Below, one piece after another: positions 1 to 64,000 of a stretch of DNA of 64,000 bases; position 1 is the stretch's first letter, and every line of letters begins with the position of its first letter. The stretch is from Stenotrophomonas sp. SAU14A_NAIMI4_8. GTDB lineage: Bacteria > Pseudomonadota > Gammaproteobacteria > Xanthomonadales > Xanthomonadaceae. The DNA lies in the NCBI RefSeq assembly GCF_003086695.1, contig NZ_CP025999.1, forward strand, positions 242,320 through 306,319. The letters are read 5' to 3'. The notes beneath the pieces are model-generated. The model ran no database searches and had not been told where the DNA came from. It saw only the letters and a program-made list of their open reading frames with translations. A program made the translations under genes and the position numbers.

Positions 1-1379
1 TCGAAGGTGAGCACGCCGTCGGGCTTGGGATAGGCAATGCGGGTGTGCTTGGACGCCGGTTCCAGGCAGGCATGGTCCGGGGTGCTGTGGCGCAGGGTCC
101 ACGGCGGGTTGCGCACGCCCAGCTTGGGCAGCAGCCACTGTTCCACGCCGGTCATCAGGGTGGCCACGGTCTGGCCCTTCTTGAACCACTGCTTGAAGTT
201 CTTGGCCTGCTGCAGTTCGGTGAACAGCCAGCTGGCTTCGAACGCCTGCGGGTAGGCGCTCAGTTCGTCGTGCTGGCGGTCGGCCACCAGCGCATCGAAG
301 GCGGCGTCAGCGCACAGCATGCCGGTCTTGATGGCCGCGTGGCTGCCCTTGATGCGGCTGACGTTGAGGTAGCCGGCCTCGCAGCCGACCAGCGCGCCGC
401 CGGGGAACACCGTCTTCGGCAGCGACATCAGGCCACCGGCGGTAATGGCGCGCGCGCCGTAGCCGATGCGGGTGCCGCCTTCCAAGTGCTTGCGGATCTG
501 CGGGTGGGTCTTGAAGCGCTGGAACTCTTCGAACGGGCTCAGCCACGGGTTCTTGTAATCCAGGCCCACCACGTAGCCCACCGCCACCTTGCCGCCGTCG
601 GCGTGGTACAGGAAGGCGCCGCCATAGGTGTCGTTGTCCAGCGGCCAGCCGGCGGCGTGCACCACCAGGCCCGGCTCATGCTTGGCCGGGTCGATCTGCC
701 ACAGTTCCTTGATTCCGATGCCGTAGGCCTGCGGGTCCTTGCCTTCATCCAGCTTGTAACGGGCGATCAGCTGGCGGCCGAGGTGGCCGCGCGCACCTTC
801 GCCGAAGATCGTGTACTTGGCATGCAGGGCCATGCCGCGTTCGAAGGCCGGACCGATGCTGCCGTCCTTTTCGATGCCCATGTCGCCGGTAGCCACGCCG
901 ACCACTTCACCGTTGTCGCCGTACAGCACCTCGGCGGCGGCGAAGCCGGGGAAGATCGCCACTTCCAGCGCCTCGGCCTGCTGCGCCAGCCAGCGGGTCA
1001 CCTCGCCCAGGCTGATGATGTAGTTGCCTTCGTTGTGGAAGCATTCGGGCAGCAGCGCGTTGGGCGTGCTGCGCGAACCGGTCTCGCTGAGGAACAGGAA
1101 CTCATCACGGGTGACCTTCTGCTTCAGCGGCGCGCCGCGTTCGGCCCAGTCCGGGAACAGTTCGGTCAGTGCCCGCGGGTCCATCACCGCACCGGACAGC
1201 ACATGCGCGCCGGGCTCGGAGCCCTTTTCCAGCACGCACACCGACAGTTCACGGCCGGCTTCGATCGCGCGCTGGCGCAGGCGGATGGCGGTGGCCAGGC
1301 CGGCAGGACCGGCGCCGACGATCACCACGTCGAATTCCATTACTTCACGCGGGGGCAGGGCGTTGGCTTCAGCGCTCAT
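1..1379 (-). CDS. Electron transfer flavoprotein-ubiquinone oxidoreductase (partial, C-terminus beyond window)
   Basis: Passes electrons from reduced ETF to ubiquinone at the inner membrane, so it drains acyl-CoA dehydrogenases such as the one encoded next to it. The visible 459 residues start MSAEANALPP and carry the FAD-binding VGAGPAGL at about 21-28, followed by the long FAD/quinone-binding body typical of ETF-QO. The family is about 540-560 aa, so roughly 80-100 residues, including the C-terminal 4Fe-4S cysteines, lie off the left edge. An in-frame ATG three codons upstream (1388) is a second possible start; neither has a strong ribosome site. It is divergent from the acyl-CoA dehydrogenase, with a SMAG pair between them. 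Confidence 0.93.
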   Translation of the reverse strand, partial: MSAEANALPPREVMEFDVVIVGAGPAGLATAIRLRQRAIEAGRELSVCVLEKGSEPGAHVLSGAVMDPRALTELFPDWAERGAPLKQKVTRDEFLFLSETGSRSTPNALLPECFHNEGNYIISLGEVTRWLAQQAEALEVAIFPGFAAAEVLYGDNGEVVGVATGDMGIEKDGSIGPAFERGMALHAKYTIFGEGARGHLGRQLIARYKLDEGKDPQAYGIGIKELWQIDPAKHEPGLVVHAAGWPLDNDTYGGAFLYHADGGKVAVGYVVGLDYKNPWLSPFEEFQRFKTHPQIRKHLEGGTRIGYGARAITAGGLMSLPKTVFPGGALVGCEAGYLNVSRIKGSHAAIKTGMLCADAAFDALVADRQHDELSAYPQAFEASWLFTELQQAKNFKQWFKKGQTVATLMTGVEQWLLPKLGVRNPPWTLRHSTPDHACLEPASKHTRIAYPKPDGVLTF

Positions 1380-1561
1380 CGAATGCATGACTCGTGGGTA
1401 GTGCCGGCATCGGGGCCACCGGCGGTGCCTGGGAATCGCGCGTGCTGCCACGTGCGAAACGCTTGTTTGAATGTGTCAGGGTACCGGGCCGCGCGTGATC
1501 GAGCTAGATCGGCGCCGTTCACACCGCGTTTGCTGCAATGCAGCGAAATGCGCGTGGCCGG

Positions 1562-1636
1562 GTAGGTGCCAACCTTGGTTGGCACATTGTTTCACCGCGC
1601 GGACCCGCATCCGTGTGGACCAAGGTCCACACCTAC
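1562..1636. repeat. SMAG-type palindrome pair
   Basis: Two palindromes in opposite orientation, 1562-1585 starting GTAGGTGCCAACC and 1613-1636 ending CACACCTAC. The outer ends are GTAG and CTAC, the signature of the SMAG family. The pair lies between the divergent ETF-QO and acyl-CoA dehydrogenase genes. Confidence 0.85.
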
Positions 1637-1685
1637 CAGACGCGATGCGTGCGGATGACCGACAATGGCCCGGTCCTGACTGCGC

Positions 1686-2858
1686 GTGAGTGCCATGGCT
1701 TTGCATCCGTACGATCTGTTCGATGTCCGTTCCCTGCTCAGCGAGGAAGAACGCGCGGTGCAGGACAGCGTGGCCCGCTTCACCAACGAACGGGTGCTGC
1801 CCATCATCGGCGATGCGTTCGACCAGGCGCGCTTTCCCGACGAACTGGTGCCGGAGATCGCCGCACTGGGCCTGCTGGGCGCGACGCTGCCGTCCGAATA
1901 CGGCGGCGGCGACCTGGGCGCGGTCAGCTACGGCCTGATCTGCCAGGAGCTGGAACGCGGCGATTCGGGCCTGCGCAGTTTCGTTTCCGTGCAGAGCTCG
2001 CTGTGCATGTACCCCATCTACGCCTACGGCAGCGAGGAACAGCGGCGGCAGTGGTTGCCGGCGATGGCCCGTGGCGAGCTGATCGGCCGCTTCGGCCTGA
2101 CCGAAGCGCATGGTGGTTCGGACCCGGCCGCGATGAAGACCCGCGCGGTACGCGACGGCAGCGACTGGCGCATCAGCGGCAGCAAGATGTGGATCACCAG
2201 CGGCCCGGTGGCCGACCTGGCCATTGTCTGGGCGCAGACCGAAGACGGCATCCAGGGCTTCGTGCTGGAAAAGGGCATGGCCGGTTTCACCAGCCAGGAG
2301 ATCAAGCACAAGATGAGCCTGCGCGCCTCGCTGACCGGTGCGCTGTACTTCGACGACGTGCGCGTGCCCGACAGCCACCGCCTGCCCAACGTGAAGGGGC
2401 TGAAGGGGCCGCTGGGCTGCCTGACCCAGGCCCGCTTCGGCATCAGCTGGGGCCCGATCGGTTCGGCCATTGCCTGCCTGGACGAAGCGCTGGGCTATGC
2501 CAAGGAGCGGGTGCTGTTCGGCCGGCCGTTGGCCGCCACCCAGAGCGCGCAGATCAAGCTGGCCGAAATGGCCCGCCGCATCACCACCGCGCAGCTGCTG
2601 GCCCTGCAGCTGGGGCGCCTGAAGGAAGCTGGCCAGCTGAAGCCGCAGCAGGTCAGCCTGGCCAAGTGGAACAACTGCCGCATGGCGATTGATATCGCCC
2701 GCGAATGCCGCGACCTGCTGGGCGGGGCCGGCATCACCACCGAACACGTGGCGATCCGCCATGCGCTGAACCTGGAATCGGTGATTACCTATGAAGGCAC
2801 CGAGACCGTGCACCAGCTGGTGATTGGCCGCGAGCTGACCGGTATCAACGCGTTCTGA
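1686..2858 (+). CDS. gcdH: Glutaryl-CoA dehydrogenase-type acyl-CoA dehydrogenase
   Basis: FAD acyl-CoA dehydrogenase that probably oxidises and decarboxylates glutaryl-CoA to crotonyl-CoA in lysine/tryptophan breakdown, handing electrons to ETF and then to the adjacent ETF-QO. The 390-aa length fits the family. The catalytic Glu lies in TYEGTE (E370) near the C-terminus. LTEAHGGSDP and KMWITSGP are the usual flavin-contact motifs, and LTQARFGISWG matches the arginine-containing substrate segment of glutaryl-CoA dehydrogenases. GTG at 1686 gives MSAMALH; an ATG three codons later (1695) is equally plausible. Family is certain; the glutaryl specificity is by overall resemblance. Confidence 0.88.
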   Translation: MSAMALHPYDLFDVRSLLSEEERAVQDSVARFTNERVLPIIGDAFDQARFPDELVPEIAALGLLGATLPSEYGGGDLGAVSYGLICQELERGDSGLRSFVSVQSSLCMYPIYAYGSEEQRRQWLPAMARGELIGRFGLTEAHGGSDPAAMKTRAVRDGSDWRISGSKMWITSGPVADLAIVWAQTEDGIQGFVLEKGMAGFTSQEIKHKMSLRASLTGALYFDDVRVPDSHRLPNVKGLKGPLGCLTQARFGISWGPIGSAIACLDEALGYAKERVLFGRPLAATQSAQIKLAEMARRITTAQLLALQLGRLKEAGQLKPQQVSLAKWNNCRMAIDIARECRDLLGGAGITTEHVAIRHALNLESVITYEGTETVHQLVIGRELTGINAF

Positions 2859-2863
2859 CCGTC

Positions 2864-2984
2864 ATCCACGCATGGCGTGGATCTACCGGGTAGGTGCCCA
2901 CGTTGGTGGTAGGTGCCAACCTTGGTTGGCACAGACCCTCCGCGCGCGACCGGGCATTGGTGCGGACCAAGGTCCGCACCCACC
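2864..2984. repeat. Cluster of four SMAG-type/REP palindromes
   Basis: Four short palindromic modules: 2864-2887 (ATCCACGCATGGCGTGGAT followed by CTACC), 2890-2905 (GTAGGTGCCCACGTTGG, a truncated half), 2909-2932 (GTAGGTGCC palindrome) and 2959-2984 (GTGCGGACC palindrome ending in CACC rather than CTAC). They fill the gap between the convergent acyl-CoA dehydrogenase and trmL genes and may act as transcript ends. Confidence 0.8.
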
Positions 2985-3021
2985 AGGGGCGGTCCGTACC
3001 CACCACAATCGGTCTGCCGCG

Positions 3022-3501
3022 TTACGTGCCGCCGGCAAACCCGTGCTGGCGCCAGGCTTCGTACATCAGTACGGCCACGGTGTTGGACAGGTTGAGGCTG
3101 CGGTTGCCCGGCTGCATCGGCAGGCGCAGGCGCTGGCCGTCGGGCAGGGCGTCGAGCAGATCCTGCGGCAGGCCACGGCTTTCCGGGCCGAACAGGAATG
3201 CATCGCCGTCTTCAAAGGCCACGCTGTCGTAGCGCACGCTGGCCCGGGTACTGAGTGCGAACAGCCGCTTCGGCGCGATGCGCGCCAGCGCGGTGTCCAG
3301 GTCGGGGTGCACCTGCAGGCGCGAATACTCGTGGTAGTCCAGCCCGGCGCGCTTGAGCTGCTTGTCTTCCAGTGCGAACCCGAGCGGTTCGACCAGGTGC
3401 AGCTGCGCGCCGGTGTTGGCACAGAGCCGGATCACGTTGCCCGTGTTGGGCGGGATTTCCGGTTGGAACAGGATCACGTGGAACTGGGGCGCGGCATTCA
3501 T
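3022..3501 (-). CDS. trmL: tRNA (cytidine(34)-2'-O)-methyltransferase
   Basis: SPOUT methyltransferase that 2'-O-methylates the wobble base of leucine tRNAs using S-adenosylmethionine. The 159-aa protein is the usual TrmL size, a bare SPOUT domain with no extra RNA-binding domain. It shows PEIPPNTGNVIRLCANTG near the N-terminus, FGPESRGLP, and the knotted C-terminal NRSLNLSNTVAVLMYEAWRQ. The start MNAAPQF (ATG at 3501) is chosen because the upstream extension is arginine/glycine-rich and unlike the family. Convergent with gcdH. Confidence 0.94.
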   Translation of the reverse strand: MNAAPQFHVILFQPEIPPNTGNVIRLCANTGAQLHLVEPLGFALEDKQLKRAGLDYHEYSRLQVHPDLDTALARIAPKRLFALSTRASVRYDSVAFEDGDAFLFGPESRGLPQDLLDALPDGQRLRLPMQPGNRSLNLSNTVAVLMYEAWRQHGFAGGT

Positions 3502-3570
3502 CGGTGCAGTGTACCTGCCACCGCTGCCGCCTCTACGGCGCACGCCCTGCGCGGGGCAGGGCGGCACCGG

Positions 3571-4047
3571 TTACGGGCGCAGCAGCACCTGTGCGGTTTC
3601 GCTGGCCAGGGCCTGCAGATCGGCGGCGCTGGGGCGAACCTGCAGGGTCGGCAGGTTGGTGATCACCTGGTTGGCCACCGAGGTGGCAGCGGCAGCCAGG
3701 GTGGCGGCGTAGCGCTGTGCTTCCTGTTCGGCGGCCAGGGCGACGCGCTGTTCCAGGCTGGGGCGCACTTCGACGGCGGCCAGGGTGGTGATCGGCATTG
3801 CAGCGGCGACCGGGGCAGCCACGTAGCCGTTGCGTTCGGCCAGCTGGTCAGCACTCGGGCGCACCTGCACTGCTGCCAGCGTGGGGATGCCGCTGGCCTG
3901 TTCCCAGGCCTGCTGGGCCAGCTGGTCGGCGGCCGGGCGCACCTGCACGGTGTCCAGGGTCTTGATGGATTCGGAGGCCTGCACCGACGAAACAACCGCG
4001 GTGCCGGCGATCAGGGCGATGGCGATGGCAATGGTCTTGGCGTTCAT
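3571..4047 (-). CDS. Secreted hypothetical protein with four VQVRP repeats
   Basis: Function unknown. The first ~24 residues (MNAKTIAIAIALIAG...VQA) form a Sec signal peptide, so the 158-aa product is probably periplasmic. The mature part is built on a repeated motif: TVQVRPAADQLA (33-44), AVQVRPSADQLA (59-70), AVEVRPSLEQ (91-100) and TLQVRPSAADL (134-144), at spacings of 26, 32 and 43 residues. The linkers are alanine-rich and helical-looking, with no cysteine. The gene is isolated, with an AT-richer upstream region suggesting its own promoter. I do not recognise the family. Confidence 0.75.
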   Translation of the reverse strand: MNAKTIAIAIALIAGTAVVSSVQASESIKTLDTVQVRPAADQLAQQAWEQASGIPTLAAVQVRPSADQLAERNGYVAAPVAAAMPITTLAAVEVRPSLEQRVALAAEQEAQRYAATLAAAATSVANQVITNLPTLQVRPSAADLQALASETAQVLLRP

Positions 4048-4441
4048 GACGGGGCCTGTTTAGTGTTGTTGAGCGGTGGTGTGGTAGTAAGGTAGTACAC
4101 CAATTCTGGGCATGCAAGAGAAATTTTCGATTTTCTCTATTTGTTCAGCGGTCAGTCAGTTTCGATCTGAAGCCCTTCCTGGCGCAGGAACTACACAGCA
4201 ATCGCCGTGCCAACTTTCAAGCGTTGATTTCAAAGGATTTTTTGCGGTCTTCGGAGTGTCCGCGGGGCGGACACCTGTCCGTTCGGCAGGCCGTGGACAC
4301 TGTCCGGACGCGCTGGCGCGACTTACGTGACCGCTATGGCGGGGCGGTCTGGCGCCCCCAGGGCAGTGACTGCTGGCCGATACCGGGCGGGCGGGACACA
4401 CGCTAGGATCGGCATTCACCAACGTGACCAAGGATCTGGAA
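4048..4441. other. 394-bp non-coding region with two hairpins
   Basis: No convincing gene. It separates the divergent VQVRP-protein and M16 peptidase genes. The first ~170 bases are markedly AT-richer than the surroundings and include a hairpin with AGAGAAA (4117-4123) pairing TTTCTCT (4132-4138). A second hairpin is GTGTCCG (4256-4262) with CGGACAC (4268-4274), followed by more TGTCC/GGACA words up to about 4307. These could be operator or leader elements; no clear -35/-10 pair was identified. Confidence 0.5.
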
Positions 4442-7291
4442 ATGTCTTTCGCCCTGCGCCCGCGCACCGCGCTGCTCGCCGTTGCCCTCAGCACCGCCCT
4501 CGGCACGCTTGCGCCGACCACCGCCCTGGCGGCCAAGCCGGCCGCGCCGGCCAAGGTGGACATTCCCTTCGAGCAGTTCACCCTGCCCAACGGCCTGCGC
4601 GTGATCGTGCACACCGACCGCAAGGCGCCGATCGTGGCGGTGAACGTCTGGTACCACGTGGGCAGCAAGGACGAGCCGGCCGGCCGTACCGGCTTCGCCC
4701 ATCTGTTTGAACACCTGATGTTCCAGAGCAGCGAAAACCACGACGGCGAATACTTCGAGCCGTTCAAGCAGGTCGGTGCCACCGGCCAGAACGGCACCAC
4801 CAATACCGACCGCACCAACTACTTCGAGAACGTGCCGACCACCGCGCTGGACATGGCGCTGTGGATGGAATCGGACCGCATGGGCCACCTGGTGGGGGCG
4901 ATCGACCAGGCCGCGCTGGACGAACAGCGCGGCGTGGTACAGAACGAGAAGCGCCAGGGCGAAAACCAGCCCTATGGCCAGGTCTGGGAAAAGCTGAACC
5001 GCGCGCTGTATCCGGCCGGCCACCCGTACCACCACAGCGTGATCGGGTCGATGAACGACCTCAACGCGGCCTCGCTGGATGACGTGAAGACCTGGTTCCG
5101 CACCTGGTACGGCCCGAACAATGCGGTGCTGGTGCTGGCCGGTGACATCGACCTGGCCACCGCCAAGGAAAAGGTGGCGCGCTACTTCGGCAGCATCCCG
5201 GCCGGCCCGACCATGCCGCAGCCGAAGGTGGACGTGGCCAAGCGCGATGCCGACACCCGCGAAGTGATGACCGACAAGGTGCCGCAGGCGCGCATCTACC
5301 GCGCGTGGAACGTGGCCCAGGTCGGCACGGCCGACATCGACCAGCTGCAGCTGCTGGCCGAAGTGCTGGGTGGTGCCAAGTCCTCGCGCCTGAGCCAGCG
5401 CCTGCAGCATCAGGACAAGCTGGTGGACAACATCAGCGCCGGCGCCTACGCCTCGCAGCTGGGGTCCAACTTCATGGTGATGGCCACGGTGAAGAAGGGC
5501 CAGGACCCGTCCCGCATCGAGAAGATCATCGACGAAGAAATCGAGCGCCTGCTGAAGGACGGTCCGACTGCCGATGAACTGGCACGCGCCAAGACCGGCT
5601 TCCGCGCCGGCTTCATCCGTGGCATCGAGCGCATTGGCGGCTTCGGCGGCAAGGCCGATGCGCTGGCCGAATGCGCGGTCTACACCGGCGACCCGGGCTG
5701 CTTCCGCACCTCGCTGGCCAACATCGACAAGGCCACGGCCGCCGATCTGAAGCGCCTGGGCGCACAGTGGCTGGACAAGGGCAGCCACACCCTGGTGGTG
5801 GAACCGGGTGAGCGCGTGGCGCTGAAGGAAGAAGCCTCGGCCACGCCCAAGCCGTTCAACGTGCCGGCCGTGGACAGCAAGTACAGCACCCTGCCCGAGC
5901 AGGTGGACCGCAAGGCCGGCGTGCCGCAGACCCGCGAGTTCCCGCAGTTGAAGTTCCCGGCCCTGCAGCGCGCCACCCTGAAGAACGGCACCCAGGTGGT
6001 GCTGGCCGAGCGCCACGAGATTCCGGTGGTGCAGTTCAGCTATCAGTTCCCGGGCGGCTTCACCGCCGACCAGGGGCGCAAGCCGGGCACGGCCAACTTC
6101 ACCATGAGCCTGATGACCGAAGGCGCCGGCAAGCTGGGCTCGCTGGCCTTCGCCGATGCCGCCGATGCGCTGGGCGCCAGCCTGGATGCCTCGGCCGGGC
6201 TGGATTCGGTGGATGTTGAACTGTCGGCACTGAAGGAAAACCTGGTGCCGTCGCTGGCGCTGTACGCCAGCCTGCTGCGCGAACCGCGCTTCGAACAGGG
6301 CGAGATCGACCGCGTAAAGGCTTCGTGGATCGCCGGCATCCAGCAGGAAAAGGTCAACCCCAATGCAGTGGCCATGCGCGTGCTGCCGCCGCTGCTGTAC
6401 GGCAAGGGCCACCCGTATGCGATTCCGTTCACCGGCAGCGGTGACGAAGCGGCCATCGCCAGCCTGGGGCGCGAAGACCTGGTCGATTTCCACCGCGACT
6501 GGCTGCGCCCGCAGGACGGCACCCTGATCGTGGTGGGCGACACCACCCTGGCCGAGATCGTGCCGCTGCTGGACAAGCAGCTGGGCGACTGGAAGGCCAG
6601 CGGCGATGCGCCCACGGTCAAGGCCACCACTGCCGTTGCCGTGCCCAGCGCACCGCGCGTGTTCCTGATCGACCAGCCGGGTGCGGTGCAGGCCAACCTG
6701 TTCGCCGGCCAGGTGGTTCCGCCGTCCAGTGATGCCGGCTCGACCCGCTTCGACATTGCCAACGGCGTGATCGGTGGCGACTTCACCTCGCGCCTGAACA
6801 TGAACCTGCGCGAGGACAAGCACTGGTCCTACGGTGCCCGCACCATGGCCAGCAACACCGTGGGCCAGCGCCCGTGGATGGCAATGGCGCCGGTGCAGAT
6901 CGACAAGACCGGCCCGGCGCTGGCGGAAATGCGCAAGGAGATCGCCGGCTTCGCCGATGGCAGCAAGCCGGCCACCGAGGCAGAGGTCAACCGCATCCGC
7001 AACATCCAGACCCTGAGCCTGCCGGGCGCGTATGAAACCGCGGCGGCCGTGGCCTCGACCATCGGCAACATCGTGCAGTTCAAGCGCCCCGACGACTACG
7101 TGCTGCGCCGCAAGGCCGAGATCGAAGCGATGACCCCGGCGCAGGTGCAGCAGGCGGCGGCCGAGATCAAGCCGCAGGCGCTGACCTGGGTGGTGGTGGG
7201 TGACCTGAAGCAGACCGAAGCCGCGGTGCGCGCGCTGAACCTGGGCGAGGTGACCGTGGTCGATGCCGACGGCAACCCGGTGAAGAAATAA
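4442..7291 (+). CDS. M16 family zinc metallopeptidase, double domain, exported
   Basis: Pitrilysin/insulinase-type peptidase of 949 aa with two M16 repeats. A signal peptide (MSFALRPRTALLAVALSTALG...ALA) places it in the periplasm. The inverted zinc motif HxxEH is H87-L-F-E-H91, and the downstream glutamate lies in the ALDEQRGVVQNEKRQGE stretch. The C-terminal repeat (from roughly residue 500) has no HxxEH and is the usual inactive half that closes the chamber. ATG 4442 is preferred over the ATG six codons upstream because AAGGA sits 8 bases before it. Likely clears exported peptides; substrate unknown. Confidence 0.92.
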   Translation: MSFALRPRTALLAVALSTALGTLAPTTALAAKPAAPAKVDIPFEQFTLPNGLRVIVHTDRKAPIVAVNVWYHVGSKDEPAGRTGFAHLFEHLMFQSSENHDGEYFEPFKQVGATGQNGTTNTDRTNYFENVPTTALDMALWMESDRMGHLVGAIDQAALDEQRGVVQNEKRQGENQPYGQVWEKLNRALYPAGHPYHHSVIGSMNDLNAASLDDVKTWFRTWYGPNNAVLVLAGDIDLATAKEKVARYFGSIPAGPTMPQPKVDVAKRDADTREVMTDKVPQARIYRAWNVAQVGTADIDQLQLLAEVLGGAKSSRLSQRLQHQDKLVDNISAGAYASQLGSNFMVMATVKKGQDPSRIEKIIDEEIERLLKDGPTADELARAKTGFRAGFIRGIERIGGFGGKADALAECAVYTGDPGCFRTSLANIDKATAADLKRLGAQWLDKGSHTLVVEPGERVALKEEASATPKPFNVPAVDSKYSTLPEQVDRKAGVPQTREFPQLKFPALQRATLKNGTQVVLAERHEIPVVQFSYQFPGGFTADQGRKPGTANFTMSLMTEGAGKLGSLAFADAADALGASLDASAGLDSVDVELSALKENLVPSLALYASLLREPRFEQGEIDRVKASWIAGIQQEKVNPNAVAMRVLPPLLYGKGHPYAIPFTGSGDEAAIASLGREDLVDFHRDWLRPQDGTLIVVGDTTLAEIVPLLDKQLGDWKASGDAPTVKATTAVAVPSAPRVFLIDQPGAVQANLFAGQVVPPSSDAGSTRFDIANGVIGGDFTSRLNMNLREDKHWSYGARTMASNTVGQRPWMAMAPVQIDKTGPALAEMRKEIAGFADGSKPATEAEVNRIRNIQTLSLPGAYETAAAVASTIGNIVQFKRPDDYVLRRKAEIEAMTPAQVQQAAAEIKPQALTWVVVGDLKQTEAAVRALNLGEVTVVDADGNPVKK

Positions 7292-7306
7292 GGCAAGACC
7301 CGGCCA

Positions 7307-7340
7307 GGGGTCGGATCCCTCTGTCGGGGGATCTGACCCC
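7307..7340. repeat. GGGGTC/GACCCC hairpin element
   Basis: Short palindrome GGGGTCGGATCCCTC...GGGGATCTGACCCC 16 bases after the M16 peptidase stop codon. It belongs to the second repeat family of this window and may also end the transcript, although no U-tract follows. Confidence 0.75.
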
Positions 7341-7406
7341 ATCCCCGGCTACCCCCGATTCAGGCTGTTCAGGCAGAATCGCCCCATACCCTTCCAGGAT
7401 CTGCCC

Positions 7407-7724
7407 ATGCGCGTTCTGCTGCTTTCTTCCCTGCTGCTCACCGTCACCGCCTGCACCTGGGTGCCGATCGAACCGGCCGGCAAGGCGACCCGCGTGCTGC
7501 CGGCAGGCCCGGTTCCGGCCGGCTGCATCACCAAGGGTGAGGTAGTTGTAACGGTCAAGAGCAAGGTCGGCTTCTACAACCGCAACCCGCTGCGGGTGCA
7601 GGAAGAGCTGGAAACCCTGGCCCGCAACGAGGCCCCCAGTGCCGGCGCCAACGCCGTGCAGGCCGCCGCCGCCCCGGCCGATGGCAGCCAGCGCTTCGCC
7701 GCGTTCCAGTGCCCGCCACGCTGA
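7407..7724 (+). CDS. DUF4156-type lipoprotein
   Basis: Small outer-membrane or periplasmic lipoprotein of 105 aa and unknown role. A type II signal peptide ends in the lipobox VTAC (Cys16). The mature part (GKATRVLPAGPVPAGCITKGEVVV...RVQEELETLARNEA...GANAVQ...FQCPPR) follows the DUF4156 pattern, with a first cysteine in a G-C-x-x-x-G context, the GANAV helix and a closing Cys. It stands alone between the M16 peptidase and oleA. The family assignment is from the motif pattern. Confidence 0.8.
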   Translation: MRVLLLSSLLLTVTACTWVPIEPAGKATRVLPAGPVPAGCITKGEVVVTVKSKVGFYNRNPLRVQEELETLARNEAPSAGANAVQAAAAPADGSQRFAAFQCPPR

Positions 7725-7826
7725 ATCCTTCACCATACGGGGAAGGCTGAATTCGTAAAGATGCGGTGAAGGCGCGGGGGTTATAGAATAGCGCCCCCTT
7801 TTGCCTGAGCCTTGGCGCTAACCTCG

Positions 7827-8843
7827 ATGCTCTTCAAGAATGTCTCGATCGCCGGCCTCGCACACGTCGACGCGCCGCATACGTTGACGACCAAGGAAAT
7901 CAACGACCGCCTGCAGCCGACCCTGGACCGCCTGGGTATCCGCACCGACGTGCTGGGCGATATCGCCGGCATCCACGCCCGCCGCCTGTGGGACACCGGC
8001 GTGCTGGCCTCGGACGCGGCCACCATGGCCGGCCGCAAGGCGCTGGAAGACGCCGGCATCACCGCCGGCCAAGTCGGCCTGCTGGTCAACACCTCGGTCA
8101 GCCGCGACTACCTGGAGCCGTCCACGGCCTCCATCGTGTCGGGCAACCTGGGCGTCAGCGACGAATGCATGACCTTCGATGTGGCCAATGCGTGTCTGGC
8201 CTTCATCAACGGCATGGATATCGCCGCGCGCATGCTCGAGCGCGGTGACATCGACTACGCCTTGGTGGTCGATGGCGAAACCGCCAACCTGGTCTACGAA
8301 AAGACCCTGGAGCGGATGACCGCCCCGGACGTCACAGCCGACGATTTCCGCAACGAACTGGCGGCCCTGACCACCGGTTCGGGTGCCGCGGCCATGGTCA
8401 TGGCGCGCTCGGAACTGGTGCCCGACGCCCCGCGCTACAAGGGTGGCGTGACCCGCTCGGCCACCGAGTGGAACCAGCTGTGCCTGGGCAACCTGGACCG
8501 CATGGTGACCGACACCCGCCTGCTGCTGATCGAAGGCATCAAGCTGGCGCAGAAGACCTTCGCCGCCGCCAAGATCGCCCTGGGCTGGGCCGTGGAGGAA
8601 CTGGACCAGTTCGTCATCCACCAGGTCAGCCAGCCGCACACCGCCGCGTTCATCAAGAACTTCGGCATCGACCCGAAGAAGGTGATGACCATCTTCGGCG
8701 AGCACGGCAACATCGGCCCGGCCTCGGTGCCGATCGTGCTGAGCAAGCTCAAGCAGCTGGGCAAGCTGAAGAAGGGCGATCGCATCGCGCTTCTGGGCAT
8801 CGGCTCGGGCCTGAACTGCTCGATGGCCGAAGTGGTCTGGTAA
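7827..8843 (+). CDS. oleA: OleA, acyl-CoA head-to-head condensing thiolase
   Basis: First enzyme of long-chain olefin synthesis: non-decarboxylative Claisen condensation of two fatty acyl-CoAs to a 2-alkyl-3-ketoacid. The 338-aa protein matches the Xanthomonas campestris OleA sequence as I recall it through most of its length. Catalytic residues are all present: C123 in NACLAF, E97 in YLEP, H265 in FVIHQ and N295 in GEHGN; adding the 20-residue offset of the published numbering gives C143, E117, H285 and N315. ATG 7827 (MLFKNVSIAG) matches family starts better than TTG 7812. A TATAGAAT-like -10 lies at about 7782. oleB, oleC and oleD follow, with a fic gene between oleA and oleB. Confidence 0.96.
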   Translation: MLFKNVSIAGLAHVDAPHTLTTKEINDRLQPTLDRLGIRTDVLGDIAGIHARRLWDTGVLASDAATMAGRKALEDAGITAGQVGLLVNTSVSRDYLEPSTASIVSGNLGVSDECMTFDVANACLAFINGMDIAARMLERGDIDYALVVDGETANLVYEKTLERMTAPDVTADDFRNELAALTTGSGAAAMVMARSELVPDAPRYKGGVTRSATEWNQLCLGNLDRMVTDTRLLLIEGIKLAQKTFAAAKIALGWAVEELDQFVIHQVSQPHTAAFIKNFGIDPKKVMTIFGEHGNIGPASVPIVLSKLKQLGKLKKGDRIALLGIGSGLNCSMAEVVW

Positions 8844-8878
8844 GACCGCCTGGCCTGTCGCCTGACGGGTCTGGCCTG

Positions 8879-8903
8879 GGATCGCGCCGCAATGGCGCGA
8901 TCC
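8879..8903 (+). terminator. Hairpin after oleA, terminator-like without U-tract
   Basis: A perfect 10-bp stem, GGATCGCGCC (8879-8888) with GGCGCGATCC (8894-8903) and a 5-base loop, 36 bases past the oleA stop. No run of T follows, so intrinsic termination is uncertain. It would separate oleA transcription from fic. Confidence 0.45.
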
Positions 8904-8956
8904 GGGCGACGTGAACGTGCGGCCGGAGGCGTTCATGTACGAATTTTCTTACTTTT

Positions 8957-8995
8957 TCGACATGTGGGCGGCATCATGTCGATTCCATCGACATG
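8957..8995. promoter_or_regulatory. Three-half-site palindromic operator candidate overlapping fic start
   Basis: Three copies of an 8-base word in alternating orientation: TCGACATG (8957-8964), CATGTCGA (8975-8982) and TCGACATG (8988-8995). The last two form a near-continuous palindrome, CATGTCGAT-tcc-ATCGACATG, containing the proposed fic ATG (8993). A protein bound here would block both transcription and translation of fic. The Fic protein has a C-terminal winged-helix region that could be the binder (inference). Confidence 0.5.
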
Positions 8996-10123
8996 AGCGG
9001 CTGTATGGATGCCCAGACGCCCTATAACGACCTGCCGCCGCTGCCTCCTGTTGCCGAGCTCGAAACCCGGCCGTTGCTGAAGGCCTGCATCGAAGCACAC
9101 AAGGCGCTGGCTTCGCTGCGCCAGGCCACCGGACACCTGCCCAACCCGGCAGTGCTGATCAATACCATTCCGCTGCTTGAAGCGCAGGCCAGTTCGGAAA
9201 TCGAGAACATCGTCACCAGCACTGACGAACTGTTCCGCTTCGCCGACCAGCAGCACGGCGCCGACCCGGCCACCCGCGAAGCACTGCGCTACAGAAGTGC
9301 GTTGCAGGAAGGGTTCCAGTCACTGGCGGAACGACCGCTCTGCACCGACACCGCCGAACGTGTCTGCAGCCGCATCAAGGATGCGCAGATGCAGGTACGG
9401 CGCGTACCGGGCACGGCGCTGGTCAACCAGCAGACCGCCGAAGTGATCTATACGCCGCCTGCCGGCGAGGCCCTGCTGCGCGAAAAGCTGGCCAACTGGG
9501 AACGCTTCATCCACGACGAACGGGACATCGATCCGCTCATCCGCATGGCCGTGGCGCACTACCAGTTCGAGGCGATCCATCCGTTCACCGATGGCAACGG
9601 CCGAACCGGGCGCGTGCTGAACCTGCTGATGCTGGTGGAACAGAATCTGCTCGATCTGCCGGTGCTCTACCTGTCGCGCTACATCATCGAACGCAAGGCG
9701 GCCTATTACCGGCTGCTGCTGGCGGTTACCCGCGACGGGGATTGGGCGGCCTGGATCGCCTACATGCTGGATGCGGTGGCCGACACCGCTCGCTGGACCG
9801 GCGCGAAGATCGATGCCATCCGCCAGCTGCACGAGCAGGCCTGCGAGTGGGTGCGCATCCAGCGGCCCAAGATCTACAGCCGCGAGCTGATCGACGTACT
9901 GTTCAGCCAACCCTACTGCCGTATCCAGAACCTGGTGGATGCCGGCATTGCCCGCCGCGAGACGGCAGCGCGCTACCTGCGTGAGCTGGTGGACGTGGGC
10001 ATGCTGCAGGAACAACGCATGGGCAAGGAAAAGCTGTTCCTGCACCCTGCCTACCTGCGCCTGCTGTCCGACAATTCGCATACCCCGCAACGCTACGTAC
10101 TGCCGCCTGCGCGCGAGCAGTGA
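8993..10123 (+). CDS. Class II Fic-domain protein with inhibitory helix and C-terminal winged helix
   Basis: Fic proteins usually transfer AMP from ATP to a hydroxyl on a target protein. The 376-aa product has the complete active-site motif H196[11 protein letters not shown]207. Upstream it carries an (S/T)xxxE(G/N) inhibitory motif, S67-S-E-I-E71-N72, which makes it a self-inhibited class II enzyme. The last ~90 residues (from [37 protein letters not shown]) look like a winged helix. The gene interrupts the ole locus between oleA and oleB. ATG 9005 is an alternative start that would leave the palindromic operator in the 5' UTR. Target unknown. Confidence 0.9.
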
Positions 10124-10148
10124 TGTTCACCTACTGAAGAACTGGCCC

Positions 10149-11036
10149 ATGAATCTTCCCGGTTACCCCGCCCACCCGCAGCGTTTCGAGGTTCGCCCCG
10201 GTCTGTCGATGAACTATCTCGACGAGGGCCCGCGCGATGGCGAGGTGGTGGTGATGGTGCACGGCAACCCGTCGTGGAGCTATTACTGGCGCACGCTGGT
10301 GGCCGGCCTGTCGGACAGGTACCGCTGCATCGTGCCCGACCATATCGGCATGGGCCTGTCGGACAAGCCCGATGACAGCCGCTACGCGTACACCCTGCAG
10401 TCGCGCGTGGACGACCTGGATGCGCTGCTGAAGCACCTGGGCATCACCGGCCCGGTGACTCTGGCCGTGCACGACTGGGGCGGCATGATCGGCTTCGGCT
10501 GGGCGCTGTCGCACCACGATCAGGTGAAGCGCCTGGTGGTGCTCAACACCGCGGCCTTCCCGCTGCCGGCGGCGAAGAAGATGCCGTGGCAGATTGCGCT
10601 GGGCCGGCACTGGAAGATCGGTGAGTGGATCATCCGCACCTTCAATGCGTTCTCGTCCGGTGCCTCGTGGCTGGGCGTGGAGCGGAAGATGCCGGCCGAT
10701 GTGCGCCGCGCCTACGTGGCGCCGTACAACAGCTACGCCAACCGCATCAGCACCATCCGTTTCATGCAGGACATTCCGCTGTCGCCGGCCGACAAGGGCT
10801 GGTCGTTGCTGGAACGCGCCGGCCAGGCGCTGCCGTCCTTCGCCGACCGCCCGGCCTTCATCGGCTGGGGCCTGCGCGACATCGTGTTCGACCACCACTT
10901 CCTGAAGGGCTTCCAGGCCGCGCTGCCGGCCGCCCAGGTGCATGCCTTCGAAGATGCCAACCACTACGTGCTGGAAGACAAGCACGAAGTGCTGGTGCCG
11001 GAGATCCGCGCCTTCCTGGACGCCAACCCGATCTGA
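10149..11036 (+). CDS. oleB: OleB, beta-lactone decarboxylase (alpha/beta hydrolase)
   Basis: Last step of olefin synthesis: opens and decarboxylates the beta-lactone made by OleC to give the cis-alkene. The 295-aa haloalkane-dehalogenase-like fold shows HGNPSW (oxyanion region, about 38-43), nucleophile D109 in VHDWGG and the catalytic His in ANHYVLED (H272). ATG 10149 gives MNLPGYPAHP; earlier in-frame codons overlap the end of fic and are unlike the family. It begins 25 bases after fic. Followed by a triplicated repeat and the antisense ykgJ-type gene before oleC. Confidence 0.95.
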   Translation: MNLPGYPAHPQRFEVRPGLSMNYLDEGPRDGEVVVMVHGNPSWSYYWRTLVAGLSDRYRCIVPDHIGMGLSDKPDDSRYAYTLQSRVDDLDALLKHLGITGPVTLAVHDWGGMIGFGWALSHHDQVKRLVVLNTAAFPLPAAKKMPWQIALGRHWKIGEWIIRTFNAFSSGASWLGVERKMPADVRRAYVAPYNSYANRISTIRFMQDIPLSPADKGWSLLERAGQALPSFADRPAFIGWGLRDIVFDHHFLKGFQAALPAAQVHAFEDANHYVLEDKHEVLVPEIRAFLDANPI

Positions 11037-11040
11037 TCGG

Positions 11041-11400
11041 TGTGCGGGGTCGGATCCCTCTCGCAGAGAGGGCTCTGACCCCCTCTGCGCGACACGGGGT
11101 CAGAGCCGTTTCTTCGAAACGGATCCGACCCGTGGCCTCAGGCCGCGATCGGGCTGCCTCGGTGTGTGGGGTCGGATCCCTCTCGCAGAGAGGGCTCTGA
11201 CCCCCTTGCGCGACACGGGGTCAGAGCCGTTTCTTCGAAACGGATCCGACCCCTGGCCTCAGGCCGCGATCGGGCTATTTCGGTGTGCGGGGTCGGATCC
11301 CTCTCGCAGAGAGGGCTCTGACCCCCTCTGCGCGACACGGGGTCAGAGCCGTTTCTTCGAAACGGATCCGACCCCTGGCCTCAGGCCGCGATCGGGCTGC
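11041..11400. repeat. Tandem triplication, ~121-bp unit, carrying ykgJ 3' end and two hairpins per unit
   Basis: Three direct copies start at 11041, 11163 and 11284 (periods 122 and 121; copy 2 has a one-base deletion). Each contains two GGGGTC-family hairpins (inner stems CCTCTCGCAGAGAGG and CCGTTTCTTCGAAACGG) and ends in TCAGGCCGCGATCGGGCT, which is the stop codon plus last coding bases of the antisense ykgJ-type gene. Only copy 3 is attached to the real gene. Confidence 0.9.
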
Positions 11401-11752
11401 CGTCGCTGCCTTCCCAGTCCGCCGGGGTCAGCAGGGCCAGGCCATAGGCAAGGCGCGCCTTGTCGCACTGCGGGCTGGCCTTGCCGTATTCCCACGAGGC
11501 ATCGACCTCGCGGCACACGCTGGGCCGGTTGGGGTGGATGGTGCAGCGTGAATACACGCCGATCTGCGCATCCAGGGCCACGCAGCGCACCGGCTTGGAA
11601 TGGGTGCCGCGCATGCACAGGCGGTGCGGGTCCAGCGTTTCGGTCAGCTGGTGCGGTACCCCGCCGGGGGTGACCTCGTCCGATTCCATCCAGTGAAAGG
11701 CCACGCGGTACTGGGTGCAGCAGGCGCCGCAGGTCATGCAGGGATGTTGCAT
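11381..11752 (-). CDS. YkgJ-type CxxxCxxCC zinc/iron-chelating domain protein
   Basis: Small metal-binding protein of 123 aa with the family hallmark of clustered cysteines at the N-terminus (HPCMTCGACC), then C-M-R-G-T-H, a mid-protein RC, SRCTIHPNRPSVCREV, and a final QCDKAR. The set is typical of the UPF0153/YkgJ family, thought to bind zinc or an Fe-S cluster. The start MQHPCMTC (ATG 11752) is the usual family start. It lies antisense between oleB and oleC, so it is not part of the ole transcript. Its last codons are repeated in the tandem triplication. Confidence 0.87.
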   Translation of the reverse strand: MQHPCMTCGACCTQYRVAFHWMESDEVTPGGVPHQLTETLDPHRLCMRGTHSKPVRCVALDAQIGVYSRCTIHPNRPSVCREVDASWEYGKASPQCDKARLAYGLALLTPADWEGSDGSPIAA

Positions 11753-11855
11753 GGTCAAGCCGCCTCGGGCGGCAGTGGAATGGGTGACGAGGCTGCGGAT
11801 TTTCCACGAAGTCGGCCGCCGCGCAAGAAATTCCGTAAGCGGCGACAATGAACGG

Positions 11856-13514
11856 ATGAACCGACCCTGCAATATTGCCGCGCGGCTGCCGGAACTGGCC
11901 CGTGAACGCCCCGACCAGATCGCCATCCGCTGCCCCGGCCGCCGAGGCGCTGGCAACGGCATGGCCGCCTATGACGTGACCCTGGACTACCGCCAGCTGG
12001 ACGCCCGCAGCGATGCCATGGCGGCCGGCCTGGCCGGCTACGGCATCGGCCGCGGCGTGCGCACGGTGGTGATGGTGCGGCCTTCGCCGGAGTTCTTCCT
12101 GCTGATGTTCGCCCTGTTCAAGCTGGGCGCGGTGCCGGTGCTGGTCGATCCGGGCATCGACAAGCGCGCGCTGAAGCAGTGCCTGGACGAAGCGCAGCCG
12201 GAGGCCTTCATCGGCATTCCCCTGGCCCACGTGGCCCGTCTGGCGCTGCGCTGGGCACCGTCGGCCACCCGTCTGGTGACCGTGGGCCAGCGCCTGGGCT
12301 GGGGCGGCACCACCCTGGCCGCGCTGGAGCGCGCCGGCGCCGCCAGCGGCCCGATGCTGGCCGCCACCGACGGCGAGGACATGGCCGCGATCCTGTTCAC
12401 CAGCGGCTCCACCGGCGTGCCCAAGGGCGTGGTCTACCGCCATCGCCACTTCGTCGGCCAGATCGAACTGCTGGGCAACGCCTTCGGCATGGAAGCGGGC
12501 GGGGTGGACCTGCCGACCTTCCCGCCGTTCGCGCTGTTCGACCCGGCGCTGGGGCTGACCTCGGTCATTCCGGACATGGACCCGACCCGGCCGGCGCAGG
12601 CCGACCCGGCGCGGCTGCACGATGCCATCCAGCGTTTCGGCGTGACCCAGCTGTTTGGTTCGCCGGCATTGATGCGCGTGTTGGCCCGCCATGGTCGGCC
12701 GCTGCCGTCGGTCACCCGGGTCACCTCGGCCGGCGCCCCGGTGCCGCCGGACGTGGTGGCTACCATCCGCCGCCTGCTGCCGGGCGATGCGCAGTTCTGG
12801 ACGCCCTATGGCGCCACCGAGTGCCTGCCGGTGGCCGTGGTGGAAGGCCGTGAACTGGAACGTACGCGTGCCGCCACCGAGGCCGGCGCCGGCACCTGCG
12901 TGGGCAGCGTGGTGGCGCCCAACGAAGTGCGCATCATCGCCATCGATGACGCCCCGCTGCCCGACTGGTCGCAGGTGCGCGTGCTGGGCGTGGGCGAAGT
13001 GGGCGAGATCACCGTGGCCGGGCCGACCGCCACCGACAGCTACTTCAACCGCCCGCAGGCCACCGCCGCGGCGAAGATTGCCGAAACCCTGGCCGATGGC
13101 AGCAGCCGCATCGTGCACCGCATGGGCGATGTCGGTTACTTCGATGCGCAGGGCCGCCTTTGGTTCTGTGGGCGCAAGACCCACCGCGTGGAAACCGCGC
13201 GCGGGCCGCTGTACACCGAACAGGTGGAACCGGTGTTCAACACGCTGCCCGGCGTGGCCCGCACCGCACTGGTGGGCGTGGGCGCGGCCGGTGCGCAGGT
13301 GCCGGTGTTGTGCGTGGAGCTGCAACGCGGCACCCGCGATGGCGCGGCCCTGCAGGAGGCGCTGCGCGCCCATGCGGCCACGCACCTGCCCGCTGCCGGT
13401 GTGCAGCACTTCCTGGTCCATCCGGGCTTCCCGGTGGACATTCGACACAACGCCAAGATCGGCCGCGAAAAGCTGGCCGTCTGGGCCAGCGCTGCCTTGG
13501 AGAAGCGTGCATGA
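11856..13514 (+). CDS. oleC: OleC, beta-lactone synthetase (ANL superfamily)
   Basis: ATP-dependent conversion of the 2-alkyl-3-hydroxyacid from OleD to a beta-lactone. The 552-aa product has the AMP-binding P-loop [11 protein letters not shown] starting at residue 181, the YGATE motif ([10 protein letters not shown]), and the late [17 protein letters not shown] hinge region. The start [15 protein letters not shown] (ATG 11856) is preferred because earlier in-frame codons run through the antisense ykgJ-type gene. The stop overlaps the oleD start (ATGA), implying translational coupling. Confidence 0.95.
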
Positions 13515-14497
13515 AGATCCTGGTTACCGGTGGTGGTGGCTTCCTTGGCCAGGCCCTGTGCCGCGGCCTGCTTGAGCGCGGCCACCAGGTGCTGGCGCTC
13601 AACCGTGGCCATTACCCGGCGCTGCAGGCGATGGGCGTGGGCCAGATCCGTGGCGACCTGGCCGATCCGCAGGCCGTGCTGCATGCGGTGGCCGGGGTGG
13701 ACGCGGTCTTCCACAACGGCGCCAAGGCCGGCGCCTGGGGCAGCTATGACAGCTACCACCAGGCCAACGTGGTGGGCACCGACAACGTGATTGCCGCCTG
13801 CCGCGCGCACGGCGTCGGCCGCCTGGTCTATACCTCCACGCCCAGCGTGACCCATCGCGCCACCTACCCGGTGGAAGGGCTGGGCGCCGACGAAGTCCCG
13901 TACGGCGAGAATTTCCAGGCCCCGTACGCGGCGACCAAGGCGATTGCCGAGCAGCGCGTGCTGGCCGCCAACGATGCCAGCCTGGCCACCGTGGCGCTGC
14001 GCCCACGCTTGATCTGGGGCCCGGGTGATCTGCAGCTGGTACCGCGGCTGGCCCAGCGTGCCCGCCAGGGCCGCCTGCGCCTGGTGGGCGATGGCAGCAA
14101 CAAAGTCGACACCACCTACATCGACAACGCCGCGCTGGCGCACTTCCTGGCGTTCGACGCGCTGACCCCGGGTGCGGCCTGTGCCGGCAAGGCGTACTTC
14201 ATTTCCAACGGCGAACCGCTGCCGATGCGCGAGCTGTTGAACAAGCTGCTGGCGGCGGTGAATGCCCCGGCCGTGGAGAAAACCCTCAGCTTCAAGACCG
14301 CCTACCGCATCGGCGCCGTCTGCGAGCGCCTGTGGCCGCTGCTGCGCCTGCCCGGCGAACCGCCGTTGACCCGGTTCCTGGCCGAACAGCTGTGCACGCC
14401 GCACTGGTACAGCATGGAACCGGCGCGCCGCGATTTCGGTTACGTGCCGCAAGTCAGCATCGAAGAAGGGCTGCGCCGCCTGCACGCGGCCTCGTGA
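13511..14497 (+). CDS. oleD: OleD, NADPH-dependent 2-alkyl-3-ketoacid reductase
   Basis: Extended short-chain dehydrogenase of 328 aa that reduces the OleA product to the 2-alkyl-3-hydroxyacid. It has the nucleotide motif TGGGGFLG at 6-13 and the catalytic YAATK (Y139, K143). It overlaps oleC by 4 bp. With oleA, oleB and oleC it completes the hydrocarbon pathway; the products are long-chain internal alkenes located in the membrane. Confidence 0.95.
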
Positions 14498-14618
14498 CGA
14501 CGGCATCACGCCGCTGAAGGCTTCATCGCGCGCAGAAGTGGCCGTCACCGGTTGCACACCGCCGGATCGGGAGGATGGACCCACGCCATCCACGGCCCGA
14601 CCCATCGCGAGGAGCGCC

Positions 14619-14774
14619 ATGCTGCACTACGCCGTTATTTTCTTCGTCATCGCCATCATCGCCGCCGTGCTCGGCTTCTCCGGCATTGCCGGCGCCGCCA
14701 GCAACATCGCCTGGATCCTGTTCGTCGTGTTCCTGATCCTTGCGGTGATCTCGATGTTCCGCAAGCGCGGGTAG
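14619..14774 (+). CDS. DUF1328 small membrane protein (YtjA family)
   Basis: 51-aa inner-membrane protein with two predicted helices ([21 protein letters not shown] and [18 protein letters not shown]) and a basic C-terminus RKRG. This is the standard DUF1328 architecture; the role is unknown. GAGGAG lies 4 bases before the ATG. Its TAG stop is the TAG of the GTAG end of a SMAG palindrome (GTAG at 14771-14774). Confidence 0.9.
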
Positions 14775-14857
14775 TGTCGAGCCTGCTCGACTGACGCACC
14801 TGTAGAGTCGAGCCATGCTCGACTGTTGCAACAGCAGTCGAGCAAGCTCGACTCTAC
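14771..14857. repeat. Three SMAG palindromes
   Basis: Modules at 14771-14793 (GTAGTGTCGAGCC...), 14802-14824 (GTAGAGTCGAGCC...) and an inverted one ending CTAC at 14857. The first supplies the DUF1328 stop codon. They fill the gap between the convergent DUF1328 and D-Ala-D-Ala ligase genes. Confidence 0.85.
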
Positions 14858-14902
14858 AGAAGCGGGGCCCCGCGCGTCGCACGCGATGCGGGGCCCCCCG
14901 CA

Positions 14903-15952
14903 CTACACCAGCGCCTTGTCGGCCGCGTGCCGCTCCAGCGCCAGTTCGATCAACCGCGTGATCAGCGCGGTGTAGCCCAGCCCACTTGCACCCCACAGCT
15001 TGGGATACATGCTGATGCGGGTGAAGCCGGGCAGGGTGTTGATCTCGTTGATGGTGATCTTCCCATCCGCGCCCAGGAACACATCCACCCGCGCCATGCC
15101 CGCGCACTCCAGCGCCTGGTACGCCTGCAGCGCGATCTGCTGGATACGCGCCTGGCTGTCAGCATCGATCGCCGCCGGCACCACCACATCGGCACCCGCC
15201 GCGTTCAGATACTTGGTGTCATAGGCGTAGAACTCGTCATGCACCACCACCTCGCCACAGACACTGGCCTGCGGTTGTGCGTTGCCCAGCACCGCACATT
15301 CGATCTCGCGACCGGCCACGGCCGATTCCACCAGCACCTTGTGGTCGTGGCGCAGCGCCAGTTCCAGCGCAGCCGCAAAGCCAGCCGCATCCTTTACCTT
15401 GCTCACGCCCACCGAAGAACCCTGGTTGGCCGGTTTCACGAACAGGGGCAGCCCCAACTGCGCGATCAACGCGGCCACATCCACCTGGGCTGCCTGGTGG
15501 CGGCGGATGCAGACCCACGGCGCCACCGGCAGGCCGGCATCACGCAGCAGGCGCTTGGCCACGTCCTTGTCCATCGCCGCCGCCGAACCCAGCACCGACG
15601 AGCCCACGAACGGCAGGCCGGCCATGCGCAGCAGGCCCTGCAGCGCACCGTCTTCGCCCAGCGGGCCGTGCACGATCGGCAGCACCACGTCGATCTGCCC
15701 CAGTGCTGCACCCGGCAGTAGCGCCGAGGCGGCGCCGGACGGGCGCAGCGCGATCCGGGCCGGATCATCGGCGTTGAGCAGGAACGCGTCGGGCTGCAGC
15801 AGGTGCCATTGCCCCTGCTTGTCGATGCCGACCAGCACCGGTTCGTAGCGCTCGCGATCCAGCGCATCGAGGATGTTCTTCGCCGACTGCAGCGAAACTT
15901 CGTGTTCGGAAGACGTGCCGCCGAAAATGATGCCAACCCGGGTACGTGCCAT
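14903..15952 (-). CDS. ddlA: D-alanine--D-alanine ligase
   Basis: Cytoplasmic ATP-grasp enzyme joining two D-alanines for peptidoglycan. The 349-aa product has [18 protein letters not shown] at the N-terminus, [22 protein letters not shown] (ATP-grasp loop), and the metal/product site [19 protein letters not shown]. The length and sequence resemble DdlA-type rather than the shorter DdlB-type enzymes, which also sit in the cell-division cluster; this one stands alone. The start [12 protein letters not shown] (ATG 15952) fits the family; an ATG 13 codons upstream is unlikely. Confidence 0.95.
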
Positions 15953-16035
15953 GGGCAATGCGATGTCCTGTGCAACAAGGACCCACAGCATGAACCTTCC
16001 CGCGCCGACCAGGTGAGGCCCACATGAATCCCCAG

Positions 16036-16074
16036 GGGGTCAGAGCCCGTTGCGCAGCAACGGGATCCGACCCC
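16036..16074. repeat. GGGGTC/GACCCC hairpin element
   Basis: Element starting GGGGTCAGAGCC and ending GGATCCGACCCC, inner stem CGTTGCGCAGCAACG. It lies between the divergent ddlA and ubiJ genes. Confidence 0.8.
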
Positions 16075-16139
16075 GTCCGTTCCGACAGATCGCAGGGCCC
16101 CCGGCCCAAGCCCACCACCCACGCAGGTAGAATGGCCAC

Positions 16140-16775
16140 ATGGCTCTTTCCCTGCTCAAGTCCCTCAAGCCGGTCGCTGGCCGCGCCCTGCAGATCGCCC
16201 TGAACCGCGCCCTGGCGCTGGATCCGGACACCCGCCACGCCCTGGCCAGCCTGCACGGCCGGCACATCGACCTGACCCTGGAAGCGCCCGCGCTGGCCAT
16301 GCGCATCAGCGTGGACGGCGACCAGCTGCGGGTCGGCCCGGTGGACGCCCAGGAAGCCGACCTGGCCGTGCGCAGCAGCCTGGTCGGGGTGCTGGCGCAG
16401 TTGCCGCTGCTGGCCAACGCGCGGCGTGGCGACGACGCCGGCAAGGGCCGCGTACGCGTGGCCGGGGATGCCGAACTGGCGCGCCGCCTGCAGCAGCTGG
16501 CCAAGGGCTTCGATCCGGACTGGCAGCAACCGTTCGTGAGCGTGTTCGGCGAAGTGCTGGGCGTGCAGGTGGCCAACACCCTGCGCAGCGCCTTGCAGCA
16601 CGCGCGGCAGGGCGCCATCGACCTGGCCCACAGCGCCGCCGAATTCGTCACCGAAGAATCGCGCGACGTGGTGCCGCGTGGCGAACTGGATGCCTTCCAC
16701 GATGACGTGGACGTGCTGCGCGACGATGTTGAACGATTGCAGGTGCGCGTGCAGCGCCTGCGGGGTGCCGCATGA
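16140..16775 (+). CDS. ubiJ: UbiJ, ubiquinone biosynthesis accessory factor (SCP2 lipid-binding)
   Basis: 211-aa protein with an N-terminal SCP2-like lipid-binding domain and a C-terminal helical/coiled segment ([26 protein letters not shown]). This is the UbiJ layout; UbiJ holds hydrophobic ubiquinone intermediates in the soluble Ubi complex. The assignment is supported by context: its stop overlaps the ubiB start by 4 bp (ATGA), as is common for ubiJ-ubiB. Confidence 0.9.
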
Positions 16776-18427
16776 AGGCCCTGCTGCGGGCCAACCGCAT
16801 CGGCCGGGTCATTCTGCGTTACCGCCTGGACGACCTGCTGCAGGGCACCGCGGCCGAGCGCTGGCTGCGCCTGGCCAAACCCTTCGTGCCGCGCGCACCG
16901 GCGGCCATTGCCGCGCAGTCGCGTGGCGCACGCCTGCGGCTGGCGCTGCAGGACCTGGGCCCGATCTTCGTCAAGTTCGGCCAGATCCTGTCGACCCGCC
17001 GCGACCTGGTGCCGCCGGACGTGGCCAATGAACTGACCCTGCTGCAGGACCGGGTCAAGCCGTTCGACGGCGATACCGCACGCCGCATCGTGGAAGAAGC
17101 GCTGGGCCTGCCGGTCAGCGAGGCCTTTGCCAGCTTCGATACCGAACCGCTGGCCTCGGCCTCGATCGCGCAGGTTCACGCCGCCACCCTGGCCGATGGC
17201 CGCCAGGTGGTGGTGAAGGTGCTGCGCCCGGGTATCGAGAAGCAGATCGACGCCGACATCGCGCTGTTGAACTCGCTGGCCAGCCTGGTCGAGCGCACCC
17301 ACCCGCGTGCCGACAAGATCCGCCCGCGCGAAGTGGTGGCCGAGGTGGAAAACACCCTGGCCGCCGAGCTGGACCTGCAGCGCGAAGGCGCCAATGCCAG
17401 CGTGCTGCGCCGCTTCTGGGAAAACAGCGACGATCTGTACGTGCCCGAAGTGATCTGGAGCCACACCGCCGAACGCGCGCTGACCCTGGAACGGGTGTGG
17501 GGCATTCCGTCCGACGACATCGTCGCCCTGGACCAGGCCGGCATCGACCGCAAGGCGCTGGCGGCCAAGGGCGTGCGGGTGTTCTACACCCAGGTGTTCC
17601 GCGACAACTTCTTCCACGCCGATGCGCACGCCGGCAACATCTGGGTCGACACCGATCCGGCGCGCCGCGACAACCCGCGCTTCATCGCGCTGGACTTCGG
17701 CATCATGGGCCAGCTCTCGCAGGAAGATCAGTACTACCTGGCCGAGAACTTCATGGCCATCTTCAACCGCGATTACCGCCGCATTGCCGAACTGCACGTG
17801 CAGGCGCGCTGGATGCCGGACAACGTGCGCATCGACGATCTTGAAGCGGCGGTGCGTTCGGTGTGCGAACCGTACTTCACCCGGCCGCTGTCGCAGATTT
17901 CGCTGGCCGAAGTGCTGCTGAAGCTGTTCCGGGTAGCCCAGCGTTACCAGCTGACCCTGCAGCCGCAGCTGATCCTGCTGCAGAAGACCCTGCTGAACAT
18001 CGAAGGCGTGGGCCGCCAGCTGGACCCGCAGATCGACATCTGGGCCGTGGCCAAGCCGGTGCTGGCGAAGATCCTGCGCGAGCGCTACAGCCCGCGCCGG
18101 GTGGTGCGTGAGATCGGCAAGCGCCTGCCGGAAATCATGACCCACGCGCCGGACATGCCGCGCCTGGTGCATGCCTGGCTGAGCCAGCAGGTGGAAGGCC
18201 GCCACGAACTGGCCATGCGTTCACGCGATCTGGTGGCGCTGGACGCCAGCCTGCAGAAGCTGCAGAAGCGCGCGGTTGGGGCGATTACCGGCGTGGGCCT
18301 GCTGGCCATTTCCGCACTGCTGTACGTGCTGCAGCCGCCCGGCTGGTACTGGGGTGACCTGCCCATGTTGGGGCTGGGCGCGGCGGTGCTGGGCGCGGTT
18401 GCGCTGGCCCGCGCCTGGTGGCGCTGA
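16772..18427 (+). CDS. ubiB: UbiB, ubiquinone biosynthesis atypical kinase/ATPase
   Basis: ABC1/ADCK-family protein of 551 aa needed for ubiquinone synthesis. The diagnostic KxGQ motif is K68-F-G-Q71 in [17 protein letters not shown], the alanine-rich loop is [11 protein letters not shown], and the metal-binding motif is ALDFGIMG. Two C-terminal membrane helices (about 505-548) anchor it to the inner membrane. Translationally coupled to ubiJ. Confidence 0.97.
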
Positions 18428-18477
18428 GCCCGCATGGCTGATCGGCTGGCAGCGCGCACGCTGCCAGCCTCCTGCGG

Positions 18478-19263
18478 CTACCAGTGGTAGCCCAGACCCA
18501 GGTGCGACTGCACACTCTGGAAGCGATCCAGACGCGTTGAATGCCAGGTCTTGCCCAGCCCGGCTTCCAGCATCAGATGCTGGCCCAGCGGCTGGTTGCG
18601 GCGCACGAACACGCGCTTGCTGTCGTGTTCGCGCAGCAGCAGCGGGTCCGCATCGGCGGTATACCCGGAGGTACCCTGTCCCAGCCACAGCTGGGTGGAA
18701 CCGCGCCCACTGCTGTCTTTCAGCCGCAGCGACACGGTGGTGCCGTGGCCATCGGGGCCGTTCGACTGGCGGTGGCGCTCATGCCGCAGCGAAGCCGTCA
18801 CCCGCGGGAAGTAGTGCGACGCCCCGACCGACCAGCCGCTGACGTAGGCGCCGGCGTGGTATTCGGCGTATTTGCCGCCCACGCTCAGCACGGTCTGCGG
18901 CGCCACCTTCCACTGCAGGTCCTGCTGGATCTGCCGGTTCACGAACACCGGATCGTCGTTGGACGCCGTGGCCGCGGTGCGGGTGGAAAACCGAGGCGAC
19001 CAGGTGTGGTGCAGCGAGCCCTGCACCCGGTTGCCGCCGAAACGGGCACTGCCGTAGTCACGCTCGCCATGGGCCAGGCCCAGGTGCCAGCGGCTGTCGC
19101 CATTGCGACCGGCCACGTCCAGGGTCTGCACATCGCGGTGGCCGAAACCATCGGTGTAGTCGGCGTGGTCCAGTTGCAGCGCAACCCGGTCGATGCCGGC
19201 ATGGGCGCTGGACACGGCCAGCAGCAGGGCGCACGGCAGTGCGCCACGGAAGATCAATCGCAT
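18478..19263 (-). CDS. yaiO: YaiO-type outer-membrane beta-barrel protein
   Basis: 261-aa exported protein: signal peptide MRLIFRGALPCALLLAVSSAHA, then alternating amphipathic strands (e.g. SRWHLGLAHGERDYGSARF, TTVSLRLKDSSG) and the aromatic C-terminal end LGLGYHW expected for BAM-assembled barrels. The resemblance to the YaiO family is strengthened by context: with the next three genes it reproduces the E. coli yaiO/yaiX/yaiP/yaiS set. It begins 5 bases after the acyltransferase gene stops. Possibly the outer-membrane exit for a polysaccharide (inference). Confidence 0.82.
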   Translation of the reverse strand: MRLIFRGALPCALLLAVSSAHAGIDRVALQLDHADYTDGFGHRDVQTLDVAGRNGDSRWHLGLAHGERDYGSARFGGNRVQGSLHHTWSPRFSTRTAATASNDDPVFVNRQIQQDLQWKVAPQTVLSVGGKYAEYHAGAYVSGWSVGASHYFPRVTASLRHERHRQSNGPDGHGTTVSLRLKDSSGRGSTQLWLGQGTSGYTADADPLLLREHDSKRVFVRRNQPLGQHLMLEAGLGKTWHSTRLDRFQSVQSHLGLGYHW

Positions 19264-19268
19264 GGTGG

Positions 19269-19874
19269 TTACTCCAGGGGTTGGGAATGCAGCTGCTGCA
19301 CCAGCCGGTAGCGGCCCGGCGGCAGGTTTCGCTCCACGGTGATGCGTGGGCCGAACTGGCTGCCCGCAGCGACAATGCGCCCGGGCAGGATGATCACGCC
19401 GACGCCTAGCGCGGCGCGTGCACCGATCCATGCGCCCAGCTTGTCGCGCTGGCTGTCGTGCACGTTGCCGCCCACATGAACGCAGACAGTGGCGCCATCC
19501 AGGCGATGGTTGCTGGTGCGCACCAGCGCGCCCAGATAGGCGTGGTCGTCAATGCGGCTGTCACCGATGAAGCACTGCGGGCCGATGCTGACCTGCTGGC
19601 CGATCAGCGTGTGCTTCAGTTCGCTGGCGAAACCGATGCGCGTGCCATCGCCGATCTGCAGCGGCCCGCGCAGCAGCGCGTGGTTGCCGATCACGCAGTC
19701 GCGGCCGATCAGCACCGGGCCCTGGATATGCGCGCCATCGCAGACGCGTGTACCGGCGCCGATGCGCACCGCACCCTGCACGATGGCCCGCGGCGAGACC
19801 TGTGCCTGCGGGTCGATGGCAGGTGACATCGTGGCCAACGCGGTGGCCATCGCTTGCAGGTCATTCCACCACAT
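19269..19874 (-). CDS. Left-handed beta-helix (hexapeptide) acyltransferase, YaiX-like
   Basis: 201 aa with many hexapeptide turns (IVQGAVRIGAGTRVCDGAHI, VLIGRDCVIGNHALLRGPL) forming a left-handed beta-helix, as in acetyl/acyltransferases and the GlmU C-terminal domain. The order fits intact YaiX, which is disrupted in E. coli K-12. It overlaps the glycosyltransferase 3' end by 14 bp, so the two are probably co-translated. Predicted to O- or N-acetylate the sugar chain (inference). Confidence 0.85.
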   Translation of the reverse strand: MWWNDLQAMATALATMSPAIDPQAQVSPRAIVQGAVRIGAGTRVCDGAHIQGPVLIGRDCVIGNHALLRGPLQIGDGTRIGFASELKHTLIGQQVSIGPQCFIGDSRIDDHAYLGALVRTSNHRLDGATVCVHVGGNVHDSQRDKLGAWIGARAALGVGVIILPGRIVAAGSQFGPRITVERNLPPGRYRLVQQLHSQPLE

Positions 19875-21000
19875 GCGGGTACCTCGTCGGCTTGTCGCGT
19901 GCTGGCTCGCGCCCGGTGCACAGCCCCTTCAGGCCGTGCACCAGCCAGATGGCGTAGGCCAGCAGCACGTACAGCATGGAAAACGCGGCGGCGGGCACCA
20001 GCCAGGCGCTGCGGTGGTGCACCGCGCTGATCACCGCCAGCGCCATCACGATGCCGATCCACACCAGCGGCATCACCGCCAGCACCAGCCCACCCGGGCC
20101 GTGCACCTGCGTGGCACCGAACCACACATGCAGCGAAGCGGCCACGCCCAGCAGTGCCAGCAGGAGCATCGGCAGGATGCTGAACACCCCGAAGCGGCTG
20201 AGCAGCAGGCCGCGGTGCAGGCGCATGCAGACCGCATAGCCCACGATCCAGCGCCGCCAGCGTCGCCATTCCTCGCGCAGCGTGTTGCATTCCTGCGGGT
20301 AGACCACGCAGCGGATGCTCTGCCGCACGCGGAAGCCCTGCGCCACCAGCGACCACGACATGTCCAGGTCTTCCACCCGGGTGCGGTCGGAAAACCCCAC
20401 CTTGCGCAGCACGGCGGTGCGGAACAGCCCGCACGAACCGGAGACGATGAAGGGCGCGCCGCCCAGCCACTGCTGGAAGCTGCGCTTGATCACGATCATC
20501 GGCAGCTTCAGGCTGGCCCGCACATGGGGCAGGAAGCCGGCGCCGCGCAGGCAGGAAGAAGGTACGCCGCCCACGGCATCGGCGCCGCGTTCGATCTCGG
20601 CCAGCAGGTGGCCAAGCCCATCGCCCTGCGGGTCGATGCGTGTATCGGCATCGGTCAGGAACACCTGTTCGGCGGTGACATGCTGCAGGCCGTGCATCAA
20701 CGCCCCGCCCTTGCCGGTGTTGGCCTGGTGCAGCGCAAGCAGGCGCCCGGGCCACTGCGCCTGCAGCGCGTCCAGCACCTGCGCGGTGGTATCGGTGGAG
20801 CCATCGTTCACGCAGATCACCCGCGCCACGTAGCGGTTGTGCAGCAGGTCGGTGAGCGAGCGCGCCAAGCACGGTGCCTCGTTGTAGGCGGGCACGATGG
20901 CGTCGATGCTGTGCAGCCGCGCGCTGGGCCGGCGGGCGGCATGCACCAGCAGGCGCACGCCGATGAAGGCGCACATGGCCAGGAACAGCAGCGTCTTCAT
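19861..21000 (-). CDS. GT2 family glycosyltransferase, YaiP-like
   Basis: 379-aa membrane glycosyltransferase. An N-terminal membrane helix (1-20) is followed by a GT-A domain with DGSTD (66-70), TDADT (116-120, metal/nucleotide site), the catalytic ED pair at E210-D211 (RVEDLDMSW) and WRRWRRW (245-251), a QxxRW-like product-binding motif without the Gln. Several C-terminal helices (about 262-360) complete a processive-synthase-like layout. ATG 21000 overlaps the deacetylase stop (TGATG). Likely builds a surface polysaccharide; the sugar is unknown. Confidence 0.87.
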   Translation of the reverse strand: MKTLLFLAMCAFIGVRLLVHAARRPSARLHSIDAIVPAYNEAPCLARSLTDLLHNRYVARVICVNDGSTDTTAQVLDALQAQWPGRLLALHQANTGKGGALMHGLQHVTAEQVFLTDADTRIDPQGDGLGHLLAEIERGADAVGGVPSSCLRGAGFLPHVRASLKLPMIVIKRSFQQWLGGAPFIVSGSCGLFRTAVLRKVGFSDRTRVEDLDMSWSLVAQGFRVRQSIRCVVYPQECNTLREEWRRWRRWIVGYAVCMRLHRGLLLSRFGVFSILPMLLLALLGVAASLHVWFGATQVHGPGGLVLAVMPLVWIGIVMALAVISAVHHRSAWLVPAAAFSMLYVLLAYAIWLVHGLKGLCTGREPARDKPTRYPHVVE

Positions 21001-21611
21001 CACAGCACCATCCGGTGGGCCAGGAAGCCTTCGCACGGCCCCAGGCCGATCTGCTGGCCACGGAACTGCGCGTGGCAGCGCAGATGGCTTTCCTGCATGT
21101 ACTGGCGTTCGCCCTGGCTGGCATGTTCGCGCAGCGCCAGGATCTTCTGCTCCAGCTGTGCGCTGATGTCTTCGAACACCTGTGGCGCGAACTGCGGCAA
21201 CGTGCTCGGGCTTTCGTAGCACAGCACCTGGCCCACGCCGCGGCAGGCGATGATCGAGCACTCATGCACGGTGCGATGGTCCTGGTGGTGGTCCTGGCCG
21301 CACATGGTGTAGACCCGCTGCGGTGCCACGGCGGCGCAGGCACGTTCGATGGTGGCGATCAGCTCGTTGCGGCAGGCCGGGAAGCAGGTATCGGGGAAGT
21401 CGCACTGCTGCACGTGCAGGGCGCCCAGCTGCTGCAGGGCGCGATGCGATTCGCCGCTGCGATCGGCACCGTCGTGGCAGCCGCGGCCGCCACGGCTGAG
21501 CACCAGTGCATGCACGCGCGCGCCGTCGCGGGCCAGTTTGGCCAGGCTGCCACCGCAGCCCAGTTCAATGTCATCGGGGTGGGCGCCGATCGCCAGAATA
21601 TCCAGGGGCAT
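21000..21611 (-). CDS. PIG-L/LmbE family deacetylase, YaiS-like
   Basis: 203-aa zinc deacetylase of the N-acetylglucosaminyl family. The metal-binding AHPDD is at 10-14 and the second metal site HHQDH at 108-112. First gene of a four-gene minus-strand operon. The preceding ~230 bp contain its promoter region but no clear boxes. By family it removes N-acetyl groups from GlcNAc-like units, so paired with the GT2 gene it suggests a partially deacetylated polysaccharide (inference). Confidence 0.88.
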   Translation of the reverse strand: MPLDILAIGAHPDDIELGCGGSLAKLARDGARVHALVLSRGGRGCHDGADRSGESHRALQQLGALHVQQCDFPDTCFPACRNELIATIERACAAVAPQRVYTMCGQDHHQDHRTVHECSIIACRGVGQVLCYESPSTLPQFAPQVFEDISAQLEQKILALREHASQGERQYMQESHLRCHAQFRGQQIGLGPCEGFLAHRMVL

Positions 21612-21842
21612 GGCGGGGTCCTTGCGGGATTCGGGAAACAGGCGCGTGTGCCGGGGCGTGCGCCGAGAGGGCCGGGACTATCGCAGCGCAGATGCGGGCG
21701 ATCCATGCAACATTTCCGAAAAGCGCGCAGGATCACAGCGCGGTGGCAGAAACCGCGTGGGTTGCGCCAGTCGCTGCGGCGGCGGCGTTCGCGCGACAAT
21801 CACCCGAACGTGCCGAATGCGGCACGCACTGCAGGACGAGAC

Positions 21843-22424
21843 ATGGATCTGGCAGCACTGAAGGACGAACTGGCGCGCCACGGCGCCGACAACGATGCGG
21901 GCGAAAGCGAACGTGGCCGGCGCATGCTGAACATCACCGCCGACACCGGCGAACTGCTGTCGGTGTTGGTGCGTTTCGGCCAGGCCCGTCGCGTGCTGGA
22001 AATCGGTACCTCCAACGGCTATTCCACGCTGTGGCTGGCCGAGGCCGCCGCAGCGATCGATGGCCACGTGACCACGCTGGAATACGCCGCGGACAAGGTG
22101 GCGATGGCGCGCGCGAACTTCGCCCGCAGTGGCCTGGCCGGGCGCATCACCCTGGTGCAGGGCGATGCCGGGGACTGGCTGGCCGCGGCGGACGATGCCA
22201 GCGTGGACCTGCTGTTCCTCGATTCGGACCGCGACCAGTACGCCGGCTGGTGGCCGCAGCTGCGCCGCGTGCTGCGCCCCGGCGGTCTGCTGGTGGTGGA
22301 CAACGCCACCTCGCACGCCGCACAGATGCAGCCGCTGCGCGCGTTGCTGGATGCCGATGCGGACTTCAGTACCAGCCTGGTGCCGGTGGGCAATGGTGAA
22401 CTGCTGGCGGTGCGCAACGGCTGA
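21843..22424 (+). CDS. SAM-dependent O-methyltransferase, family 3
   Basis: 193-aa CCoAOMT-like methyltransferase: motif I VLEIGTSNGYSTLWLAEA, motif II acid in TTLEYAADK, DLLFLDSDRDQY, and LRPGGLLVVDN. Start ATG 21843; upstream in-frame sequence is antisense to the deacetylase gene and is rejected. Small-molecule acceptor unknown. It stands alone, divergent from the yai-like operon. Confidence 0.88.
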   Translation: MDLAALKDELARHGADNDAGESERGRRMLNITADTGELLSVLVRFGQARRVLEIGTSNGYSTLWLAEAAAAIDGHVTTLEYAADKVAMARANFARSGLAGRITLVQGDAGDWLAAADDASVDLLFLDSDRDQYAGWWPQLRRVLRPGGLLVVDNATSHAAQMQPLRALLDADADFSTSLVPVGNGELLAVRNG

Positions 22425-22445
22425 CGGCTCCTGCCGCCGTTGTAT

Positions 22446-22486
22446 GGGGTCGGAGCCCTTTTCCGCAGGAAAAGGGATCCGACCCC
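22446..22486. repeat. GGGGTC/GACCCC hairpin element
   Basis: Starts GGGGTCGGAGCCC and ends GGGATCCGACCCC, inner stem CTTTTCCGCAGGAAAAG. Sits just upstream of the truC -10 box, so its right arm overlaps the expected -35 position. Confidence 0.8.
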
Positions 22487-22501
22487 ACGCTGGCGCCCCC
22501 G

Positions 22502-22507
22502 TATAAT
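22502..22507 (+). promoter_or_regulatory. Consensus -10 box, probable leaderless truC promoter
   Basis: Perfect TATAAT ending 6 bases before the truC GTG start (22514). Transcription would start at or next to the GTG, giving a leaderless mRNA; there is no ribosome site in the gap. The -35 position (about 22479-22484, CCGACC) is poor and lies in the hairpin repeat. Confidence 0.5.
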
Positions 22508-22513
22508 CCGGCG

Positions 22514-23239
22514 GTGAGTACCGATACCGAAACCGCCCCTGAAACCGCCCCCCTGCAGCTGCTGCACCTGGATGAACGGCTGGCCGTGGTCAACAAGCCG
22601 GCCGGGCTGATGGTCCATGACAGCAAGCTGGCCCGTGGCGAAGATGATTTCCTGGCCGACCGCCTGCGCGAGCAGCTGGGTCGCCCGATCTTCCTGGTGC
22701 ATCGCCTGGACCGCGCCACCAGCGGCTGCCTGCTGCTGGCCTTCGACCGTGATACCGCCAGCACGCTGGGCAAGGCGCTGATGGGCGGTGAGGTGAGCAA
22801 GGATTACCTGGCCATCTGCCGCGGCTGGCCGGCCGAGGAGGCCTGGCAGGTGGATCACGATCTGGATGGCGGGCCCGGCAAGCCGGTGAAGAAGCCGTCG
22901 GTGACCGATTTCCAGCGCCTGGCCATCGGCGAACTCTGCGTGCCGGTGGGCGAATTCGCCAGTTCGCGCTATGCGCTGCTGCGCTGCCAGCCGCTGACCG
23001 GTCGCTTCCGGCAGATCCGCCGGCACCTGAAGCACCTGTCGCACCACCTGATTGGCGATACCAGCCACGGTGACGGCCGCCACAACCGCAATTTCCGCAT
23101 GCAGGGCGTGCACCGCATGCTGCTGCACGCCGAGCGCCTGCGTTTCCCGCACCCCGATGGCGGCATGCTGGATGTGCGTGCGCCGGTGGATGCCGGTTTC
23201 CAGAAGGCGCTGGACCTGTTCGGCTGGCAGGTGGACTGA
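22514..23239 (+). CDS. truC: tRNA pseudouridine(65) synthase TruC-type
   Basis: RluA-family pseudouridine synthase of 241 aa; TruC modifies U65 in some tRNAs. The catalytic Asp is D66 in HRLDRATSG, with VNKPAGLMVH before it and GRFRQIRRHLKHLSHHLIGDTSHGDGRHN, the long TruC-like insertion, after it. GTG at 22514 is the start that keeps the N-terminus after the -10 box. Confidence 0.9.
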   Translation: MSTDTETAPETAPLQLLHLDERLAVVNKPAGLMVHDSKLARGEDDFLADRLREQLGRPIFLVHRLDRATSGCLLLAFDRDTASTLGKALMGGEVSKDYLAICRGWPAEEAWQVDHDLDGGPGKPVKKPSVTDFQRLAIGELCVPVGEFASSRYALLRCQPLTGRFRQIRRHLKHLSHHLIGDTSHGDGRHNRNFRMQGVHRMLLHAERLRFPHPDGGMLDVRAPVDAGFQKALDLFGWQVD

Positions 23240-23241
23240 AG

Positions 23242-23264
23242 GTAGCGCCGGGCCATGCCCGGCG
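23242..23264. repeat. Single SMAG palindrome
   Basis: GTAGCGCCGGGCC... palindrome 2 bases after the truC stop; a lone GTAG-end module. Confidence 0.8.
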
Positions 23265-23273
23265 TGGTGCCCC

Positions 23274-23314
23274 GGGGTCAGAGCCCTTTCCCGTTGGGAA
23301 AGGGATCCGACCCC
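23274..23314. repeat. GGGGTC/GACCCC hairpin element
   Basis: Starts GGGGTCAGAGCCC and ends GGGATCCGACCCC, inner stem CTTTCCCGTTGGGAAAG. Directly follows a SMAG module between the convergent truC and DUF2059 genes. Confidence 0.8.
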
Positions 23315-23321
23315 GATGGGG

Positions 23322-23849
23322 TTACTTCTTTTCCGGCTCGTTCACGATCGCTTCCAGGTCCTTCTGCAGATCGGTGATCAGCGGCTGCATGCGCGTCTGG
23401 ATGGCCACCATCACGTTCTGCATCAGTGCCGGGGTCTTGTCCAGCAGGCTCTGGCCGGCCGGGCTCTCGTAGAACTCGGCCATGGCCAGCACGTCTTCCT
23501 TGCTGAAGGTCTTCTTGTAGAGATCGACATACATCGGCCGCAGCTGCTGCCACGACAGCGCCTGGCGCAGGGTCTGGTTGGTGCGCGCCTGGATGCGCTG
23601 CAGCTGTTCCTGCTGCTGGGCGGTCAGTTGGCGCTGCGCGGTGGCCTGCTGGAACTGCTGCTGCTGCATCGCTTCGATCTGCGGCAGCGCCGCGTCGAGC
23701 ATGGTCTGCGCGCGCGATGCGGCCAGCAGGCGGTTGATGTCGCTGTCGGTCGGCGGCGCGGCCCAGACCGGGCTGCTGCACGCGGCCAGGGCCAGCAGCA
23801 GGGCAACGCGGCGCAGGCGCGCGGGCAGGGCGGGAACAAGGCGGGTCAT
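23322..23849 (-). CDS. DUF2059 family exported protein
   Basis: 175-aa secreted protein: a basic N-terminus and hydrophobic signal (LRRVALLLALAACSSPVWAA), then a glutamine-rich helical region (about 60-95) and the DUF2059 core DLYKKTFSKEDVLAMAEFYESPAGQSLLDKTP. Function unknown. A cysteine in LALAACSS could be a lipobox (LAAC), so it may be a lipoprotein instead of a cleaved secreted protein. Start MTRLVPALP (ATG 23849). Confidence 0.85.
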   Translation of the reverse strand: MTRLVPALPARLRRVALLLALAACSSPVWAAPPTDSDINRLLAASRAQTMLDAALPQIEAMQQQQFQQATAQRQLTAQQQEQLQRIQARTNQTLRQALSWQQLRPMYVDLYKKTFSKEDVLAMAEFYESPAGQSLLDKTPALMQNVMVAIQTRMQPLITDLQKDLEAIVNEPEKK

Positions 23850-23983
23850 GCGAAGCTTCCTGCGGTACATGGAAGGCCCAGCATAACTGCTGCGCAGGCG
23901 AAGGCGACGTGTTCGGTACCTGATCGGCGGCATACGGCGCGCGATGGCGGCCACGGCGGCGCCGGTGCCGCTACAATGCGCGC

Positions 23984-24415
23984 ATGGGCAGTGGACCGGT
24001 CACCATCAGCGCGCAGCTTGAAATCCCCGACGGCGAGATCGTCGAGCGGTTCGTGCGTGCCAGCGGTGCCGGTGGGCAGAACGTCAACAAGGTGTCCACC
24101 GCGGTGGAACTGCGTTTCGATGTGGCCGGCTCGCCCTCGTTGCCCGAGCCGCTGCGCGAGCGCCTGCTGGCGCGCCGCGACCGGCGCATGACCGGCGAAG
24201 GCGTGCTTGTCATCGATGCGCAACGGTTCCGCACCCAGGATCGCAATCGCGAGGATGCGCGCGAGCGGCTGGCGGCCTTCATCCAGGCTGGGCTGAACGT
24301 GCCCAAGCCGCGCAAGGCCACCAAGCCGTCCCTGGGCTCGAAACTGCGTCGTCTGGACGCCAAACGCGGGCGCGCGCAGATCAAGCGCGGGCGCTCATCA
24401 CGTGACTGGGAGTGA
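23984..24415 (+). CDS. arfB: ArfB (YaeJ) ribosome-rescue peptidyl-tRNA hydrolase
   Basis: Rescues ribosomes stalled on non-stop mRNA by hydrolysing peptidyl-tRNA in the A site. The 143-aa protein has the release-factor GGQ (30-32 in ASGAGGQNVNKVST) and a long basic C-terminal tail (KPRKATKPSLGSKLRRLDAKRGRAQIKRGRSSRDWE) that enters the empty mRNA channel. No stop-codon recognition domain is present. The next gene's ribosome site lies inside its last codons. Confidence 0.94.
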   Translation: MGSGPVTISAQLEIPDGEIVERFVRASGAGGQNVNKVSTAVELRFDVAGSPSLPEPLRERLLARRDRRMTGEGVLVIDAQRFRTQDRNREDARERLAAFIQAGLNVPKPRKATKPSLGSKLRRLDAKRGRAQIKRGRSSRDWE

Positions 24416-24419
24416 TTGC

Positions 24420-25022
24420 TTGAACAACCCGACGCCGTTGCTGCCGGCCGTGCCGCCGAACATGCCGCAGGTCAAACCCAACGCCTTCCTGCGCTGGCTG
24501 GCGCGCTGCACCCTGCGCCTGGGCGGCTGGAAGGTGACCGGCACGCTGCCGGACATTCCGCGCCTGGTCTTCATCATCGCCCCGCATTCGTCCAACTGGG
24601 ACGGGCTGTGGGGCATGGCGGCCAAGATCGCGCTGGGCATGAAGGTGAAGGTGCTGGGCAAGGCCTCGCTGTTCTGGTGGCCGCTGGGCCCGCTGCTGCA
24701 CCGGCTGGGGGTGATCCCGCTGGACCGCAGTGCGCCGCAGGGCACGGTCGGCCAGGCCGTGGACCTGCTGCGCAACAACGAAAAAATGTGGTTCGCCATC
24801 ACCCCCGAAGGCACCCGCAAGGCGGTGAAGGACTGGAAGGCCGGTTTCCTGAAGATCGCGCGGATGGCCGACGTGCCGGTCCTGGCGGCGTACTTCCATT
24901 ACCCGGAAAAGACCATCGGCATCGGCCCGCTGTTCACCCCCACCGGCGATGATGCGGCCGACATGGCGGCCATCCGTGAGTTCTACCGCCCGTGGATGGG
25001 CAAGACCCGCGGCACGGTCTGA
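24420..25022 (+). CDS. PlsC-like 1-acyl-glycerol-phosphate acyltransferase family protein
   Basis: Lysophospholipid-type acyltransferase of 200 aa with the HX4D motif HSSNWD and the later PEGTR motif, plus KASLFWWPLGPLLHRLGVIPLDR in between. The TTG start at 24420 is chosen because GGGAG lies 7 bases upstream, within the last codons of arfB; GTG 24402 would add six residues and overlap arfB. The acceptor lipid is unknown. Probably co-transcribed with arfB. Confidence 0.85.
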   Translation: MNNPTPLLPAVPPNMPQVKPNAFLRWLARCTLRLGGWKVTGTLPDIPRLVFIIAPHSSNWDGLWGMAAKIALGMKVKVLGKASLFWWPLGPLLHRLGVIPLDRSAPQGTVGQAVDLLRNNEKMWFAITPEGTRKAVKDWKAGFLKIARMADVPVLAAYFHYPEKTIGIGPLFTPTGDDAADMAAIREFYRPWMGKTRGTV

Positions 25023-25133
25023 AACGCCCCGCAGCGGCCGCATACACGCCACGTCCGGCACATGCCGGGCGGCCGCGACAGGAGTAGGGTGGAGGGCTGT
25101 CATTCCCTACCGCCCGCCCAAGGAGCGTTCTAC

Positions 25134-27290
25134 ATGTCGCGTACCGTAGCCCTGGCCGCCGCCATCAGCCTGGCGCTGGCGGCCTGTTCCGGCAAGGAGT
25201 CCACCCCCGTGTCCGAAGCCCAGCAGACCCCGGCCCAGCAGCCGGCCGATGCCTCCACCAACCCGCTGCTGAGCGCCAGTACGCTGCCGTTCCAGGCGCC
25301 GCAGTTCGACAAGATCAAGGACAGCGACTACCTGCCGGCCTTCGAAGAAGGCATGCGCCAGCACCTGGCCGACGTGCGCAAGATCGCCGACAACCCCGAG
25401 CCGGCCACCTTCGACAACACCCTGGTGGCGATGGAGCGCAGCGGTGAAACCCTCACCCGCGTGTCGCGCATCTTCTTCGGCCTGGTCCAGGCCGATGGCA
25501 CCGAAGCGCGCCAGAAGATCCAGGAAGAGATCGCACCGAAGCTGGCCGCGCACCAGGACGAGATCAACCTCGATCCGAAGCTGTTCGCGCGCGTGAAGTC
25601 GCTGTACGACCAGCGCGACACGCTGGAACTGGACCCGGTGCAGAAGCGTCTGGTCGAGCATTACTACGACGGTCTGGTGCGCGCTGGCGCCCAGCTGTCC
25701 GACGCCGACAAGGCCAGCCTGCGCAAGCTGAACGTGGAAGAGACCACGCTGTCCACCCAGTTCCACACCCGCCTGGTCGCGGCCACCGCCGCCGCCGCCG
25801 TCGTGGTGGATGACAAGGCCAAGCTGGCCGGTCTGGACGAGAACGCGATCAACACCGCGGCCAACGACGCCAGCGCCCGCAAGCTGGACGGCAAGTTCCT
25901 GCTGCCGCTGCAGAACACCACGCAGCAGCCGGTGCTGGGTTCGCTGAGCGATCGCGACCAGCGCGCCGCCGTGCTGAAGGCTTCGGAAACCCGCGCCGAG
26001 CGCGGCGACGCCAACGACACCCGGCAGACCGTGCAGCGCCTGGCCCAGCTGCGTGCGCAGAAGGCCAAGCTGCTGGGCTTTGACACCTACGCCGATTACA
26101 ACCTGGGCGACCAGATGGCCAAGACCCCGGCCGCTGCGCTGAAGCTGCTGACCGACACCGTGCCGGCGGCCACCGCCAAGGCGCGCGAGGAAGCGGCCGA
26201 CATCCAGAAGGTGATCGACGCGCAGAACGGCGGCTTCAAGCTGGCCGCTTCGGACTGGGACTTCTACGCCGAACAGGTGCGCAAGGCCAAGTACGATCTG
26301 GACGAATCGCAGATCAAGCCGTACTTCGAACTGGACAACGTGCTGCAGAACGGCGTCTTCTACGCCGCCACCCAGCTGTACGGCATCACCTTCAAGCCGC
26401 GCACCGACATTCCGACCTACAACCCGGACATGAAGGTGTACGAAGTGTTCGACAAGGACGGCACGTCGCTGGCCCTGTTCTACACCGACTACTTCAAGCG
26501 TGACACCAAGTCCGGCGGCGCCTGGATGGACGTGTTTGTTGAACAGGACGGCCTGACCGGTGCCAAGCCGGTGGTCTACAACGTCTGCAACTTCACCAAG
26601 CCGGCCGCAGGCCAGCCGGCGCTGCTCAGCTTCGACGACGTCACCACGCTGTTCCATGAGTTCGGCCACGCGCTGCACGGCATGTTCTCCAACGTGAAGT
26701 ACCCGTCGATCGCCGGCACCGCCACCTCGCGCGATTTCGTCGAGTTCCCCTCGCAGTTCAACGAACACTGGGCGCTGGACCCGAAGGTGTTCGCCAACTA
26801 CGCCAAGAACTACAAGACCGGCGAGCCGATGCCGCAGGAACTGGTGGACAAGATCCTGAAGGCACGCAGCTTCAACCAGGGCTACGCCACCACCGAATAC
26901 CTGTCGGCGGCGCTGCTGGACCTGGCCTGGCACACCCAGAAGGCCGATGCCCCGCTGCAGGATGTGGGCGCCTTTGAAGCCAGCGCGCTGAAGAAGTTCA
27001 AGGTGGACCTGCCGCAGGTGCCGCCGCGTTACCGCACCACCTACTTCGACCACATCTGGGGCGGCGGCTATTCGGCCGGCTACTACGCCTACTTCTGGGC
27101 AGAAGTGCTGGACCACGACGCGTTCCAGTGGTTCACCGAACACGGTGGCCTGACCGCGGCCAACGGCCAGGAGTTCCGCGACAAGATCCTCTCGCGCGGC
27201 AACAGCGTGGAACTGTCGACCCTGTACCGCGATTTCCGCGGCAAGGACCCGTCGGTGGAACCGCTGCTGAAGTTCCGCGGGCTGAAATAA
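25134..27290 (+). CDS. dcp: Peptidyl-dipeptidase Dcp (M3 family), lipoprotein form
   Basis: M3 zinc peptidase of 718 aa that removes C-terminal dipeptides. The zinc motif is H508-E-F-G-H512, with the downstream third ligand in the EFPSQFNEHW segment. The N-terminus is a type II signal peptide with lipobox LAAC, so the enzyme is membrane-anchored in the periplasm. AGGAG lies 8 bases before the ATG (25134). An intrinsic terminator follows the stop. Confidence 0.95.
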   Translation: MSRTVALAAAISLALAACSGKESTPVSEAQQTPAQQPADASTNPLLSASTLPFQAPQFDKIKDSDYLPAFEEGMRQHLADVRKIADNPEPATFDNTLVAMERSGETLTRVSRIFFGLVQADGTEARQKIQEEIAPKLAAHQDEINLDPKLFARVKSLYDQRDTLELDPVQKRLVEHYYDGLVRAGAQLSDADKASLRKLNVEETTLSTQFHTRLVAATAAAAVVVDDKAKLAGLDENAINTAANDASARKLDGKFLLPLQNTTQQPVLGSLSDRDQRAAVLKASETRAERGDANDTRQTVQRLAQLRAQKAKLLGFDTYADYNLGDQMAKTPAAALKLLTDTVPAATAKAREEAADIQKVIDAQNGGFKLAASDWDFYAEQVRKAKYDLDESQIKPYFELDNVLQNGVFYAATQLYGITFKPRTDIPTYNPDMKVYEVFDKDGTSLALFYTDYFKRDTKSGGAWMDVFVEQDGLTGAKPVVYNVCNFTKPAAGQPALLSFDDVTTLFHEFGHALHGMFSNVKYPSIAGTATSRDFVEFPSQFNEHWALDPKVFANYAKNYKTGEPMPQELVDKILKARSFNQGYATTEYLSAALLDLAWHTQKADAPLQDVGAFEASALKKFKVDLPQVPPRYRTTYFDHIWGGGYSAGYYAYFWAEVLDHDAFQWFTEHGGLTAANGQEFRDKILSRGNSVELSTLYRDFRGKDPSVEPLLKFRGLK

Positions 27291-27298
27291 GAAACAGA

Positions 27299-27328
27299 AA
27301 ACGGCGGGGGCAACCCCGCCGTTTTTCG
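27299..27328 (+). terminator. Rho-independent terminator of dcp
   Basis: Stem ACGGCGGGG (27301-27309) with CCCCGCCGT (27314-27322), 4-base loop GCAA, followed by a T-run (27322-27326). Located 10 bases after the dcp stop. Confidence 0.93.
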
Positions 27329-27340
27329 TTGCGCCGCACC

Positions 27341-27384
27341 GGGGTCGGATCCCTTTCCGCACTGCGGAAAGGGCTCTGACCCCC
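27341..27384. repeat. GGGGTC/GACCCC hairpin element
   Basis: Starts GGGGTCGGATCC and ends GGCTCTGACCCC, so it is in the opposite polarity to the elements at 16036 and 23274. Inner stem CTTTCCGCACTGCGGAAAG. Confidence 0.8.
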
Positions 27385-27457
27385 TTGCCCGACCCGACCG
27401 GGAACCTCTCCCGCCGCCTTGTGGTCTGATCCACCTACCACCCACCCGGAGCCTGTC

Positions 27458-28084
27458 ATGGATGCTGTCGCCCGCCCTCCCTTTTCCCAACGCGCACTGG
27501 TCTGGCTGAAGAAAGAAGCCCTGCCCCTGCTGGTGATGCTGGGCCTGCTGGCTGCCGCCCGCGACACCCTGGCCAACCACTACGTGGTGCCCAGCGGCTC
27601 GATGCAGCCCACCCTGCAGCCCGGCGACCGCGTGGTGGTGGATATGCGCGCCTACGGCCTGCGCCTGCCCTTCACCCACCAGCAACTGCTGGCCACCGGC
27701 ACCCCGCAGCGCGGCGAAGTGGCCGTGTTCGATTCGCCGGCCGACGGCACCCGATTGATCAAGCGCGTGGTGGCCGTGGCCGGTGACCATGTGCAGCTGC
27801 ACGGCGGCCACCTGACCATCAATGGCCAGGCACTGCAGATCGCCGGGCTGGCCGATACCGAAGCCTTCGGCCCGCGCCAGGCCCAGCTGGACCTGGACAT
27901 GGGCGGTGGCCCGGACATCGCCGACCTGCAGGTGCCGGCCGGCAAGGTGCTGGTGCTGGGCGACCACCGCGGCAACAGCTTCGACGGCCGCTTCTTCGGT
28001 TTCGTCGATGCCGATGCCCTCTACGGTCGCGCGGTGTCGGTGTACTACCGCCGCGGCGACGGCTTCGAGTGGCAGCGGCTGTAA
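27458..28084 (+). CDS. lepB: Signal peptidase I
   Basis: Membrane serine peptidase that removes Sec/Tat signal peptides. The 208-aa product has one N-terminal helix (ALPLLVMLGLLAAARDTL), the catalytic S48 in VPSGSMQPTL, the lysine K102 in RLIKRVVAV and box E LGDHRGNSFDGRFFG. It is shorter than the main LepB usually found next to lepA/rnc, so it is probably a second signal peptidase. ATG 27458. Confidence 0.92.
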   Translation: MDAVARPPFSQRALVWLKKEALPLLVMLGLLAAARDTLANHYVVPSGSMQPTLQPGDRVVVDMRAYGLRLPFTHQQLLATGTPQRGEVAVFDSPADGTRLIKRVVAVAGDHVQLHGGHLTINGQALQIAGLADTEAFGPRQAQLDLDMGGGPDIADLQVPAGKVLVLGDHRGNSFDGRFFGFVDADALYGRAVSVYYRRGDGFEWQRL

Positions 28085-28089
28085 GCTGA

Positions 28090-28126
28090 ATTGATACGTT
28101 CTACATATCAATCCTGACCTATCAGG
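28090..28126. promoter_or_regulatory. Adjacent inverted repeats upstream of the MFS gene
   Basis: ATTGATA (28090-28096) and TATCAAT (28106-28112) form a 7-bp inverted repeat with a 9-base spacer, and CCTGA (28113-28117) / TCAGG (28122-28126) follows at once. The geometry suits a dimeric repressor or LysR-type site for the MFS gene. No regulator is assigned. Confidence 0.4.
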
Positions 28127-28144
28127 TTATGGATCGACTGGATA

Positions 28145-28166
28145 AGGCGGCCTACGCTGGCCGCCT
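28145..28166 (+). terminator. Hairpin between lepB and MFS gene
   Basis: AGGCGGCC (28145-28152) pairs with GGCCGCCT (28159-28166) around a 6-base loop. No U-tract, so it is either a weak lepB terminator or a leader structure for the MFS gene. Confidence 0.35.
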
Positions 28167-28204
28167 GATCCCCATCTTGGCCGCCCCCACGGCCACCCGA
28201 TTCC

Positions 28205-29461
28205 ATGACTGGCGAAACCGCGGCGGCCGACAGCGCCCGCCCCCGTACCCTCGATTCCGGCACTGACACCCGCATCCAGCAGGGCACCCCGGCGTTCCGC
28301 CGTACCGCGGTGGCGCTGTTCCTGGCCGGCTTTTCCACCTTCGGCCTGCTGTACACGGTGCAGCCGCTGCTGCCCGAGTTCAGCCGCCACTTCGGCGTGT
28401 CGGCCGCCGGCAGCGCGATGTCGCTGTCGCTGAGTACCGGCACGCTGGCGGTGGCGATGCTGCTGGCCGGCCTGCTGTCCGATGCGGTGGGCCGCCGGCC
28501 GTTGATGATCGCGGCGCTGATGGCCTCGGCGCTGCTGTCGCTGTGCACCGCGCTGGTGGACGACTGGACCACGATGCTGGTGCTGCGCACCCTGCTGGGC
28601 CTGGCCCTGAGCGGCGTGCCGGCGGTGGCCATGACCTATCTGGTGGAGGAGATGGACAGCCGCGCGCTGGGCCTGGCCATGGGCCTGTACATCGGCGGCA
28701 ATGCCATTGGCGGCATGAGTGGGCGCCTGCTGGCCGGCATCATTGCCGACCACTGGGGCTGGCGCTGGGGCATCGGCGCGGTGTCGATCATTGCGGTGGC
28801 CAGCACCGTGCTGCTGTGGCTGCAGCTGCCGCCGTCGCGGCACTTCCAGGCCCGTCGCGGTGGCCTGCGCCAGTTGCCGTCGCGCTGGCGAACGCTGTTT
28901 GCCGACCCGGGCCTGCCATGGCTGTTCGCCACCTCGTTCGTGCTGATGGGCGTGTTCGTCACCCTCTACAACTACCTGGGCTACCACCTGCTGGCGCCGC
29001 CGTACCACCTCAGCCAGACCGTGGTCGGGTTGATCTTCAGCGTCTACCTGGTGGGGACCTTCAGCTCGGCGTGGATGGGCCAGCTGGCGATGCGGCATGG
29101 GCGGGGCCGCATCCTGACCATTTCCTTCGGCCTGATCGGCGCCGGCATCGTGCTGCTGATGCTGCCGTGGCTGGCGACCATGGCGGTGGGCATCGCGCTG
29201 GTCACCTTCGGTTTCTTCGGCGGGCATTCGGTGGCCAGCAGCTGGGTCGGCAGCCGCGCCGGTTCGATGCGTGCCGAAGCCTCGGCGCTGTACCTGTTTG
29301 CCTACTACCTGGGCAGCAGCGTGCTGGGCGCCGTGGGCGGGCTGGCCTACGCCGCGTGGGATTGGCTGGGCGTGTGCCTGTTCACCGGCGTGTTGACCCT
29401 GCTCGGCGGCGGCATCATCTGGGCGCTGCAGCAGCGCGCCCCGCAGCCGGTGATCGCCTGA
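28205..29461 (+). CDS. MFS drug/sugar efflux transporter (YnfM-like)
   Basis: 418-aa major facilitator with about 12 membrane helices. The family loop motif after helix 2 is GLLSDAVGRRPLMIAA. A ~30-residue cytoplasmic N-terminal extension precedes helix 1 (TAVALFLAGFSTFGLLYTVQPLLPEF, typical of YnfM-like exporters). The last codons (PQPVIA and stop) are repeated in the 180-bp tandem copies behind the gene. A LysR gene lies convergent and could be its regulator, as with ynfL-ynfM in E. coli (inference). Confidence 0.87.
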   Translation: MTGETAAADSARPRTLDSGTDTRIQQGTPAFRRTAVALFLAGFSTFGLLYTVQPLLPEFSRHFGVSAAGSAMSLSLSTGTLAVAMLLAGLLSDAVGRRPLMIAALMASALLSLCTALVDDWTTMLVLRTLLGLALSGVPAVAMTYLVEEMDSRALGLAMGLYIGGNAIGGMSGRLLAGIIADHWGWRWGIGAVSIIAVASTVLLWLQLPPSRHFQARRGGLRQLPSRWRTLFADPGLPWLFATSFVLMGVFVTLYNYLGYHLLAPPYHLSQTVVGLIFSVYLVGTFSSAWMGQLAMRHGRGRILTISFGLIGAGIVLLMLPWLATMAVGIALVTFGFFGGHSVASSWVGSRAGSMRAEASALYLFAYYLGSSVLGAVGGLAYAAWDWLGVCLFTGVLTLLGGGIIWALQQRAPQPVIA

Positions 29462-29979
29462 ACCCCGCCGGGTTCCGCGTGCGTCCGCTCTGGTAGGTGC
29501 CGACCTTGGTCGGCACTCTGGCGCGGGCCAACCAAGGTTGGCCACTACCACTGCAAGGTGTCCGCGGTCATTCCGCCGCGAATGCACCACGCAGCAAGCC
29601 GGCGAAATTGCGGATCAACCCCGCAGCCGGTGACCGCCTGAACCCCAGCGGGTTCCGCGTGCGTCCGCTCTGGTAGGTGCCGACCTTGGTCGGCACTCTG
29701 GCGCGGGCCAACCAAGGTTGGCCACTACCACTACAAGGTGGCCGCGGTCATTCCGCCGCGAATGCACCACGCAGCAAGCCGGCGAAATTGCGGATCAACC
29801 CCGCAGCCGGTGACCGCCTGAACCCCAGCGGGTTCCGCGTGCGTCCGCTCTGGTAGGTGCCGACCTTGGTCGGCACTCTGGCGCGGGCCAACCAAGGTTG
29901 GCCACTACCACTACAAGGTGCCCGCGGTCATTCCGCCGCGAATGCGCCACGCAGCAAACCGGCGAAATTGCGGATCAAC
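29441..29979. repeat. Tandem triplication, exact 180-bp period, holding both flanking gene ends
   Basis: Three copies in register at 29441, 29621 and 29801. Each runs from CCGCAGCCGGTGA (3' end of the MFS gene), through a SMAG pair (29493-29548 and equivalents), to CGGATCAA (3' end of the convergent LysR gene). Copy 1 is joined to the real MFS gene and copy 3 to the real lysR. Differences are single bases: copies 2 and 3 have GTGACC for GTGATC, and copies 1 and 2 differ from copy 3 at two synonymous lysR positions. The 466 bp between the two stop codons hold nothing else. Confidence 0.95.
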
Positions 29980-30836
29980 GGCGTCACCCCTTCGCGGCGC
30001 CACGCCAGCTGCACTTCCGAATGCGCACCGGCGTCAGCCAGCGCCACGAAGCGCGCGCCTTCCACGCGGATGTGATCGCACGACGCCGGCAGGATCGCCG
30101 CACCGAGGCCCGCGGCGGCCAGGCTGATCAGGGTGGATGCTTCGCCCGCCTCCTGCACGATGCGCGGGGTGAAGCCCGCCGCCGCGCACAGCGCGATCAT
30201 GTGGTCGTGGATACCGGCACCGGCGCTGCGGCGGAACGCCACGAAGGGCTCCTGGGCGAAATCGCGCAGCGACAGCGCGCCGCTGGCCGACAGCCGGCGC
30301 AGGGCAGGGTGGTCGGCATGCACGATCAGCGCCAGTGGATCGACGAACAGGCTGTGCGCCACCAGCTCCGGCGGCAAGGTGCGCTTGCGGATGATGCCCA
30401 CGTCCAGGCTGCCGTCCAGCAGCGCATCGATCTGCTGCAGGGTATTCATCTCGCTCAGCTGCAGCCGCACCTGCGGGTACTGCTGGCGGTAGTGCAGGAT
30501 CGAACGTGGAATCTGCGGCGACAGCGGCGTGGCCCGGGTCAGGCCGATATGCAGTTCCCCCTGCTCGCCGCGCTGCGCACGCTGCACCTCCTCCACCGCG
30601 CTTTCCACCTGCAGCACGATGGCCCGCGCGCGCTCCTGCAGCAGCTCGCCGGCGGGCGTCAGCTGCACCCGGCGATGGCTGCGCACGAACAGGCGCGCTC
30701 CGATCAGTTCTTCCAGTTGCCGGATCTGCTGGCTGAGCGGCGGCTGCGACATGCCCAGCCGCTCGGCCGCCTGGCCGAAGTGCAGCGTATCGGCAACGGC
30801 CAGGAAGTAGCGCAGGTGGCGGAGTTCGATGGACAT
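29928..30836 (-). CDS. LysR family transcriptional regulator
   Basis: 302-aa LysR regulator: N-terminal winged helix (MSIELRHLRYFLAVADTLHFGQAAERLGMSQPPLSQQIRQLE, BenM/CatM-like) and a periplasmic-binding-like effector domain (LHIGLTRAT... onward). Convergent with the MFS exporter and the likely regulator of it or of a distant target. Its last ~17 codons lie inside the third copy of the 180-bp tandem repeat. Confidence 0.92.
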   Translation of the reverse strand: MSIELRHLRYFLAVADTLHFGQAAERLGMSQPPLSQQIRQLEELIGARLFVRSHRRVQLTPAGELLQERARAIVLQVESAVEEVQRAQRGEQGELHIGLTRATPLSPQIPRSILHYRQQYPQVRLQLSEMNTLQQIDALLDGSLDVGIIRKRTLPPELVAHSLFVDPLALIVHADHPALRRLSASGALSLRDFAQEPFVAFRRSAGAGIHDHMIALCAAAGFTPRIVQEAGEASTLISLAAAGLGAAILPASCDHIRVEGARFVALADAGAHSEVQLAWRREGVTPLIRNFAGLLRGAFAAE

Positions 30837-30850
30837 GGGCCCAGTCTATA

Positions 30851-31004
30851 CATGGGGTCAGACCCCGTCGCGCAGCGGCGGGCTCTGACCCCGGTAGGTC
30901 AAGCGCATCCACGCATGGCGAGCACCTCATGGGGTCGGATCCCGTCGCGCAGCGGCGGGCTCTGACCCCGGTAGGTCAAGCGTATCCACGCACGGCGTGG
31001 ATCT
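30851..31004. repeat. Imperfect 77-bp tandem duplication with GGGGTC hairpins
   Basis: Two copies begin CATGGGGTC at 30851 and 30928. Each has a GGGGTC-family hairpin (30854-30892 and 30931-30969, both ending GGCTCTGACCCC, inner stem CGTCGCGCAGCGGCG) followed by GGTAGGTCAAGCG and a palindrome ATCCACGC-. In the first copy the second palindrome is degraded (GCGAGCACC). Confidence 0.85.
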
Positions 31005-31031
31005 ACCGTGTCGACCAAGGTCGACACCTAC
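30984..31031. repeat. SMAG-type palindrome pair
   Basis: ATCCACGC/GCGTGGAT module followed by CTACC, then a GTGTCGACC palindrome ending CACCTAC (31031). Lies 12 bases from the end of the downstream LysR gene. Confidence 0.75.
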
Positions 31032-31043
31032 CAAGAGCAGCCC

Positions 31044-32012
31044 CTACCGTTCCGAATGCCCGCTCTGGTCGTAATCGCGCGGGCTGAACAACTCCGGCTG
31101 CACCAGATCGATGAACGCCCGCGCCTGCGCCGACAGCGCCTTGCCCCGGCGCACGATCACCCCGTAGCTGCGCTCGGGGAACCAGCGTTTCATCGACCGC
31201 GCCGCCAGCCGCTCGCCATCGCTTTCGTGCAGGCACAGCGCCGGCACGATGGAAATGCCCATGCCCATCGCCACGTACTGCTTGATCACTTCCCAACCGC
31301 CCACTTCCAGCGCAACGGTGTACGCAATGCGGTGGCGCTGGAACACCTGGTCCACCAGGCGGTAGGTGATCTGCCGCTTCGGTGGCAACACCAGCGGGTA
31401 GCGCGCGATGTCGGCCAGTTCCAGCTCGCCGCCGCTGGCCAGCGGATGGTCGTGCGGGGCAATCAGCACCTGTTCGAAACGGTAGGCCGGCGCATAGGTC
31501 AGGTCGGCCGGCACGTCGGTCATCGAACCGATGGCCAGGTCGGCCGCATCCTCGCGCAACAGATCGGTGCCATCGGCGCTGATCGCGTTGTGCAGGGTCA
31601 GGCGCACATCGGGGTGGTGCTGGCGGAAGCGTTCAACGATCTTCGGCAGCAGGTACAGGATGGTGGAACTGTTGGCGGCGATGTTCAGTTCGCCCGCGTC
31701 CATCCCGCGCACCTTGTCGCGGAAGCGTGCCTCCAGCCCGTCCAGGCTTTCCACCAGCGGCTGCGCCATTTCGTACAGCAGCTGGCCCTCGCGGCTGGGC
31801 ACCAGGCGCCGCCCGCTGCGCTCGAACAGCGGCACCCCCAGTTCGCGTTCCAGCGCCTGCAACTGCAGGCTGATGGCCGGCTGGCTGACGAACAGCGCCT
31901 CAGCTGCCCGTGAGACCGAGCCCAGGCGCACCGTCTGGCAGAACGCGCGCAGTGGCTTCAGCCGGTCGGATTTGTAGGAAAAACGCGGACTTGGCGGGCT
32001 GCGTGTGGGCAT
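31044..32012 (-). CDS. LysR family regulator divergent from aceBA
   Basis: 322-aa LysR protein resembling the CysB/Cbl branch: helix-turn-helix GSVSRAAEALFVSQPAISLQLQALERELG, then an effector domain ending SAQARAFIDLVQPEL. ATG 32012 gives MPTRSPPSPRF. Divergence from malate synthase (110-bp shared gap with a palindrome) points to control of the glyoxylate shunt; this is inferred from context. Confidence 0.9.
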   Translation of the reverse strand: MPTRSPPSPRFSYKSDRLKPLRAFCQTVRLGSVSRAAEALFVSQPAISLQLQALERELGVPLFERSGRRLVPSREGQLLYEMAQPLVESLDGLEARFRDKVRGMDAGELNIAANSSTILYLLPKIVERFRQHHPDVRLTLHNAISADGTDLLREDAADLAIGSMTDVPADLTYAPAYRFEQVLIAPHDHPLASGGELELADIARYPLVLPPKRQITYRLVDQVFQRHRIAYTVALEVGGWEVIKQYVAMGMGISIVPALCLHESDGERLAARSMKRWFPERSYGVIVRRGKALSAQARAFIDLVQPELFSPRDYDQSGHSER

Positions 32013-32049
32013 GGCGTCACAAGTATTAGCACGTTTTATGTAAAGCATT

Positions 32050-32065
32050 GCAAAAACTGTTTTGC
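32050..32065. promoter_or_regulatory. Palindrome in lysR-aceB gap, operator candidate
   Basis: GCAAAA (32050-32055) and TTTTGC (32060-32065) with a 4-base centre, in an AT-rich island between the two divergent starts. A further hairpin, TGGGGG (32091-32096) / CCCCCA (32101-32106), precedes aceB. Candidate site for the divergent LysR protein. Confidence 0.45.
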
Positions 32066-32122
32066 CAAATACTGGGGTGGGGCGGCACTTTGGGGGCGTT
32101 CCCCCACCGCTGGAGTTGCCCC

Positions 32123-33745
32123 ATGTCCGCCGTCGCTTCCGCCGTTCCCTCCACCCCGGCCAAGGCCACCCCCGGCATCGCCCTGGCGACCCGCGTGGCC
32201 GGTCAGGACACCGTGCTGCCGGCGCCGCTGCTGGCCCTGCTGGTGTCGCTGCACCGCGCGGTGGAACCGGGTCGGCAGGCGCGGCTGCAGGCCCGTCGCG
32301 AGCGCCAGGCGTTCTTCGACCAGGGCGGCTTGCCGGATTTCCGCACTGACACCGCCGCGATCCGCAGTGGCGACTGGACCGTGGCCCCGCTGCCGGCCGC
32401 GCTGCAGGACCGCCGCGTCGAGATCACCGGCCCGACCGACCCGAAGATGGTCATCAACGCGCTGAACTCCGGCGCCAAGGTGTTCATGGCCGACTTCGAG
32501 GATTCCACCTCGCCCACCTGGCGCAACCTGCTGGCCGGGCAGCAGTCGCTGGCCGCCGCCGTGCGTGGCGATCTGGAATTCACCGCCGCCAATGGCAAGC
32601 ACTACACCCTGCGTCCCTTTGAGGAACAGGCGGTGCTGATCGTGCGCCCGCGCGGCTGGCACCTGGACGAAAAGCACGTGGCCGTGGACGGCCAGCCGCT
32701 GGCCGGTGGCCTGTTCGACGCGGCCGTGTTCGCCTTCCACAACGCCCGCACCCTGCAGGCCAAGGATCGCGGCCCGTACTTCTACCTGCCCAAGCTGCAG
32801 AGCATGGAAGAGGCCGCGCTGTGGGAAACCGCGCTGTCGCACATTGAAGGGATGCTGGGCCTGCCGCACGGGCAGATCAAGGTGACCGTGCTGATCGAAA
32901 CGCTGCCGGCCGTGTTCGAGATGGACGAGATCCTGCACGCGCTGCGTGACCGCATCGTCGGCCTGAACTGCGGCCGCTGGGATTACATCTTCTCCTACCT
33001 GAAGACCTTCCGCCGCCACGCCGACCGGGTGCTGCCCGAGCGTGGCCAGGTGACCATGACCCAGCCGTTCCTGAAGGCCTATTCTGAACTGCTGATCCAG
33101 ACCTGCCACCGCCGCGGTGCGCATGCGATGGGTGGCATGGCCGCACAGATTCCGATCAACCACGATGCCGCGGCCAACGAGCAGGCCATGGCCCGCGTGC
33201 GCGCCGACAAGCTGCGCGAAGTCAGCGCCGGCCACGATGGCACCTGGGTCGCGCACCCGGCGCTGATTCCGGTGGCGCAGGCAATCTTCGACGAACACAT
33301 GCCGGGCCCGAACCAGCACAGCGTGCTGCGCCAGGACGTGCGCGTGGGCCGCGACGAGCTGATTGCACGGCCGCCGGGCAGCATCACCCGCGCTGGTTTC
33401 GAGGGCAACGTGGAAGTCTGCGTGCGCTACCTGGCCGCCTGGCTGGACGGCAACGGCTGCGTGCCGATCCACCACCTGATGGAAGATGCGGCCACCGCCG
33501 AGATCAGCCGCAGCCAGCTGTGGCAGTGGCTGCACACGCCGGGGCAGCAGCTGGACGATGGCACTGCCATCGACCTGGGCCTGCTCGATACCACCCTGGC
33601 GCAGCTGCCGGCACGGCTGGGCGACACCAGTGCGCTGCCCGGCGGTAGCCGCATTGCCGAAGCCATCACCCTGCTGGGCGAACTGAGCCGCAGCAGCGAC
33701 CTGACCGATTTCCTGACCCTGCCGGCCTACGCGCGCATCGACTGA
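32123..33745 (+). CDS. aceB: Malate synthase A
   Basis: Condenses glyoxylate with acetyl-CoA to malate in the glyoxylate shunt. The 540-aa product has the expected [52 protein letters not shown] and the catalytic-Asp region [24 protein letters not shown]. It starts at ATG 32123, with GGAG about 9 bases upstream. aceA follows 70 bp later. Confidence 0.97.
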
Positions 33746-33815
33746 CTGCTGCACGCGCTCCCACGCCGCTTCCTTCCCCGCTGCACCCGCTGCACGAACC
33801 GAACTGGAGAAAGAC

Positions 33816-35117
33816 ATGAGCACGCTGCCCACTGCCGAACAGATCCAGCACGACTGGGACACCCACCCGCGCTGGGAAGGCATCCAGCGCAACTACAGCG
33901 CCGCCGATGTGGTGCGCCTGCGCGGCACGGTCCACATCGAACATTCGCTGGCCCGGCTGGGCGCGGAAAAGCTGTGGGCGTCGCTGCACGAGCGTGAGTT
34001 CGTCAATGCGCTGGGCGCGCTGACCGGCAACCAGGCCATGCAGCAGGTCAAGGCCGGGCTGAAGGCGATCTATCTGTCGGGCTGGCAGGTGGCCGCCGAT
34101 GCCAACCTGGCCGGGCAGATGTACCCGGACCAGTCGCTGTACCCGGCCGATTCGGTGCCGGCGGTGGTCAAGCGCATCAACAACACCCTGCTGCGCGCCG
34201 ACCAGTTGCACCATGCCGAAGGCAAGGATGAGATCGATTTCCTGCAGCCCATCGTGGCCGACGCCGAGGCCGGTTTCGGCGGCGTGCTCAATGCCTTCGA
34301 GCTGATGAAGGCGATGATTGAAGCCGGTGCGGCGGGCGTGCACTTCGAAGACCAGCTGGCGTCGGTGAAGAAGTGCGGGCACATGGGCGGCAAGGTGCTG
34401 GTGCCGACCCGCGAGGCGATCGAGAAGCTCAACGCCGCGCGCCTGGCCGCCGACGTGCTGGGCGTGCCGACCCTGCTGGTGGCGCGCACCGATGCCGAAG
34501 CGGCCGATCTGCTGACCAGCGACATCGATGCCAACGACCGCCCGTTCACCACCGGCGAGCGCACCGTGGAAGGCTTCTACAAGACCCGCAACGGTCTGGA
34601 CCAGGCCATCAGCCGCGGCCTGGCCTACGCCCCCTATGCGGATCTGGTGTGGTGCGAGACCGGCAAGCCGGACCTGGAATTCGCACGGAAATTCGCCGAA
34701 GCGATCCACGCGAAGTTCCCCGGCAAGCTGCTGGCCTACAACTGCTCGCCCAGCTTCAACTGGAAGAAGAACCTGGACGACGCGACCATCGCCAAGTTCC
34801 AGCGCGAGCTGGGCAGCTATGGCTACAAGTTCCAGTTCATCACCCTGGCCGGCTTCCACGCGCTGAACTACGGGATGTTCAACCTGGCCCACGGCTATGC
34901 GCGCCGCCAGATGAGCGCCTTCGTGGAACTGCAGGAGGCCGAATTCGAAGCCGCCGAGCGTGGTTTCACCGCCGTGAAGCACCAGCGCGAAGTGGGCACT
35001 GGGTATTTCGATGCGGTGACCCAGGCGATCCAGCAGGGGCAGTCCTCGACCACCGCGCTGACCGGCTCGACCGAGGAAGAACAGTTCCACGGCGGGCGCA
35101 GCGAACGCGCGGCCTGA
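33816..35117 (+). CDS. aceA: Isocitrate lyase
   Basis: Splits isocitrate into succinate and glyoxylate. The 433-aa product has the active-site KKCGHMGG with catalytic C187, [19 protein letters not shown], and [23 protein letters not shown] precedes the ATG by 7 bases. Forms an operon with aceB for growth on acetate and fatty acids, which fits the nearby acyl-CoA catabolic genes. Confidence 0.98.
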
Positions 35118-35141
35118 GCCGAATCCGGCCGGCCCCTGTCC

Positions 35142-35212
35142 GTAGAGTCGAGCCTGCTCGACTGGCGCAATCCGGCCGGGGCTGAGGAGCAGTCGAGCAA
35201 GCTCGACTCTAC
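35142..35212. repeat. SMAG palindrome pair
   Basis: GTAGAGTCGAGCC module at 35142 and inverted AGTCGAGC...CTCTAC module at 35191-35212, 25 bases after aceA. Confidence 0.85.
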
Positions 35213-35256
35213 GGGCCTACGACCCCCGATCAGGGTGGCCAGGGAAGGGCCAGACG

Positions 35257-35286
35257 ACGCCGGCAGGTCGGGGGACCTGCCGGCGT
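35257..35286 (+). terminator. Strong hairpin after aceA, terminator-like
   Basis: 13-bp perfect stem ACGCCGGCAGGTC (35257-35269) with GACCTGCCGGCGT (35274-35286), tetraloop GGGG, then TGTTGT. Probable end of the aceBA transcript. Confidence 0.7.
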
Positions 35287-35440
35287 TGTTGTAAGCGAAC
35301 TGAGCACTGCGTCAGCTGAATAGGCGCTGCGCGGGGTAACCGACCGGGATCTGCGGCGATTTGACGCAAAATGAGAAGCGGCGCACAGTTTCAAGCGGTG
35401 CTATGCTCCGCTGCTCACCAGGGGACGCTGGCGGCAGGGA

Positions 35441-36481
35441 ATGACCGGCAGGGGTTCAGCCGAGACATCAGACATGACATCCGGTATCGCCACAGCGGCG
35501 ATGGCCGGGATGACGCATGCCGTGCTTTCCGACGCTGAAGTGGCCCTGTTCGCGCAGTTTTCCCAGCCGCGCCCGCTGCCGGCCGGCCAGTGGTTGTTCC
35601 TGCGCGGGCACCCCGGCCAGAGCATGTACGTCATCCTGGAAGGCCAGATTGAACTGGACTTCGGCGAAGACCTGCTGGTGAAGACCCTGGGCCGCCACGA
35701 GTTCTTCGGCGAACTGGGCCTGCTGATGGGCAACCACGCCCGCAGCGCCGGCGCCCGCGCGATGAGCGACTGCACGGTGCTGGAACTGGGCCCGGATGCC
35801 TTCCAGCGCCTGGTCGATGCCGATCCCGGCCTGGTGGCGCAGTTCCTGCGGCGCACGATCATGCGCGTGCTGGCCAACGAACAGGCCCTGATCAGCCAGC
35901 TGCGGCGGCGCAACCACGACCTGGAAACCGCGCTGGACAACCTGTACATCACCACCCACCAGCTCACCCATACCCGCGAGCTGGTGCGTACCGATGAACT
36001 GACCGGACTGCACAACCGCCGCGGCCTGACCCTGTACTTGAAGGAATCGCGCGCGCACCCCGACGGCCCGCCGCAGGCGTTGCTGCTGATCGACTGCGAC
36101 CACTTCAAGCAGATCAACGACCGCCATGGCCACCAGGCCGGCGACCGCGTGCTGCAGAGCATGGGCAACATCCTGCGTTCAATGGCCGGCGAGCACGATC
36201 TGGCCTGCCGCCTGGGCGGCGATGAGTTCTGCCTGATCCTGCGCCGCGCCGACCGCGAGGCCGCCCAGCATGCCGCCGAGTTCATCCTCAGCGCCGTGCA
36301 CGGCCTGCTGGAACGCGGCCACGGCACCCCGCACGTCAGCCTGGCCAGCATCGGCGTCAGCATGCTGGTACCGGAGGCCGACTGGAGCGAATGGTATGCC
36401 GGTGCCGATCGGGCGCTTTACGAAGCCAAGCGCGCCGGCGGAAACTGCCTGCGATGGGCCCACGGCCCGGACGGACAATGA
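35441..36481 (+). CDS. cNMP-binding domain / GGDEF diguanylate cyclase
   Basis: 346-aa signalling protein. Residues ~25-145 form a cyclic-nucleotide-binding domain (LPAGQWLFLRGHPGQSMYVILEGQ, then FFGELGLLMGNHARSAGARA). A short coiled linker leads to a GGDEF domain with intact G259-G-D-E-F263, so it should make c-di-GMP. The RxxD inhibitory site before GGDEF is missing (GEHD there), suggesting no product inhibition. The architecture and the adjacent cyclase recall the X. campestris XC_0249/XC_0250 pair, in which the cNMP domain binds cGMP. Later starts at 35474 or 35501 are possible. Confidence 0.92.
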   Translation: MTGRGSAETSDMTSGIATAAMAGMTHAVLSDAEVALFAQFSQPRPLPAGQWLFLRGHPGQSMYVILEGQIELDFGEDLLVKTLGRHEFFGELGLLMGNHARSAGARAMSDCTVLELGPDAFQRLVDADPGLVAQFLRRTIMRVLANEQALISQLRRRNHDLETALDNLYITTHQLTHTRELVRTDELTGLHNRRGLTLYLKESRAHPDGPPQALLLIDCDHFKQINDRHGHQAGDRVLQSMGNILRSMAGEHDLACRLGGDEFCLILRRADREAAQHAAEFILSAVHGLLERGHGTPHVSLASIGVSMLVPEADWSEWYAGADRALYEAKRAGGNCLRWAHGPDGQ

Positions 36482-36493
36482 GCGGAGACCCAG

Positions 36494-39034
36494 GTGATGA
36501 ACGGCGACACCGGAACGTCGACCCCGCACAGCCCTCAGCTGCGCGCGTTGCTCTTCACCGATCTCTGCGACTCACTTACCCTGGTCGAACACATAGGTGA
36601 CAGTGCAGCCGCAGAACTTTTCCAGGACCATGACCGCTTGGTGCTGCGGCTTCAGCAAACCTGGAACGGACGCCTGATCGATCGGTCCGATGGCTTGTTC
36701 CTGCTGTTTGAACGCCCGATCGATGCACTGGGGTTCGCACTTGACTACCAGAGTGAACTGGCCGTGCTTGGCACCGCGCGCAATGTCAGCCTCCGTGCCC
36801 GCGCGGGCTTGAACGTGGGCGAAGTCATCCTCTGGAACAACAGTGCCGAGGCCGTGGCCCACGGTGCCAAGCCGGTCGAGGTCGAGGGGCTGGCCAAGCC
36901 CATGGCTGCGCGGCTCATGCAGCTGGCCCGCCCTGGGCAGATCCTGGTATCGGCGTCGGCCGAATCGACGGTCCGGCGCAGCGCCGGCGAGCTGGGCAGC
37001 CGAGGACAGAGTCTTCAGTGGAAATCACATGGTCGCTGGCGCTTCAAGGGCATCGCCAGTGAACAGGAAGTGTTCGAGGTCGGCGTGCCGGGTGAGGCCG
37101 AATTCCGCAGGCCTCGCAGCCACGGCAAGGCGCGCCGCTCGATTGCGTGGTGGCGCAGACCCCTGCCTATGGCGATGAATGCCGTAGCGGCGCTGGTGTT
37201 GGCTCTCATCGGCTGGTCGCTGTTGCGACCCGCGCCTGCCATCGCTTTCGCCGAACGCGAATGGATCGTGCTGGCGGACGTACAGAACCTGTCCGGCAAC
37301 ATGTTGCTGGACGATGGCTTCGAACAGGCCTTCCGCATCAGCCTGGAGCAGTCCCGGTACGTCAATGTGCTCAGCAACATCAAGGTGCAGGACACGTTGG
37401 AGCGGATGCGCCAGGAACGAGGCCTGCTGGACACGCAGGCTGCAGTGGAAGTCGCGCTGCGTGAAGGCGCACGTGCGGTCGTGGTGCCGCGTGTGGAAGA
37501 GCTGCATGGTCGCTTGCGGGTGACCGCGCAGCTGATCGATCCCACCACCGGCAAGGTGGTGTGGACCACGCATGCCGAGCAGCGGGGGATGGAATCGCTG
37601 TTTGCCTCCACTGATGCGGTTACGGTGGCCCTGCGCAACGAGCTGGGCGAGGCCATGAAGCAGGTTTCGCAGACGTCGCTGCCGCTGCCGCAGGTGGCCA
37701 CCAGTGATCTGGATGCACTGCACGCCTACGCGATAGGCCTGCAGGCCTACGGCGATGGCCATTACAACGAAGCGCTGCGCTTCTTCGAGCAGGCATCGCG
37801 CTTCGATCCCCTGTTCGCCTTCGCTTATCTGGGGCAGATGCGGGTCTATGTCGCCCGTGGTGATCTGGACAACGCCCGGCGCATGCTGAACCGTGCCGGT
37901 GGCATCCGTGCCCGCCTTCCCGGCCGTGATCGCCTGTATCTGGATGCATGGCGTACCGAGCTGGAAGATGGCCGCCTCGAGGAGGTGTCCGCCAAATGGA
38001 AGCTGCTGGCTGATCTGTATCCGGATTATCACGGTGCCCACGCGAACTACGCCTGGGCCATGCAGACCCTGGGGCGCTATCCCGAATCCGAAGCGTCGGC
38101 CAGGAAGGCCACCGTTGCCGCCAATCCCCTGCAGTCCATCGCATGGCAGGATGTCGGCCGCGCGCAGCTTGCCCAGAACAACTATGCCGGTGCATTGGAA
38201 AGCTACCGCGTATCCGCCAGGTTGGGGCGATGGACCAGCAACCGCCACCTCGTTGCGGCCACGGCAGCGTCAGGTGACCTCGCCGGTGCACAGCGAATGA
38301 TCGACGGCGAACCCGATCGGGGGTTTGGCAACGGCTTGGAAGGCGTTGCCGTGGCGGTCGATGCCGGCGACACCGCGCGTGCCGCCGCCGCCAACAAGCG
38401 CGCGCTGAAGGCCTGCGGAGAAAGCGTGTTGGCCTGCCAGATGTTCGAACTCCAGGCGTTGCTGCTGGCTACCGAAAGCGGTCGTCCAGCGGACGCTTCG
38501 GCTTTTGATCGCGTCACTCGCGGACTGCTGGCCCGCGTCAAGGCGACCAAGGGACAGGATCGCGCCGAATGGATGTTTCTGGCCGCAGCGGCGGCCTATG
38601 GCGCGCAGCGGGCAGACCATGCACAGGTGGCAGGCGATCTATTGCCTGCCCTGAAGGAACTGTCCGATTCGGTCGGCGACCTGCGGAGTCGGCAGATGGT
38701 GACCTTGGTCGAGGCCAACGCCGACCGCCTGCAGGGGCATGCGGCAGAAGCCCTTGCCCGTCTGCAGCCTCTGTTGGATGGTACTGAACTGTTCCAGGCG
38801 CGCGTTGTGCGCTGGCAAGCACTGGCGGCCGAGCACGACCCGGGCGAGCCGGAAGCACGCCAGTGGCTGCTGGCCAATGCAGGCCGTGCCTATGCGGAAA
38901 GTGCGGGGTCCTACGTGATGCAGCTGGTCAACACCAGCGAACTGCGCCAGGCCCGCACCTGGGCCTCGGCGCAGCAGAACGCATCCCTTACGGTGCGGGC
39001 GGGTGCCGCAGCTGCGCGTCAATCTCGCCACTGA
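36494..39034 (+). CDS. Class III nucleotidyl cyclase-TM-TPR protein ('peptide modification system cyclase' type)
   Basis: 846 aa. Residues ~15-195 are a class III cyclase homology domain: FTDLCDSLTL with metal Asp D23, the second Asp D66 in DRSDGLFLLF, NVGEVIL, and GLAKPMAARLMQLARPGQILVS. One membrane helix (~226-244) is followed by a periplasmic part with a TolB/CadC-like segment and tetratricopeptide-like repeats from ~405. The lysine that usually precedes the GD of purine-selecting cyclases is not obvious. It begins 12 bp after the cNMP-GGDEF gene, like the guanylate cyclase XC_0250 of X. campestris. It also fits the TIGRFAM group named putative peptide modification system cyclase. Base composition looks lower in G+C than neighbours. 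Confidence 0.88.
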   Translation: MMNGDTGTSTPHSPQLRALLFTDLCDSLTLVEHIGDSAAAELFQDHDRLVLRLQQTWNGRLIDRSDGLFLLFERPIDALGFALDYQSELAVLGTARNVSLRARAGLNVGEVILWNNSAEAVAHGAKPVEVEGLAKPMAARLMQLARPGQILVSASAESTVRRSAGELGSRGQSLQWKSHGRWRFKGIASEQEVFEVGVPGEAEFRRPRSHGKARRSIAWWRRPLPMAMNAVAALVLALIGWSLLRPAPAIAFAEREWIVLADVQNLSGNMLLDDGFEQAFRISLEQSRYVNVLSNIKVQDTLERMRQERGLLDTQAAVEVALREGARAVVVPRVEELHGRLRVTAQLIDPTTGKVVWTTHAEQRGMESLFASTDAVTVALRNELGEAMKQVSQTSLPLPQVATSDLDALHAYAIGLQAYGDGHYNEALRFFEQASRFDPLFAFAYLGQMRVYVARGDLDNARRMLNRAGGIRARLPGRDRLYLDAWRTELEDGRLEEVSAKWKLLADLYPDYHGAHANYAWAMQTLGRYPESEASARKATVAANPLQSIAWQDVGRAQLAQNNYAGALESYRVSARLGRWTSNRHLVAATAASGDLAGAQRMIDGEPDRGFGNGLEGVAVAVDAGDTARAAAANKRALKACGESVLACQMFELQALLLATESGRPADASAFDRVTRGLLARVKATKGQDRAEWMFLAAAAAYGAQRADHAQVAGDLLPALKELSDSVGDLRSRQMVTLVEANADRLQGHAAEALARLQPLLDGTELFQARVVRWQALAAEHDPGEPEARQWLLANAGRAYAESAGSYVMQLVNTSELRQARTWASAQQNASLTVRAGAAAARQSRH

Positions 39035-39296
39035 CGAAGCAGTGCGGCACGCGGAACACTGCATCGGCGGTGAGGCGTTCCACCAAGCGGTCGCGCGCCT
39101 GGGCAAACTCCTCCTTGCTGGCCAGTGGGCCCTGGGTGCTGCAATCCTTGCACGCCTCGGCGACATCGGGTGCAATCGCGCCCAGCGCCTTGGCCGGGGT
39201 TTCATGGAAAACAGCTCGGAACGCGTCGTCGCTGGACAGCAGGTCGAGCAGCTGCAGCGCTTGCTCGGGGGAGAGCAGGGGAAGATCGGGGGTCAT
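38988..39296 (-). CDS. Putative modified-peptide precursor, NHLP-leader-like
   Basis: 102-aa protein with an acidic, leucine-rich N-terminal part (LSPEQALQLLDLLSSDDAFRA, then VFHETPAKALGAI) that resembles nitrile-hydratase-like leader peptides of RiPP precursors. The remaining part has C49-x-x-C52 (EACKDCSTQG) and C86 (PHCFVSG) and ends PPAP. AGAGG lies 7 bases before the ATG (39296). Its 3' end overlaps the cyclase gene by 47 bp on the opposite strand. Context (mod-peptide cyclase and SagB-like dehydrogenase) supports a precursor; no core cleavage site can be named. A longer in-frame start at 39413 is less likely. Confidence 0.78.
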   Translation of the reverse strand: MTPDLPLLSPEQALQLLDLLSSDDAFRAVFHETPAKALGAIAPDVAEACKDCSTQGPLASKEEFAQARDRLVERLTADAVFRVPHCFVSGEIDAQLRHPPAP

Positions 39297-39439
39297 TCTA
39301 CGGCCTCTGGTTCTGGGAAAAAGCGCGATGGCAGTTGCATGATGCCAGTGCAGGTAGCGGCGGCGGCCGCGATGGCTTGAGCCGACAGTTCCAGCTGCTG
39401 CGGCCGAAAACATCTCTGTCGACTTCCCGGACCACCGCC

Positions 39440-40609
39440 ATGCCCGTACCCCGCTTCCGCCGCTGCCAGCAGCTCATGATCGAACTGCGCACGGTCGAAC
39501 ATTACGCTGTGGCCGACCTGCTGGCGGGCGGAACCTCGGTCGTCAGCAGCACGCAGTGGGTTGCCGTTGCTCCGCATCTGGACGCAGCGGTCGTGCTGGA
39601 CGAGGACATGCTGCTGGCATTGGGGCGGATGCCCGCTGAGCAATGGACGGAAGACGGTCCGCAGTTTTCGCGTGGCGTCATCGCGCGTCTGTGCCAAGCC
39701 GGCCTCGTGTTCGGCGATGGCGATGAGGATCACGCGTGGCAGGAGGCCGAGCGAGCCTTGTCAGCCACCTCCTGGTGGACGCCTGCGGCGGTCATGCATC
39801 GGCTCGCGCGCTGGCAGAACCAGGACAGTGTGACAGCACTGCGCGAAGCGGGACTGGAGACGGCAGCGGGCCTGTGCAGGCAACTGGGTCCGCCACCGCC
39901 GGCATGTGCCGAGCCTGGAGAGCGCGCCATCGATCTGGTGGTGCCTGATGAAGTGCCCTTCGATGCCTGGCTCAAACAGCGCGCTACCTGCCGCAACTTT
40001 GATCGCACACGCCTGCTCGACCTTGCCACGCTCTCACAGCTGCTATGGCGGGTGTTCGCCAGTCATGGAGAGCAGCGCGAAGGTGATGACGCGATCTTCC
40101 TGAAGAAGAATGTGCCCTCTGCGGGGGGATTGCATCCCACCGAGGCCTTCCTGCTGGTCCAGTCCGTCCTGGGCCTGGAGCCCGGCCTGTACCGCTACCA
40201 TCCCATCGACCACAGCCTCAGCCCCGTTGCTGGGCCGGTTGACGATCCCGCTGCGTTGGCCCGGCGGTTTGTTGCCGGGCAGCAGTGGTTTGCCGATGCC
40301 CATGTTCAGGTGGTTCTTGCACCACGCTTTGCGCGTACCTTCTGGAAGTATCGCCAGCATCCGAAGGCCTACCGTGCGGTGATTCTCGACGTTGGTCACG
40401 CCTCGCAGCTGCTGCTTTCGTGTGCGACCGAGGCCCGGCTGGGCGCCTTCGTCACCGCCGCGATCAATGAGCAGGATATCGAGCAGGTACTCGAGCTGGA
40501 TCCGATGCAGCAGAGCCCGATGGCCATCTGTGGGATTGGCTGGCGCAGTGAGCTGATGACAACCAGTGAGTTCGATCCCGGCCGCCAGGTCTGGCAGCCG
40601 GGAACCTGA
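39440..40609 (+). CDS. SagB-related FMN dehydrogenase, putative peptide maturation enzyme
   Basis: 389 aa. The C-terminal half is a SagB/nitroreductase-like domain: RATCRNFD (181-188), LSQLLWRVF, KKNVPSAGGLHPTE (222-235), GLYRYHP (249-255), then VILDVGHASQLLLSCA. The N-terminal ~170 residues (winged-helix-like, with FSRGVIARLCQAGLVF) may bind a peptide leader. SagB enzymes oxidise azolines to azoles in RiPPs, but no YcaO-type cyclodehydratase gene is present in this window. Divergent from the precursor-like gene across 143 bp. Fits the TIGRFAM group of putative peptide maturation dehydrogenases. Confidence 0.85.
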   Translation: MPVPRFRRCQQLMIELRTVEHYAVADLLAGGTSVVSSTQWVAVAPHLDAAVVLDEDMLLALGRMPAEQWTEDGPQFSRGVIARLCQAGLVFGDGDEDHAWQEAERALSATSWWTPAAVMHRLARWQNQDSVTALREAGLETAAGLCRQLGPPPPACAEPGERAIDLVVPDEVPFDAWLKQRATCRNFDRTRLLDLATLSQLLWRVFASHGEQREGDDAIFLKKNVPSAGGLHPTEAFLLVQSVLGLEPGLYRYHPIDHSLSPVAGPVDDPAALARRFVAGQQWFADAHVQVVLAPRFARTFWKYRQHPKAYRAVILDVGHASQLLLSCATEARLGAFVTAAINEQDIEQVLELDPMQQSPMAICGIGWRSELMTTSEFDPGRQVWQPGT

Positions 40610-40614
40610 AACCG

Positions 40615-42630
40615 TCAACCCGCCTCGAAATCCACCAGCACCGCGCCATCCCCCACCTGGTCGCCCGCCTTGGCGCGGTACCCCTTCACCGTGCCATCGG
40701 CCGGTGCCTGCAGGGTGTGCTCCATCTTCATGGCTTCCAAAACGACCAGCGGCGTGCCGCGCTTTACCTGGGTGCCGGCCTGGACCAGGGTGGCCACGAT
40801 CCTGCCCGGCATCGGTGCCAGCAGGCTGCCGGCATCGGCGCTGGCGGTGTCCGATTCGGCAACCGGATCGTGCAGGGTGAAGCGGTGCTGGCCCGCTGCA
40901 TCGAACAGGAACAGCTGGCCGCCGTCGCGCAGCAGCTGCGCCGACCGGCGCCGGCCATCTACCTGCAGCGTCAACTGTTGTGCATCGGCGGTGCCGATCA
41001 GCGTTGCCGGCGCCGCGTCATCGCACTGCACGCGCCAGCCGTCGGCCTGCGCCCACACCTTCAGGGTGCGGGTGCGCTCGCCCTGCTGCAGCGGCAGCAC
41101 GCGCGCTGCGGCGGCACCCAGGCGCCAGCCATCCTGCGCCTGCCAGGGCGAATGCGGATCGCGCGCATCGCTGCCGGCACGCGCGGTGCTGGCCACGGCC
41201 GCGACGGCCGCCAGCTGCCACAGATCGTCATCGGCATCGCCCACCGCATTCAGTGCGGCCTGCTCGCGTTCGATCAGCGCGGTATCCAGCTTCGCGTTGG
41301 CAAACGAATCGGTGTTCACCAGCCGGCGCAGGAAGCCGGCATTGGTGGTCACGCCCACCACCTGGCAGTCGGCCAGGGCCTGGCTCATGCGGCGCAGCGC
41401 GGCATCGCGGTCCACGTCCCAGACGATCAGCTTGGCAATCATCGGGTCGTAGTACGGGGTGATGCTGTCGCCTTCCTCTACGCCGGTATCCACGCGCACG
41501 TTCGACGAGGGCGCCGGCAGGCGCAGGCGGCGCAGGGTGCCGGTGGACGGCAGGAAGCCGCGGTCGGCATCTTCGGCATACAGCCGCGCTTCGATGGCGT
41601 GGCCGTGGATGGCCAGTTGCTCCTGGCGCAGCGGCATCGGCTGGCCGGCCGCCACGCGCAATTGCCACTCCACCAGATCGGTGCCGGTGATGAACTCGGT
41701 CACCGGATGTTCCACCTGCAGGCGGGTGTTCATTTCCATGAAATAGAAATCGCCATCCGGACCGGCAATGAACTCCACCGTGCCGGCGCCCACATAGCCC
41801 ACCGCGCGCGCGGCATCGACGGCCGCCTTGCCCATGGCCGCGCGGCGCTCGGCGCTCATGCCCGGCGCCGGTGCTTCTTCCAGCACCTTCTGGTGGCGGC
41901 GCTGCACCGAGCAGTCGCGCTCGAACAGGTAGACCGCATCCCCGTGGGAATCGCCGAACACCTGGATCTCGATGTGGCGCGGGCGCTCGACATACTTTTC
42001 GACCAGCACATGGTCGTTGCCGAAGGCCGATGCCGCCTCGCGCTGGCAGCTGGCCAGCGCATCGACGAAATCGTCGCTGCGTTCAACCTTGCGCATGCCC
42101 TTGCCACCGCCGCCGGCGCTGGCCTTGATCAGCACCGGGTAGCCGATGGCATCGGCCTGTTCGCGCAGGAAGGCCGGTGCCTGCTGGTCGCCGTGGTAGC
42201 CCGGGGTCAGCGGTACGCCGGCCTGGGCCATCAGCGCCTTGGCCGCGCTCTTGTCGCCCATCGCGCGGATGGCGCTGGGCGGCGGGCCGATGAAGGTGAT
42301 GCCCGCAGCGGCACACGCATCGGCGAAGTCCGCATTCTCGGACAGGAAGCCATAACCGGGATGGATGGCCTGCGCACCCGTGCGCCGCGCCGCGTCCAGC
42401 AGCACGTCGCCGCGGAGGTAGCTGTCGCGGGCGGCGGCCGGGCCGATATGCACGGCCTCGTCGGCCAGGCGCACGTGGCGCGCGGTGCGGTCGGCATCGG
42501 AATACACCGCCACGGTGGCGATGCCCAGGCGACGGCAGGTGGCAATCACGCGGCAGGCGATTTCGCCACGGTTGGCGATCAGGATCTTGGTGAACATGGC
42601 AACGGGCTTCATGGGAGCGTGCTCGGTCAT
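40615..42630 (-). CDS. liuD: Methylcrotonyl-CoA carboxylase biotin-containing (alpha) subunit
   Basis: Carboxylates biotin and carries it to the transferase subunit in leucine/isovalerate breakdown. The 671-aa product has ILIANRGEIACRVI, the ATP-grasp loop ASAGGGGKGM, EMNTRLQVEHPVTE, and the C-terminal biotin site EAMKMEH (K635). In-frame ATGs at 42612 and 42597 (MFTKILIANRGE, the commonest family start) are alternatives. Follows liuB by 8 bp. Substrate inferred from the isovaleryl-CoA dehydrogenase in the same operon. Confidence 0.93.
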   Translation of the reverse strand: MTEHAPMKPVAMFTKILIANRGEIACRVIATCRRLGIATVAVYSDADRTARHVRLADEAVHIGPAAARDSYLRGDVLLDAARRTGAQAIHPGYGFLSENADFADACAAAGITFIGPPPSAIRAMGDKSAAKALMAQAGVPLTPGYHGDQQAPAFLREQADAIGYPVLIKASAGGGGKGMRKVERSDDFVDALASCQREAASAFGNDHVLVEKYVERPRHIEIQVFGDSHGDAVYLFERDCSVQRRHQKVLEEAPAPGMSAERRAAMGKAAVDAARAVGYVGAGTVEFIAGPDGDFYFMEMNTRLQVEHPVTEFITGTDLVEWQLRVAAGQPMPLRQEQLAIHGHAIEARLYAEDADRGFLPSTGTLRRLRLPAPSSNVRVDTGVEEGDSITPYYDPMIAKLIVWDVDRDAALRRMSQALADCQVVGVTTNAGFLRRLVNTDSFANAKLDTALIEREQAALNAVGDADDDLWQLAAVAAVASTARAGSDARDPHSPWQAQDGWRLGAAAARVLPLQQGERTRTLKVWAQADGWRVQCDDAAPATLIGTADAQQLTLQVDGRRRSAQLLRDGGQLFLFDAAGQHRFTLHDPVAESDTASADAGSLLAPMPGRIVATLVQAGTQVKRGTPLVVLEAMKMEHTLQAPADGTVKGYRAKAGDQVGDGAVLVDFEAG

Positions 42631-42638
42631 GGCATGGG

Positions 42639-44249
42639 TTACATGCGGAACACGCCGAAGCGCGTCTGCTGCGGGGCGGCGTTCAGGCTGGCCGACAGCG
42701 CCAGGGCCAGTACGCGGCGCGTGTCGACCGGATCGATCACGCCGTCATCCCACAGGCGGGCACTGGCGTAGTAGGGGTGGCCCTGCTGTTCGAACTGCTC
42801 GCGGATGGGCGCCTTGAATGCATCTTCTTCTTCGGCCGGCCACTGGCCGCCCTTGGCCTCGATGCCATCGCGCTTCACCGTGGCCAGCACGCTGGCGGCC
42901 TGCTCGCCGCCCATCACGCCGATGCGTGCGTTGGGCCACATCCACAGGAAGTTGGGCGAATAGGCGCGGCCGCACATGCCGTAGTTGCCGGCGCCGAACG
43001 AGCCGCCGATCACCACGGTGAACTTGGGTACCTTGGCGCAGGCCACCGCCATCACCAGCTTGGCCCCGTCCTTGGCGATGCCGCCCTGTTCGTACTTGCG
43101 GCCGACCATGAAGCCGGTGATGTTCTGCAGGAACACCAGCGGGATGTTGCGCTGGGTGCACAGTTCGATGAAGTGCGCGCCTTTCAGGGCCGATTCGGAG
43201 AACAGGATGCCGTTGTTGGCGATGATCCCGATCGGATAGCCGTTCAGATGGGCAAAGCCGGTGACCAGGGTGGCGCCATAGCGCGGCTTGAATTCATCAA
43301 AACGCGAGCCGTCCACCAGGCGCGCGATCACTTCGCGCACGTCGTAGGGCTTGCGCGTGTCGGCGGGAATCACGCCATACAGCTCATGCGCCGGCAGCAG
43401 CGGTTCTTCGGGCGCCTGCACGGCCATCGCCGGTTCCGGCTTGCGCCAGTTCAGCTGGGCGATGATCGCGCGCACCCGCGCCAGTGCCTGCAGGTCGTTG
43501 TCGGCCATGTGATCGGCCACGCCGGAAATGCGCGTGTGCACGTCGGCGCCGCCCAACTCTTCGGCGCTCACCACTTCGCCAGTGGCGGCCTTCACCAGCG
43601 GCGGGCCGCCCAGGAAGATCGTGCCCTGTTCGCGCACGATCACCGTTTCATCGCTCATGGCCGGCACGTAGGCGCCACCGGCGGTGCAGCTGCCCATCAC
43701 GCAGGCGATCTGCGGAATGCCCTGCGCCGACAGGTTGGCCTGGTTGTAGAAAATGCGGCCGAAATGATCGCGGTCCGGGAAGACCTCGTCCTGCAGGGGC
43801 AGGAAAGCGCCGCCCGAATCGACCAGGTAGATGCAGGGCAGGCGGTTCTGCTCGGCCACTTCCTGCGCGCGCAGGTGCTTCTTCACCGTGACCGGGTAGT
43901 AGGTGCCGCCCTTCACCGTGGCATCGTTGGCCACGATCACGCACTCCACGCCGCTTACCCGGCCGATGCCGGCCACCACGCCCGCTGCGGGCACCGCATC
44001 GTCATACATGCCGTGCGCGGCCAGCGGCGCGATTTCCAGGAAGGCGCTGCCCGGGTCGAGCAGGGCGTCGATGCGGTCGCGTACCAGCAGCTTGCCGCGC
44101 GCGGTGTGCTTGGCGCGTGCTGCCTCGCTGCCGCCCAGCGCGGTGCGCGCCAGGGTGGCGTGCAGGTCGTCGACCACGGCCTGCATGGCCGCGCGGTTGC
44201 TTTCAAACGTGTCGCTGCCCGGTTGCAGCTGGGTGTTCAATACGGTCAT
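42639..44249 (-). CDS. liuB: Methylcrotonyl-CoA carboxylase carboxyltransferase (beta) subunit
   Basis: Transfers CO2 from biotin to 3-methylcrotonyl-CoA. The 536 aa match the family length and contain [32 protein letters not shown], and the oxyanion segments [16 protein letters not shown] and [20 protein letters not shown]. The gap to liuA is 10 bp and to liuD 8 bp, so the three form one transcript. Confidence 0.95.
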
Positions 44250-44259
44250 CGCAGTGGCC

Positions 44260-45423
44260 TTACAGGGTGCGCTGGAACAGTTCGCGGCCGATCAGCATGC
44301 GGCGGATTTCCGAGGTGCCGGCGCCGATTTCGTACAGCTTGGCGTCGCGCCACAGGCGGCCGGTCGGGTATTCGTTGATGTAGCCGTTGCCGCCCAGGAT
44401 CTGGATCGCCTGGCCGGTCAGCCAGGTGGCTTTTTCGGCGGCATACAGAATGGCGCCGGCGGCGTCCTGGCGGGTGGTGCGGCCCTGGTCGCAGGCGCGC
44501 GCCACCGCGTAGACGTAGGCGCGGCAGGCGCCCAGGCCCACGTACATGTCGGCGATCTTGGCCTGGATCAGCTGGAAGCTGCCGATCGCCTCGCCGAACT
44601 GGTGGCGTTCGTGCACGTAGGGCATCACCACGTCCATGGCCGCGGCCATCAGGCCCAGCGGGCCGCCGGACAACACCACGCGCTCGTAGTCCAGGCCGGA
44701 CATCAGCACGCGCACGCCGCCGCCGACGGCACCCAGCACGTTTTCTTCGGGCACTTCGCAGTCCTGGAACACCAGTTCGCAGGTGGGCGAGGAGCGCATG
44801 CCCAGCTTGTCCAGCTTCTGCGCGGTGGAAAAGCCCTTCATGCCCTTTTCCACCAGGAAGGCGGTGATGCCCTTGGCGCCGGCCTCCATGTCGGTCTTGG
44901 CGTAGACCACCAGCACGTCGGCGTCGGGGCCGTTGGTGATCCACATCTTGTTGCCGTTCAGTACGTAGCGGTCGCCGCGCTTGTCCGCGCGCAGCTTCAT
45001 CGACACCACGTCCGAACCGGCGCCCGGCTCGCTCATCGCCAGTGCACCCACCTTGGCACCGCTGCACAGGTCGGGCAGGAAGCGCTGCTTCTGTTCCTCG
45101 CTGCCGTTCTTGCGCAGCTGGTTAACGCACAGGTTGGAGTGCGCGCCGTAGGACAGGCCGATGCCACCCGAAGCGCGCGAGATCTCTTCCATCGCCACCA
45201 CGTGGGCCAGGTAGCCCATGCCGGTGCCGCCGTATTCTTCTTCCACGGTCAGGCCCAGCAGGCCCTGTTCGCCCAGCTTCGGCCACAGCGCCAGCGGGAA
45301 CTGGTTGCTGGCATCGGCCTCGGCGGCGAGCGGAGCGACCTCGGCGGCGGCAAAATGGGCCACGCTCTGGCGCAGCAGGTCGATCTCTTCGCCAAGATCG
45401 AAGTTCAGGGATGGCACGTGCAT
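44260..45423 (-). CDS. liuA: Isovaleryl-CoA dehydrogenase
   Basis: FAD enzyme oxidising isovaleryl-CoA to 3-methylcrotonyl-CoA, feeding LiuBD and passing electrons to ETF. The 387-aa product has [27 protein letters not shown] and the catalytic Glu in the position peculiar to isovaleryl-CoA dehydrogenases, E247 in GLDYERVV, with Gly replacing it at the usual C-terminal site ([12 protein letters not shown]). Start MHVPSLNF (ATG 45423). First gene of the operon, divergent from a TetR gene. Confidence 0.96.
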
Positions 45424-45544
45424 TGCGGTGGCTCCACGAGGGAAGGTGGGGAATGGACGCACCCGTGAAGGGGGAGCGGGGCCTGTTGAAGGCAGGCCCC
45501 GCACGGGCGATTCGGGCCCAGCGTAGCGGGGTTCGATGAAGAAG

Positions 45545-45567
45545 TGAATACAAATTCAAAAATTGAA
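45545..45567. promoter_or_regulatory. Overlapping palindromes in liuA-tetR gap, TetR operator candidate
   Basis: TGAAT (45545-45549) / ATTCA (45554-45558) with a 4-base centre overlaps TTCAA (45555-45559) / TTGAA (45563-45567). They sit 15 bases before the tetR start, in an AT-rich patch within the 158-bp divergent gap, well placed for the regulator to control both directions. Confidence 0.55.
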
Positions 45568-45581
45568 ACTAGAATCAGAAT

Positions 45582-46196
45582 ATGGCCTACAAACGCTCTG
45601 CATTGATGGAAGAACGCCTGGCCGGGGCCCGTGAACGGATCCTGCTGGCCACCCGTGCGCTGGTGGCCGCTGGCGGCTGGCGCAACGCCCCGGTGACCGC
45701 CGTGGCGACCCAGGCCGGCATGTCCACCGGGCTGATCTACCGGCATTTCCCGTCCAAGGCCGAGCTGTTCGTGGAGGTGCTGAACGCGGCCGTGGCCCAT
45801 GAAGTGGCGATCATGGAGCGCATTGCCGCCGCGCCGGGGCCGGTGGGCGAGCGCCTGCGCCTGGCCATCACCGCCTTCGTGCGCCGCGCCCTGGCCGGGC
45901 CGGGGCTGGCCCATGCCTTCATCGTCGAGCCGGTGGACCCGGACGTGGAAGCCGAGCGCATGCGCGGGCGCCGCGCCTTCGGCGATGTGTTCCTGCGCTT
46001 GCTGGAAGAAGGCGTGGCCAGCGGCGAACTGCCGGTGCAGGACACCCATGCTGCCGCCGCGTGCCTGGTGGGGGCGTTCACCGAAGCGATGGTCGGCCCC
46101 ACCGCGCCCAGCCGCGAAGCACACCGCGACGAAGACGCACTGGTGGACGCGATCTGCAGCTTCTGCCTGCGCGCCGTCGGCGCCCCGCTTTCGTAG
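45582..46196 (+). CDS. TetR family regulator, probably of the liu operon
   Basis: 204-aa TetR protein: DNA-binding helices in ERILLATRALVAAGGWRNAPVTAVATQAGMSTGLIYRHFPSKAELFVEVL and a helical ligand domain. Divergent from liuA, so it likely represses isovalerate/leucine catabolism in the absence of an acyl-CoA ligand (inference). Not the MerR-type LiuR known from Pseudomonas. Its stop TAG is part of the GTAG end of a SMAG palindrome (46193-46196). Confidence 0.9.
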   Translation: MAYKRSALMEERLAGARERILLATRALVAAGGWRNAPVTAVATQAGMSTGLIYRHFPSKAELFVEVLNAAVAHEVAIMERIAAAPGPVGERLRLAITAFVRRALAGPGLAHAFIVEPVDPDVEAERMRGRRAFGDVFLRLLEEGVASGELPVQDTHAAAACLVGAFTEAMVGPTAPSREAHRDEDALVDAICSFCLRAVGAPLS

Positions 46197-46246
46197 CGTC
46201 GAGCTTGCTCGACGGTTTCTGTTCGCCGGGCATGGCCCGGCGCTAC
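46193..46246. repeat. SMAG palindrome pair of two sequence types
   Basis: GTAGCGTCGAGC module at 46193-46215 (contains the TetR stop codon) and an inverted CGCCGGGC...GCTAC module at 46224-46246. The two halves come from different SMAG subtypes. Confidence 0.82.
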
Positions 46247-46377
46247 CCGCGTGCGGATGCATGTTGCGCCGCACCAGCACGGGCGCCTGTTGTCGCGCGC
46301 AAACCGCGTTCTATACTCGCCCCTACACGCAGTCGCTCAGCCGTGGTCCCACGACTACCAGCCAGGGGTAACGAAGA

Positions 46378-46896
46378 GTGCGGAATTACGATCTGGAGTT
46401 CCTGAAACGCTTTTCCATGGTGATCGCCCTGTTGGCCGCCATCACCCTTGGCCTGATCCTGCTGGCCGCGTACATCCACACGCGTATTCCGCCTGAAGTG
46501 TCGCCTACGGCGGCCAAGCGCACCGAGCAGCGCATCGCGCCCACGGGTGCGGTGTACGCCGGCAGCACCGGCGCGGCCGCGCAGGCCGCAGCCAAGGCTG
46601 CCGCGCTGGCCAAGGCCGCCGCCCAGGTGGCCTACGGCGGCACCACCGATGGCAAGGTCATCTTCGACAACCTGTGCACCGCCTGCCATACCACCGGTGT
46701 CGGCCAGGCCCCCACCCTGGATCATGCACATTGGGACCAGCGCCTGGCACAGGGCAAGGACACCCTCTACAAGCACGCCATCGAGGGCTACACCGGCCCG
46801 GACGGCGGCATCATGCCGCCCAAGGGCGGCAACCCGGCGCTGACCGAAGAGCAGATCCACGCCACCGTGGATTGGATGCTGGGCAACCTGAAATAA
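46378..46896 (+). CDS. Membrane-anchored c-type cytochrome (cytochrome c5 family)
   Basis: 172-aa electron carrier. An N-terminal membrane helix (14-34) is followed by an alanine-rich tether (61-86) and one haem-binding C100-T-A-C-H104, with the axial Met likely M146 in GGIMPPKGG. The motif order is typical of the cytochrome c5/c555 group. Starts with GTG 46378. It probably shuttles electrons between bc1 and an oxidase in the periplasm. Confidence 0.9.
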   Translation: MRNYDLEFLKRFSMVIALLAAITLGLILLAAYIHTRIPPEVSPTAAKRTEQRIAPTGAVYAGSTGAAAQAAAKAAALAKAAAQVAYGGTTDGKVIFDNLCTACHTTGVGQAPTLDHAHWDQRLAQGKDTLYKHAIEGYTGPDGGIMPPKGGNPALTEEQIHATVDWMLGNLK

Positions 46897-46926
46897 CGGC
46901 CGGACGGGGGAACGGCGAAACGCCCG

Positions 46927-47013
46927 GTAGAGTCGACCGTTGGTCGACTGCTCTTCCCAATGCCACCGAAACGCCCGCGCTGCGCGCGATAGTCGACTGA
47001 CAGTCGACTCTAC
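46927..47013. repeat. SMAG palindrome pair
   Basis: GTAGAGTCGACC module at 46927 and inverted AGTCGACTG...CTCTAC module at 46991-47013, 30 bases after the cytochrome gene. Confidence 0.82.
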
Positions 47014-47137
47014 CCGCCGGTTGCCCCGGTTGCGCTCCCCAGGCGGCTTTGCCGGCCAAGGCCAAAACTGCCCGCGTCGCGGGGGTTTCGCATTTCAGGG
47101 TTAGTCTGTGCGCCTCAATTCATGGAGTCGTGAGTCG

Positions 47138-48583
<1,446 letters not shown>

Positions 48584-48587
48584 GGAT

Positions 48588-48637
48588 TCGCCGGGGCACG
48601 CCCGGCGGCTTTCTGTAGAGTCGAGCCATGCTCGACT
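48588..48637. repeat. CGCCGGG palindrome and SMAG module after the nuclease gene
   Basis: CGCCGGG-gcac-GCCCGGCG hairpin near 48588-48608 without a GTAG end, then a GTAGAGTCGAGCC module at 48615-48637. Confidence 0.7.
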
Positions 48638-48653
48638 GCTGTGGGGAGATGCA

Positions 48654-48749
48654 GGGGTCAGAGCCCATTCCGCTGGAATGGGATCCGACCCCGGGGCAAT
48701 GATCGCGGCAGGGGTCGGATCCCATTCCAGCGGAATGGGCTCTGACCCC
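48654..48749. repeat. Perfect mirrored pair of GGGGTC hairpins
   Basis: The 39-bp element at 48654-48692 (A end first, inner stem CATTCCGCTGGAATG) is repeated as its exact reverse complement at 48711-48749, with an 18-bp spacer. It lies between the convergent nuclease and EamA genes. Confidence 0.9.
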
Positions 48750-48760
48750 GATCCACATGC

Positions 48761-49618
48761 TCACCCCCAGGCGATCAAGCCGATCGCCAGCACCGCCAGC
48801 GCCAGGCCGGTGCGGTTCCACTTCGTGGTGGCCTCGCCGAAGGCGAACACACCCACCAGCGCGCCCAGCACCACCACGCCGATGTTCATGCCGGCGAATA
48901 CCGTGGCCGGGCTGTCCGGCATCGACTGGTGCGCGTGCACATAGAAGAGAATGTTGCCGCCGTTGAGCAGGCCCAGCAGCGCGCCGGCGCCCAGGTTGCG
49001 CCAGGCCAGCCGGCTGCGCCCGCTGAAGTGCCGCCACAGCTGCAGCGCCAGCATCAGCACGAAGGCCACGCTGAAACTGGCCAGCACCGCCGCCATCGAC
49101 GGCGTACCGGACAGCGCCACCTGCTTCAGCAGCACGTCCACCACCGCAAACCCGCCCCACACCCCCAGCAGCCAGCCCCAGCCGCCGGGCGAGGCGGCCA
49201 CGGCCGGCCCGCGCGGGCGCAGGCTGATCGCCACCATCGCCACCAGGCCCAGCGCCAGCCCGGCCAGCTTCCACGGCGTGGCGGTCTGGCCGAAGAACAG
49301 GAAGGCCGCGGCCAGTGACAGCAGCAGCGACAGGCGCTGGGCCACATCGCTGCGCACGATGCCGGCCACCGCCACCGCGCGGCCCAGCACCAGGAAAATG
49401 GTCGGCAGCACCACCGCCAGCGCCAGCAGCGCGGCCCACGGCGCATGCGGTGCGCGCAGCGCATCCAGCGGCGGTTGCAGCACCGCGGCGGTCAGGGTGG
49501 CGGCTACCAGGTAGTTCCAGGTCACCATCTGCGGCACGTCCAGTGCGCGCCGCCCGGCCAGCTTCAACAGCACCGACACCAGCACGCTGCAGATCACAGC
49601 CAGGGACAGATAGAGCAT
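48761..49618 (-). CDS. EamA/DMT family transporter
   Basis: 285-aa inner-membrane protein with about ten hydrophobic helices in two repeats (e.g. LAVICSVLVSVLLKLAGRRAL at the start and TVFAGMNIGVVVLGALVGVFAFGE near the end), as in drug/metabolite transporters. Substrate unknown. Divergent from the following alpha/beta hydrolase gene. Confidence 0.85.
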   Translation of the reverse strand: MLYLSLAVICSVLVSVLLKLAGRRALDVPQMVTWNYLVAATLTAAVLQPPLDALRAPHAPWAALLALAVVLPTIFLVLGRAVAVAGIVRSDVAQRLSLLLSLAAAFLFFGQTATPWKLAGLALGLVAMVAISLRPRGPAVAASPGGWGWLLGVWGGFAVVDVLLKQVALSGTPSMAAVLASFSVAFVLMLALQLWRHFSGRSRLAWRNLGAGALLGLLNGGNILFYVHAHQSMPDSPATVFAGMNIGVVVLGALVGVFAFGEATTKWNRTGLALAVLAIGLIAWG

Positions 49619-49661
49619 GGGGCAGGCACAGGGCAGGGGCGGGGGACGGTATCATGTTGCC

Positions 49662-50333
49662 ATGCGCAATCCCTCGTTCCCCGTTGCTCCCGGCGAAACC
49701 GCCTGTCTTGAACTGGACGGCCCGGCCGGTCCGCTGGAAGTGGTGGTCGATCTGCCCAAGGCCGACGTGCCGGCACAGCCGATCGTGGCCATCGTCTGCC
49801 ATCCGCTGTCCACCGAAGGCGGCACCCTGCACAACAAGGTGGTGACCATGACCGCCACCACCCTGCGCGAGCAGGGCATCGCCACGGTGCGCTTCAACTT
49901 CCGCAGCGTGGGTGGTTCGGCCGGCGACTTCGACCATGGCAATGGCGAACAGGACGACCTGAAGGCCGTGGCCGCCTGGGTGCGCAGCCAGCGCCCGCAG
50001 GATCGCCTGTGGCTGGCCGGCTTCAGCTTCGGGTCGTTCGTTTCGCTGAAGGCCGCCGCTGAACTGCAGCCGGAGGCGCTCATCTCGATCGCACCGCCGG
50101 CTGGTCGCTGGGATTTCGACGGCGTGCAGCCGCCGGCCCGCTGGCTGGTCATCCAGGGCGAACAGGATGAAATCGTCGATCCGCAGGCGGTCTACCAGTG
50201 GCTGGACACCCTGGGCGCGCCGCACGAGCTGGTGCGCATGCCCGACACCAGCCATTTCTTCCACCGCAAGCTGATCGACCTGCGCGGCGCACTCACCCAC
50301 GGCGTGAAGCACTGGCTGGGCGCGGCGGCATGA
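49662..50333 (+). CDS. Alpha/beta hydrolase (esterase/dienelactone-hydrolase-like)
   Basis: 223-aa hydrolase with VCHPLSTEGGTLHNKVV, the nucleophile elbow GFSFGS (Ser in WLAGFSFGSF), VIQGEQDEIVDP (acid) and the histidine in PDTSHFFHRKL. Resembles the short YqiA/Tex30-like single-domain family whose substrates are unknown. Start ATG 49662; its stop overlaps the zapE start (ATGA). Confidence 0.88.
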   Translation: MRNPSFPVAPGETACLELDGPAGPLEVVVDLPKADVPAQPIVAIVCHPLSTEGGTLHNKVVTMTATTLREQGIATVRFNFRSVGGSAGDFDHGNGEQDDLKAVAAWVRSQRPQDRLWLAGFSFGSFVSLKAAAELQPEALISIAPPAGRWDFDGVQPPARWLVIQGEQDEIVDPQAVYQWLDTLGAPHELVRMPDTSHFFHRKLIDLRGALTHGVKHWLGAAA

Positions 50334-51430
50334 ACGAGGCGGTGCAGACCCCCTCGCAGCGCTATGCCGCCGGCGTGGCCCGCGGCGACTGGCAGAACGA
50401 CCCGGCCCAGCACGCGGCCCTGGCCGAGCTGGACCGGATCCACCTGGGCCTGGTGGACAGCGCCGAAGACGGCTGGCTGGACCGCCTGTCCTCGTTCTGG
50501 AAGAAGCCCGAGCCGGTAAAGGGCCTGTATTTCTGGGGCGGGGTGGGGCGCGGCAAGACCTTCCTGGTGGACCTGTTCTACGACGGCCTGCCGATCAAGC
50601 AGAAGTACCGCACCCACTTCCACCGCTTCATGCGCAGCGTGCACGAGCGCCTGCGCGAGCACCAGGGGCAGAGCGACCCGCTGGCGAAGATCGCCCAGGA
50701 ATGGCGCAGCAACCTGCGCGTGCTGGTGCTGGACGAGTTCTTCGTGACCGACATCGGCGATGCCATGCTGCTGGCGCGGCTGCTGGAGCGCCTGTTCGCC
50801 GAGGGCGTGACCCTGGTCACCACCTCCAACACGGCGGTGGAAAACCTGTACCTGAACGGCCTGCAGCGCGAGAGCTTCATGCCGGCCATCGGCCTGCTGC
50901 AGCGCTTCTGCGTGGAGCTGTATGCCGAAGGCACCGAGGACTACCGCATGCGCGCGCTGACCCGTTCGCCGGTGTACCGCGCGCCGCTGGCTGCCGACAG
51001 CGACGGCTGGCTGGGCAGCCGCTGGGCCGAACTGAGCGGTGGGCAGGCGGCCAAGGCCGGCAACATCGAGATCGAGGGCCGCAAGATTCCGGTGCGGGCC
51101 CGGGGCAAGAGCATTGCCTGGTTCGATTTCGCCGCCCTGTGCGAAGGCCCGCGTGGCCCGTCGGATTACATCGAGATCGCGCACGAGTTCAACACGGTGC
51201 TGCTGGGCGGCATTCCCGCCTTCGACCGCCTGAACGAAGATGCCGCGCGCCGCTTCGTGAACCTGATCGACGAGCTGTACGACCGCCACGTCAACCTGGT
51301 CTGCACCGCCAGCACCTCGCCCATCGAGCTGTACAGCGGCCAGCGCCTGCAGGGCGCCTTCGAACGCACCGCCTCGCGCCTGATCGAAATGCAGAGCGCC
51401 GAATACCTGGGCACCCCGCACCGGGCGTAA
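50330..51430 (+). CDS. zapE: Cell division protein ZapE (AFG1-like ATPase)
   Basis: 366-aa P-loop ATPase that binds FtsZ and destabilises its polymers during late division. Walker A GGVGRGKT at 70-77, Walker B LVLDEFFVTDIGDAM, and sensor TTSNTAVENLY. N-terminal SQRYAAGVARGDWQNDPAQ is the family signature. Coupled to the hydrolase gene through a 4-bp overlap. Confidence 0.95.
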   Translation: MNEAVQTPSQRYAAGVARGDWQNDPAQHAALAELDRIHLGLVDSAEDGWLDRLSSFWKKPEPVKGLYFWGGVGRGKTFLVDLFYDGLPIKQKYRTHFHRFMRSVHERLREHQGQSDPLAKIAQEWRSNLRVLVLDEFFVTDIGDAMLLARLLERLFAEGVTLVTTSNTAVENLYLNGLQRESFMPAIGLLQRFCVELYAEGTEDYRMRALTRSPVYRAPLAADSDGWLGSRWAELSGGQAAKAGNIEIEGRKIPVRARGKSIAWFDFAALCEGPRGPSDYIEIAHEFNTVLLGGIPAFDRLNEDAARRFVNLIDELYDRHVNLVCTASTSPIELYSGQRLQGAFERTASRLIEMQSAEYLGTPHRA

Positions 51431-51459
51431 GCAGCTTCTGCTGCCCGGCATCCGCTTTC

Positions 51460-51526
51460 GTAGAGTCGAGCTTGCTCGACTGCTTTCCGCGCGGTGCCAA
51501 CGAGGGTCGAGCAAGCTCGACGCTAC
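51460..51526. repeat. SMAG palindrome pair
   Basis: GTAGAGTCGAGC module at 51460 and an inverted GTCGAGC...GCTAC module ending 51526. The CTAC provides the stop codon of the minus-strand DUF2884 gene. Confidence 0.85.
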
Positions 51527-52290
51527 GGATCGCCGGCCACCTGCACGCCCTCGCTGCGTTCGATCAGCCGCAGCGGCTGCCCCTGGTAGCGCACCTCCAG
51601 AGCATCGTGGGCATCGGCCACGGCGGCCACCAGCGGGCACAGCGCCTGGGCGCTGGCCTCGATGCGCTCGGCGCGGCCTTCCAGCTGCTGTTCCATCTGC
51701 GCGTCCAGGCGGTCGGCGCGCTCCTCCATCGCCTCGCTGCGGCCGGTGACCATCTGCCAGAGCATGCTGCGGGCGATGGACGCGGACAGCGATTCGGCCA
51801 TGTCCTGCACCCTGGCCTCGAAGCCCGGCCCGAACACCGCCTGTTCCCAGTAGCCCTTGCCCAGCGTGCCGCCGATCCAGTCATCGGCCTGCCGGCGCAG
51901 GCGCCGCACCTTGCGGCTGTTGGCGGTGCCGGTGAGGCCCTCATAGACCCCGTCGAGCACATCGAAGCTCAGTCCGCTCACTTCATGGGCCAGCGCCGTG
52001 GCCGCCGGCATCAGCTGCCGCGCCCCGGCCTCCATCTGCCGCAGGCGGGCGGCGTCGGCCTCGCTGACCGGCACGACCGTGTCGTCCAGGCTCAGCACGC
52101 CATCGTGGAACACCACCTCGTGCGGCGCCTGTGGGCCATGCCGCAGCCAGATGCCACCGCTGTCCACCAGCACGTCGTAGTCGGTGCGCATGCCGCACTG
52201 GTCCGAGCGCAGCTGCGGGGCGTCGCCGGCCATCACCGGGGCGGTGGCCAGACAGCCCAGCAGGGCCAGGGCGGGCAGGGTCAGGCGCAT
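51523..52290 (-). CDS. DUF2884 (YggN-like) periplasmic protein
   Basis: 255-aa exported protein of unknown function. Signal peptide MRLTLPALALLGCLATAPVMA, then an N-terminal strand-rich segment (QLRSDQCGMRTDYDVLVDSGG...) and a helical C-terminal part with an (S)(A)SIARSMLW and coiled EAMEERADRLDAQMEQQLEGRAERIEAS region, the DUF2884 pattern. The stop codon TAG (51523-51525) lies in the CTAC end of a SMAG palindrome, so the reading frame ends inside a repeat. Confidence 0.85.
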   Translation of the reverse strand: MRLTLPALALLGCLATAPVMAGDAPQLRSDQCGMRTDYDVLVDSGGIWLRHGPQAPHEVVFHDGVLSLDDTVVPVSEADAARLRQMEAGARQLMPAATALAHEVSGLSFDVLDGVYEGLTGTANSRKVRRLRRQADDWIGGTLGKGYWEQAVFGPGFEARVQDMAESLSASIARSMLWQMVTGRSEAMEERADRLDAQMEQQLEGRAERIEASAQALCPLVAAVADAHDALEVRYQGQPLRLIERSEGVQVAGDP

Positions 52291-52625
52291 GGTGGAATCC
52301 TTTCCGGTCAGTGCAGGGTCCCAGCATCCCGTGCACAGAAGGCGACGTCACCGGCCGGAAGTCATTGCCCGATAGCCATCCATCCGGCCATACAGGCTTT
52401 CCCACCGACTGCCCACCACCTATCCACAGGGTTGTCCCTAGCCAGCTTCATCACTGTCATGTGAAGCTGTCATTGTTCCGTTTCCGCAGCACGTTGTACC
52501 GCCCTTGTGACGCCTTTCGGTATTGACTGCGCAGCCGGTTCCAGCAGGTCTGAAGCGTCCAAACGCGCCGCCGATGGCATGATCCTTGCGCCGCAAGGGA
52601 TTACCCGATTTCACTACATTTGGCG

Positions 52626-52654
52626 TTGACGGCCCCCTCTACCCCCACTATCTT
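52626..52654 (+). promoter_or_regulatory. Probable sigma-70 promoter of nrdAB
   Basis: TTGACG (52626-52631), a 17-bp spacer, and TATCTT (52649-52654). Predicted start near 52661, giving a 5' leader of about 183 bases before the nrdA GTG. Confidence 0.7.
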
Positions 52655-52658
52655 GTGG
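52643..52658. promoter_or_regulatory. NrdR-box-like sequence over the -10
   Basis: CCCCACTATCTTGTGG agrees with about 10 of 16 positions of the NrdR consensus and overlaps the -10, where the repressor would block transcription of ribonucleotide reductase. A second box at the usual helical spacing was not clear. Confidence 0.4.
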
Positions 52659-52681
52659 CCGTCGGTCGCAGCGACCCCAAG

Positions 52682-52788
52682 TGCCGGGGTCCCCGGCAGT
52701 AGCGTTCCGCGACCGTCACCGGCAGTGGCAGGCGCAGGGTCTCAATCCCTGCGACGCCCTCCTGCCACTCTGGGGCGTCAGGTCCCAG
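52682..52788 (+). ncRNA. Structured 5' leader of nrdA (candidate cis-regulatory RNA)
   Basis: Three successive hairpins within the predicted transcript: TGCCGGGG/CCCCGGCA (52682-52698); a nested pair with outer stem AGTGGCAGG (52724-52732) / CCTGCCACT (52761-52769) and inner stem GCAGGG (52734-52739) / CCCTGC (52747-52752); and CTGGG (52770-52774) / CCCAG (52784-52788). It may be a riboswitch or attenuator; no known class is recognised. Confidence 0.45.
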
Positions 52789-52843
52789 GTCGCGTCACCC
52801 CGATGCATCGAGCACCCCCAATCACGCCAAGAGGACACACGCC

Positions 52844-55228
52844 GTGACCACCGAATCCAGCGCCACCATCGAAAAGGAAAGCGAATTCCTGTTGACGTCG
52901 CCGCCGACGTCCAACGCGATGAGCGTGACCAAGCGCAACGGCACGACCGAGCTGGTGGATCTGAACAAGATCGTGCGCGCGGTGCAGCGTTCCTCCGAAG
53001 GCCTGCACGCGGTCGATCCGATGCGCGTGGCCACCCGTACCATTTCCGGCCTGTACAACGGCGCCACCACCCGCGAACTGGACGAACTGTCCATCCGCAC
53101 CGCCGCCCTGCTGATCGGTGAAGAGCCCGAGTACGGCCGCCTTGCCGCACGCCTGCTGGCCAACTACATCGCCAAGGAAGTGTCGGGCCAGGAAATCTAC
53201 GCCTTCTCGCAGTCGGTCAGCCGTGGCCACGAAGTGGGCCTGATCAACGACCGCCTGCTGAACTTCGTGCAGACCAACGCGCGCAAGCTCAACGATGCCA
53301 TCGACATCTCGCTGGACCTGAACTTCGATTACTTCGGCCTGCGTACCCTGTACGACCGCTACCTGCTGCGCCACCCGCACACCCGCAAGGTGATCGAGAC
53401 CCCGCAGCAGTTCTTCCTGCGCATCGCCAGCGCGCTGAGCGAGGACGTGTCCGAGACCCTGGCGCTGTACAAGCGCATGGGCAACCTGGACTACCTGCCG
53501 TCCAGCCCGACCCTGTTCAATTCCGGCACCACCCACGAGCAGCTGTCCTCGTGCTTCCTGCTGGATTCGCCGCAGGATTCGCTGGAATCGATCTATTCCA
53601 AGTACGGCGACATCGCCCAGCTGTCCAAGTTCTCCGGCGGCATTGGCGTCAGCTACACCCGCGTGCGTTCGCGTGGTTCGCTCATCAAGTCCACCAACGG
53701 CCATTCCAACGGCATCGTGCCGTGGCTGAAGACCATGGATTCGTCCGTGGCCGCGGTGAACCAGGGCGGCAAGCGCAAGGGCGCGGCCTGCGTGTACCTG
53801 GAAACCTGGCACGCCGACATCGAGGACTTCCTGGAGCTGCGTGACAACACCGGTGACGAAGCCCGCCGTACCCACAACCTGAACCTGGCCAACTGGGTGC
53901 CGGACCTGTTCATGAAGCGCGTCGAGGCCGACCAGGAATGGTCGCTGTTCGATCCGCGCGTCGTGCCGGAGTTCACCGACCTGTTCGGCGAAGCCTTCGA
54001 ACAGGCCTACGTGCAGGCCGAAGCGCAGGGCAAGGCCAACCGCACCATCTCGGCGCGCAAGCTGTACGCCCGCATGATGCGTACCCTGGCCGAGACCGGC
54101 AACGGCTGGATGACCTTCAAGGACAAGTGCAACCGCGCCAGCAACCAGACGCTGCGCCCGGGCAACGTGATCCACCTGTCCAACCTGTGCACGGAAATCC
54201 TGGAAGTCACGTCCAACGATGAAACCGCGGTGTGCAACCTGGGTTCGATCAACCTGGGCAACCACTTCGACGAGCACAACGAGTTCGATTTCGAGAAGCT
54301 GGCCGAGACCGTGCGCCTGGCCGTGCGCCAGCTCGACCGCGTGATCGACCTGAACTTCTACCCGATCGAAACCGCCCGCCGCGCCAACCTGCGCTGGCGT
54401 CCGGTCGGCCTGGGCTGCATGGGCCTGCAGGACGTGTTCTTCCGCAAGCGCCTGCCGTTCGACAGCGCCGAAGCCCGCGCCCTGTCGAAGAAGATCGCCG
54501 AAACGATCTACTTCCACGCCCTGGAAACCTCCTCGGAGCTGGCCCAGGAACGCGGCAAGCACCCGTCGTTCAACGACACCCGTGCGGCCAGCGGCGAACT
54601 GCAGTTCGACGCCTGGAACGTGGTGCCCGAAGACACCGCGCGCTGGGACGCCCTGCGCGAGCGCATCAAGGAACACGGCCTGCGCAACTCGCTGATGATC
54701 GCGATTGCCCCGACCGCCACCATTGCCTCGATCGCCGGTTGCTACGAGTGCGTGGAACCGCAGGTCTCCAACCTGTTCAAGCGCGAAACCCTGTCCGGTG
54801 ACTTCCTGCAGGTCAACCGCTACCTGGTGAACGAGCTGAAGAAGCTGGGCCTGTGGACCGCCGACATGCGCGATGCCATCAAGCTGGCCGAAGGTTCCAT
54901 CGCCGGCGTGGCGCAGATTCCCGAAGCCCTGCGCCAGGTCTACCGCACCGCATGGGAACTGCCGATGCGTTCGCTGATCGACATGGCCGCCGAGCGTGGC
55001 GCCTTCATCGACCAGTCGGCCTCGCTCAACCTGTTCATGGAAAGCCCGAACATCGGTGCGATGTCGTCCATGTACATGTACGCGTGGAAGCAGGGCGTCA
55101 AGACCACCTACTACCTGCGCTCGCGTCCGGCCACCAAGATCGCCAAGACCACGGTCAGCACCTACACCCCGACCGAAGCGGTGGCCTGCTCGCTGGAAAA
55201 CCCGGAAGCCTGTGAGGCGTGCCAGTAA
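52844..55228 (+). CDS. nrdA: Ribonucleotide reductase class Ia, large (alpha) subunit
   Basis: Reduces ribonucleoside diphosphates to deoxy forms. The 794-aa protein has an N-terminal ATP-cone (about 25-115) for overall activity control, the active-site cysteines C237 (LSSCFLL), radical C449 (SNLCTEI) and C464 (VCNLGSI), and the C-terminal redox pair C790/C793 (EACEACQ). Starts with GTG after AAGAGGA at 52829-52835. nrdB follows 119 bp later, separated by two SMAG modules. Confidence 0.97.
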   Translation: MTTESSATIEKESEFLLTSPPTSNAMSVTKRNGTTELVDLNKIVRAVQRSSEGLHAVDPMRVATRTISGLYNGATTRELDELSIRTAALLIGEEPEYGRLAARLLANYIAKEVSGQEIYAFSQSVSRGHEVGLINDRLLNFVQTNARKLNDAIDISLDLNFDYFGLRTLYDRYLLRHPHTRKVIETPQQFFLRIASALSEDVSETLALYKRMGNLDYLPSSPTLFNSGTTHEQLSSCFLLDSPQDSLESIYSKYGDIAQLSKFSGGIGVSYTRVRSRGSLIKSTNGHSNGIVPWLKTMDSSVAAVNQGGKRKGAACVYLETWHADIEDFLELRDNTGDEARRTHNLNLANWVPDLFMKRVEADQEWSLFDPRVVPEFTDLFGEAFEQAYVQAEAQGKANRTISARKLYARMMRTLAETGNGWMTFKDKCNRASNQTLRPGNVIHLSNLCTEILEVTSNDETAVCNLGSINLGNHFDEHNEFDFEKLAETVRLAVRQLDRVIDLNFYPIETARRANLRWRPVGLGCMGLQDVFFRKRLPFDSAEARALSKKIAETIYFHALETSSELAQERGKHPSFNDTRAASGELQFDAWNVVPEDTARWDALRERIKEHGLRNSLMIAIAPTATIASIAGCYECVEPQVSNLFKRETLSGDFLQVNRYLVNELKKLGLWTADMRDAIKLAEGSIAGVAQIPEALRQVYRTAWELPMRSLIDMAAERGAFIDQSASLNLFMESPNIGAMSSMYMYAWKQGVKTTYYLRSRPATKIAKTTVSTYTPTEAVACSLENPEACEACQ

Positions 55229-55239
55229 CACGCCGCGCC

Positions 55240-55318
55240 GTAGGTGCCGACCGTTGGTCGGCACTCATGCTCGGCTGCACCACGGAAACACCAAGGTAGC
55301 GCCGGGCCATGCCCGGCG
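55240..55318. repeat. Two SMAG modules between nrdA and nrdB
   Basis: GTAGGTGCCGACC module (55240-55264) and GTAGCGCCGGGCC module (55296-55318), both with GTAG on the left, i.e. direct rather than inverted. They lie inside the presumed nrdAB transcript and could form mRNA hairpins that set the NrdA:NrdB ratio. Confidence 0.82.
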
Positions 55319-55347
55319 TTTTGACCCGAGAATTCAAGGAAACACCC

Positions 55348-56367
55348 ATGGCCGACAAGCCCAAGCAGATGCTGCTCGATCCCGGTTTTGAACTGACCCT
55401 GCGCCCGATGCGCTACCCGCAGTTCTATGACATGTACCGGAACGCGATCAAGAACACCTGGACGGTGGAAGAGATCAACTTCCAGATCGACATCACCGAC
55501 CTGCACAGCAAGATGTCGCCGGGTGAGCGCCACCTGATCCACCGCCTGGTGGCGTTCTTCGCCACCGGCGATTCGATCGTGTCCAACAACCTGGTACTGA
55601 ACCTGTACCAGCACTTGAACGCGCCCGAAGCGCGCATGTACCTGTCGCGCCAGCTGTACGAAGAAGCGCTGCACGTGCAGTTCTACCTGACCCTGCTGGA
55701 CAACTACCTGCCGGACCCGGAAGAGCGCGTCAAAGCCTTCGCCGCGGTGGAAAACATCGACTCGATCAAGAAGAAGGCCGACTTCTGCTTCAAGTGGATC
55801 GACTCGATCCAGGACCTCAAGCGCATCGAGACCCGTGCCGAGCGCCGCCAGTTCCTGCTGAACCAGATCTGCTTCGCCGCGTGCATCGAAGGCCTGTTCT
55901 TCTTCGCCGCCTTCGCCTACGTGTACTACTTCCGTTCGCGCGGCCTGCTGCCGGGCCTGGCCTCGGGCACCAACTGGGTGTTCCGCGACGAGAGCGCGCA
56001 CATGGACTTCGCGTTCGAATCGGTGCGCGTGGTGCGTGAGGAAGAACCGGACCTGTTCGACGAGGAAATGAAGCAGCAGGTCTACGACATGCTGGCCGAA
56101 GCCATCGAATGCGAAGTGCAGTTCGCCGAGGACGTGCTGTCCGGCGGCGTGGCGGGCATTTCCACCCGCGACATGCGCCAGTACCTGCAGCATTGTGCCG
56201 ACCAGCACTTCGCCAAGCTGGGCATGGAAAAGAAGTACAACGTGCGCAACCCGCTGCCGTTCATGGAACTGCAGGATGTGCAGGAACTGACCAACTTCTT
56301 CGAACGCCGCGTCTCGGCCTACCAGGTGGGCGTGCAGGGCGAAGTCGCCTTCGACATAAACTTCTGA
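55348..56367 (+). CDS. nrdB: Ribonucleotide reductase class Ia, small (beta) subunit
   Basis: Di-iron radical subunit of 339 aa. The iron-binding E106-x-x-H109 is followed by the radical tyrosine Y113 (EALHVQFY), as in E. coli NrdB. Further ligands lie in EGLFFFAAFAYVYYF and RDESAHMDFAF. C-terminal tail VQGEVAFDINF is the peptide that docks in NrdA. AAGGA lies 7 bases before the ATG 55348. An intrinsic terminator follows. Confidence 0.97.
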   Translation: MADKPKQMLLDPGFELTLRPMRYPQFYDMYRNAIKNTWTVEEINFQIDITDLHSKMSPGERHLIHRLVAFFATGDSIVSNNLVLNLYQHLNAPEARMYLSRQLYEEALHVQFYLTLLDNYLPDPEERVKAFAAVENIDSIKKKADFCFKWIDSIQDLKRIETRAERRQFLLNQICFAACIEGLFFFAAFAYVYYFRSRGLLPGLASGTNWVFRDESAHMDFAFESVRVVREEEPDLFDEEMKQQVYDMLAEAIECEVQFAEDVLSGGVAGISTRDMRQYLQHCADQHFAKLGMEKKYNVRNPLPFMELQDVQELTNFFERRVSAYQVGVQGEVAFDINF

Positions 56368-56396
56368 TCGAAGAAGTCATCCCGGTTGCAACGAAG

Positions 56397-56422
56397 AACC
56401 CCGGCCAGCGCCGGGGTTTTTT
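56397..56422 (+). terminator. Rho-independent terminator of nrdAB
   Basis: Stem AACCCCGGC (56397-56405) with GCCGGGGTT (56410-56418), loop CAGC, then six T. It abuts the stop codon of the convergent LysE gene. Confidence 0.93.
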
Positions 56423-56423
56423 G

Positions 56424-57059
56424 TTACCGCCGCCCTTCCACCGCCATCCGCACCGCCAGCCCGGCCAGCACCGTGCCCATCAGCCAGCGCTGCGCGGCCT
56501 GCCAGCTCGGCCGTGCGGCCAGGAACGCGGCAATGCTGCCGGCCATCAGCACGATTACCGTGTTCACCGCCAAGCTGACCGAGATCTGGGTAAAGCCCAG
56601 CACCAGCGATTGTGCCAGCACGCTGCCGTGGCCGTCCGGGTGCAGGAACTGCGGCAGCAGGGACAGGTACATTACCGCGATCTTCGGGTTCAGCAGATTG
56701 GTCAGAAAGCCCATCGTGAACAGCCTGCGCGGGCTGTCGGCGGGCAGCGCGTGCACCGCGAACGGCGAGCGCCCGCCCGGCTTCACCGCCTGCCACGCCA
56801 GATACAGCAGGTAGAGTGCACCGCCCAGGCGCAGCGCGTCATACGCCAGCGGAATGGTCATCAGCAGCGCAGTGATGCCCAGCGCCGCGCATAGCATGTA
56901 GAAGACGAAGCCCGCCGCCACGCCGCCCAGCGACACCAGCCCGGCACGGCGGCCCTGGCAGATCGAGCGCGAGACCAGATAGACCATGTTCGGGCCTGGG
57001 GTGAGGACCATGCCCAGCGACAGCAGGGCGAACGCGAGCAGGTCGGAAGCGGCGGGCAT
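56424..57059 (-). CDS. LysE family amino-acid/metabolite exporter
   Basis: 211-aa inner-membrane protein with the LysE/RhtB signature: LTPGPNMVYLVSRSICQGRRAGLVSLGGVAAG, and FLTNLLNPKIAVMYLSLLPQF in the middle. About six helices. Exports small amino acids or related compounds; substrate not predictable. Start MPAASDLLAF (ATG 57059); upstream in-frame codons are non-family. Confidence 0.9.
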   Translation of the reverse strand: MPAASDLLAFALLSLGMVLTPGPNMVYLVSRSICQGRRAGLVSLGGVAAGFVFYMLCAALGITALLMTIPLAYDALRLGGALYLLYLAWQAVKPGGRSPFAVHALPADSPRRLFTMGFLTNLLNPKIAVMYLSLLPQFLHPDGHGSVLAQSLVLGFTQISVSLAVNTVIVLMAGSIAAFLAARPSWQAAQRWLMGTVLAGLAVRMAVEGRR

Positions 57060-57150
57060 GTGCGGTCCGTGCGGTGGGCGTGGCGCAGTGTAGCCCCGGC
57101 CGCTCGGGCCTGCCTTAAAATTGCCGCACCCCCACACCCTGGCCACCGCC

Positions 57151-57555
57151 ATGACCCCCATCGTCGAAACCGTGCCGCCCATCGAAGTGCGCATGGCCGA
57201 AATCGTCTTCCCCAACCACACCAACCACATGGGCACCCTGTTCGGTGGCCAGGCGCTGGCCTGGATGGACAAGGCTGCCTTCCTGGCCGCCGCCCGCTAT
57301 TCGCGCCGCACCGTGGTGACCGCGCGCAGCGACCAGGTCGATTTCAAGCTGCCCATCCGCATCGGCCAGATGGTGGAAACCATCGGTCGCATCGTGGAAG
57401 TGGGCCGCAGTTCGATGAAGGTGGAAGTGGAGCTGATTGCCGAAGACCTGCACAGCGGCGAGCGCAAGCTGTGCACCCGCGGCCACTTCGTGATGATCGC
57501 GCTGGGCGAAGACGGCCAGCCGACCGCCGTGCCGCGCCTGCCCGAGGCCGTCTGA
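57151..57555 (+). CDS. Acyl-CoA thioesterase (hotdog fold, YciA-like)
   Basis: 134-aa hotdog protein with VFPNHTNHMGTLFGGQALAWMDKAAFLAAARYS, the acyl-CoA thioesterase motif with the catalytic Asp in AWMDK, and RSDQVDFKLPIRIG. Similar to YciA and the brain-type acyl-CoA hydrolases. Start ATG 57151. Releases fatty acids from CoA. Confidence 0.92.
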   Translation: MTPIVETVPPIEVRMAEIVFPNHTNHMGTLFGGQALAWMDKAAFLAAARYSRRTVVTARSDQVDFKLPIRIGQMVETIGRIVEVGRSSMKVEVELIAEDLHSGERKLCTRGHFVMIALGEDGQPTAVPRLPEAV

Positions 57556-57598
57556 ACCGGCGCTTGCGGGGGCGCCGCCGCGCCCCCATCTGGTCGGC

Positions 57599-58405
57599 AT
57601 GACCCCGCCGCTGACCGATTTCATCGACCGCGCCCAGCGCCTGTTCGTGCTCACCGGCGCCGGTTGCAGCACTGCCTCGGGCATTCCCGATTACCGGGAT
57701 ACCGACGGCCAGTGGAAGCGCACCCCGCCGGTGACCTACCAGGCCTTCATGGGCGAGGCGGCCACCCGCCAGCGCTACTGGGCGCGCAGCCTGCTGGGCT
57801 GGCCGCGCTTCGGCCTGGCCCTGCCCAACGGTACCCACCAGGCGCTGGCCGCGCTGGAAGCACGCGGCACCCTGCAGGTGCTGCTGACCCAGAACGTGGA
57901 TGGCCTGCACCAGCGCGCCGGCAGCACGAACGTGATCGATCTGCACGGGCGGCTGGACCTGGTGCGCTGCATGGGCTGCGAACGCCGCAGCGGGCGCGAG
58001 GATTTCCAGCAGCGCCTGCTGGACGCCAACCCGGGCTGGGACGCGCTGGAGGCCGGCATCGCGCCCGATGGCGATGCGGATCTGGAGACCGATTTTTCCG
58101 CGTTCGTGGTGCCGGACTGCCCGTACTGCGGCGGCCTGCTGAAGCCAGATGTCGTCTTCTTCGGCGAAAACGTGCCGCGCGAACGGGTAGCGGCGGTGCA
58201 TGAGCACCTGCAGCAGGCCGATGCGGTGCTGGTGGTGGGCTCCTCGCTGATGGTCTATTCCGGCTTCCGCTTCGTGCAGGCCGCGGCCAAGGCCGGCCTG
58301 CCGGTGGCCGCACTGAACCGCGGCCGCACCCGTGCCGACGACCTGCTGCAGTTCAAGGATGAACGCGACTGCGCCGAGGCCCTGGCCGGCTTCGTCAGCC
58401 GGTAG
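57599..58405 (+). CDS. NAD-dependent protein deacylase (Sir2 family)
   Basis: 268-aa sirtuin: GAGCSTASGIPDYRD at the NAD site, TQNVDGLHQRAG, catalytic HGR (DLHGRLDLVRC), four zinc cysteines in CMGC and CPYC, then VVFFGENVPR and VVGSSLMVYSG. The GIPDYR and zinc pattern resemble class II/SIRT4-like bacterial sirtuins. Its TAG stop belongs to a SMAG GTAG end (58402-58405). Confidence 0.93.
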   Translation: MTPPLTDFIDRAQRLFVLTGAGCSTASGIPDYRDTDGQWKRTPPVTYQAFMGEAATRQRYWARSLLGWPRFGLALPNGTHQALAALEARGTLQVLLTQNVDGLHQRAGSTNVIDLHGRLDLVRCMGCERRSGREDFQQRLLDANPGWDALEAGIAPDGDADLETDFSAFVVPDCPYCGGLLKPDVVFFGENVPRERVAAVHEHLQQADAVLVVGSSLMVYSGFRFVQAAAKAGLPVAALNRGRTRADDLLQFKDERDCAEALAGFVSR

Positions 58406-58472
58406 CGCCGGGCCATGCCCGGCGAGCGCGCAGCGCGGCCGCCGTTGCCCGCCGGGCATGGCCCGGCGCTAC
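58402..58472. repeat. SMAG palindrome pair
   Basis: GTAGCGCCGGGCC module at 58402 and an inverted CGCCGGGC...GCTAC module ending 58472. Contains the sirtuin stop codon. Confidence 0.85.
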
Positions 58473-58533
58473 CGATCACGCCCCCTGCGAAACAGCGATC
58501 CATTCAGACGGTTGATCCGCAGGCCGTGCAGCG

Positions 58534-59673
58534 GTGCAATACGCACCCCCTCCGCATGTCGCTATCGCCTTGAGCCAGTTGTTCTCGCCGGTCACCCTCG
58601 GCCCGCTTACCCTGTCCAACCGCATCGTGATCGCGCCGATGTGCCAGTACTCCGCCGAAGACGGCCGCGCCAGCGACTGGCATGCCCAGCACCTGGGCAG
58701 CCTGGCGCAGTCCGGCGCCGGCCTGCTGATCCTGGAAGCGACCGCAGTGGAACCGCGCGGGCGCATCAGCTATGCCGACCTGGGGCTGTGGGACGACGGT
58801 ACCGAAGCGGCGCTGGCGCAGGTGCTGGCCAGCGTGCGGCGCTGGTCGCCGATGCCGCTGGGCATCCAGCTCGGCCACGCCGGCCGCAAGGCCTCCACCG
58901 CACGCCCGTGGGACGGCGGCCGCCAGCTGCCGGCCGACGATGCCCGTGGCTGGCCCACCGTGGCGCCGTCGCCGCTGCCGTTCCATGCCAACGACCCGGC
59001 CCCGCAGGCGCTGGATGAAGCCGGCATTGCCGAGGTGGTGGCCGCCTTTGCCGCCAGCGCCGTGCGCGCCGAGCGCCTGGGCTTCGAGCTGATCGAAATC
59101 CACGCCGCCCACGGCTACCTGCTGCACCAGTTCCTGTCGCCGCTCAGCAACCGCCGCACCGACGGCTACGGCGGCTCGCTGCCGAACCGCCTGCGCCTGC
59201 TGGTGGAAGTGTTCGACGCGGTGCGTGAAGCGGTGTCGGACAAGGTGTCGGTGGGCGTGCGCATTTCCGCCAACGACTGGGTCGAAGGCGGCTGGGACGT
59301 GGTGCAGAGCGAAGCCCTGGCACAGGTGCTGGACGCGCGCGGCTGCAACTTCCTGCACGTGTCCAGCGGCGGCCTGGACGAGCGCCAGAAGATCAGCGTG
59401 GGCCCGGGCTACCAGGTGCCGTTCGCCGCGGCCATCAAGGCCAAGAAGCTGCGCATGCCGGTCATCGCGGTGGGCCTGATCACCGAGCCGGAACAGGCCG
59501 AATCGATCCTGCGCCACAACCAGGCCGATGCCATCGCCCTGGCCCGCGGCATCCTGTACGACCCGCGTTGGCCGTGGCATGCCGCTGCCGCGCTGGGCGA
59601 CAGCGTGGTGCCGGCGCCGCAGTACCTGCGCTGCGAACCGCGCGAAGCGCGCAACGTGTTCCGCCCGCGCTGA
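58534..59673 (+). CDS. Old-yellow-enzyme family NADH:flavin oxidoreductase (YqjM-like)
   Basis: FMN ene-reductase that saturates activated C=C bonds. It has RIVIAPMCQYSA with the YqjM-type redox cysteine, GIQLGHAGRKAS, and HAAHGYLLHQFLSPLSNRRTDGYGGSLPNR, then VGLITEPEQAE. The TIM barrel of ~370 aa fits. The start is uncertain: GTG 58534 gives a 379-aa protein, while TTG 58570 (MSQLFSPVTLGPLTLSNR) fits the family better. A LysR gene follows convergently. Confidence 0.92.
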   Translation: MQYAPPPHVAIALSQLFSPVTLGPLTLSNRIVIAPMCQYSAEDGRASDWHAQHLGSLAQSGAGLLILEATAVEPRGRISYADLGLWDDGTEAALAQVLASVRRWSPMPLGIQLGHAGRKASTARPWDGGRQLPADDARGWPTVAPSPLPFHANDPAPQALDEAGIAEVVAAFAASAVRAERLGFELIEIHAAHGYLLHQFLSPLSNRRTDGYGGSLPNRLRLLVEVFDAVREAVSDKVSVGVRISANDWVEGGWDVVQSEALAQVLDARGCNFLHVSSGGLDERQKISVGPGYQVPFAAAIKAKKLRMPVIAVGLITEPEQAESILRHNQADAIALARGILYDPRWPWHAAAALGDSVVPAPQYLRCEPREARNVFRPR

Positions 59674-59679
59674 GGCCGG

Positions 59680-60591
59680 TCACACCTGCCAGGCCGGCGG
59701 CAGGCCGGCCTGCAGGTGCTCGAACAGGGCGCGGATGCGCGCGGTGAAGTCGCGCCGGTCGCTTACACAGAAGAACACCTCCATCGGCTCCGGCTGCCAC
59801 GCGCTGGCCGGGCCGAACACCGTCTGCAGCCGGCCATCGCGCAGGTACGGGTCGGCCACGAAGGCGGCCAGCCGGGTGATGCCGGCACCGGCGGCGGCCA
59901 GCTCGGCCAGCGCGTCGATGTCATCGCAGACCATGCTGGGCGGCAGAGCCGCGTCCACCCGCGTATCGCCACGCCGCAGGCCCCAGCGCAGCGGCCGGCC
60001 ATCGGTGGGGAAGCGGTGCAGCAGGCCGCGATGCTGCTGCAGCTCGGCCGGTTCCTGCGGCATGCCGTGCGCGGCCAGGTAGGCCGGGGCGGCGCAGAAC
60101 AGGAATGGAATGCGCGCCAGCGGCCGCGCCACCAGCCCATCTTCCAGCTGCGCGCCGATGCGCAGGCTGACATCCACCGTTTCCGGACCGTGCTGTACCG
60201 CGCGATCACTCAGGCGCAGTTCCAGCTGCAGTTGCGGATAGCGCTGCTGCAGCGACGGCAGCAGCGGCGCCAGCACATGGCGGCCGAAGGCGCGGCTGCT
60301 GGCAATGCGCAGCGGCCCACTGGGCACGATGTCGTCGGCGGTCACCAGCGCCTGCGCACGGGCCAGGTCGGCCTCGATGTGCTGCACCTGGGCCAGGTAC
60401 AGCGCCCCGGCCTCGCTCAGGGCCAGTTGCCGCGTGCTGCGGTTGAGCAGGCGCACGCCCAGGTGGGTTTCCAGGCGCTGGATGTTCTGGCCCACGGCGG
60501 TGGCACTGATACCCAGGCTGCGCGCGGCCGCGGCAATGCTGCCGGTCTGCGCGGTGCGGGTGAAGCTGCGGATGAGCTGCAACAGGTTCAT
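59680..60591 (-). CDS. LysR family regulator (CrgA/DsdC-like)
   Basis: 303-aa LysR protein: MNLLQLIRSFTRTAQTGSIAAAARSLGISATAVGQNIQRLETHLGVRLL is the helix-turn-helix part, followed by an effector domain. Start ATG 60591. Convergent with the old-yellow-enzyme gene and divergent from the DUF2798 gene (110 bp), either of which it could regulate; CrgA-type regulators often control oxidoreductases. Confidence 0.9.
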   Translation of the reverse strand: MNLLQLIRSFTRTAQTGSIAAAARSLGISATAVGQNIQRLETHLGVRLLNRSTRQLALSEAGALYLAQVQHIEADLARAQALVTADDIVPSGPLRIASSRAFGRHVLAPLLPSLQQRYPQLQLELRLSDRAVQHGPETVDVSLRIGAQLEDGLVARPLARIPFLFCAAPAYLAAHGMPQEPAELQQHRGLLHRFPTDGRPLRWGLRRGDTRVDAALPPSMVCDDIDALAELAAAGAGITRLAAFVADPYLRDGRLQTVFGPASAWQPEPMEVFFCVSDRRDFTARIRALFEHLQAGLPPAWQV

Positions 60592-60701
60592 GACCGGCCA
60601 GCTTGCCACGGAAACCAGCAAGCATGGCTTGGGTCTGCGCCAAGCGCGGCGGGGCTGTGCACAGGCCGCCGCACCGCTAGCCTGCCGGCCCACTTCACCC
60701 G

Positions 60702-60968
60702 ATGCGATGTGCGATGGCCCACCCCCGATCTTTCCGCTGGAAGCTGCACGCCCGCAGTACGCCGTTCGTGTTCGCCTTCTTCATGGCCAGCCTGATGGCG
60801 CTGCTGATGTGCCTGGTCATCACCGCGGCCAACGCCGGGCTGGGCAGCGGCTACCTGGCGCGGGTGCTGGCGGCCTACCAGATGGCCATGCCGGTGGCGT
60901 TCTGTGGTGTGCTGCTGGTGCGCCCGCTGGTGGTGCGCCTGGTGGCGTTGACGGTGCATCCGCATTGA
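60702..60968 (+). CDS. DUF2798 small membrane protein
   Basis: 88 aa with two helices (FVFAFFMASLMALLMCLVITAAN and VLAAYQMAMPVAFCGVLLVRPLVV), the DUF2798 pattern. Divergent from the LysR regulator, so probably its target. Start at 60702 or at the ATG four codons later. Function unknown. Confidence 0.85.
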   Translation: MRCAMAHPRSFRWKLHARSTPFVFAFFMASLMALLMCLVITAANAGLGSGYLARVLAAYQMAMPVAFCGVLLVRPLVVRLVALTVHPH

Positions 60969-61028
60969 AGATCGGTTGCATCTGACAGCATTGTGCACCG
61001 CCGCAGGGTGCTGCCCTAAACTTGGGCC

Positions 61029-61880
61029 ATGCGACCCGATTCCATTCTTACCCTGTCCTGTCCCGACCGCACCGGCATCGTCTATCGCGTGTCGGGGCTG
61101 CTGTTCGACCACGGCTGCAACATCCTCGACGCCCAGCAGTTCGGCGATGAAGAGAGCGGCCGTTTCTTCCTGCGGGTGCACTTCGACCGTGACGCCGGCC
61201 TGCCGCTGGACACGGTGCATGGCGCCATGGCCGCGCTCGCCGCCGATTTCGGCATGGACTGGCAGCTGCACGACGGCCGCCGCCGCGCGCGCCTGCTGGT
61301 GCTGGTCAGCAAGCAGGGGCATTGCCTGAACGACCTGCTGTTCCGCGCACACAGTGGGCAGCTGAAGGTGGATATCGCCGCGGTGGCGTCCAACCACGCC
61401 GACTTCGCGCCGCTGGCCGCGTCCTACCAGGTGCCGTTCCACCACCTGCCGGTGAACGCGGAAACGCGCGCGGTGCAGGAACAGCAGATCATCGATCTGG
61501 TCGAGCGTGAGCGCATCGACCTGGTGGTGCTGGCGCGCTACATGCAGATTCTGTCGCCCACCCTGTGCCGCGCGCTGGCTGGCCGTGCGATCAACATCCA
61601 CCACAGCTTCCTGCCCAGCTTCAAGGGCGCGCAGCCGTACCACCAGGCGCACGCGCGCGGGGTCAAGATCATCGGCGCCACCGCGCACTACGTGACCGAA
61701 GACCTGGACGAAGGCCCGATCATCGAACAGGACGTCGCCCGGGTAGACCACGCCATGACCCCGCGCGACCTGGTGCGGCTGGGCAGCGATACCGAATCGC
61801 AGGTGCTGGCGCGTGCCGTGCGCCGCCATGTCGAGCACCGCATCCTGTTGAACGGGCACCGCACGGTGGTGTTCCGCTGA
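61029..61880 (+). CDS. purU: Formyltetrahydrofolate deformylase
   Basis: Hydrolyses 10-formyl-THF to THF and formate, balancing one-carbon pools. The 283-aa product has an N-terminal ACT domain (SILTLSCPDRTGIVYRVSGLLFDHGCNILDAQQF) and a formyl-transferase-like domain with INIHHSFLPSFKGAQPYHQAHARGVKIIGATAHYV and the catalytic Asp in DLDEGPIIEQD. Start ATG 61029. Confidence 0.96.
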   Translation: MRPDSILTLSCPDRTGIVYRVSGLLFDHGCNILDAQQFGDEESGRFFLRVHFDRDAGLPLDTVHGAMAALAADFGMDWQLHDGRRRARLLVLVSKQGHCLNDLLFRAHSGQLKVDIAAVASNHADFAPLAASYQVPFHHLPVNAETRAVQEQQIIDLVERERIDLVVLARYMQILSPTLCRALAGRAINIHHSFLPSFKGAQPYHQAHARGVKIIGATAHYVTEDLDEGPIIEQDVARVDHAMTPRDLVRLGSDTESQVLARAVRRHVEHRILLNGHRTVVFR

Positions 61881-61896
61881 CAGCGGGTTGCGTGGC

Positions 61897-61957
61897 CGCC
61901 GGGCATGGCCCGGCGCTACCGACCGTCACCTTGGGTAGCGCCGGGCCATGCCCGGCG
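61897..61957. repeat. SMAG palindrome pair in outward orientation
   Basis: Inverted module ending CTAC at 61919 and direct module starting GTAG at 61935. The GTAG ends face each other, opposite to the usual pair in this window. Confidence 0.82.
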
Positions 61958-61965
61958 GGCGCACC

Positions 61966-62592
61966 TCAGATGACCGCAATCCCCGCCTTGCCCAAGGCCT
62001 CGCGCACCATCGCGTCGTTGGCATCGGTCACCGGCTTGGTCAGCTCCCACAGGAACTTCACCCGGAATCCGGCCTTGGCCGCGTCCTGCGCGCTCCACAG
62101 CACGCAGTAGTCGCGCGCCAGGCCGCACACGTGCACTTCGCGGATACGCCGCTCATGCAGCCAGCCGGCCAGGCCGGTGGCCGGGCGATCACCATCGGGC
62201 CCGTGGTTTTCGCGGAAGGCGCTGTACGAATCCACCTGCGGGCGGGTGCCCTTGCGCAGGATCAGGTCGGCCACGTTCCAGTCCACGCCCGGGTGCAGCG
62301 CGGCGCCGTCGCTGCCCTGCACGCAGTGGTCGGGCCACAGCGTCTGCGGCTGCGCGTGCAGCAGGATGGTCTCGAACGGGCGCGTGCCCGGGTGCTGGCT
62401 GGCAAACGAGGCATGTCCGGCCGGGTGCCAGTCCTGGGTGGCCACCACCGTGCGATAGCGGCGCTGGGCCAGCAGCTCGGCAATCGGTGCCACCAGCGCA
62501 TCGCCGTCGGCGCAGGCCAGCGCACCACCGGGCATGAAGTCCGGCTGCAGGTCGATCACCAGCAGGGCGACATCGGCGGGCAGGACGGTCAT
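61966..62592 (-). CDS. pncA: Nicotinamidase/pyrazinamidase
   Basis: Hydrolyses nicotinamide to nicotinate for NAD salvage. The catalytic triad is D14 (LVIDLQPDF), K114 (LILRKGT) and C163 (ARDYCVLW), and the metal-binding DWHPAGH follows TQ. The 208-aa length is normal. Start MTVLPADVAL (ATG 62592). Downstream of queH on the same strand, with 57 bp between. Confidence 0.95.
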   Translation of the reverse strand: MTVLPADVALLVIDLQPDFMPGGALACADGDALVAPIAELLAQRRYRTVVATQDWHPAGHASFASQHPGTRPFETILLHAQPQTLWPDHCVQGSDGAALHPGVDWNVADLILRKGTRPQVDSYSAFRENHGPDGDRPATGLAGWLHERRIREVHVCGLARDYCVLWSAQDAAKAGFRVKFLWELTKPVTDANDAMVREALGKAGIAVI

Positions 62593-62648
62593 GGCAGTTC
62601 CACTACAACAGAAGGGGGCGACCAGCGTGGCCGCCCCGTACGCGCGCG

Positions 62649-63320
62649 TCAATCGCCCTTGGGCGCTTCCGCATCCTGCCCGTAGTACAGCAGGCCGATC
62701 TTGATGCGCTCGCGGCCGGTTTCGCGGCGGTGGCGGTTGGCATCGCGCAGCGAGTACACGCAGCCGCAGTATTCCTGCTGGTAGAACTGCTCGCGCTTGC
62801 TGATTTCCACCATGCGGCTGGCGCCGCCGCCCTTGCGCCAGTTGTAGTCCCAGTATTGCAGGCCTTCGTAGCGCGACGCGGCGCGGATGCCGCAGTCATT
62901 GATCTGCGCCATGTTCTTCCAGCGCGAAATACCCAGCGACGAACTGATGGTGTCGTAGCCGTGCTCGTGCGCGTACAGCGCCGTGCGTTCGAAGCGCATG
63001 TCGAAGCACATGGTGCAGCGGATACCGCGCTCGGGCTCGTTTTCCATGCCACGCGCGCGGCTGAACCAGTTGTCGGTGTCGTAGTCGCAGTCGATGAACG
63101 GAATGCCGTGCTGCTCGGCGAAGCGGATGTTCTCCTGCTTGCGCAGCTCGTATTCCTTCACCGGGTGGATGTTGGGGTTGTAGAAGAAGATCGCGTAATC
63201 GATCCCGGAGGCGGTGATCGCCTCCATCACTTCACCCGAACACGGGGCACAGCAGGAATGCAGCAGCAGGCGCTTGCCGTCGGCGGGCAGGGTCAGGGTG
63301 GGGCGTTGAAGCTCGGTCAT
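62649..63320 (-). CDS. queH: Epoxyqueuosine reductase QueH
   Basis: Fe-S-dependent last step of queuosine synthesis in tRNA. The 223-aa product has clustered cysteines: [12 protein letters not shown] (C23, C24, C27), RCTMCFDMR, and [18 protein letters not shown]. This is the QueH (former DUF208) pattern and not the longer QueG. Start [10 protein letters not shown] (ATG 63320). Confidence 0.94.
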
Positions 63321-63600
63321 CGTCGGGTGCGTGGCAGCGTGGGGAACGGATCGGGCCGGACACCGTGAACAGGACGCACGCGGCCACCGCGCCCGCGCGC
63401 GCAGGACGACGATGGCCCCGGCACCCTCCCCGCGGAGAGTCCAGGTCGAATCAGGGGACGGTCGTGTCCCCCGGCCGGGGCCGGTATTCGGGCTGATGGA
63501 CACGGGCCGCAGCCCACCTACTCCCTGCCGCTTCCCAGGCGTGCGCCCAGTGCTGTTGGCAGGCTTCGTTTCCATTCACCGCTGCGGGGCAGCTCCGGAA

Positions 63601-63685
63601 TGGGCGCGCCAGGCGCCTTCACCGGATTCCCGTTTAAATCCCTCCCTGCGCGTGAGCGCCTGGAGGGATACCTTCGGCGCGCCCA
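63601..63685. repeat. Nested, mutually exclusive inverted repeats
   Basis: Outer pair TGGGCGCGCC (63601-63610) / GGCGCGCCCA (63676-63685), inner pair CCAGGCGC (63609-63616) / GCGCCTGG (63656-63663), and a competing pair ATCCCTCC (63638-63645) / GGAGGGAT (63662-63669). The inner pairs share bases, so only one can form at a time. Confidence 0.6.
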
Positions 63686-63720
63686 CGGTGGACGCGTCGG
63701 TCGCGCCGGTCAAGGGGGTT

Positions 63721-63759
63721 GGGGTCAGAGCCCGTTGCGCTGCAACGGGATCCGACCCC
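63721..63759. repeat. GGGGTC/GACCCC hairpin element
   Basis: Starts GGGGTCAGAGCC, ends GGATCCGACCCC, inner stem CGTTGCGCTGCAACG. A truncated copy follows at 63771. Confidence 0.8.
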
Positions 63760-63787
63760 TTCATTCCACCAGGGTCAGATCCCGTTG

Positions 63788-64000
63788 CTACGGCACCGCG
63801 ATGTAGCGCTGCCAAAGATGGTTCACCAACTGCATCTGCGGGTCGTACTGGCGCTTGGCTTCAACGAACCGCTGCCACTGCGGGTAGGCGCGGCGGAACT
63901 GTTCGCGGGTGGCATGCGGGCGATAGGGCAGGTAGTAGCTGCCGCCGCAGTCCAGCGCGGCATCGATCAGCGCCCGCGTCCAGCCGGTGGCCAGGGTGTC
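63788..64000 (-). CDS. FAD-linked oxidase, C-terminal fragment (partial)
   Basis: The last 70 codons of a gene cut by the right edge. Visible residues include the C-terminal cap motifs SYYLPYRPHATREQFRRAYP and FVEAKRQYDPQMQLVNHLW, typical of D-arabinono-lactone oxidase / DprE1-like FAD oxidases, where the cap closes the substrate pocket. Exact substrate cannot be told from this part. Confidence 0.75.
   Translation of the reverse strand, partial: DTLATGWTRALIDAALDCGGSYYLPYRPHATREQFRRAYPQWQRFVEAKRQYDPQMQLVNHLWQRYIAVP

Follow-up and report, generated by a model that had tools for sequence, protein, structure and literature searches.

A candidate peptide-signalling cassette with a transmembrane guanylate cyclase as its putative receptor in Stenotrophomonas, Xanthomonas and their relatives

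What does the guanylate cyclase of the Xanthomonas cGMP pathway sense, and why should its gene lie beside genes for a small precursor peptide and a peptide-modifying enzyme? The question is raised by four neighbouring genes in the window analysed here, a stretch of 64,000 nucleotides from Stenotrophomonas sp. SAU14A_NAIMI4_8. The original prediction had read these genes as one unit joining the cGMP pathway with a peptide modification system. It left two roles open, the peptide as a signal read through cGMP or the cyclase as a reporter of peptide maturation. The open reading frames confirmed all four genes at their predicted position (Table 1). The peptide ORF (102 aa) is nested in a longer mechanical ORF (38988-39413), and the dehydrogenase ORF opens at 39125 with a probable ATG start at 39440. 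The GGDEF and cyclase genes are co-directional, the peptide gene is convergent on the cyclase gene, and the peptide and dehydrogenase genes diverge from 39297-39439. With a convergent peptide and a divergent dehydrogenase, the idea of one unit holds for a genetic module and fails for an operon. The host genome is a single contig of 4.48 Mb with one match per gene at the thresholds used. The cyclase and dehydrogenase genes had also been described as lower in G+C. The 1 kb bins across 37001-41000 (0.641, 0.663, 0.661 and 0.655) are slightly lower, a weak difference within the span of all window bins (0.615-0.728), and a foreign island recognised by low G+C was rejected as too weak a case.

Table 1 Features of the locus, in window coordinates
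Feature	Position	Strand	Evidence or remark
cNMP-GGDEF protein, XC_0249 homologue	35441..36481	+	Pfam cNMP_binding and GGDEF; conserved locus backbone
Transmembrane class III cyclase, XC_0250 homologue	36494..39034	+	TIGR04510, model, cyclase fold
Catalytic domain of the cyclase, cytoplasmic, approximate	36527..37108	+	Conserved across Xanthomonas peptide types
Single predicted membrane helix of the cyclase, residues 223-244	37160..37225	+	Model, hydropathy peak, flank charge
Predicted extracytoplasmic sensor half: alpha/beta part and TPR-like repeats	37241..39031	+	Model; exchanged with the peptide
NHLP-related precursor peptide, TIGR04509, 102 aa	38988..39296	-	85 bits; type-specific tail near VPHCFVSGEIDAQLR
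Cyclase/peptide tail-to-tail overlap, 47 bp	38988..39034	.	ORF coordinates
Peptide/dehydrogenase divergent intergenic region	39297..39439	.	Sequence
SagB-like FMN dehydrogenase, TIGR04511	39440..40609	+	491 bits; model; fold; Lys303-Tyr304 pair
Stretch that does not align in DNA with the Stenotrophomonas L254 locus, between flanks that do	37841..40096	.	blastn blocks

The last three genes proved to belong to the TIGR groups proposed for them, with NCBIfam scores far above the cut-offs: 986 bits for the cyclase against TIGR04510 (cut-off 400), 85 bits for the peptide against TIGR04509 (cut-off 34) and 491 bits for the dehydrogenase against TIGR04511 (cut-off 240). The peptide also matched NF038399, weakly and below the cut-off. 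A Pfam search of the window cyclase for a guanylate cyclase domain, a check suggested at the outset, gave no cyclase domain at E <= 0.01; the predicted model (pLDDT 90) did match class III cyclases, which are its closest structures, with Rv1900c first. The predicted dehydrogenase model has a pLDDT of 94, and its Lys303-Tyr304 pair is kept in 96 of 97 sequences.

The first two genes are indeed the counterparts of XC_0249 and XC_0250, being adjacent homologues with the same domains and conserved cGMP-contact residues. All five contact residues are present in the window GGDEF protein (F74, E91, H99, N146 and E147); all 92 aligned sequences share Glu90, His98 and Glu146, 90 have Phe73 and 79 have Asn145. 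The best solved relative of the window cNMP domain is 5h5o, which we take to be the structure of XC_0249. Over 126 residues, two X. hortorum loci (L184 and L188) share 97% identity with the 5h5o chain, the best match among 35 Xanthomonas genomes, none of them X. campestris itself; the same X. hortorum contigs (as L227 and L229) carry the peptide and the dehydrogenase. According to the available part of the X. campestris study, changes to these five residues lowered cGMP binding, the cyclase domain produces cGMP, and the GGDEF protein becomes a more active diguanylate cyclase when cGMP is present (PMC3770947). In the same portion, XC_0250 is described as active in vitro yet without two transition-state residues of class III cyclases, and the TPR domain of the Xanthomonas guanylate cyclase is called uncharacterised as of 2013 (PMC3770947). 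The portion of the text at hand mentions neither an operon, XC_0251 or XC_0252 nor the membrane or periplasm, and the peptide, the dehydrogenase and any sensor polymorphism are absent from that account (PMC3770947).

We then considered on which side of the membrane the TPR-like half lies. In 119/119 cyclases one strong hydrophobic peak stands out, and its catalytic-side flank is the more positive; three of these cyclases show another, weaker peak as well. One helix with this distribution of charge suggests that the sensor half should face outward. From residue 281 on, each 40-residue step of the sensor has a between-type identity of 0.15-0.53, in a profile that leaves out L252 and L253. Among the RRNPP receptors, TPR domains are known to bind signal peptides.

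The four genes tend to occur as a set. We surveyed 247 genomes of the bacterial family, counting cyclases over the cut-off, dehydrogenases at E <= 1e-40 (149/150 of these also over the cut-off), peptides at E <= 1e-5 (all over the cut-off) and GGDEF proteins at E <= 1e-45, which were found in 151, 150, 152 and 152 genomes, respectively. The complete set is present in 140 genomes and none of the four genes in 86, as the co-occurrence check called for, and independent distribution of the four genes is thereby ruled out. The dehydrogenase never occurs without the peptide, and a cyclase over the cut-off lacks the peptide in 2/151 genomes. Among incomplete sets, G054 has the cyclase and GGDEF protein without peptide or dehydrogenase, G126 has the cyclase alone, seven genomes have the GGDEF protein alone, and in eight the peptide is present but no close GGDEF match; in G011, G120 and G175 no cyclase exceeds the cut-off, although peptide and dehydrogenase are there. 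The peptide occurs without the dehydrogenase in G007 and G024; the dehydrogenase is cut by the contig end in G024, and a contig end is also close behind in G007. Our list of relatives keeps 80 of 297. The exact order GGDEF (+), cyclase (+), peptide (-), dehydrogenase (+) is found in 50 of 100 fetched loci, and many more add extra copies. Orientation was scored in 87 of the 93 cyclase-matched loci, one full cyclase and an opposite peptide being required; the dehydrogenase runs in the direction of the cyclase in 75 and of the peptide in 10, and two loci have no dehydrogenase. Family matches, conserved linkage and co-distribution therefore all hold, so that none of the three outcomes named beforehand as counting against the joining of the cGMP pathway with the peptide system (no family match, no linkage elsewhere, independent distribution) came true.

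The peptide types of Xanthomonas are matched by the sensor half and the dehydrogenase. We used 26 of 29 Xanthomonas loci (6 of the 35 Xanthomonas genomes have no cNMP match); L042, L057, L089, L244, L245 and L247, three of them from Xanthomonas, were left out as lacking one full-length cyclase or a full-length dehydrogenase. The 26 loci fall into six peptide types, with 13, 6 and 4 members and three singletons. Between loci, identities within and between peptide types are 0.92 and 0.89 for the GGDEF protein and 0.95 and 0.92 for the catalytic domain, against 0.83 and 0.33 for the sensor half, 0.80 and 0.30 for the peptide and 0.82 and 0.44 for the dehydrogenase. The sensor ranges do not overlap, with a within-type minimum of 0.736 and a between-type maximum of 0.551. 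With GGDEF and catalytic divergence controlled, sensor divergence correlates with that of the peptide (r 0.77, p 0.0005) and of the dehydrogenase (r 0.90, p 0.0005), whereas the catalytic domain and the peptide are uncorrelated (r -0.09, p 0.86). The most type-specific part of the peptide is its tail (0.89 within and 0.17 between types, compared with 0.76 and 0.30 before LASKE). A protein search with the window peptide found 12 relatives only, and so few suggest that the peptide evolves fast. The matched polymorphism of sensor half, peptide and dehydrogenase is a new result. Of the two roles first proposed, a peptide signal read through cGMP is favoured, since sensor half and peptide are exchanged in matching sets; we found no specific support for a cyclase reporting peptide maturation.

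The polymorphic block has sharp edges. The DNA of two Xanthomonas loci, L236 and L049, is 97% identical up to ~22 bp behind the helix, has no detectable similarity through sensor, peptide and dehydrogenase, and is 98.8% identical again from 262 bp behind the dehydrogenase. We extended the comparison to 86 loci from nine genera, giving 234 pairs in which the GGDEF protein and the catalytic domain are both at least 0.9 identical; these pairs share loci and so are not independent. Sensor and peptide likeness agree at the 0.6 mark in 232 of these pairs, with two on the wrong side; sensor identity is 0.59-1.00 in the 88 peptide-sharing pairs and 0.22-0.67 in the 146 with different peptides. After filtering out one of the latter (sensor 0.67), upstream homology stops behind the helix in 145/145 close different-type pairs, at 13 to 1178 bp (median 277), and returns near the dehydrogenase end in 135/145, at a median of 228 bp behind the gene; a homologous piece is retained inside the block in 3/145. 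Linkage alone could account for such blocks if the sensor diversified in response to something else, such as an envelope cue, and the peptide and dehydrogenase travelled along, since they sit between the sensor and its nearest homologous flank. In its favour, the genes lie next to one another, in most pairs little DNA separates the dehydrogenase from the end of the block, and the inside of the block is unalignable between most types; crossovers there should be rare for want of homology, which keeps linkage alone as the main rival. However, it leaves unexplained why the sensor and the peptide tail diverge in step and the catalytic half does not, and why so few cyclases (2/151) lack a peptide. 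Furthermore, in L035 and L106 the dehydrogenase is 0.90 identical with the sensor at 0.34 and the peptide at 0.39, showing that it can part from the other two and that joint movement of all three has exceptions. We consider linkage alone unlikely.

Exchange between species, the reading that we prefer, is indicated by the trees. On a backbone tree built from the GGDEF gene and the catalytic half, explaining the peptide types takes 11 changes, where 5 would be the minimum; shuffles average 12.0, and 59/200 of them are as low as 11. None of the three larger types holds up there as a clade in the AU test (p 2e-6 or less). The sensor tree, a quick tree with the singletons on long branches, takes 5 changes, the minimum, with 0/200 shuffles as low, and each type forms one clade on it. 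Types that are scattered on the backbone tree and clustered on the sensor tree imply that whole sets passed from species to species. L098 carries, behind the dehydrogenase, a sensor fragment from the juxtamembrane part on that is 50% like the L033 and L092 sensors, and this stranded piece is likely a relic of replacement. The parts of the window's own copy have different nearest neighbours. Its GGDEF protein is nearest the S. maltophilia group loci (0.82-0.84, against 0.70 for L132 of S. bentonitica and L133 of S. rhizophila), whereas its sensor (0.54 against 0.28-0.35 for the S. maltophilia group), peptide (0.56-0.57 against 0.33-0.41) and dehydrogenase (0.55 against 0.40-0.49) are nearest L132/L133. 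The catalytic domain does not discriminate between the two neighbour sets (0.69-0.70 against 0.70-0.75), and the peptide tail FPHCFVSGDIDSQL in L132/L133 mirrors VPHCFVSGEIDAQL in the window. Stenotrophomonas is less regular, as some of its pairs differ in the catalytic domain as well, for instance L092 and L094 (GGDEF 0.97 but catalytic 0.69). A blastn hint that the breakpoint falls right on the border of the dehydrogenase domain in this genus was dismissed: the C-terminal half is simply more conserved, with identities between types of 0.34 for the N-terminal and 0.59 for the C-terminal half.

How the peptide might be matured was addressed through gene content. The locus pairs an NHLP-related leader with a modifying enzyme alongside, which is one mark of an NHLP-type RiPP. 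TOMM/LAP azole RiPP clusters (McbBCD, SagBCD), in contrast, contain a YcaO cyclodehydratase, and the one-contig host genome gave no YcaO match, so that the locus is not a standard azole RiPP and this reading was dropped. YcaO over the cut-off is likewise absent from 137/150 relatives with the dehydrogenase. It is found in 13 of the 247 genomes, all among the 150 dehydrogenase carriers, and these 13 genes are on another contig than the dehydrogenase or far from it. The gene content thus points to a SagB-like oxidase that would work without a cyclodehydratase. We found no exporter in the cassette, C39 being the one family sought. A C39 transporter family member lies at ~2.24 Mb in the host genome, unlinked to the locus, and the family is present in 114/150 genomes with the dehydrogenase and 54/97 without it, a mild association (odds ratio 2.5, p 0.001).

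Beyond the family, 349 phylum-sampled genomes gave a dehydrogenase over the cut-off in six, all of the window's order, and weaker matches in 10 more; a single-protein query confirmed no viral dehydrogenase copies. Five Streptomyces loci and one from Kribbella carry peptide and dehydrogenase, but the stretch around them contains neither a cyclase nor a GGDEF protein, and TIGR04510 is found in 0/6 of these genomes. A constant partner in these actinobacteria was looked for and discarded, as the 18 flanking ORFs of the six loci belong to mixed Pfam families, none in more than two loci. The peptide must then have some use without a cyclase receptor; we infer that the peptide-dehydrogenase pair is a wider module, of which the cyclase is the partner in Lysobacterales.

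A peptide with a use of its own could also be a bacteriocin-like weapon, the polymorphic sensor serving in self-recognition or competition sensing. Matched exchange of weapon and recognition would yield the same pattern, and actinobacteria keep the pair without a cyclase. Os1348-1351 of Pseudomonas sp. Os17, in the part of the report available, combines a small NHLP-clan precursor, distantly related, with a SagB-type dehydrogenase and supports antibiotic activity; its authors found no sagC or sagD homologues (PMC7726476). That cluster differs in its linked acetyltransferase, peptidase-like protein and RND efflux genes, with no cyclase named in the same part (PMC7726476). Against a weapon, the conserved cytoplasmic half of the sensor protein is a cyclase adjoining a cGMP-responsive diguanylate cyclase. 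Moreover, X. campestris cyclase mutants are, as far as the available account goes, viable with reduced biofilm and virulence, a phenotype that argues against a role in immunity. We think antagonism improbable.

Could the peptide instead be an output, its making controlled by cGMP and c-di-GMP while the sensor reads something else? The cyclase and peptide genes overlap tail to tail in 52/86 loci and lie at most 50 bp apart in 78/86 (L069, whose gene order differs, was set aside). By a rough ORF caller, such overlap is commoner here than in other convergent pairs (34/54 against 61/252), and it could add antisense control. In addition, the GGDEF protein accounts for part only of the cyclase's regulatory effects, according to the accessible portion of PMC3770947. 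Yet a peptide output leaves unexplained why it is the sensor half that changes with the peptide when the catalytic half does not, and we give this possibility very little credence. Possible antisense control through the overlap is retained as a side feature of the locus.

The likely reading is that the peptide is a strain-specific signal read through cGMP and then c-di-GMP. Precursor peptide, SagB-like dehydrogenase and extracytoplasmic cyclase half would be exchanged together between species. The dehydrogenase may oxidise the peptide without a YcaO partner, and the product would be exported by a route unlinked to the cassette. The TPR-like sensor would bind its cognate peptide product, and the bound peptide would tune the cGMP output of the cyclase and, through the cNMP-GGDEF protein, c-di-GMP. 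That the locus is a polymorphic cassette exchanged between species, with the matured peptide as a likely exported ligand tuning cGMP and then c-di-GMP, seems to us probable from the sequence comparisons. Counting against it are the adjacency of sensor and peptide, the unlinked C39 family, the cyclase-free pairs of actinobacteria, the incomplete sets, the L092/L094 and L035/L106 exceptions, the three pairs with a homologous piece inside the block and the two residues missing from XC_0250. Towards the fuller description, a peptide-pheromone system with a transmembrane guanylate cyclase receptor, a YcaO-free oxidised peptide, a periplasmic TPR sensor and types swapped between species, we lean only slightly.

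The locus could work as a pherotype quorum-sensing locus of the ComQ-ComX-ComP kind, with a guanylate cyclase replacing the histidine kinase. In ComQXPA of Bacillus, too, signal precursor, processing enzyme and membrane receptor are adjacent, and ComX, ComQ and ComP vary alike, the C-terminus of the signal, the enzyme and the sensor being most variable and the cytoplasmic part conserved, as the available part of PMC4008528 describes. The hallmark of a pherotype, signal, processing enzyme and sensor co-polymorphic with a conserved cytoplasmic part, is found in Xanthomonas and, with exceptions in Stenotrophomonas, in other genera. The outward position of the sensor is predicted from one helix and charge. 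The two systems differ in receptor (histidine kinase there, guanylate cyclase here) and enzyme (isoprenyl transferase there, flavin dehydrogenase here), and the hosts here are Gram-negative. Animal receptor guanylate cyclases for peptide hormones have an outer sensor, one membrane helix and an inner cyclase, a layout that the window cyclase would share if its topology holds; it differs in its TPR-like sensor and inverted domain order.

In the open-access papers searched we found none on TIGR04509, TIGR04510, TIGR04511 or the 'peptide modification system cyclase', none joining Xanthomonas, RiPP and NHLP and, by title, none on this locus linking a RiPP or precursor peptide with a guanylate cyclase or cyclic di-GMP. 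The 'peptide maturation dehydrogenase' of PMC8939145 is, in the part available, a SagB beside graspetide enzymes. For the cyclase, the locus supplies candidates for a ligand gene and for a maturation enzyme, together with a mapped domain that would set specificity. If this reading is true, pherotype-style peptide communication would come to include Gram-negative hosts and a receptor of the guanylate cyclase kind.

The tail-to-tail overlap of the cyclase and peptide genes, present in the window and in relatives, was more frequent (34 of 54 cases) than overlap among other convergent pairs in the same loci (61 of 252), counts that rest on a rough ORF caller. Upstream of the GGDEF gene, an inverted pair of repeats of the GTAGAGTCGAGC type was seen by eye; these resemble the REP elements known in Stenotrophomonas.

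Coordinates of features in the window and in locus L098
Feature	Sequence	Position	Strand	Location
Inverted pair of GTAGAGTCGAGC-type repeats	window	35141-35214		between upstream gene and GGDEF gene
Cyclase/peptide overlap	window	38988-39034		gene 3' ends
Cyclase fragment	L098	10528-12333	+	immediately 3' of dehydrogenase gene

YcaO, the cyclodehydratase of azole RiPPs, scored over the cut-off in 13 of the 247 family genomes. The dehydrogenase was also present in all 13, with the two on separate contigs or far apart, and their co-presence may reflect chance or RiPP-rich genomes.

Five loci (L085 to L089) carry the GGDEF protein and lack the remaining cassette genes; the GGDEF motif reads GDDEF in L085 and DDDEF in L088, as if decaying, despite retention of the guanine-contact Glu in both. 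Multiple peptide and dehydrogenase genes are packed into a single stretch in L054 and L055 (genomes G022 and G067), with two cyclases in L055, and the best GGDEF-protein match of each genome lies elsewhere, outside that stretch. The Streptomyces and Kribbella loci (L136, L138, L139, L148, L149 and L152) contain one to five precursor peptide genes, divergent from the dehydrogenase, and no cyclase; some of their peptide tails (HTVVFAL...) are similar to xanthomonad tails. A complete xanthomonad locus of 68% G+C in a record titled Bacillus subtilis SK7B5 (L142) is probably contamination. Finally, the L098 cyclase fragment lacks the catalytic domain and begins with the juxtamembrane part; it is likely a remnant of cassette replacement.
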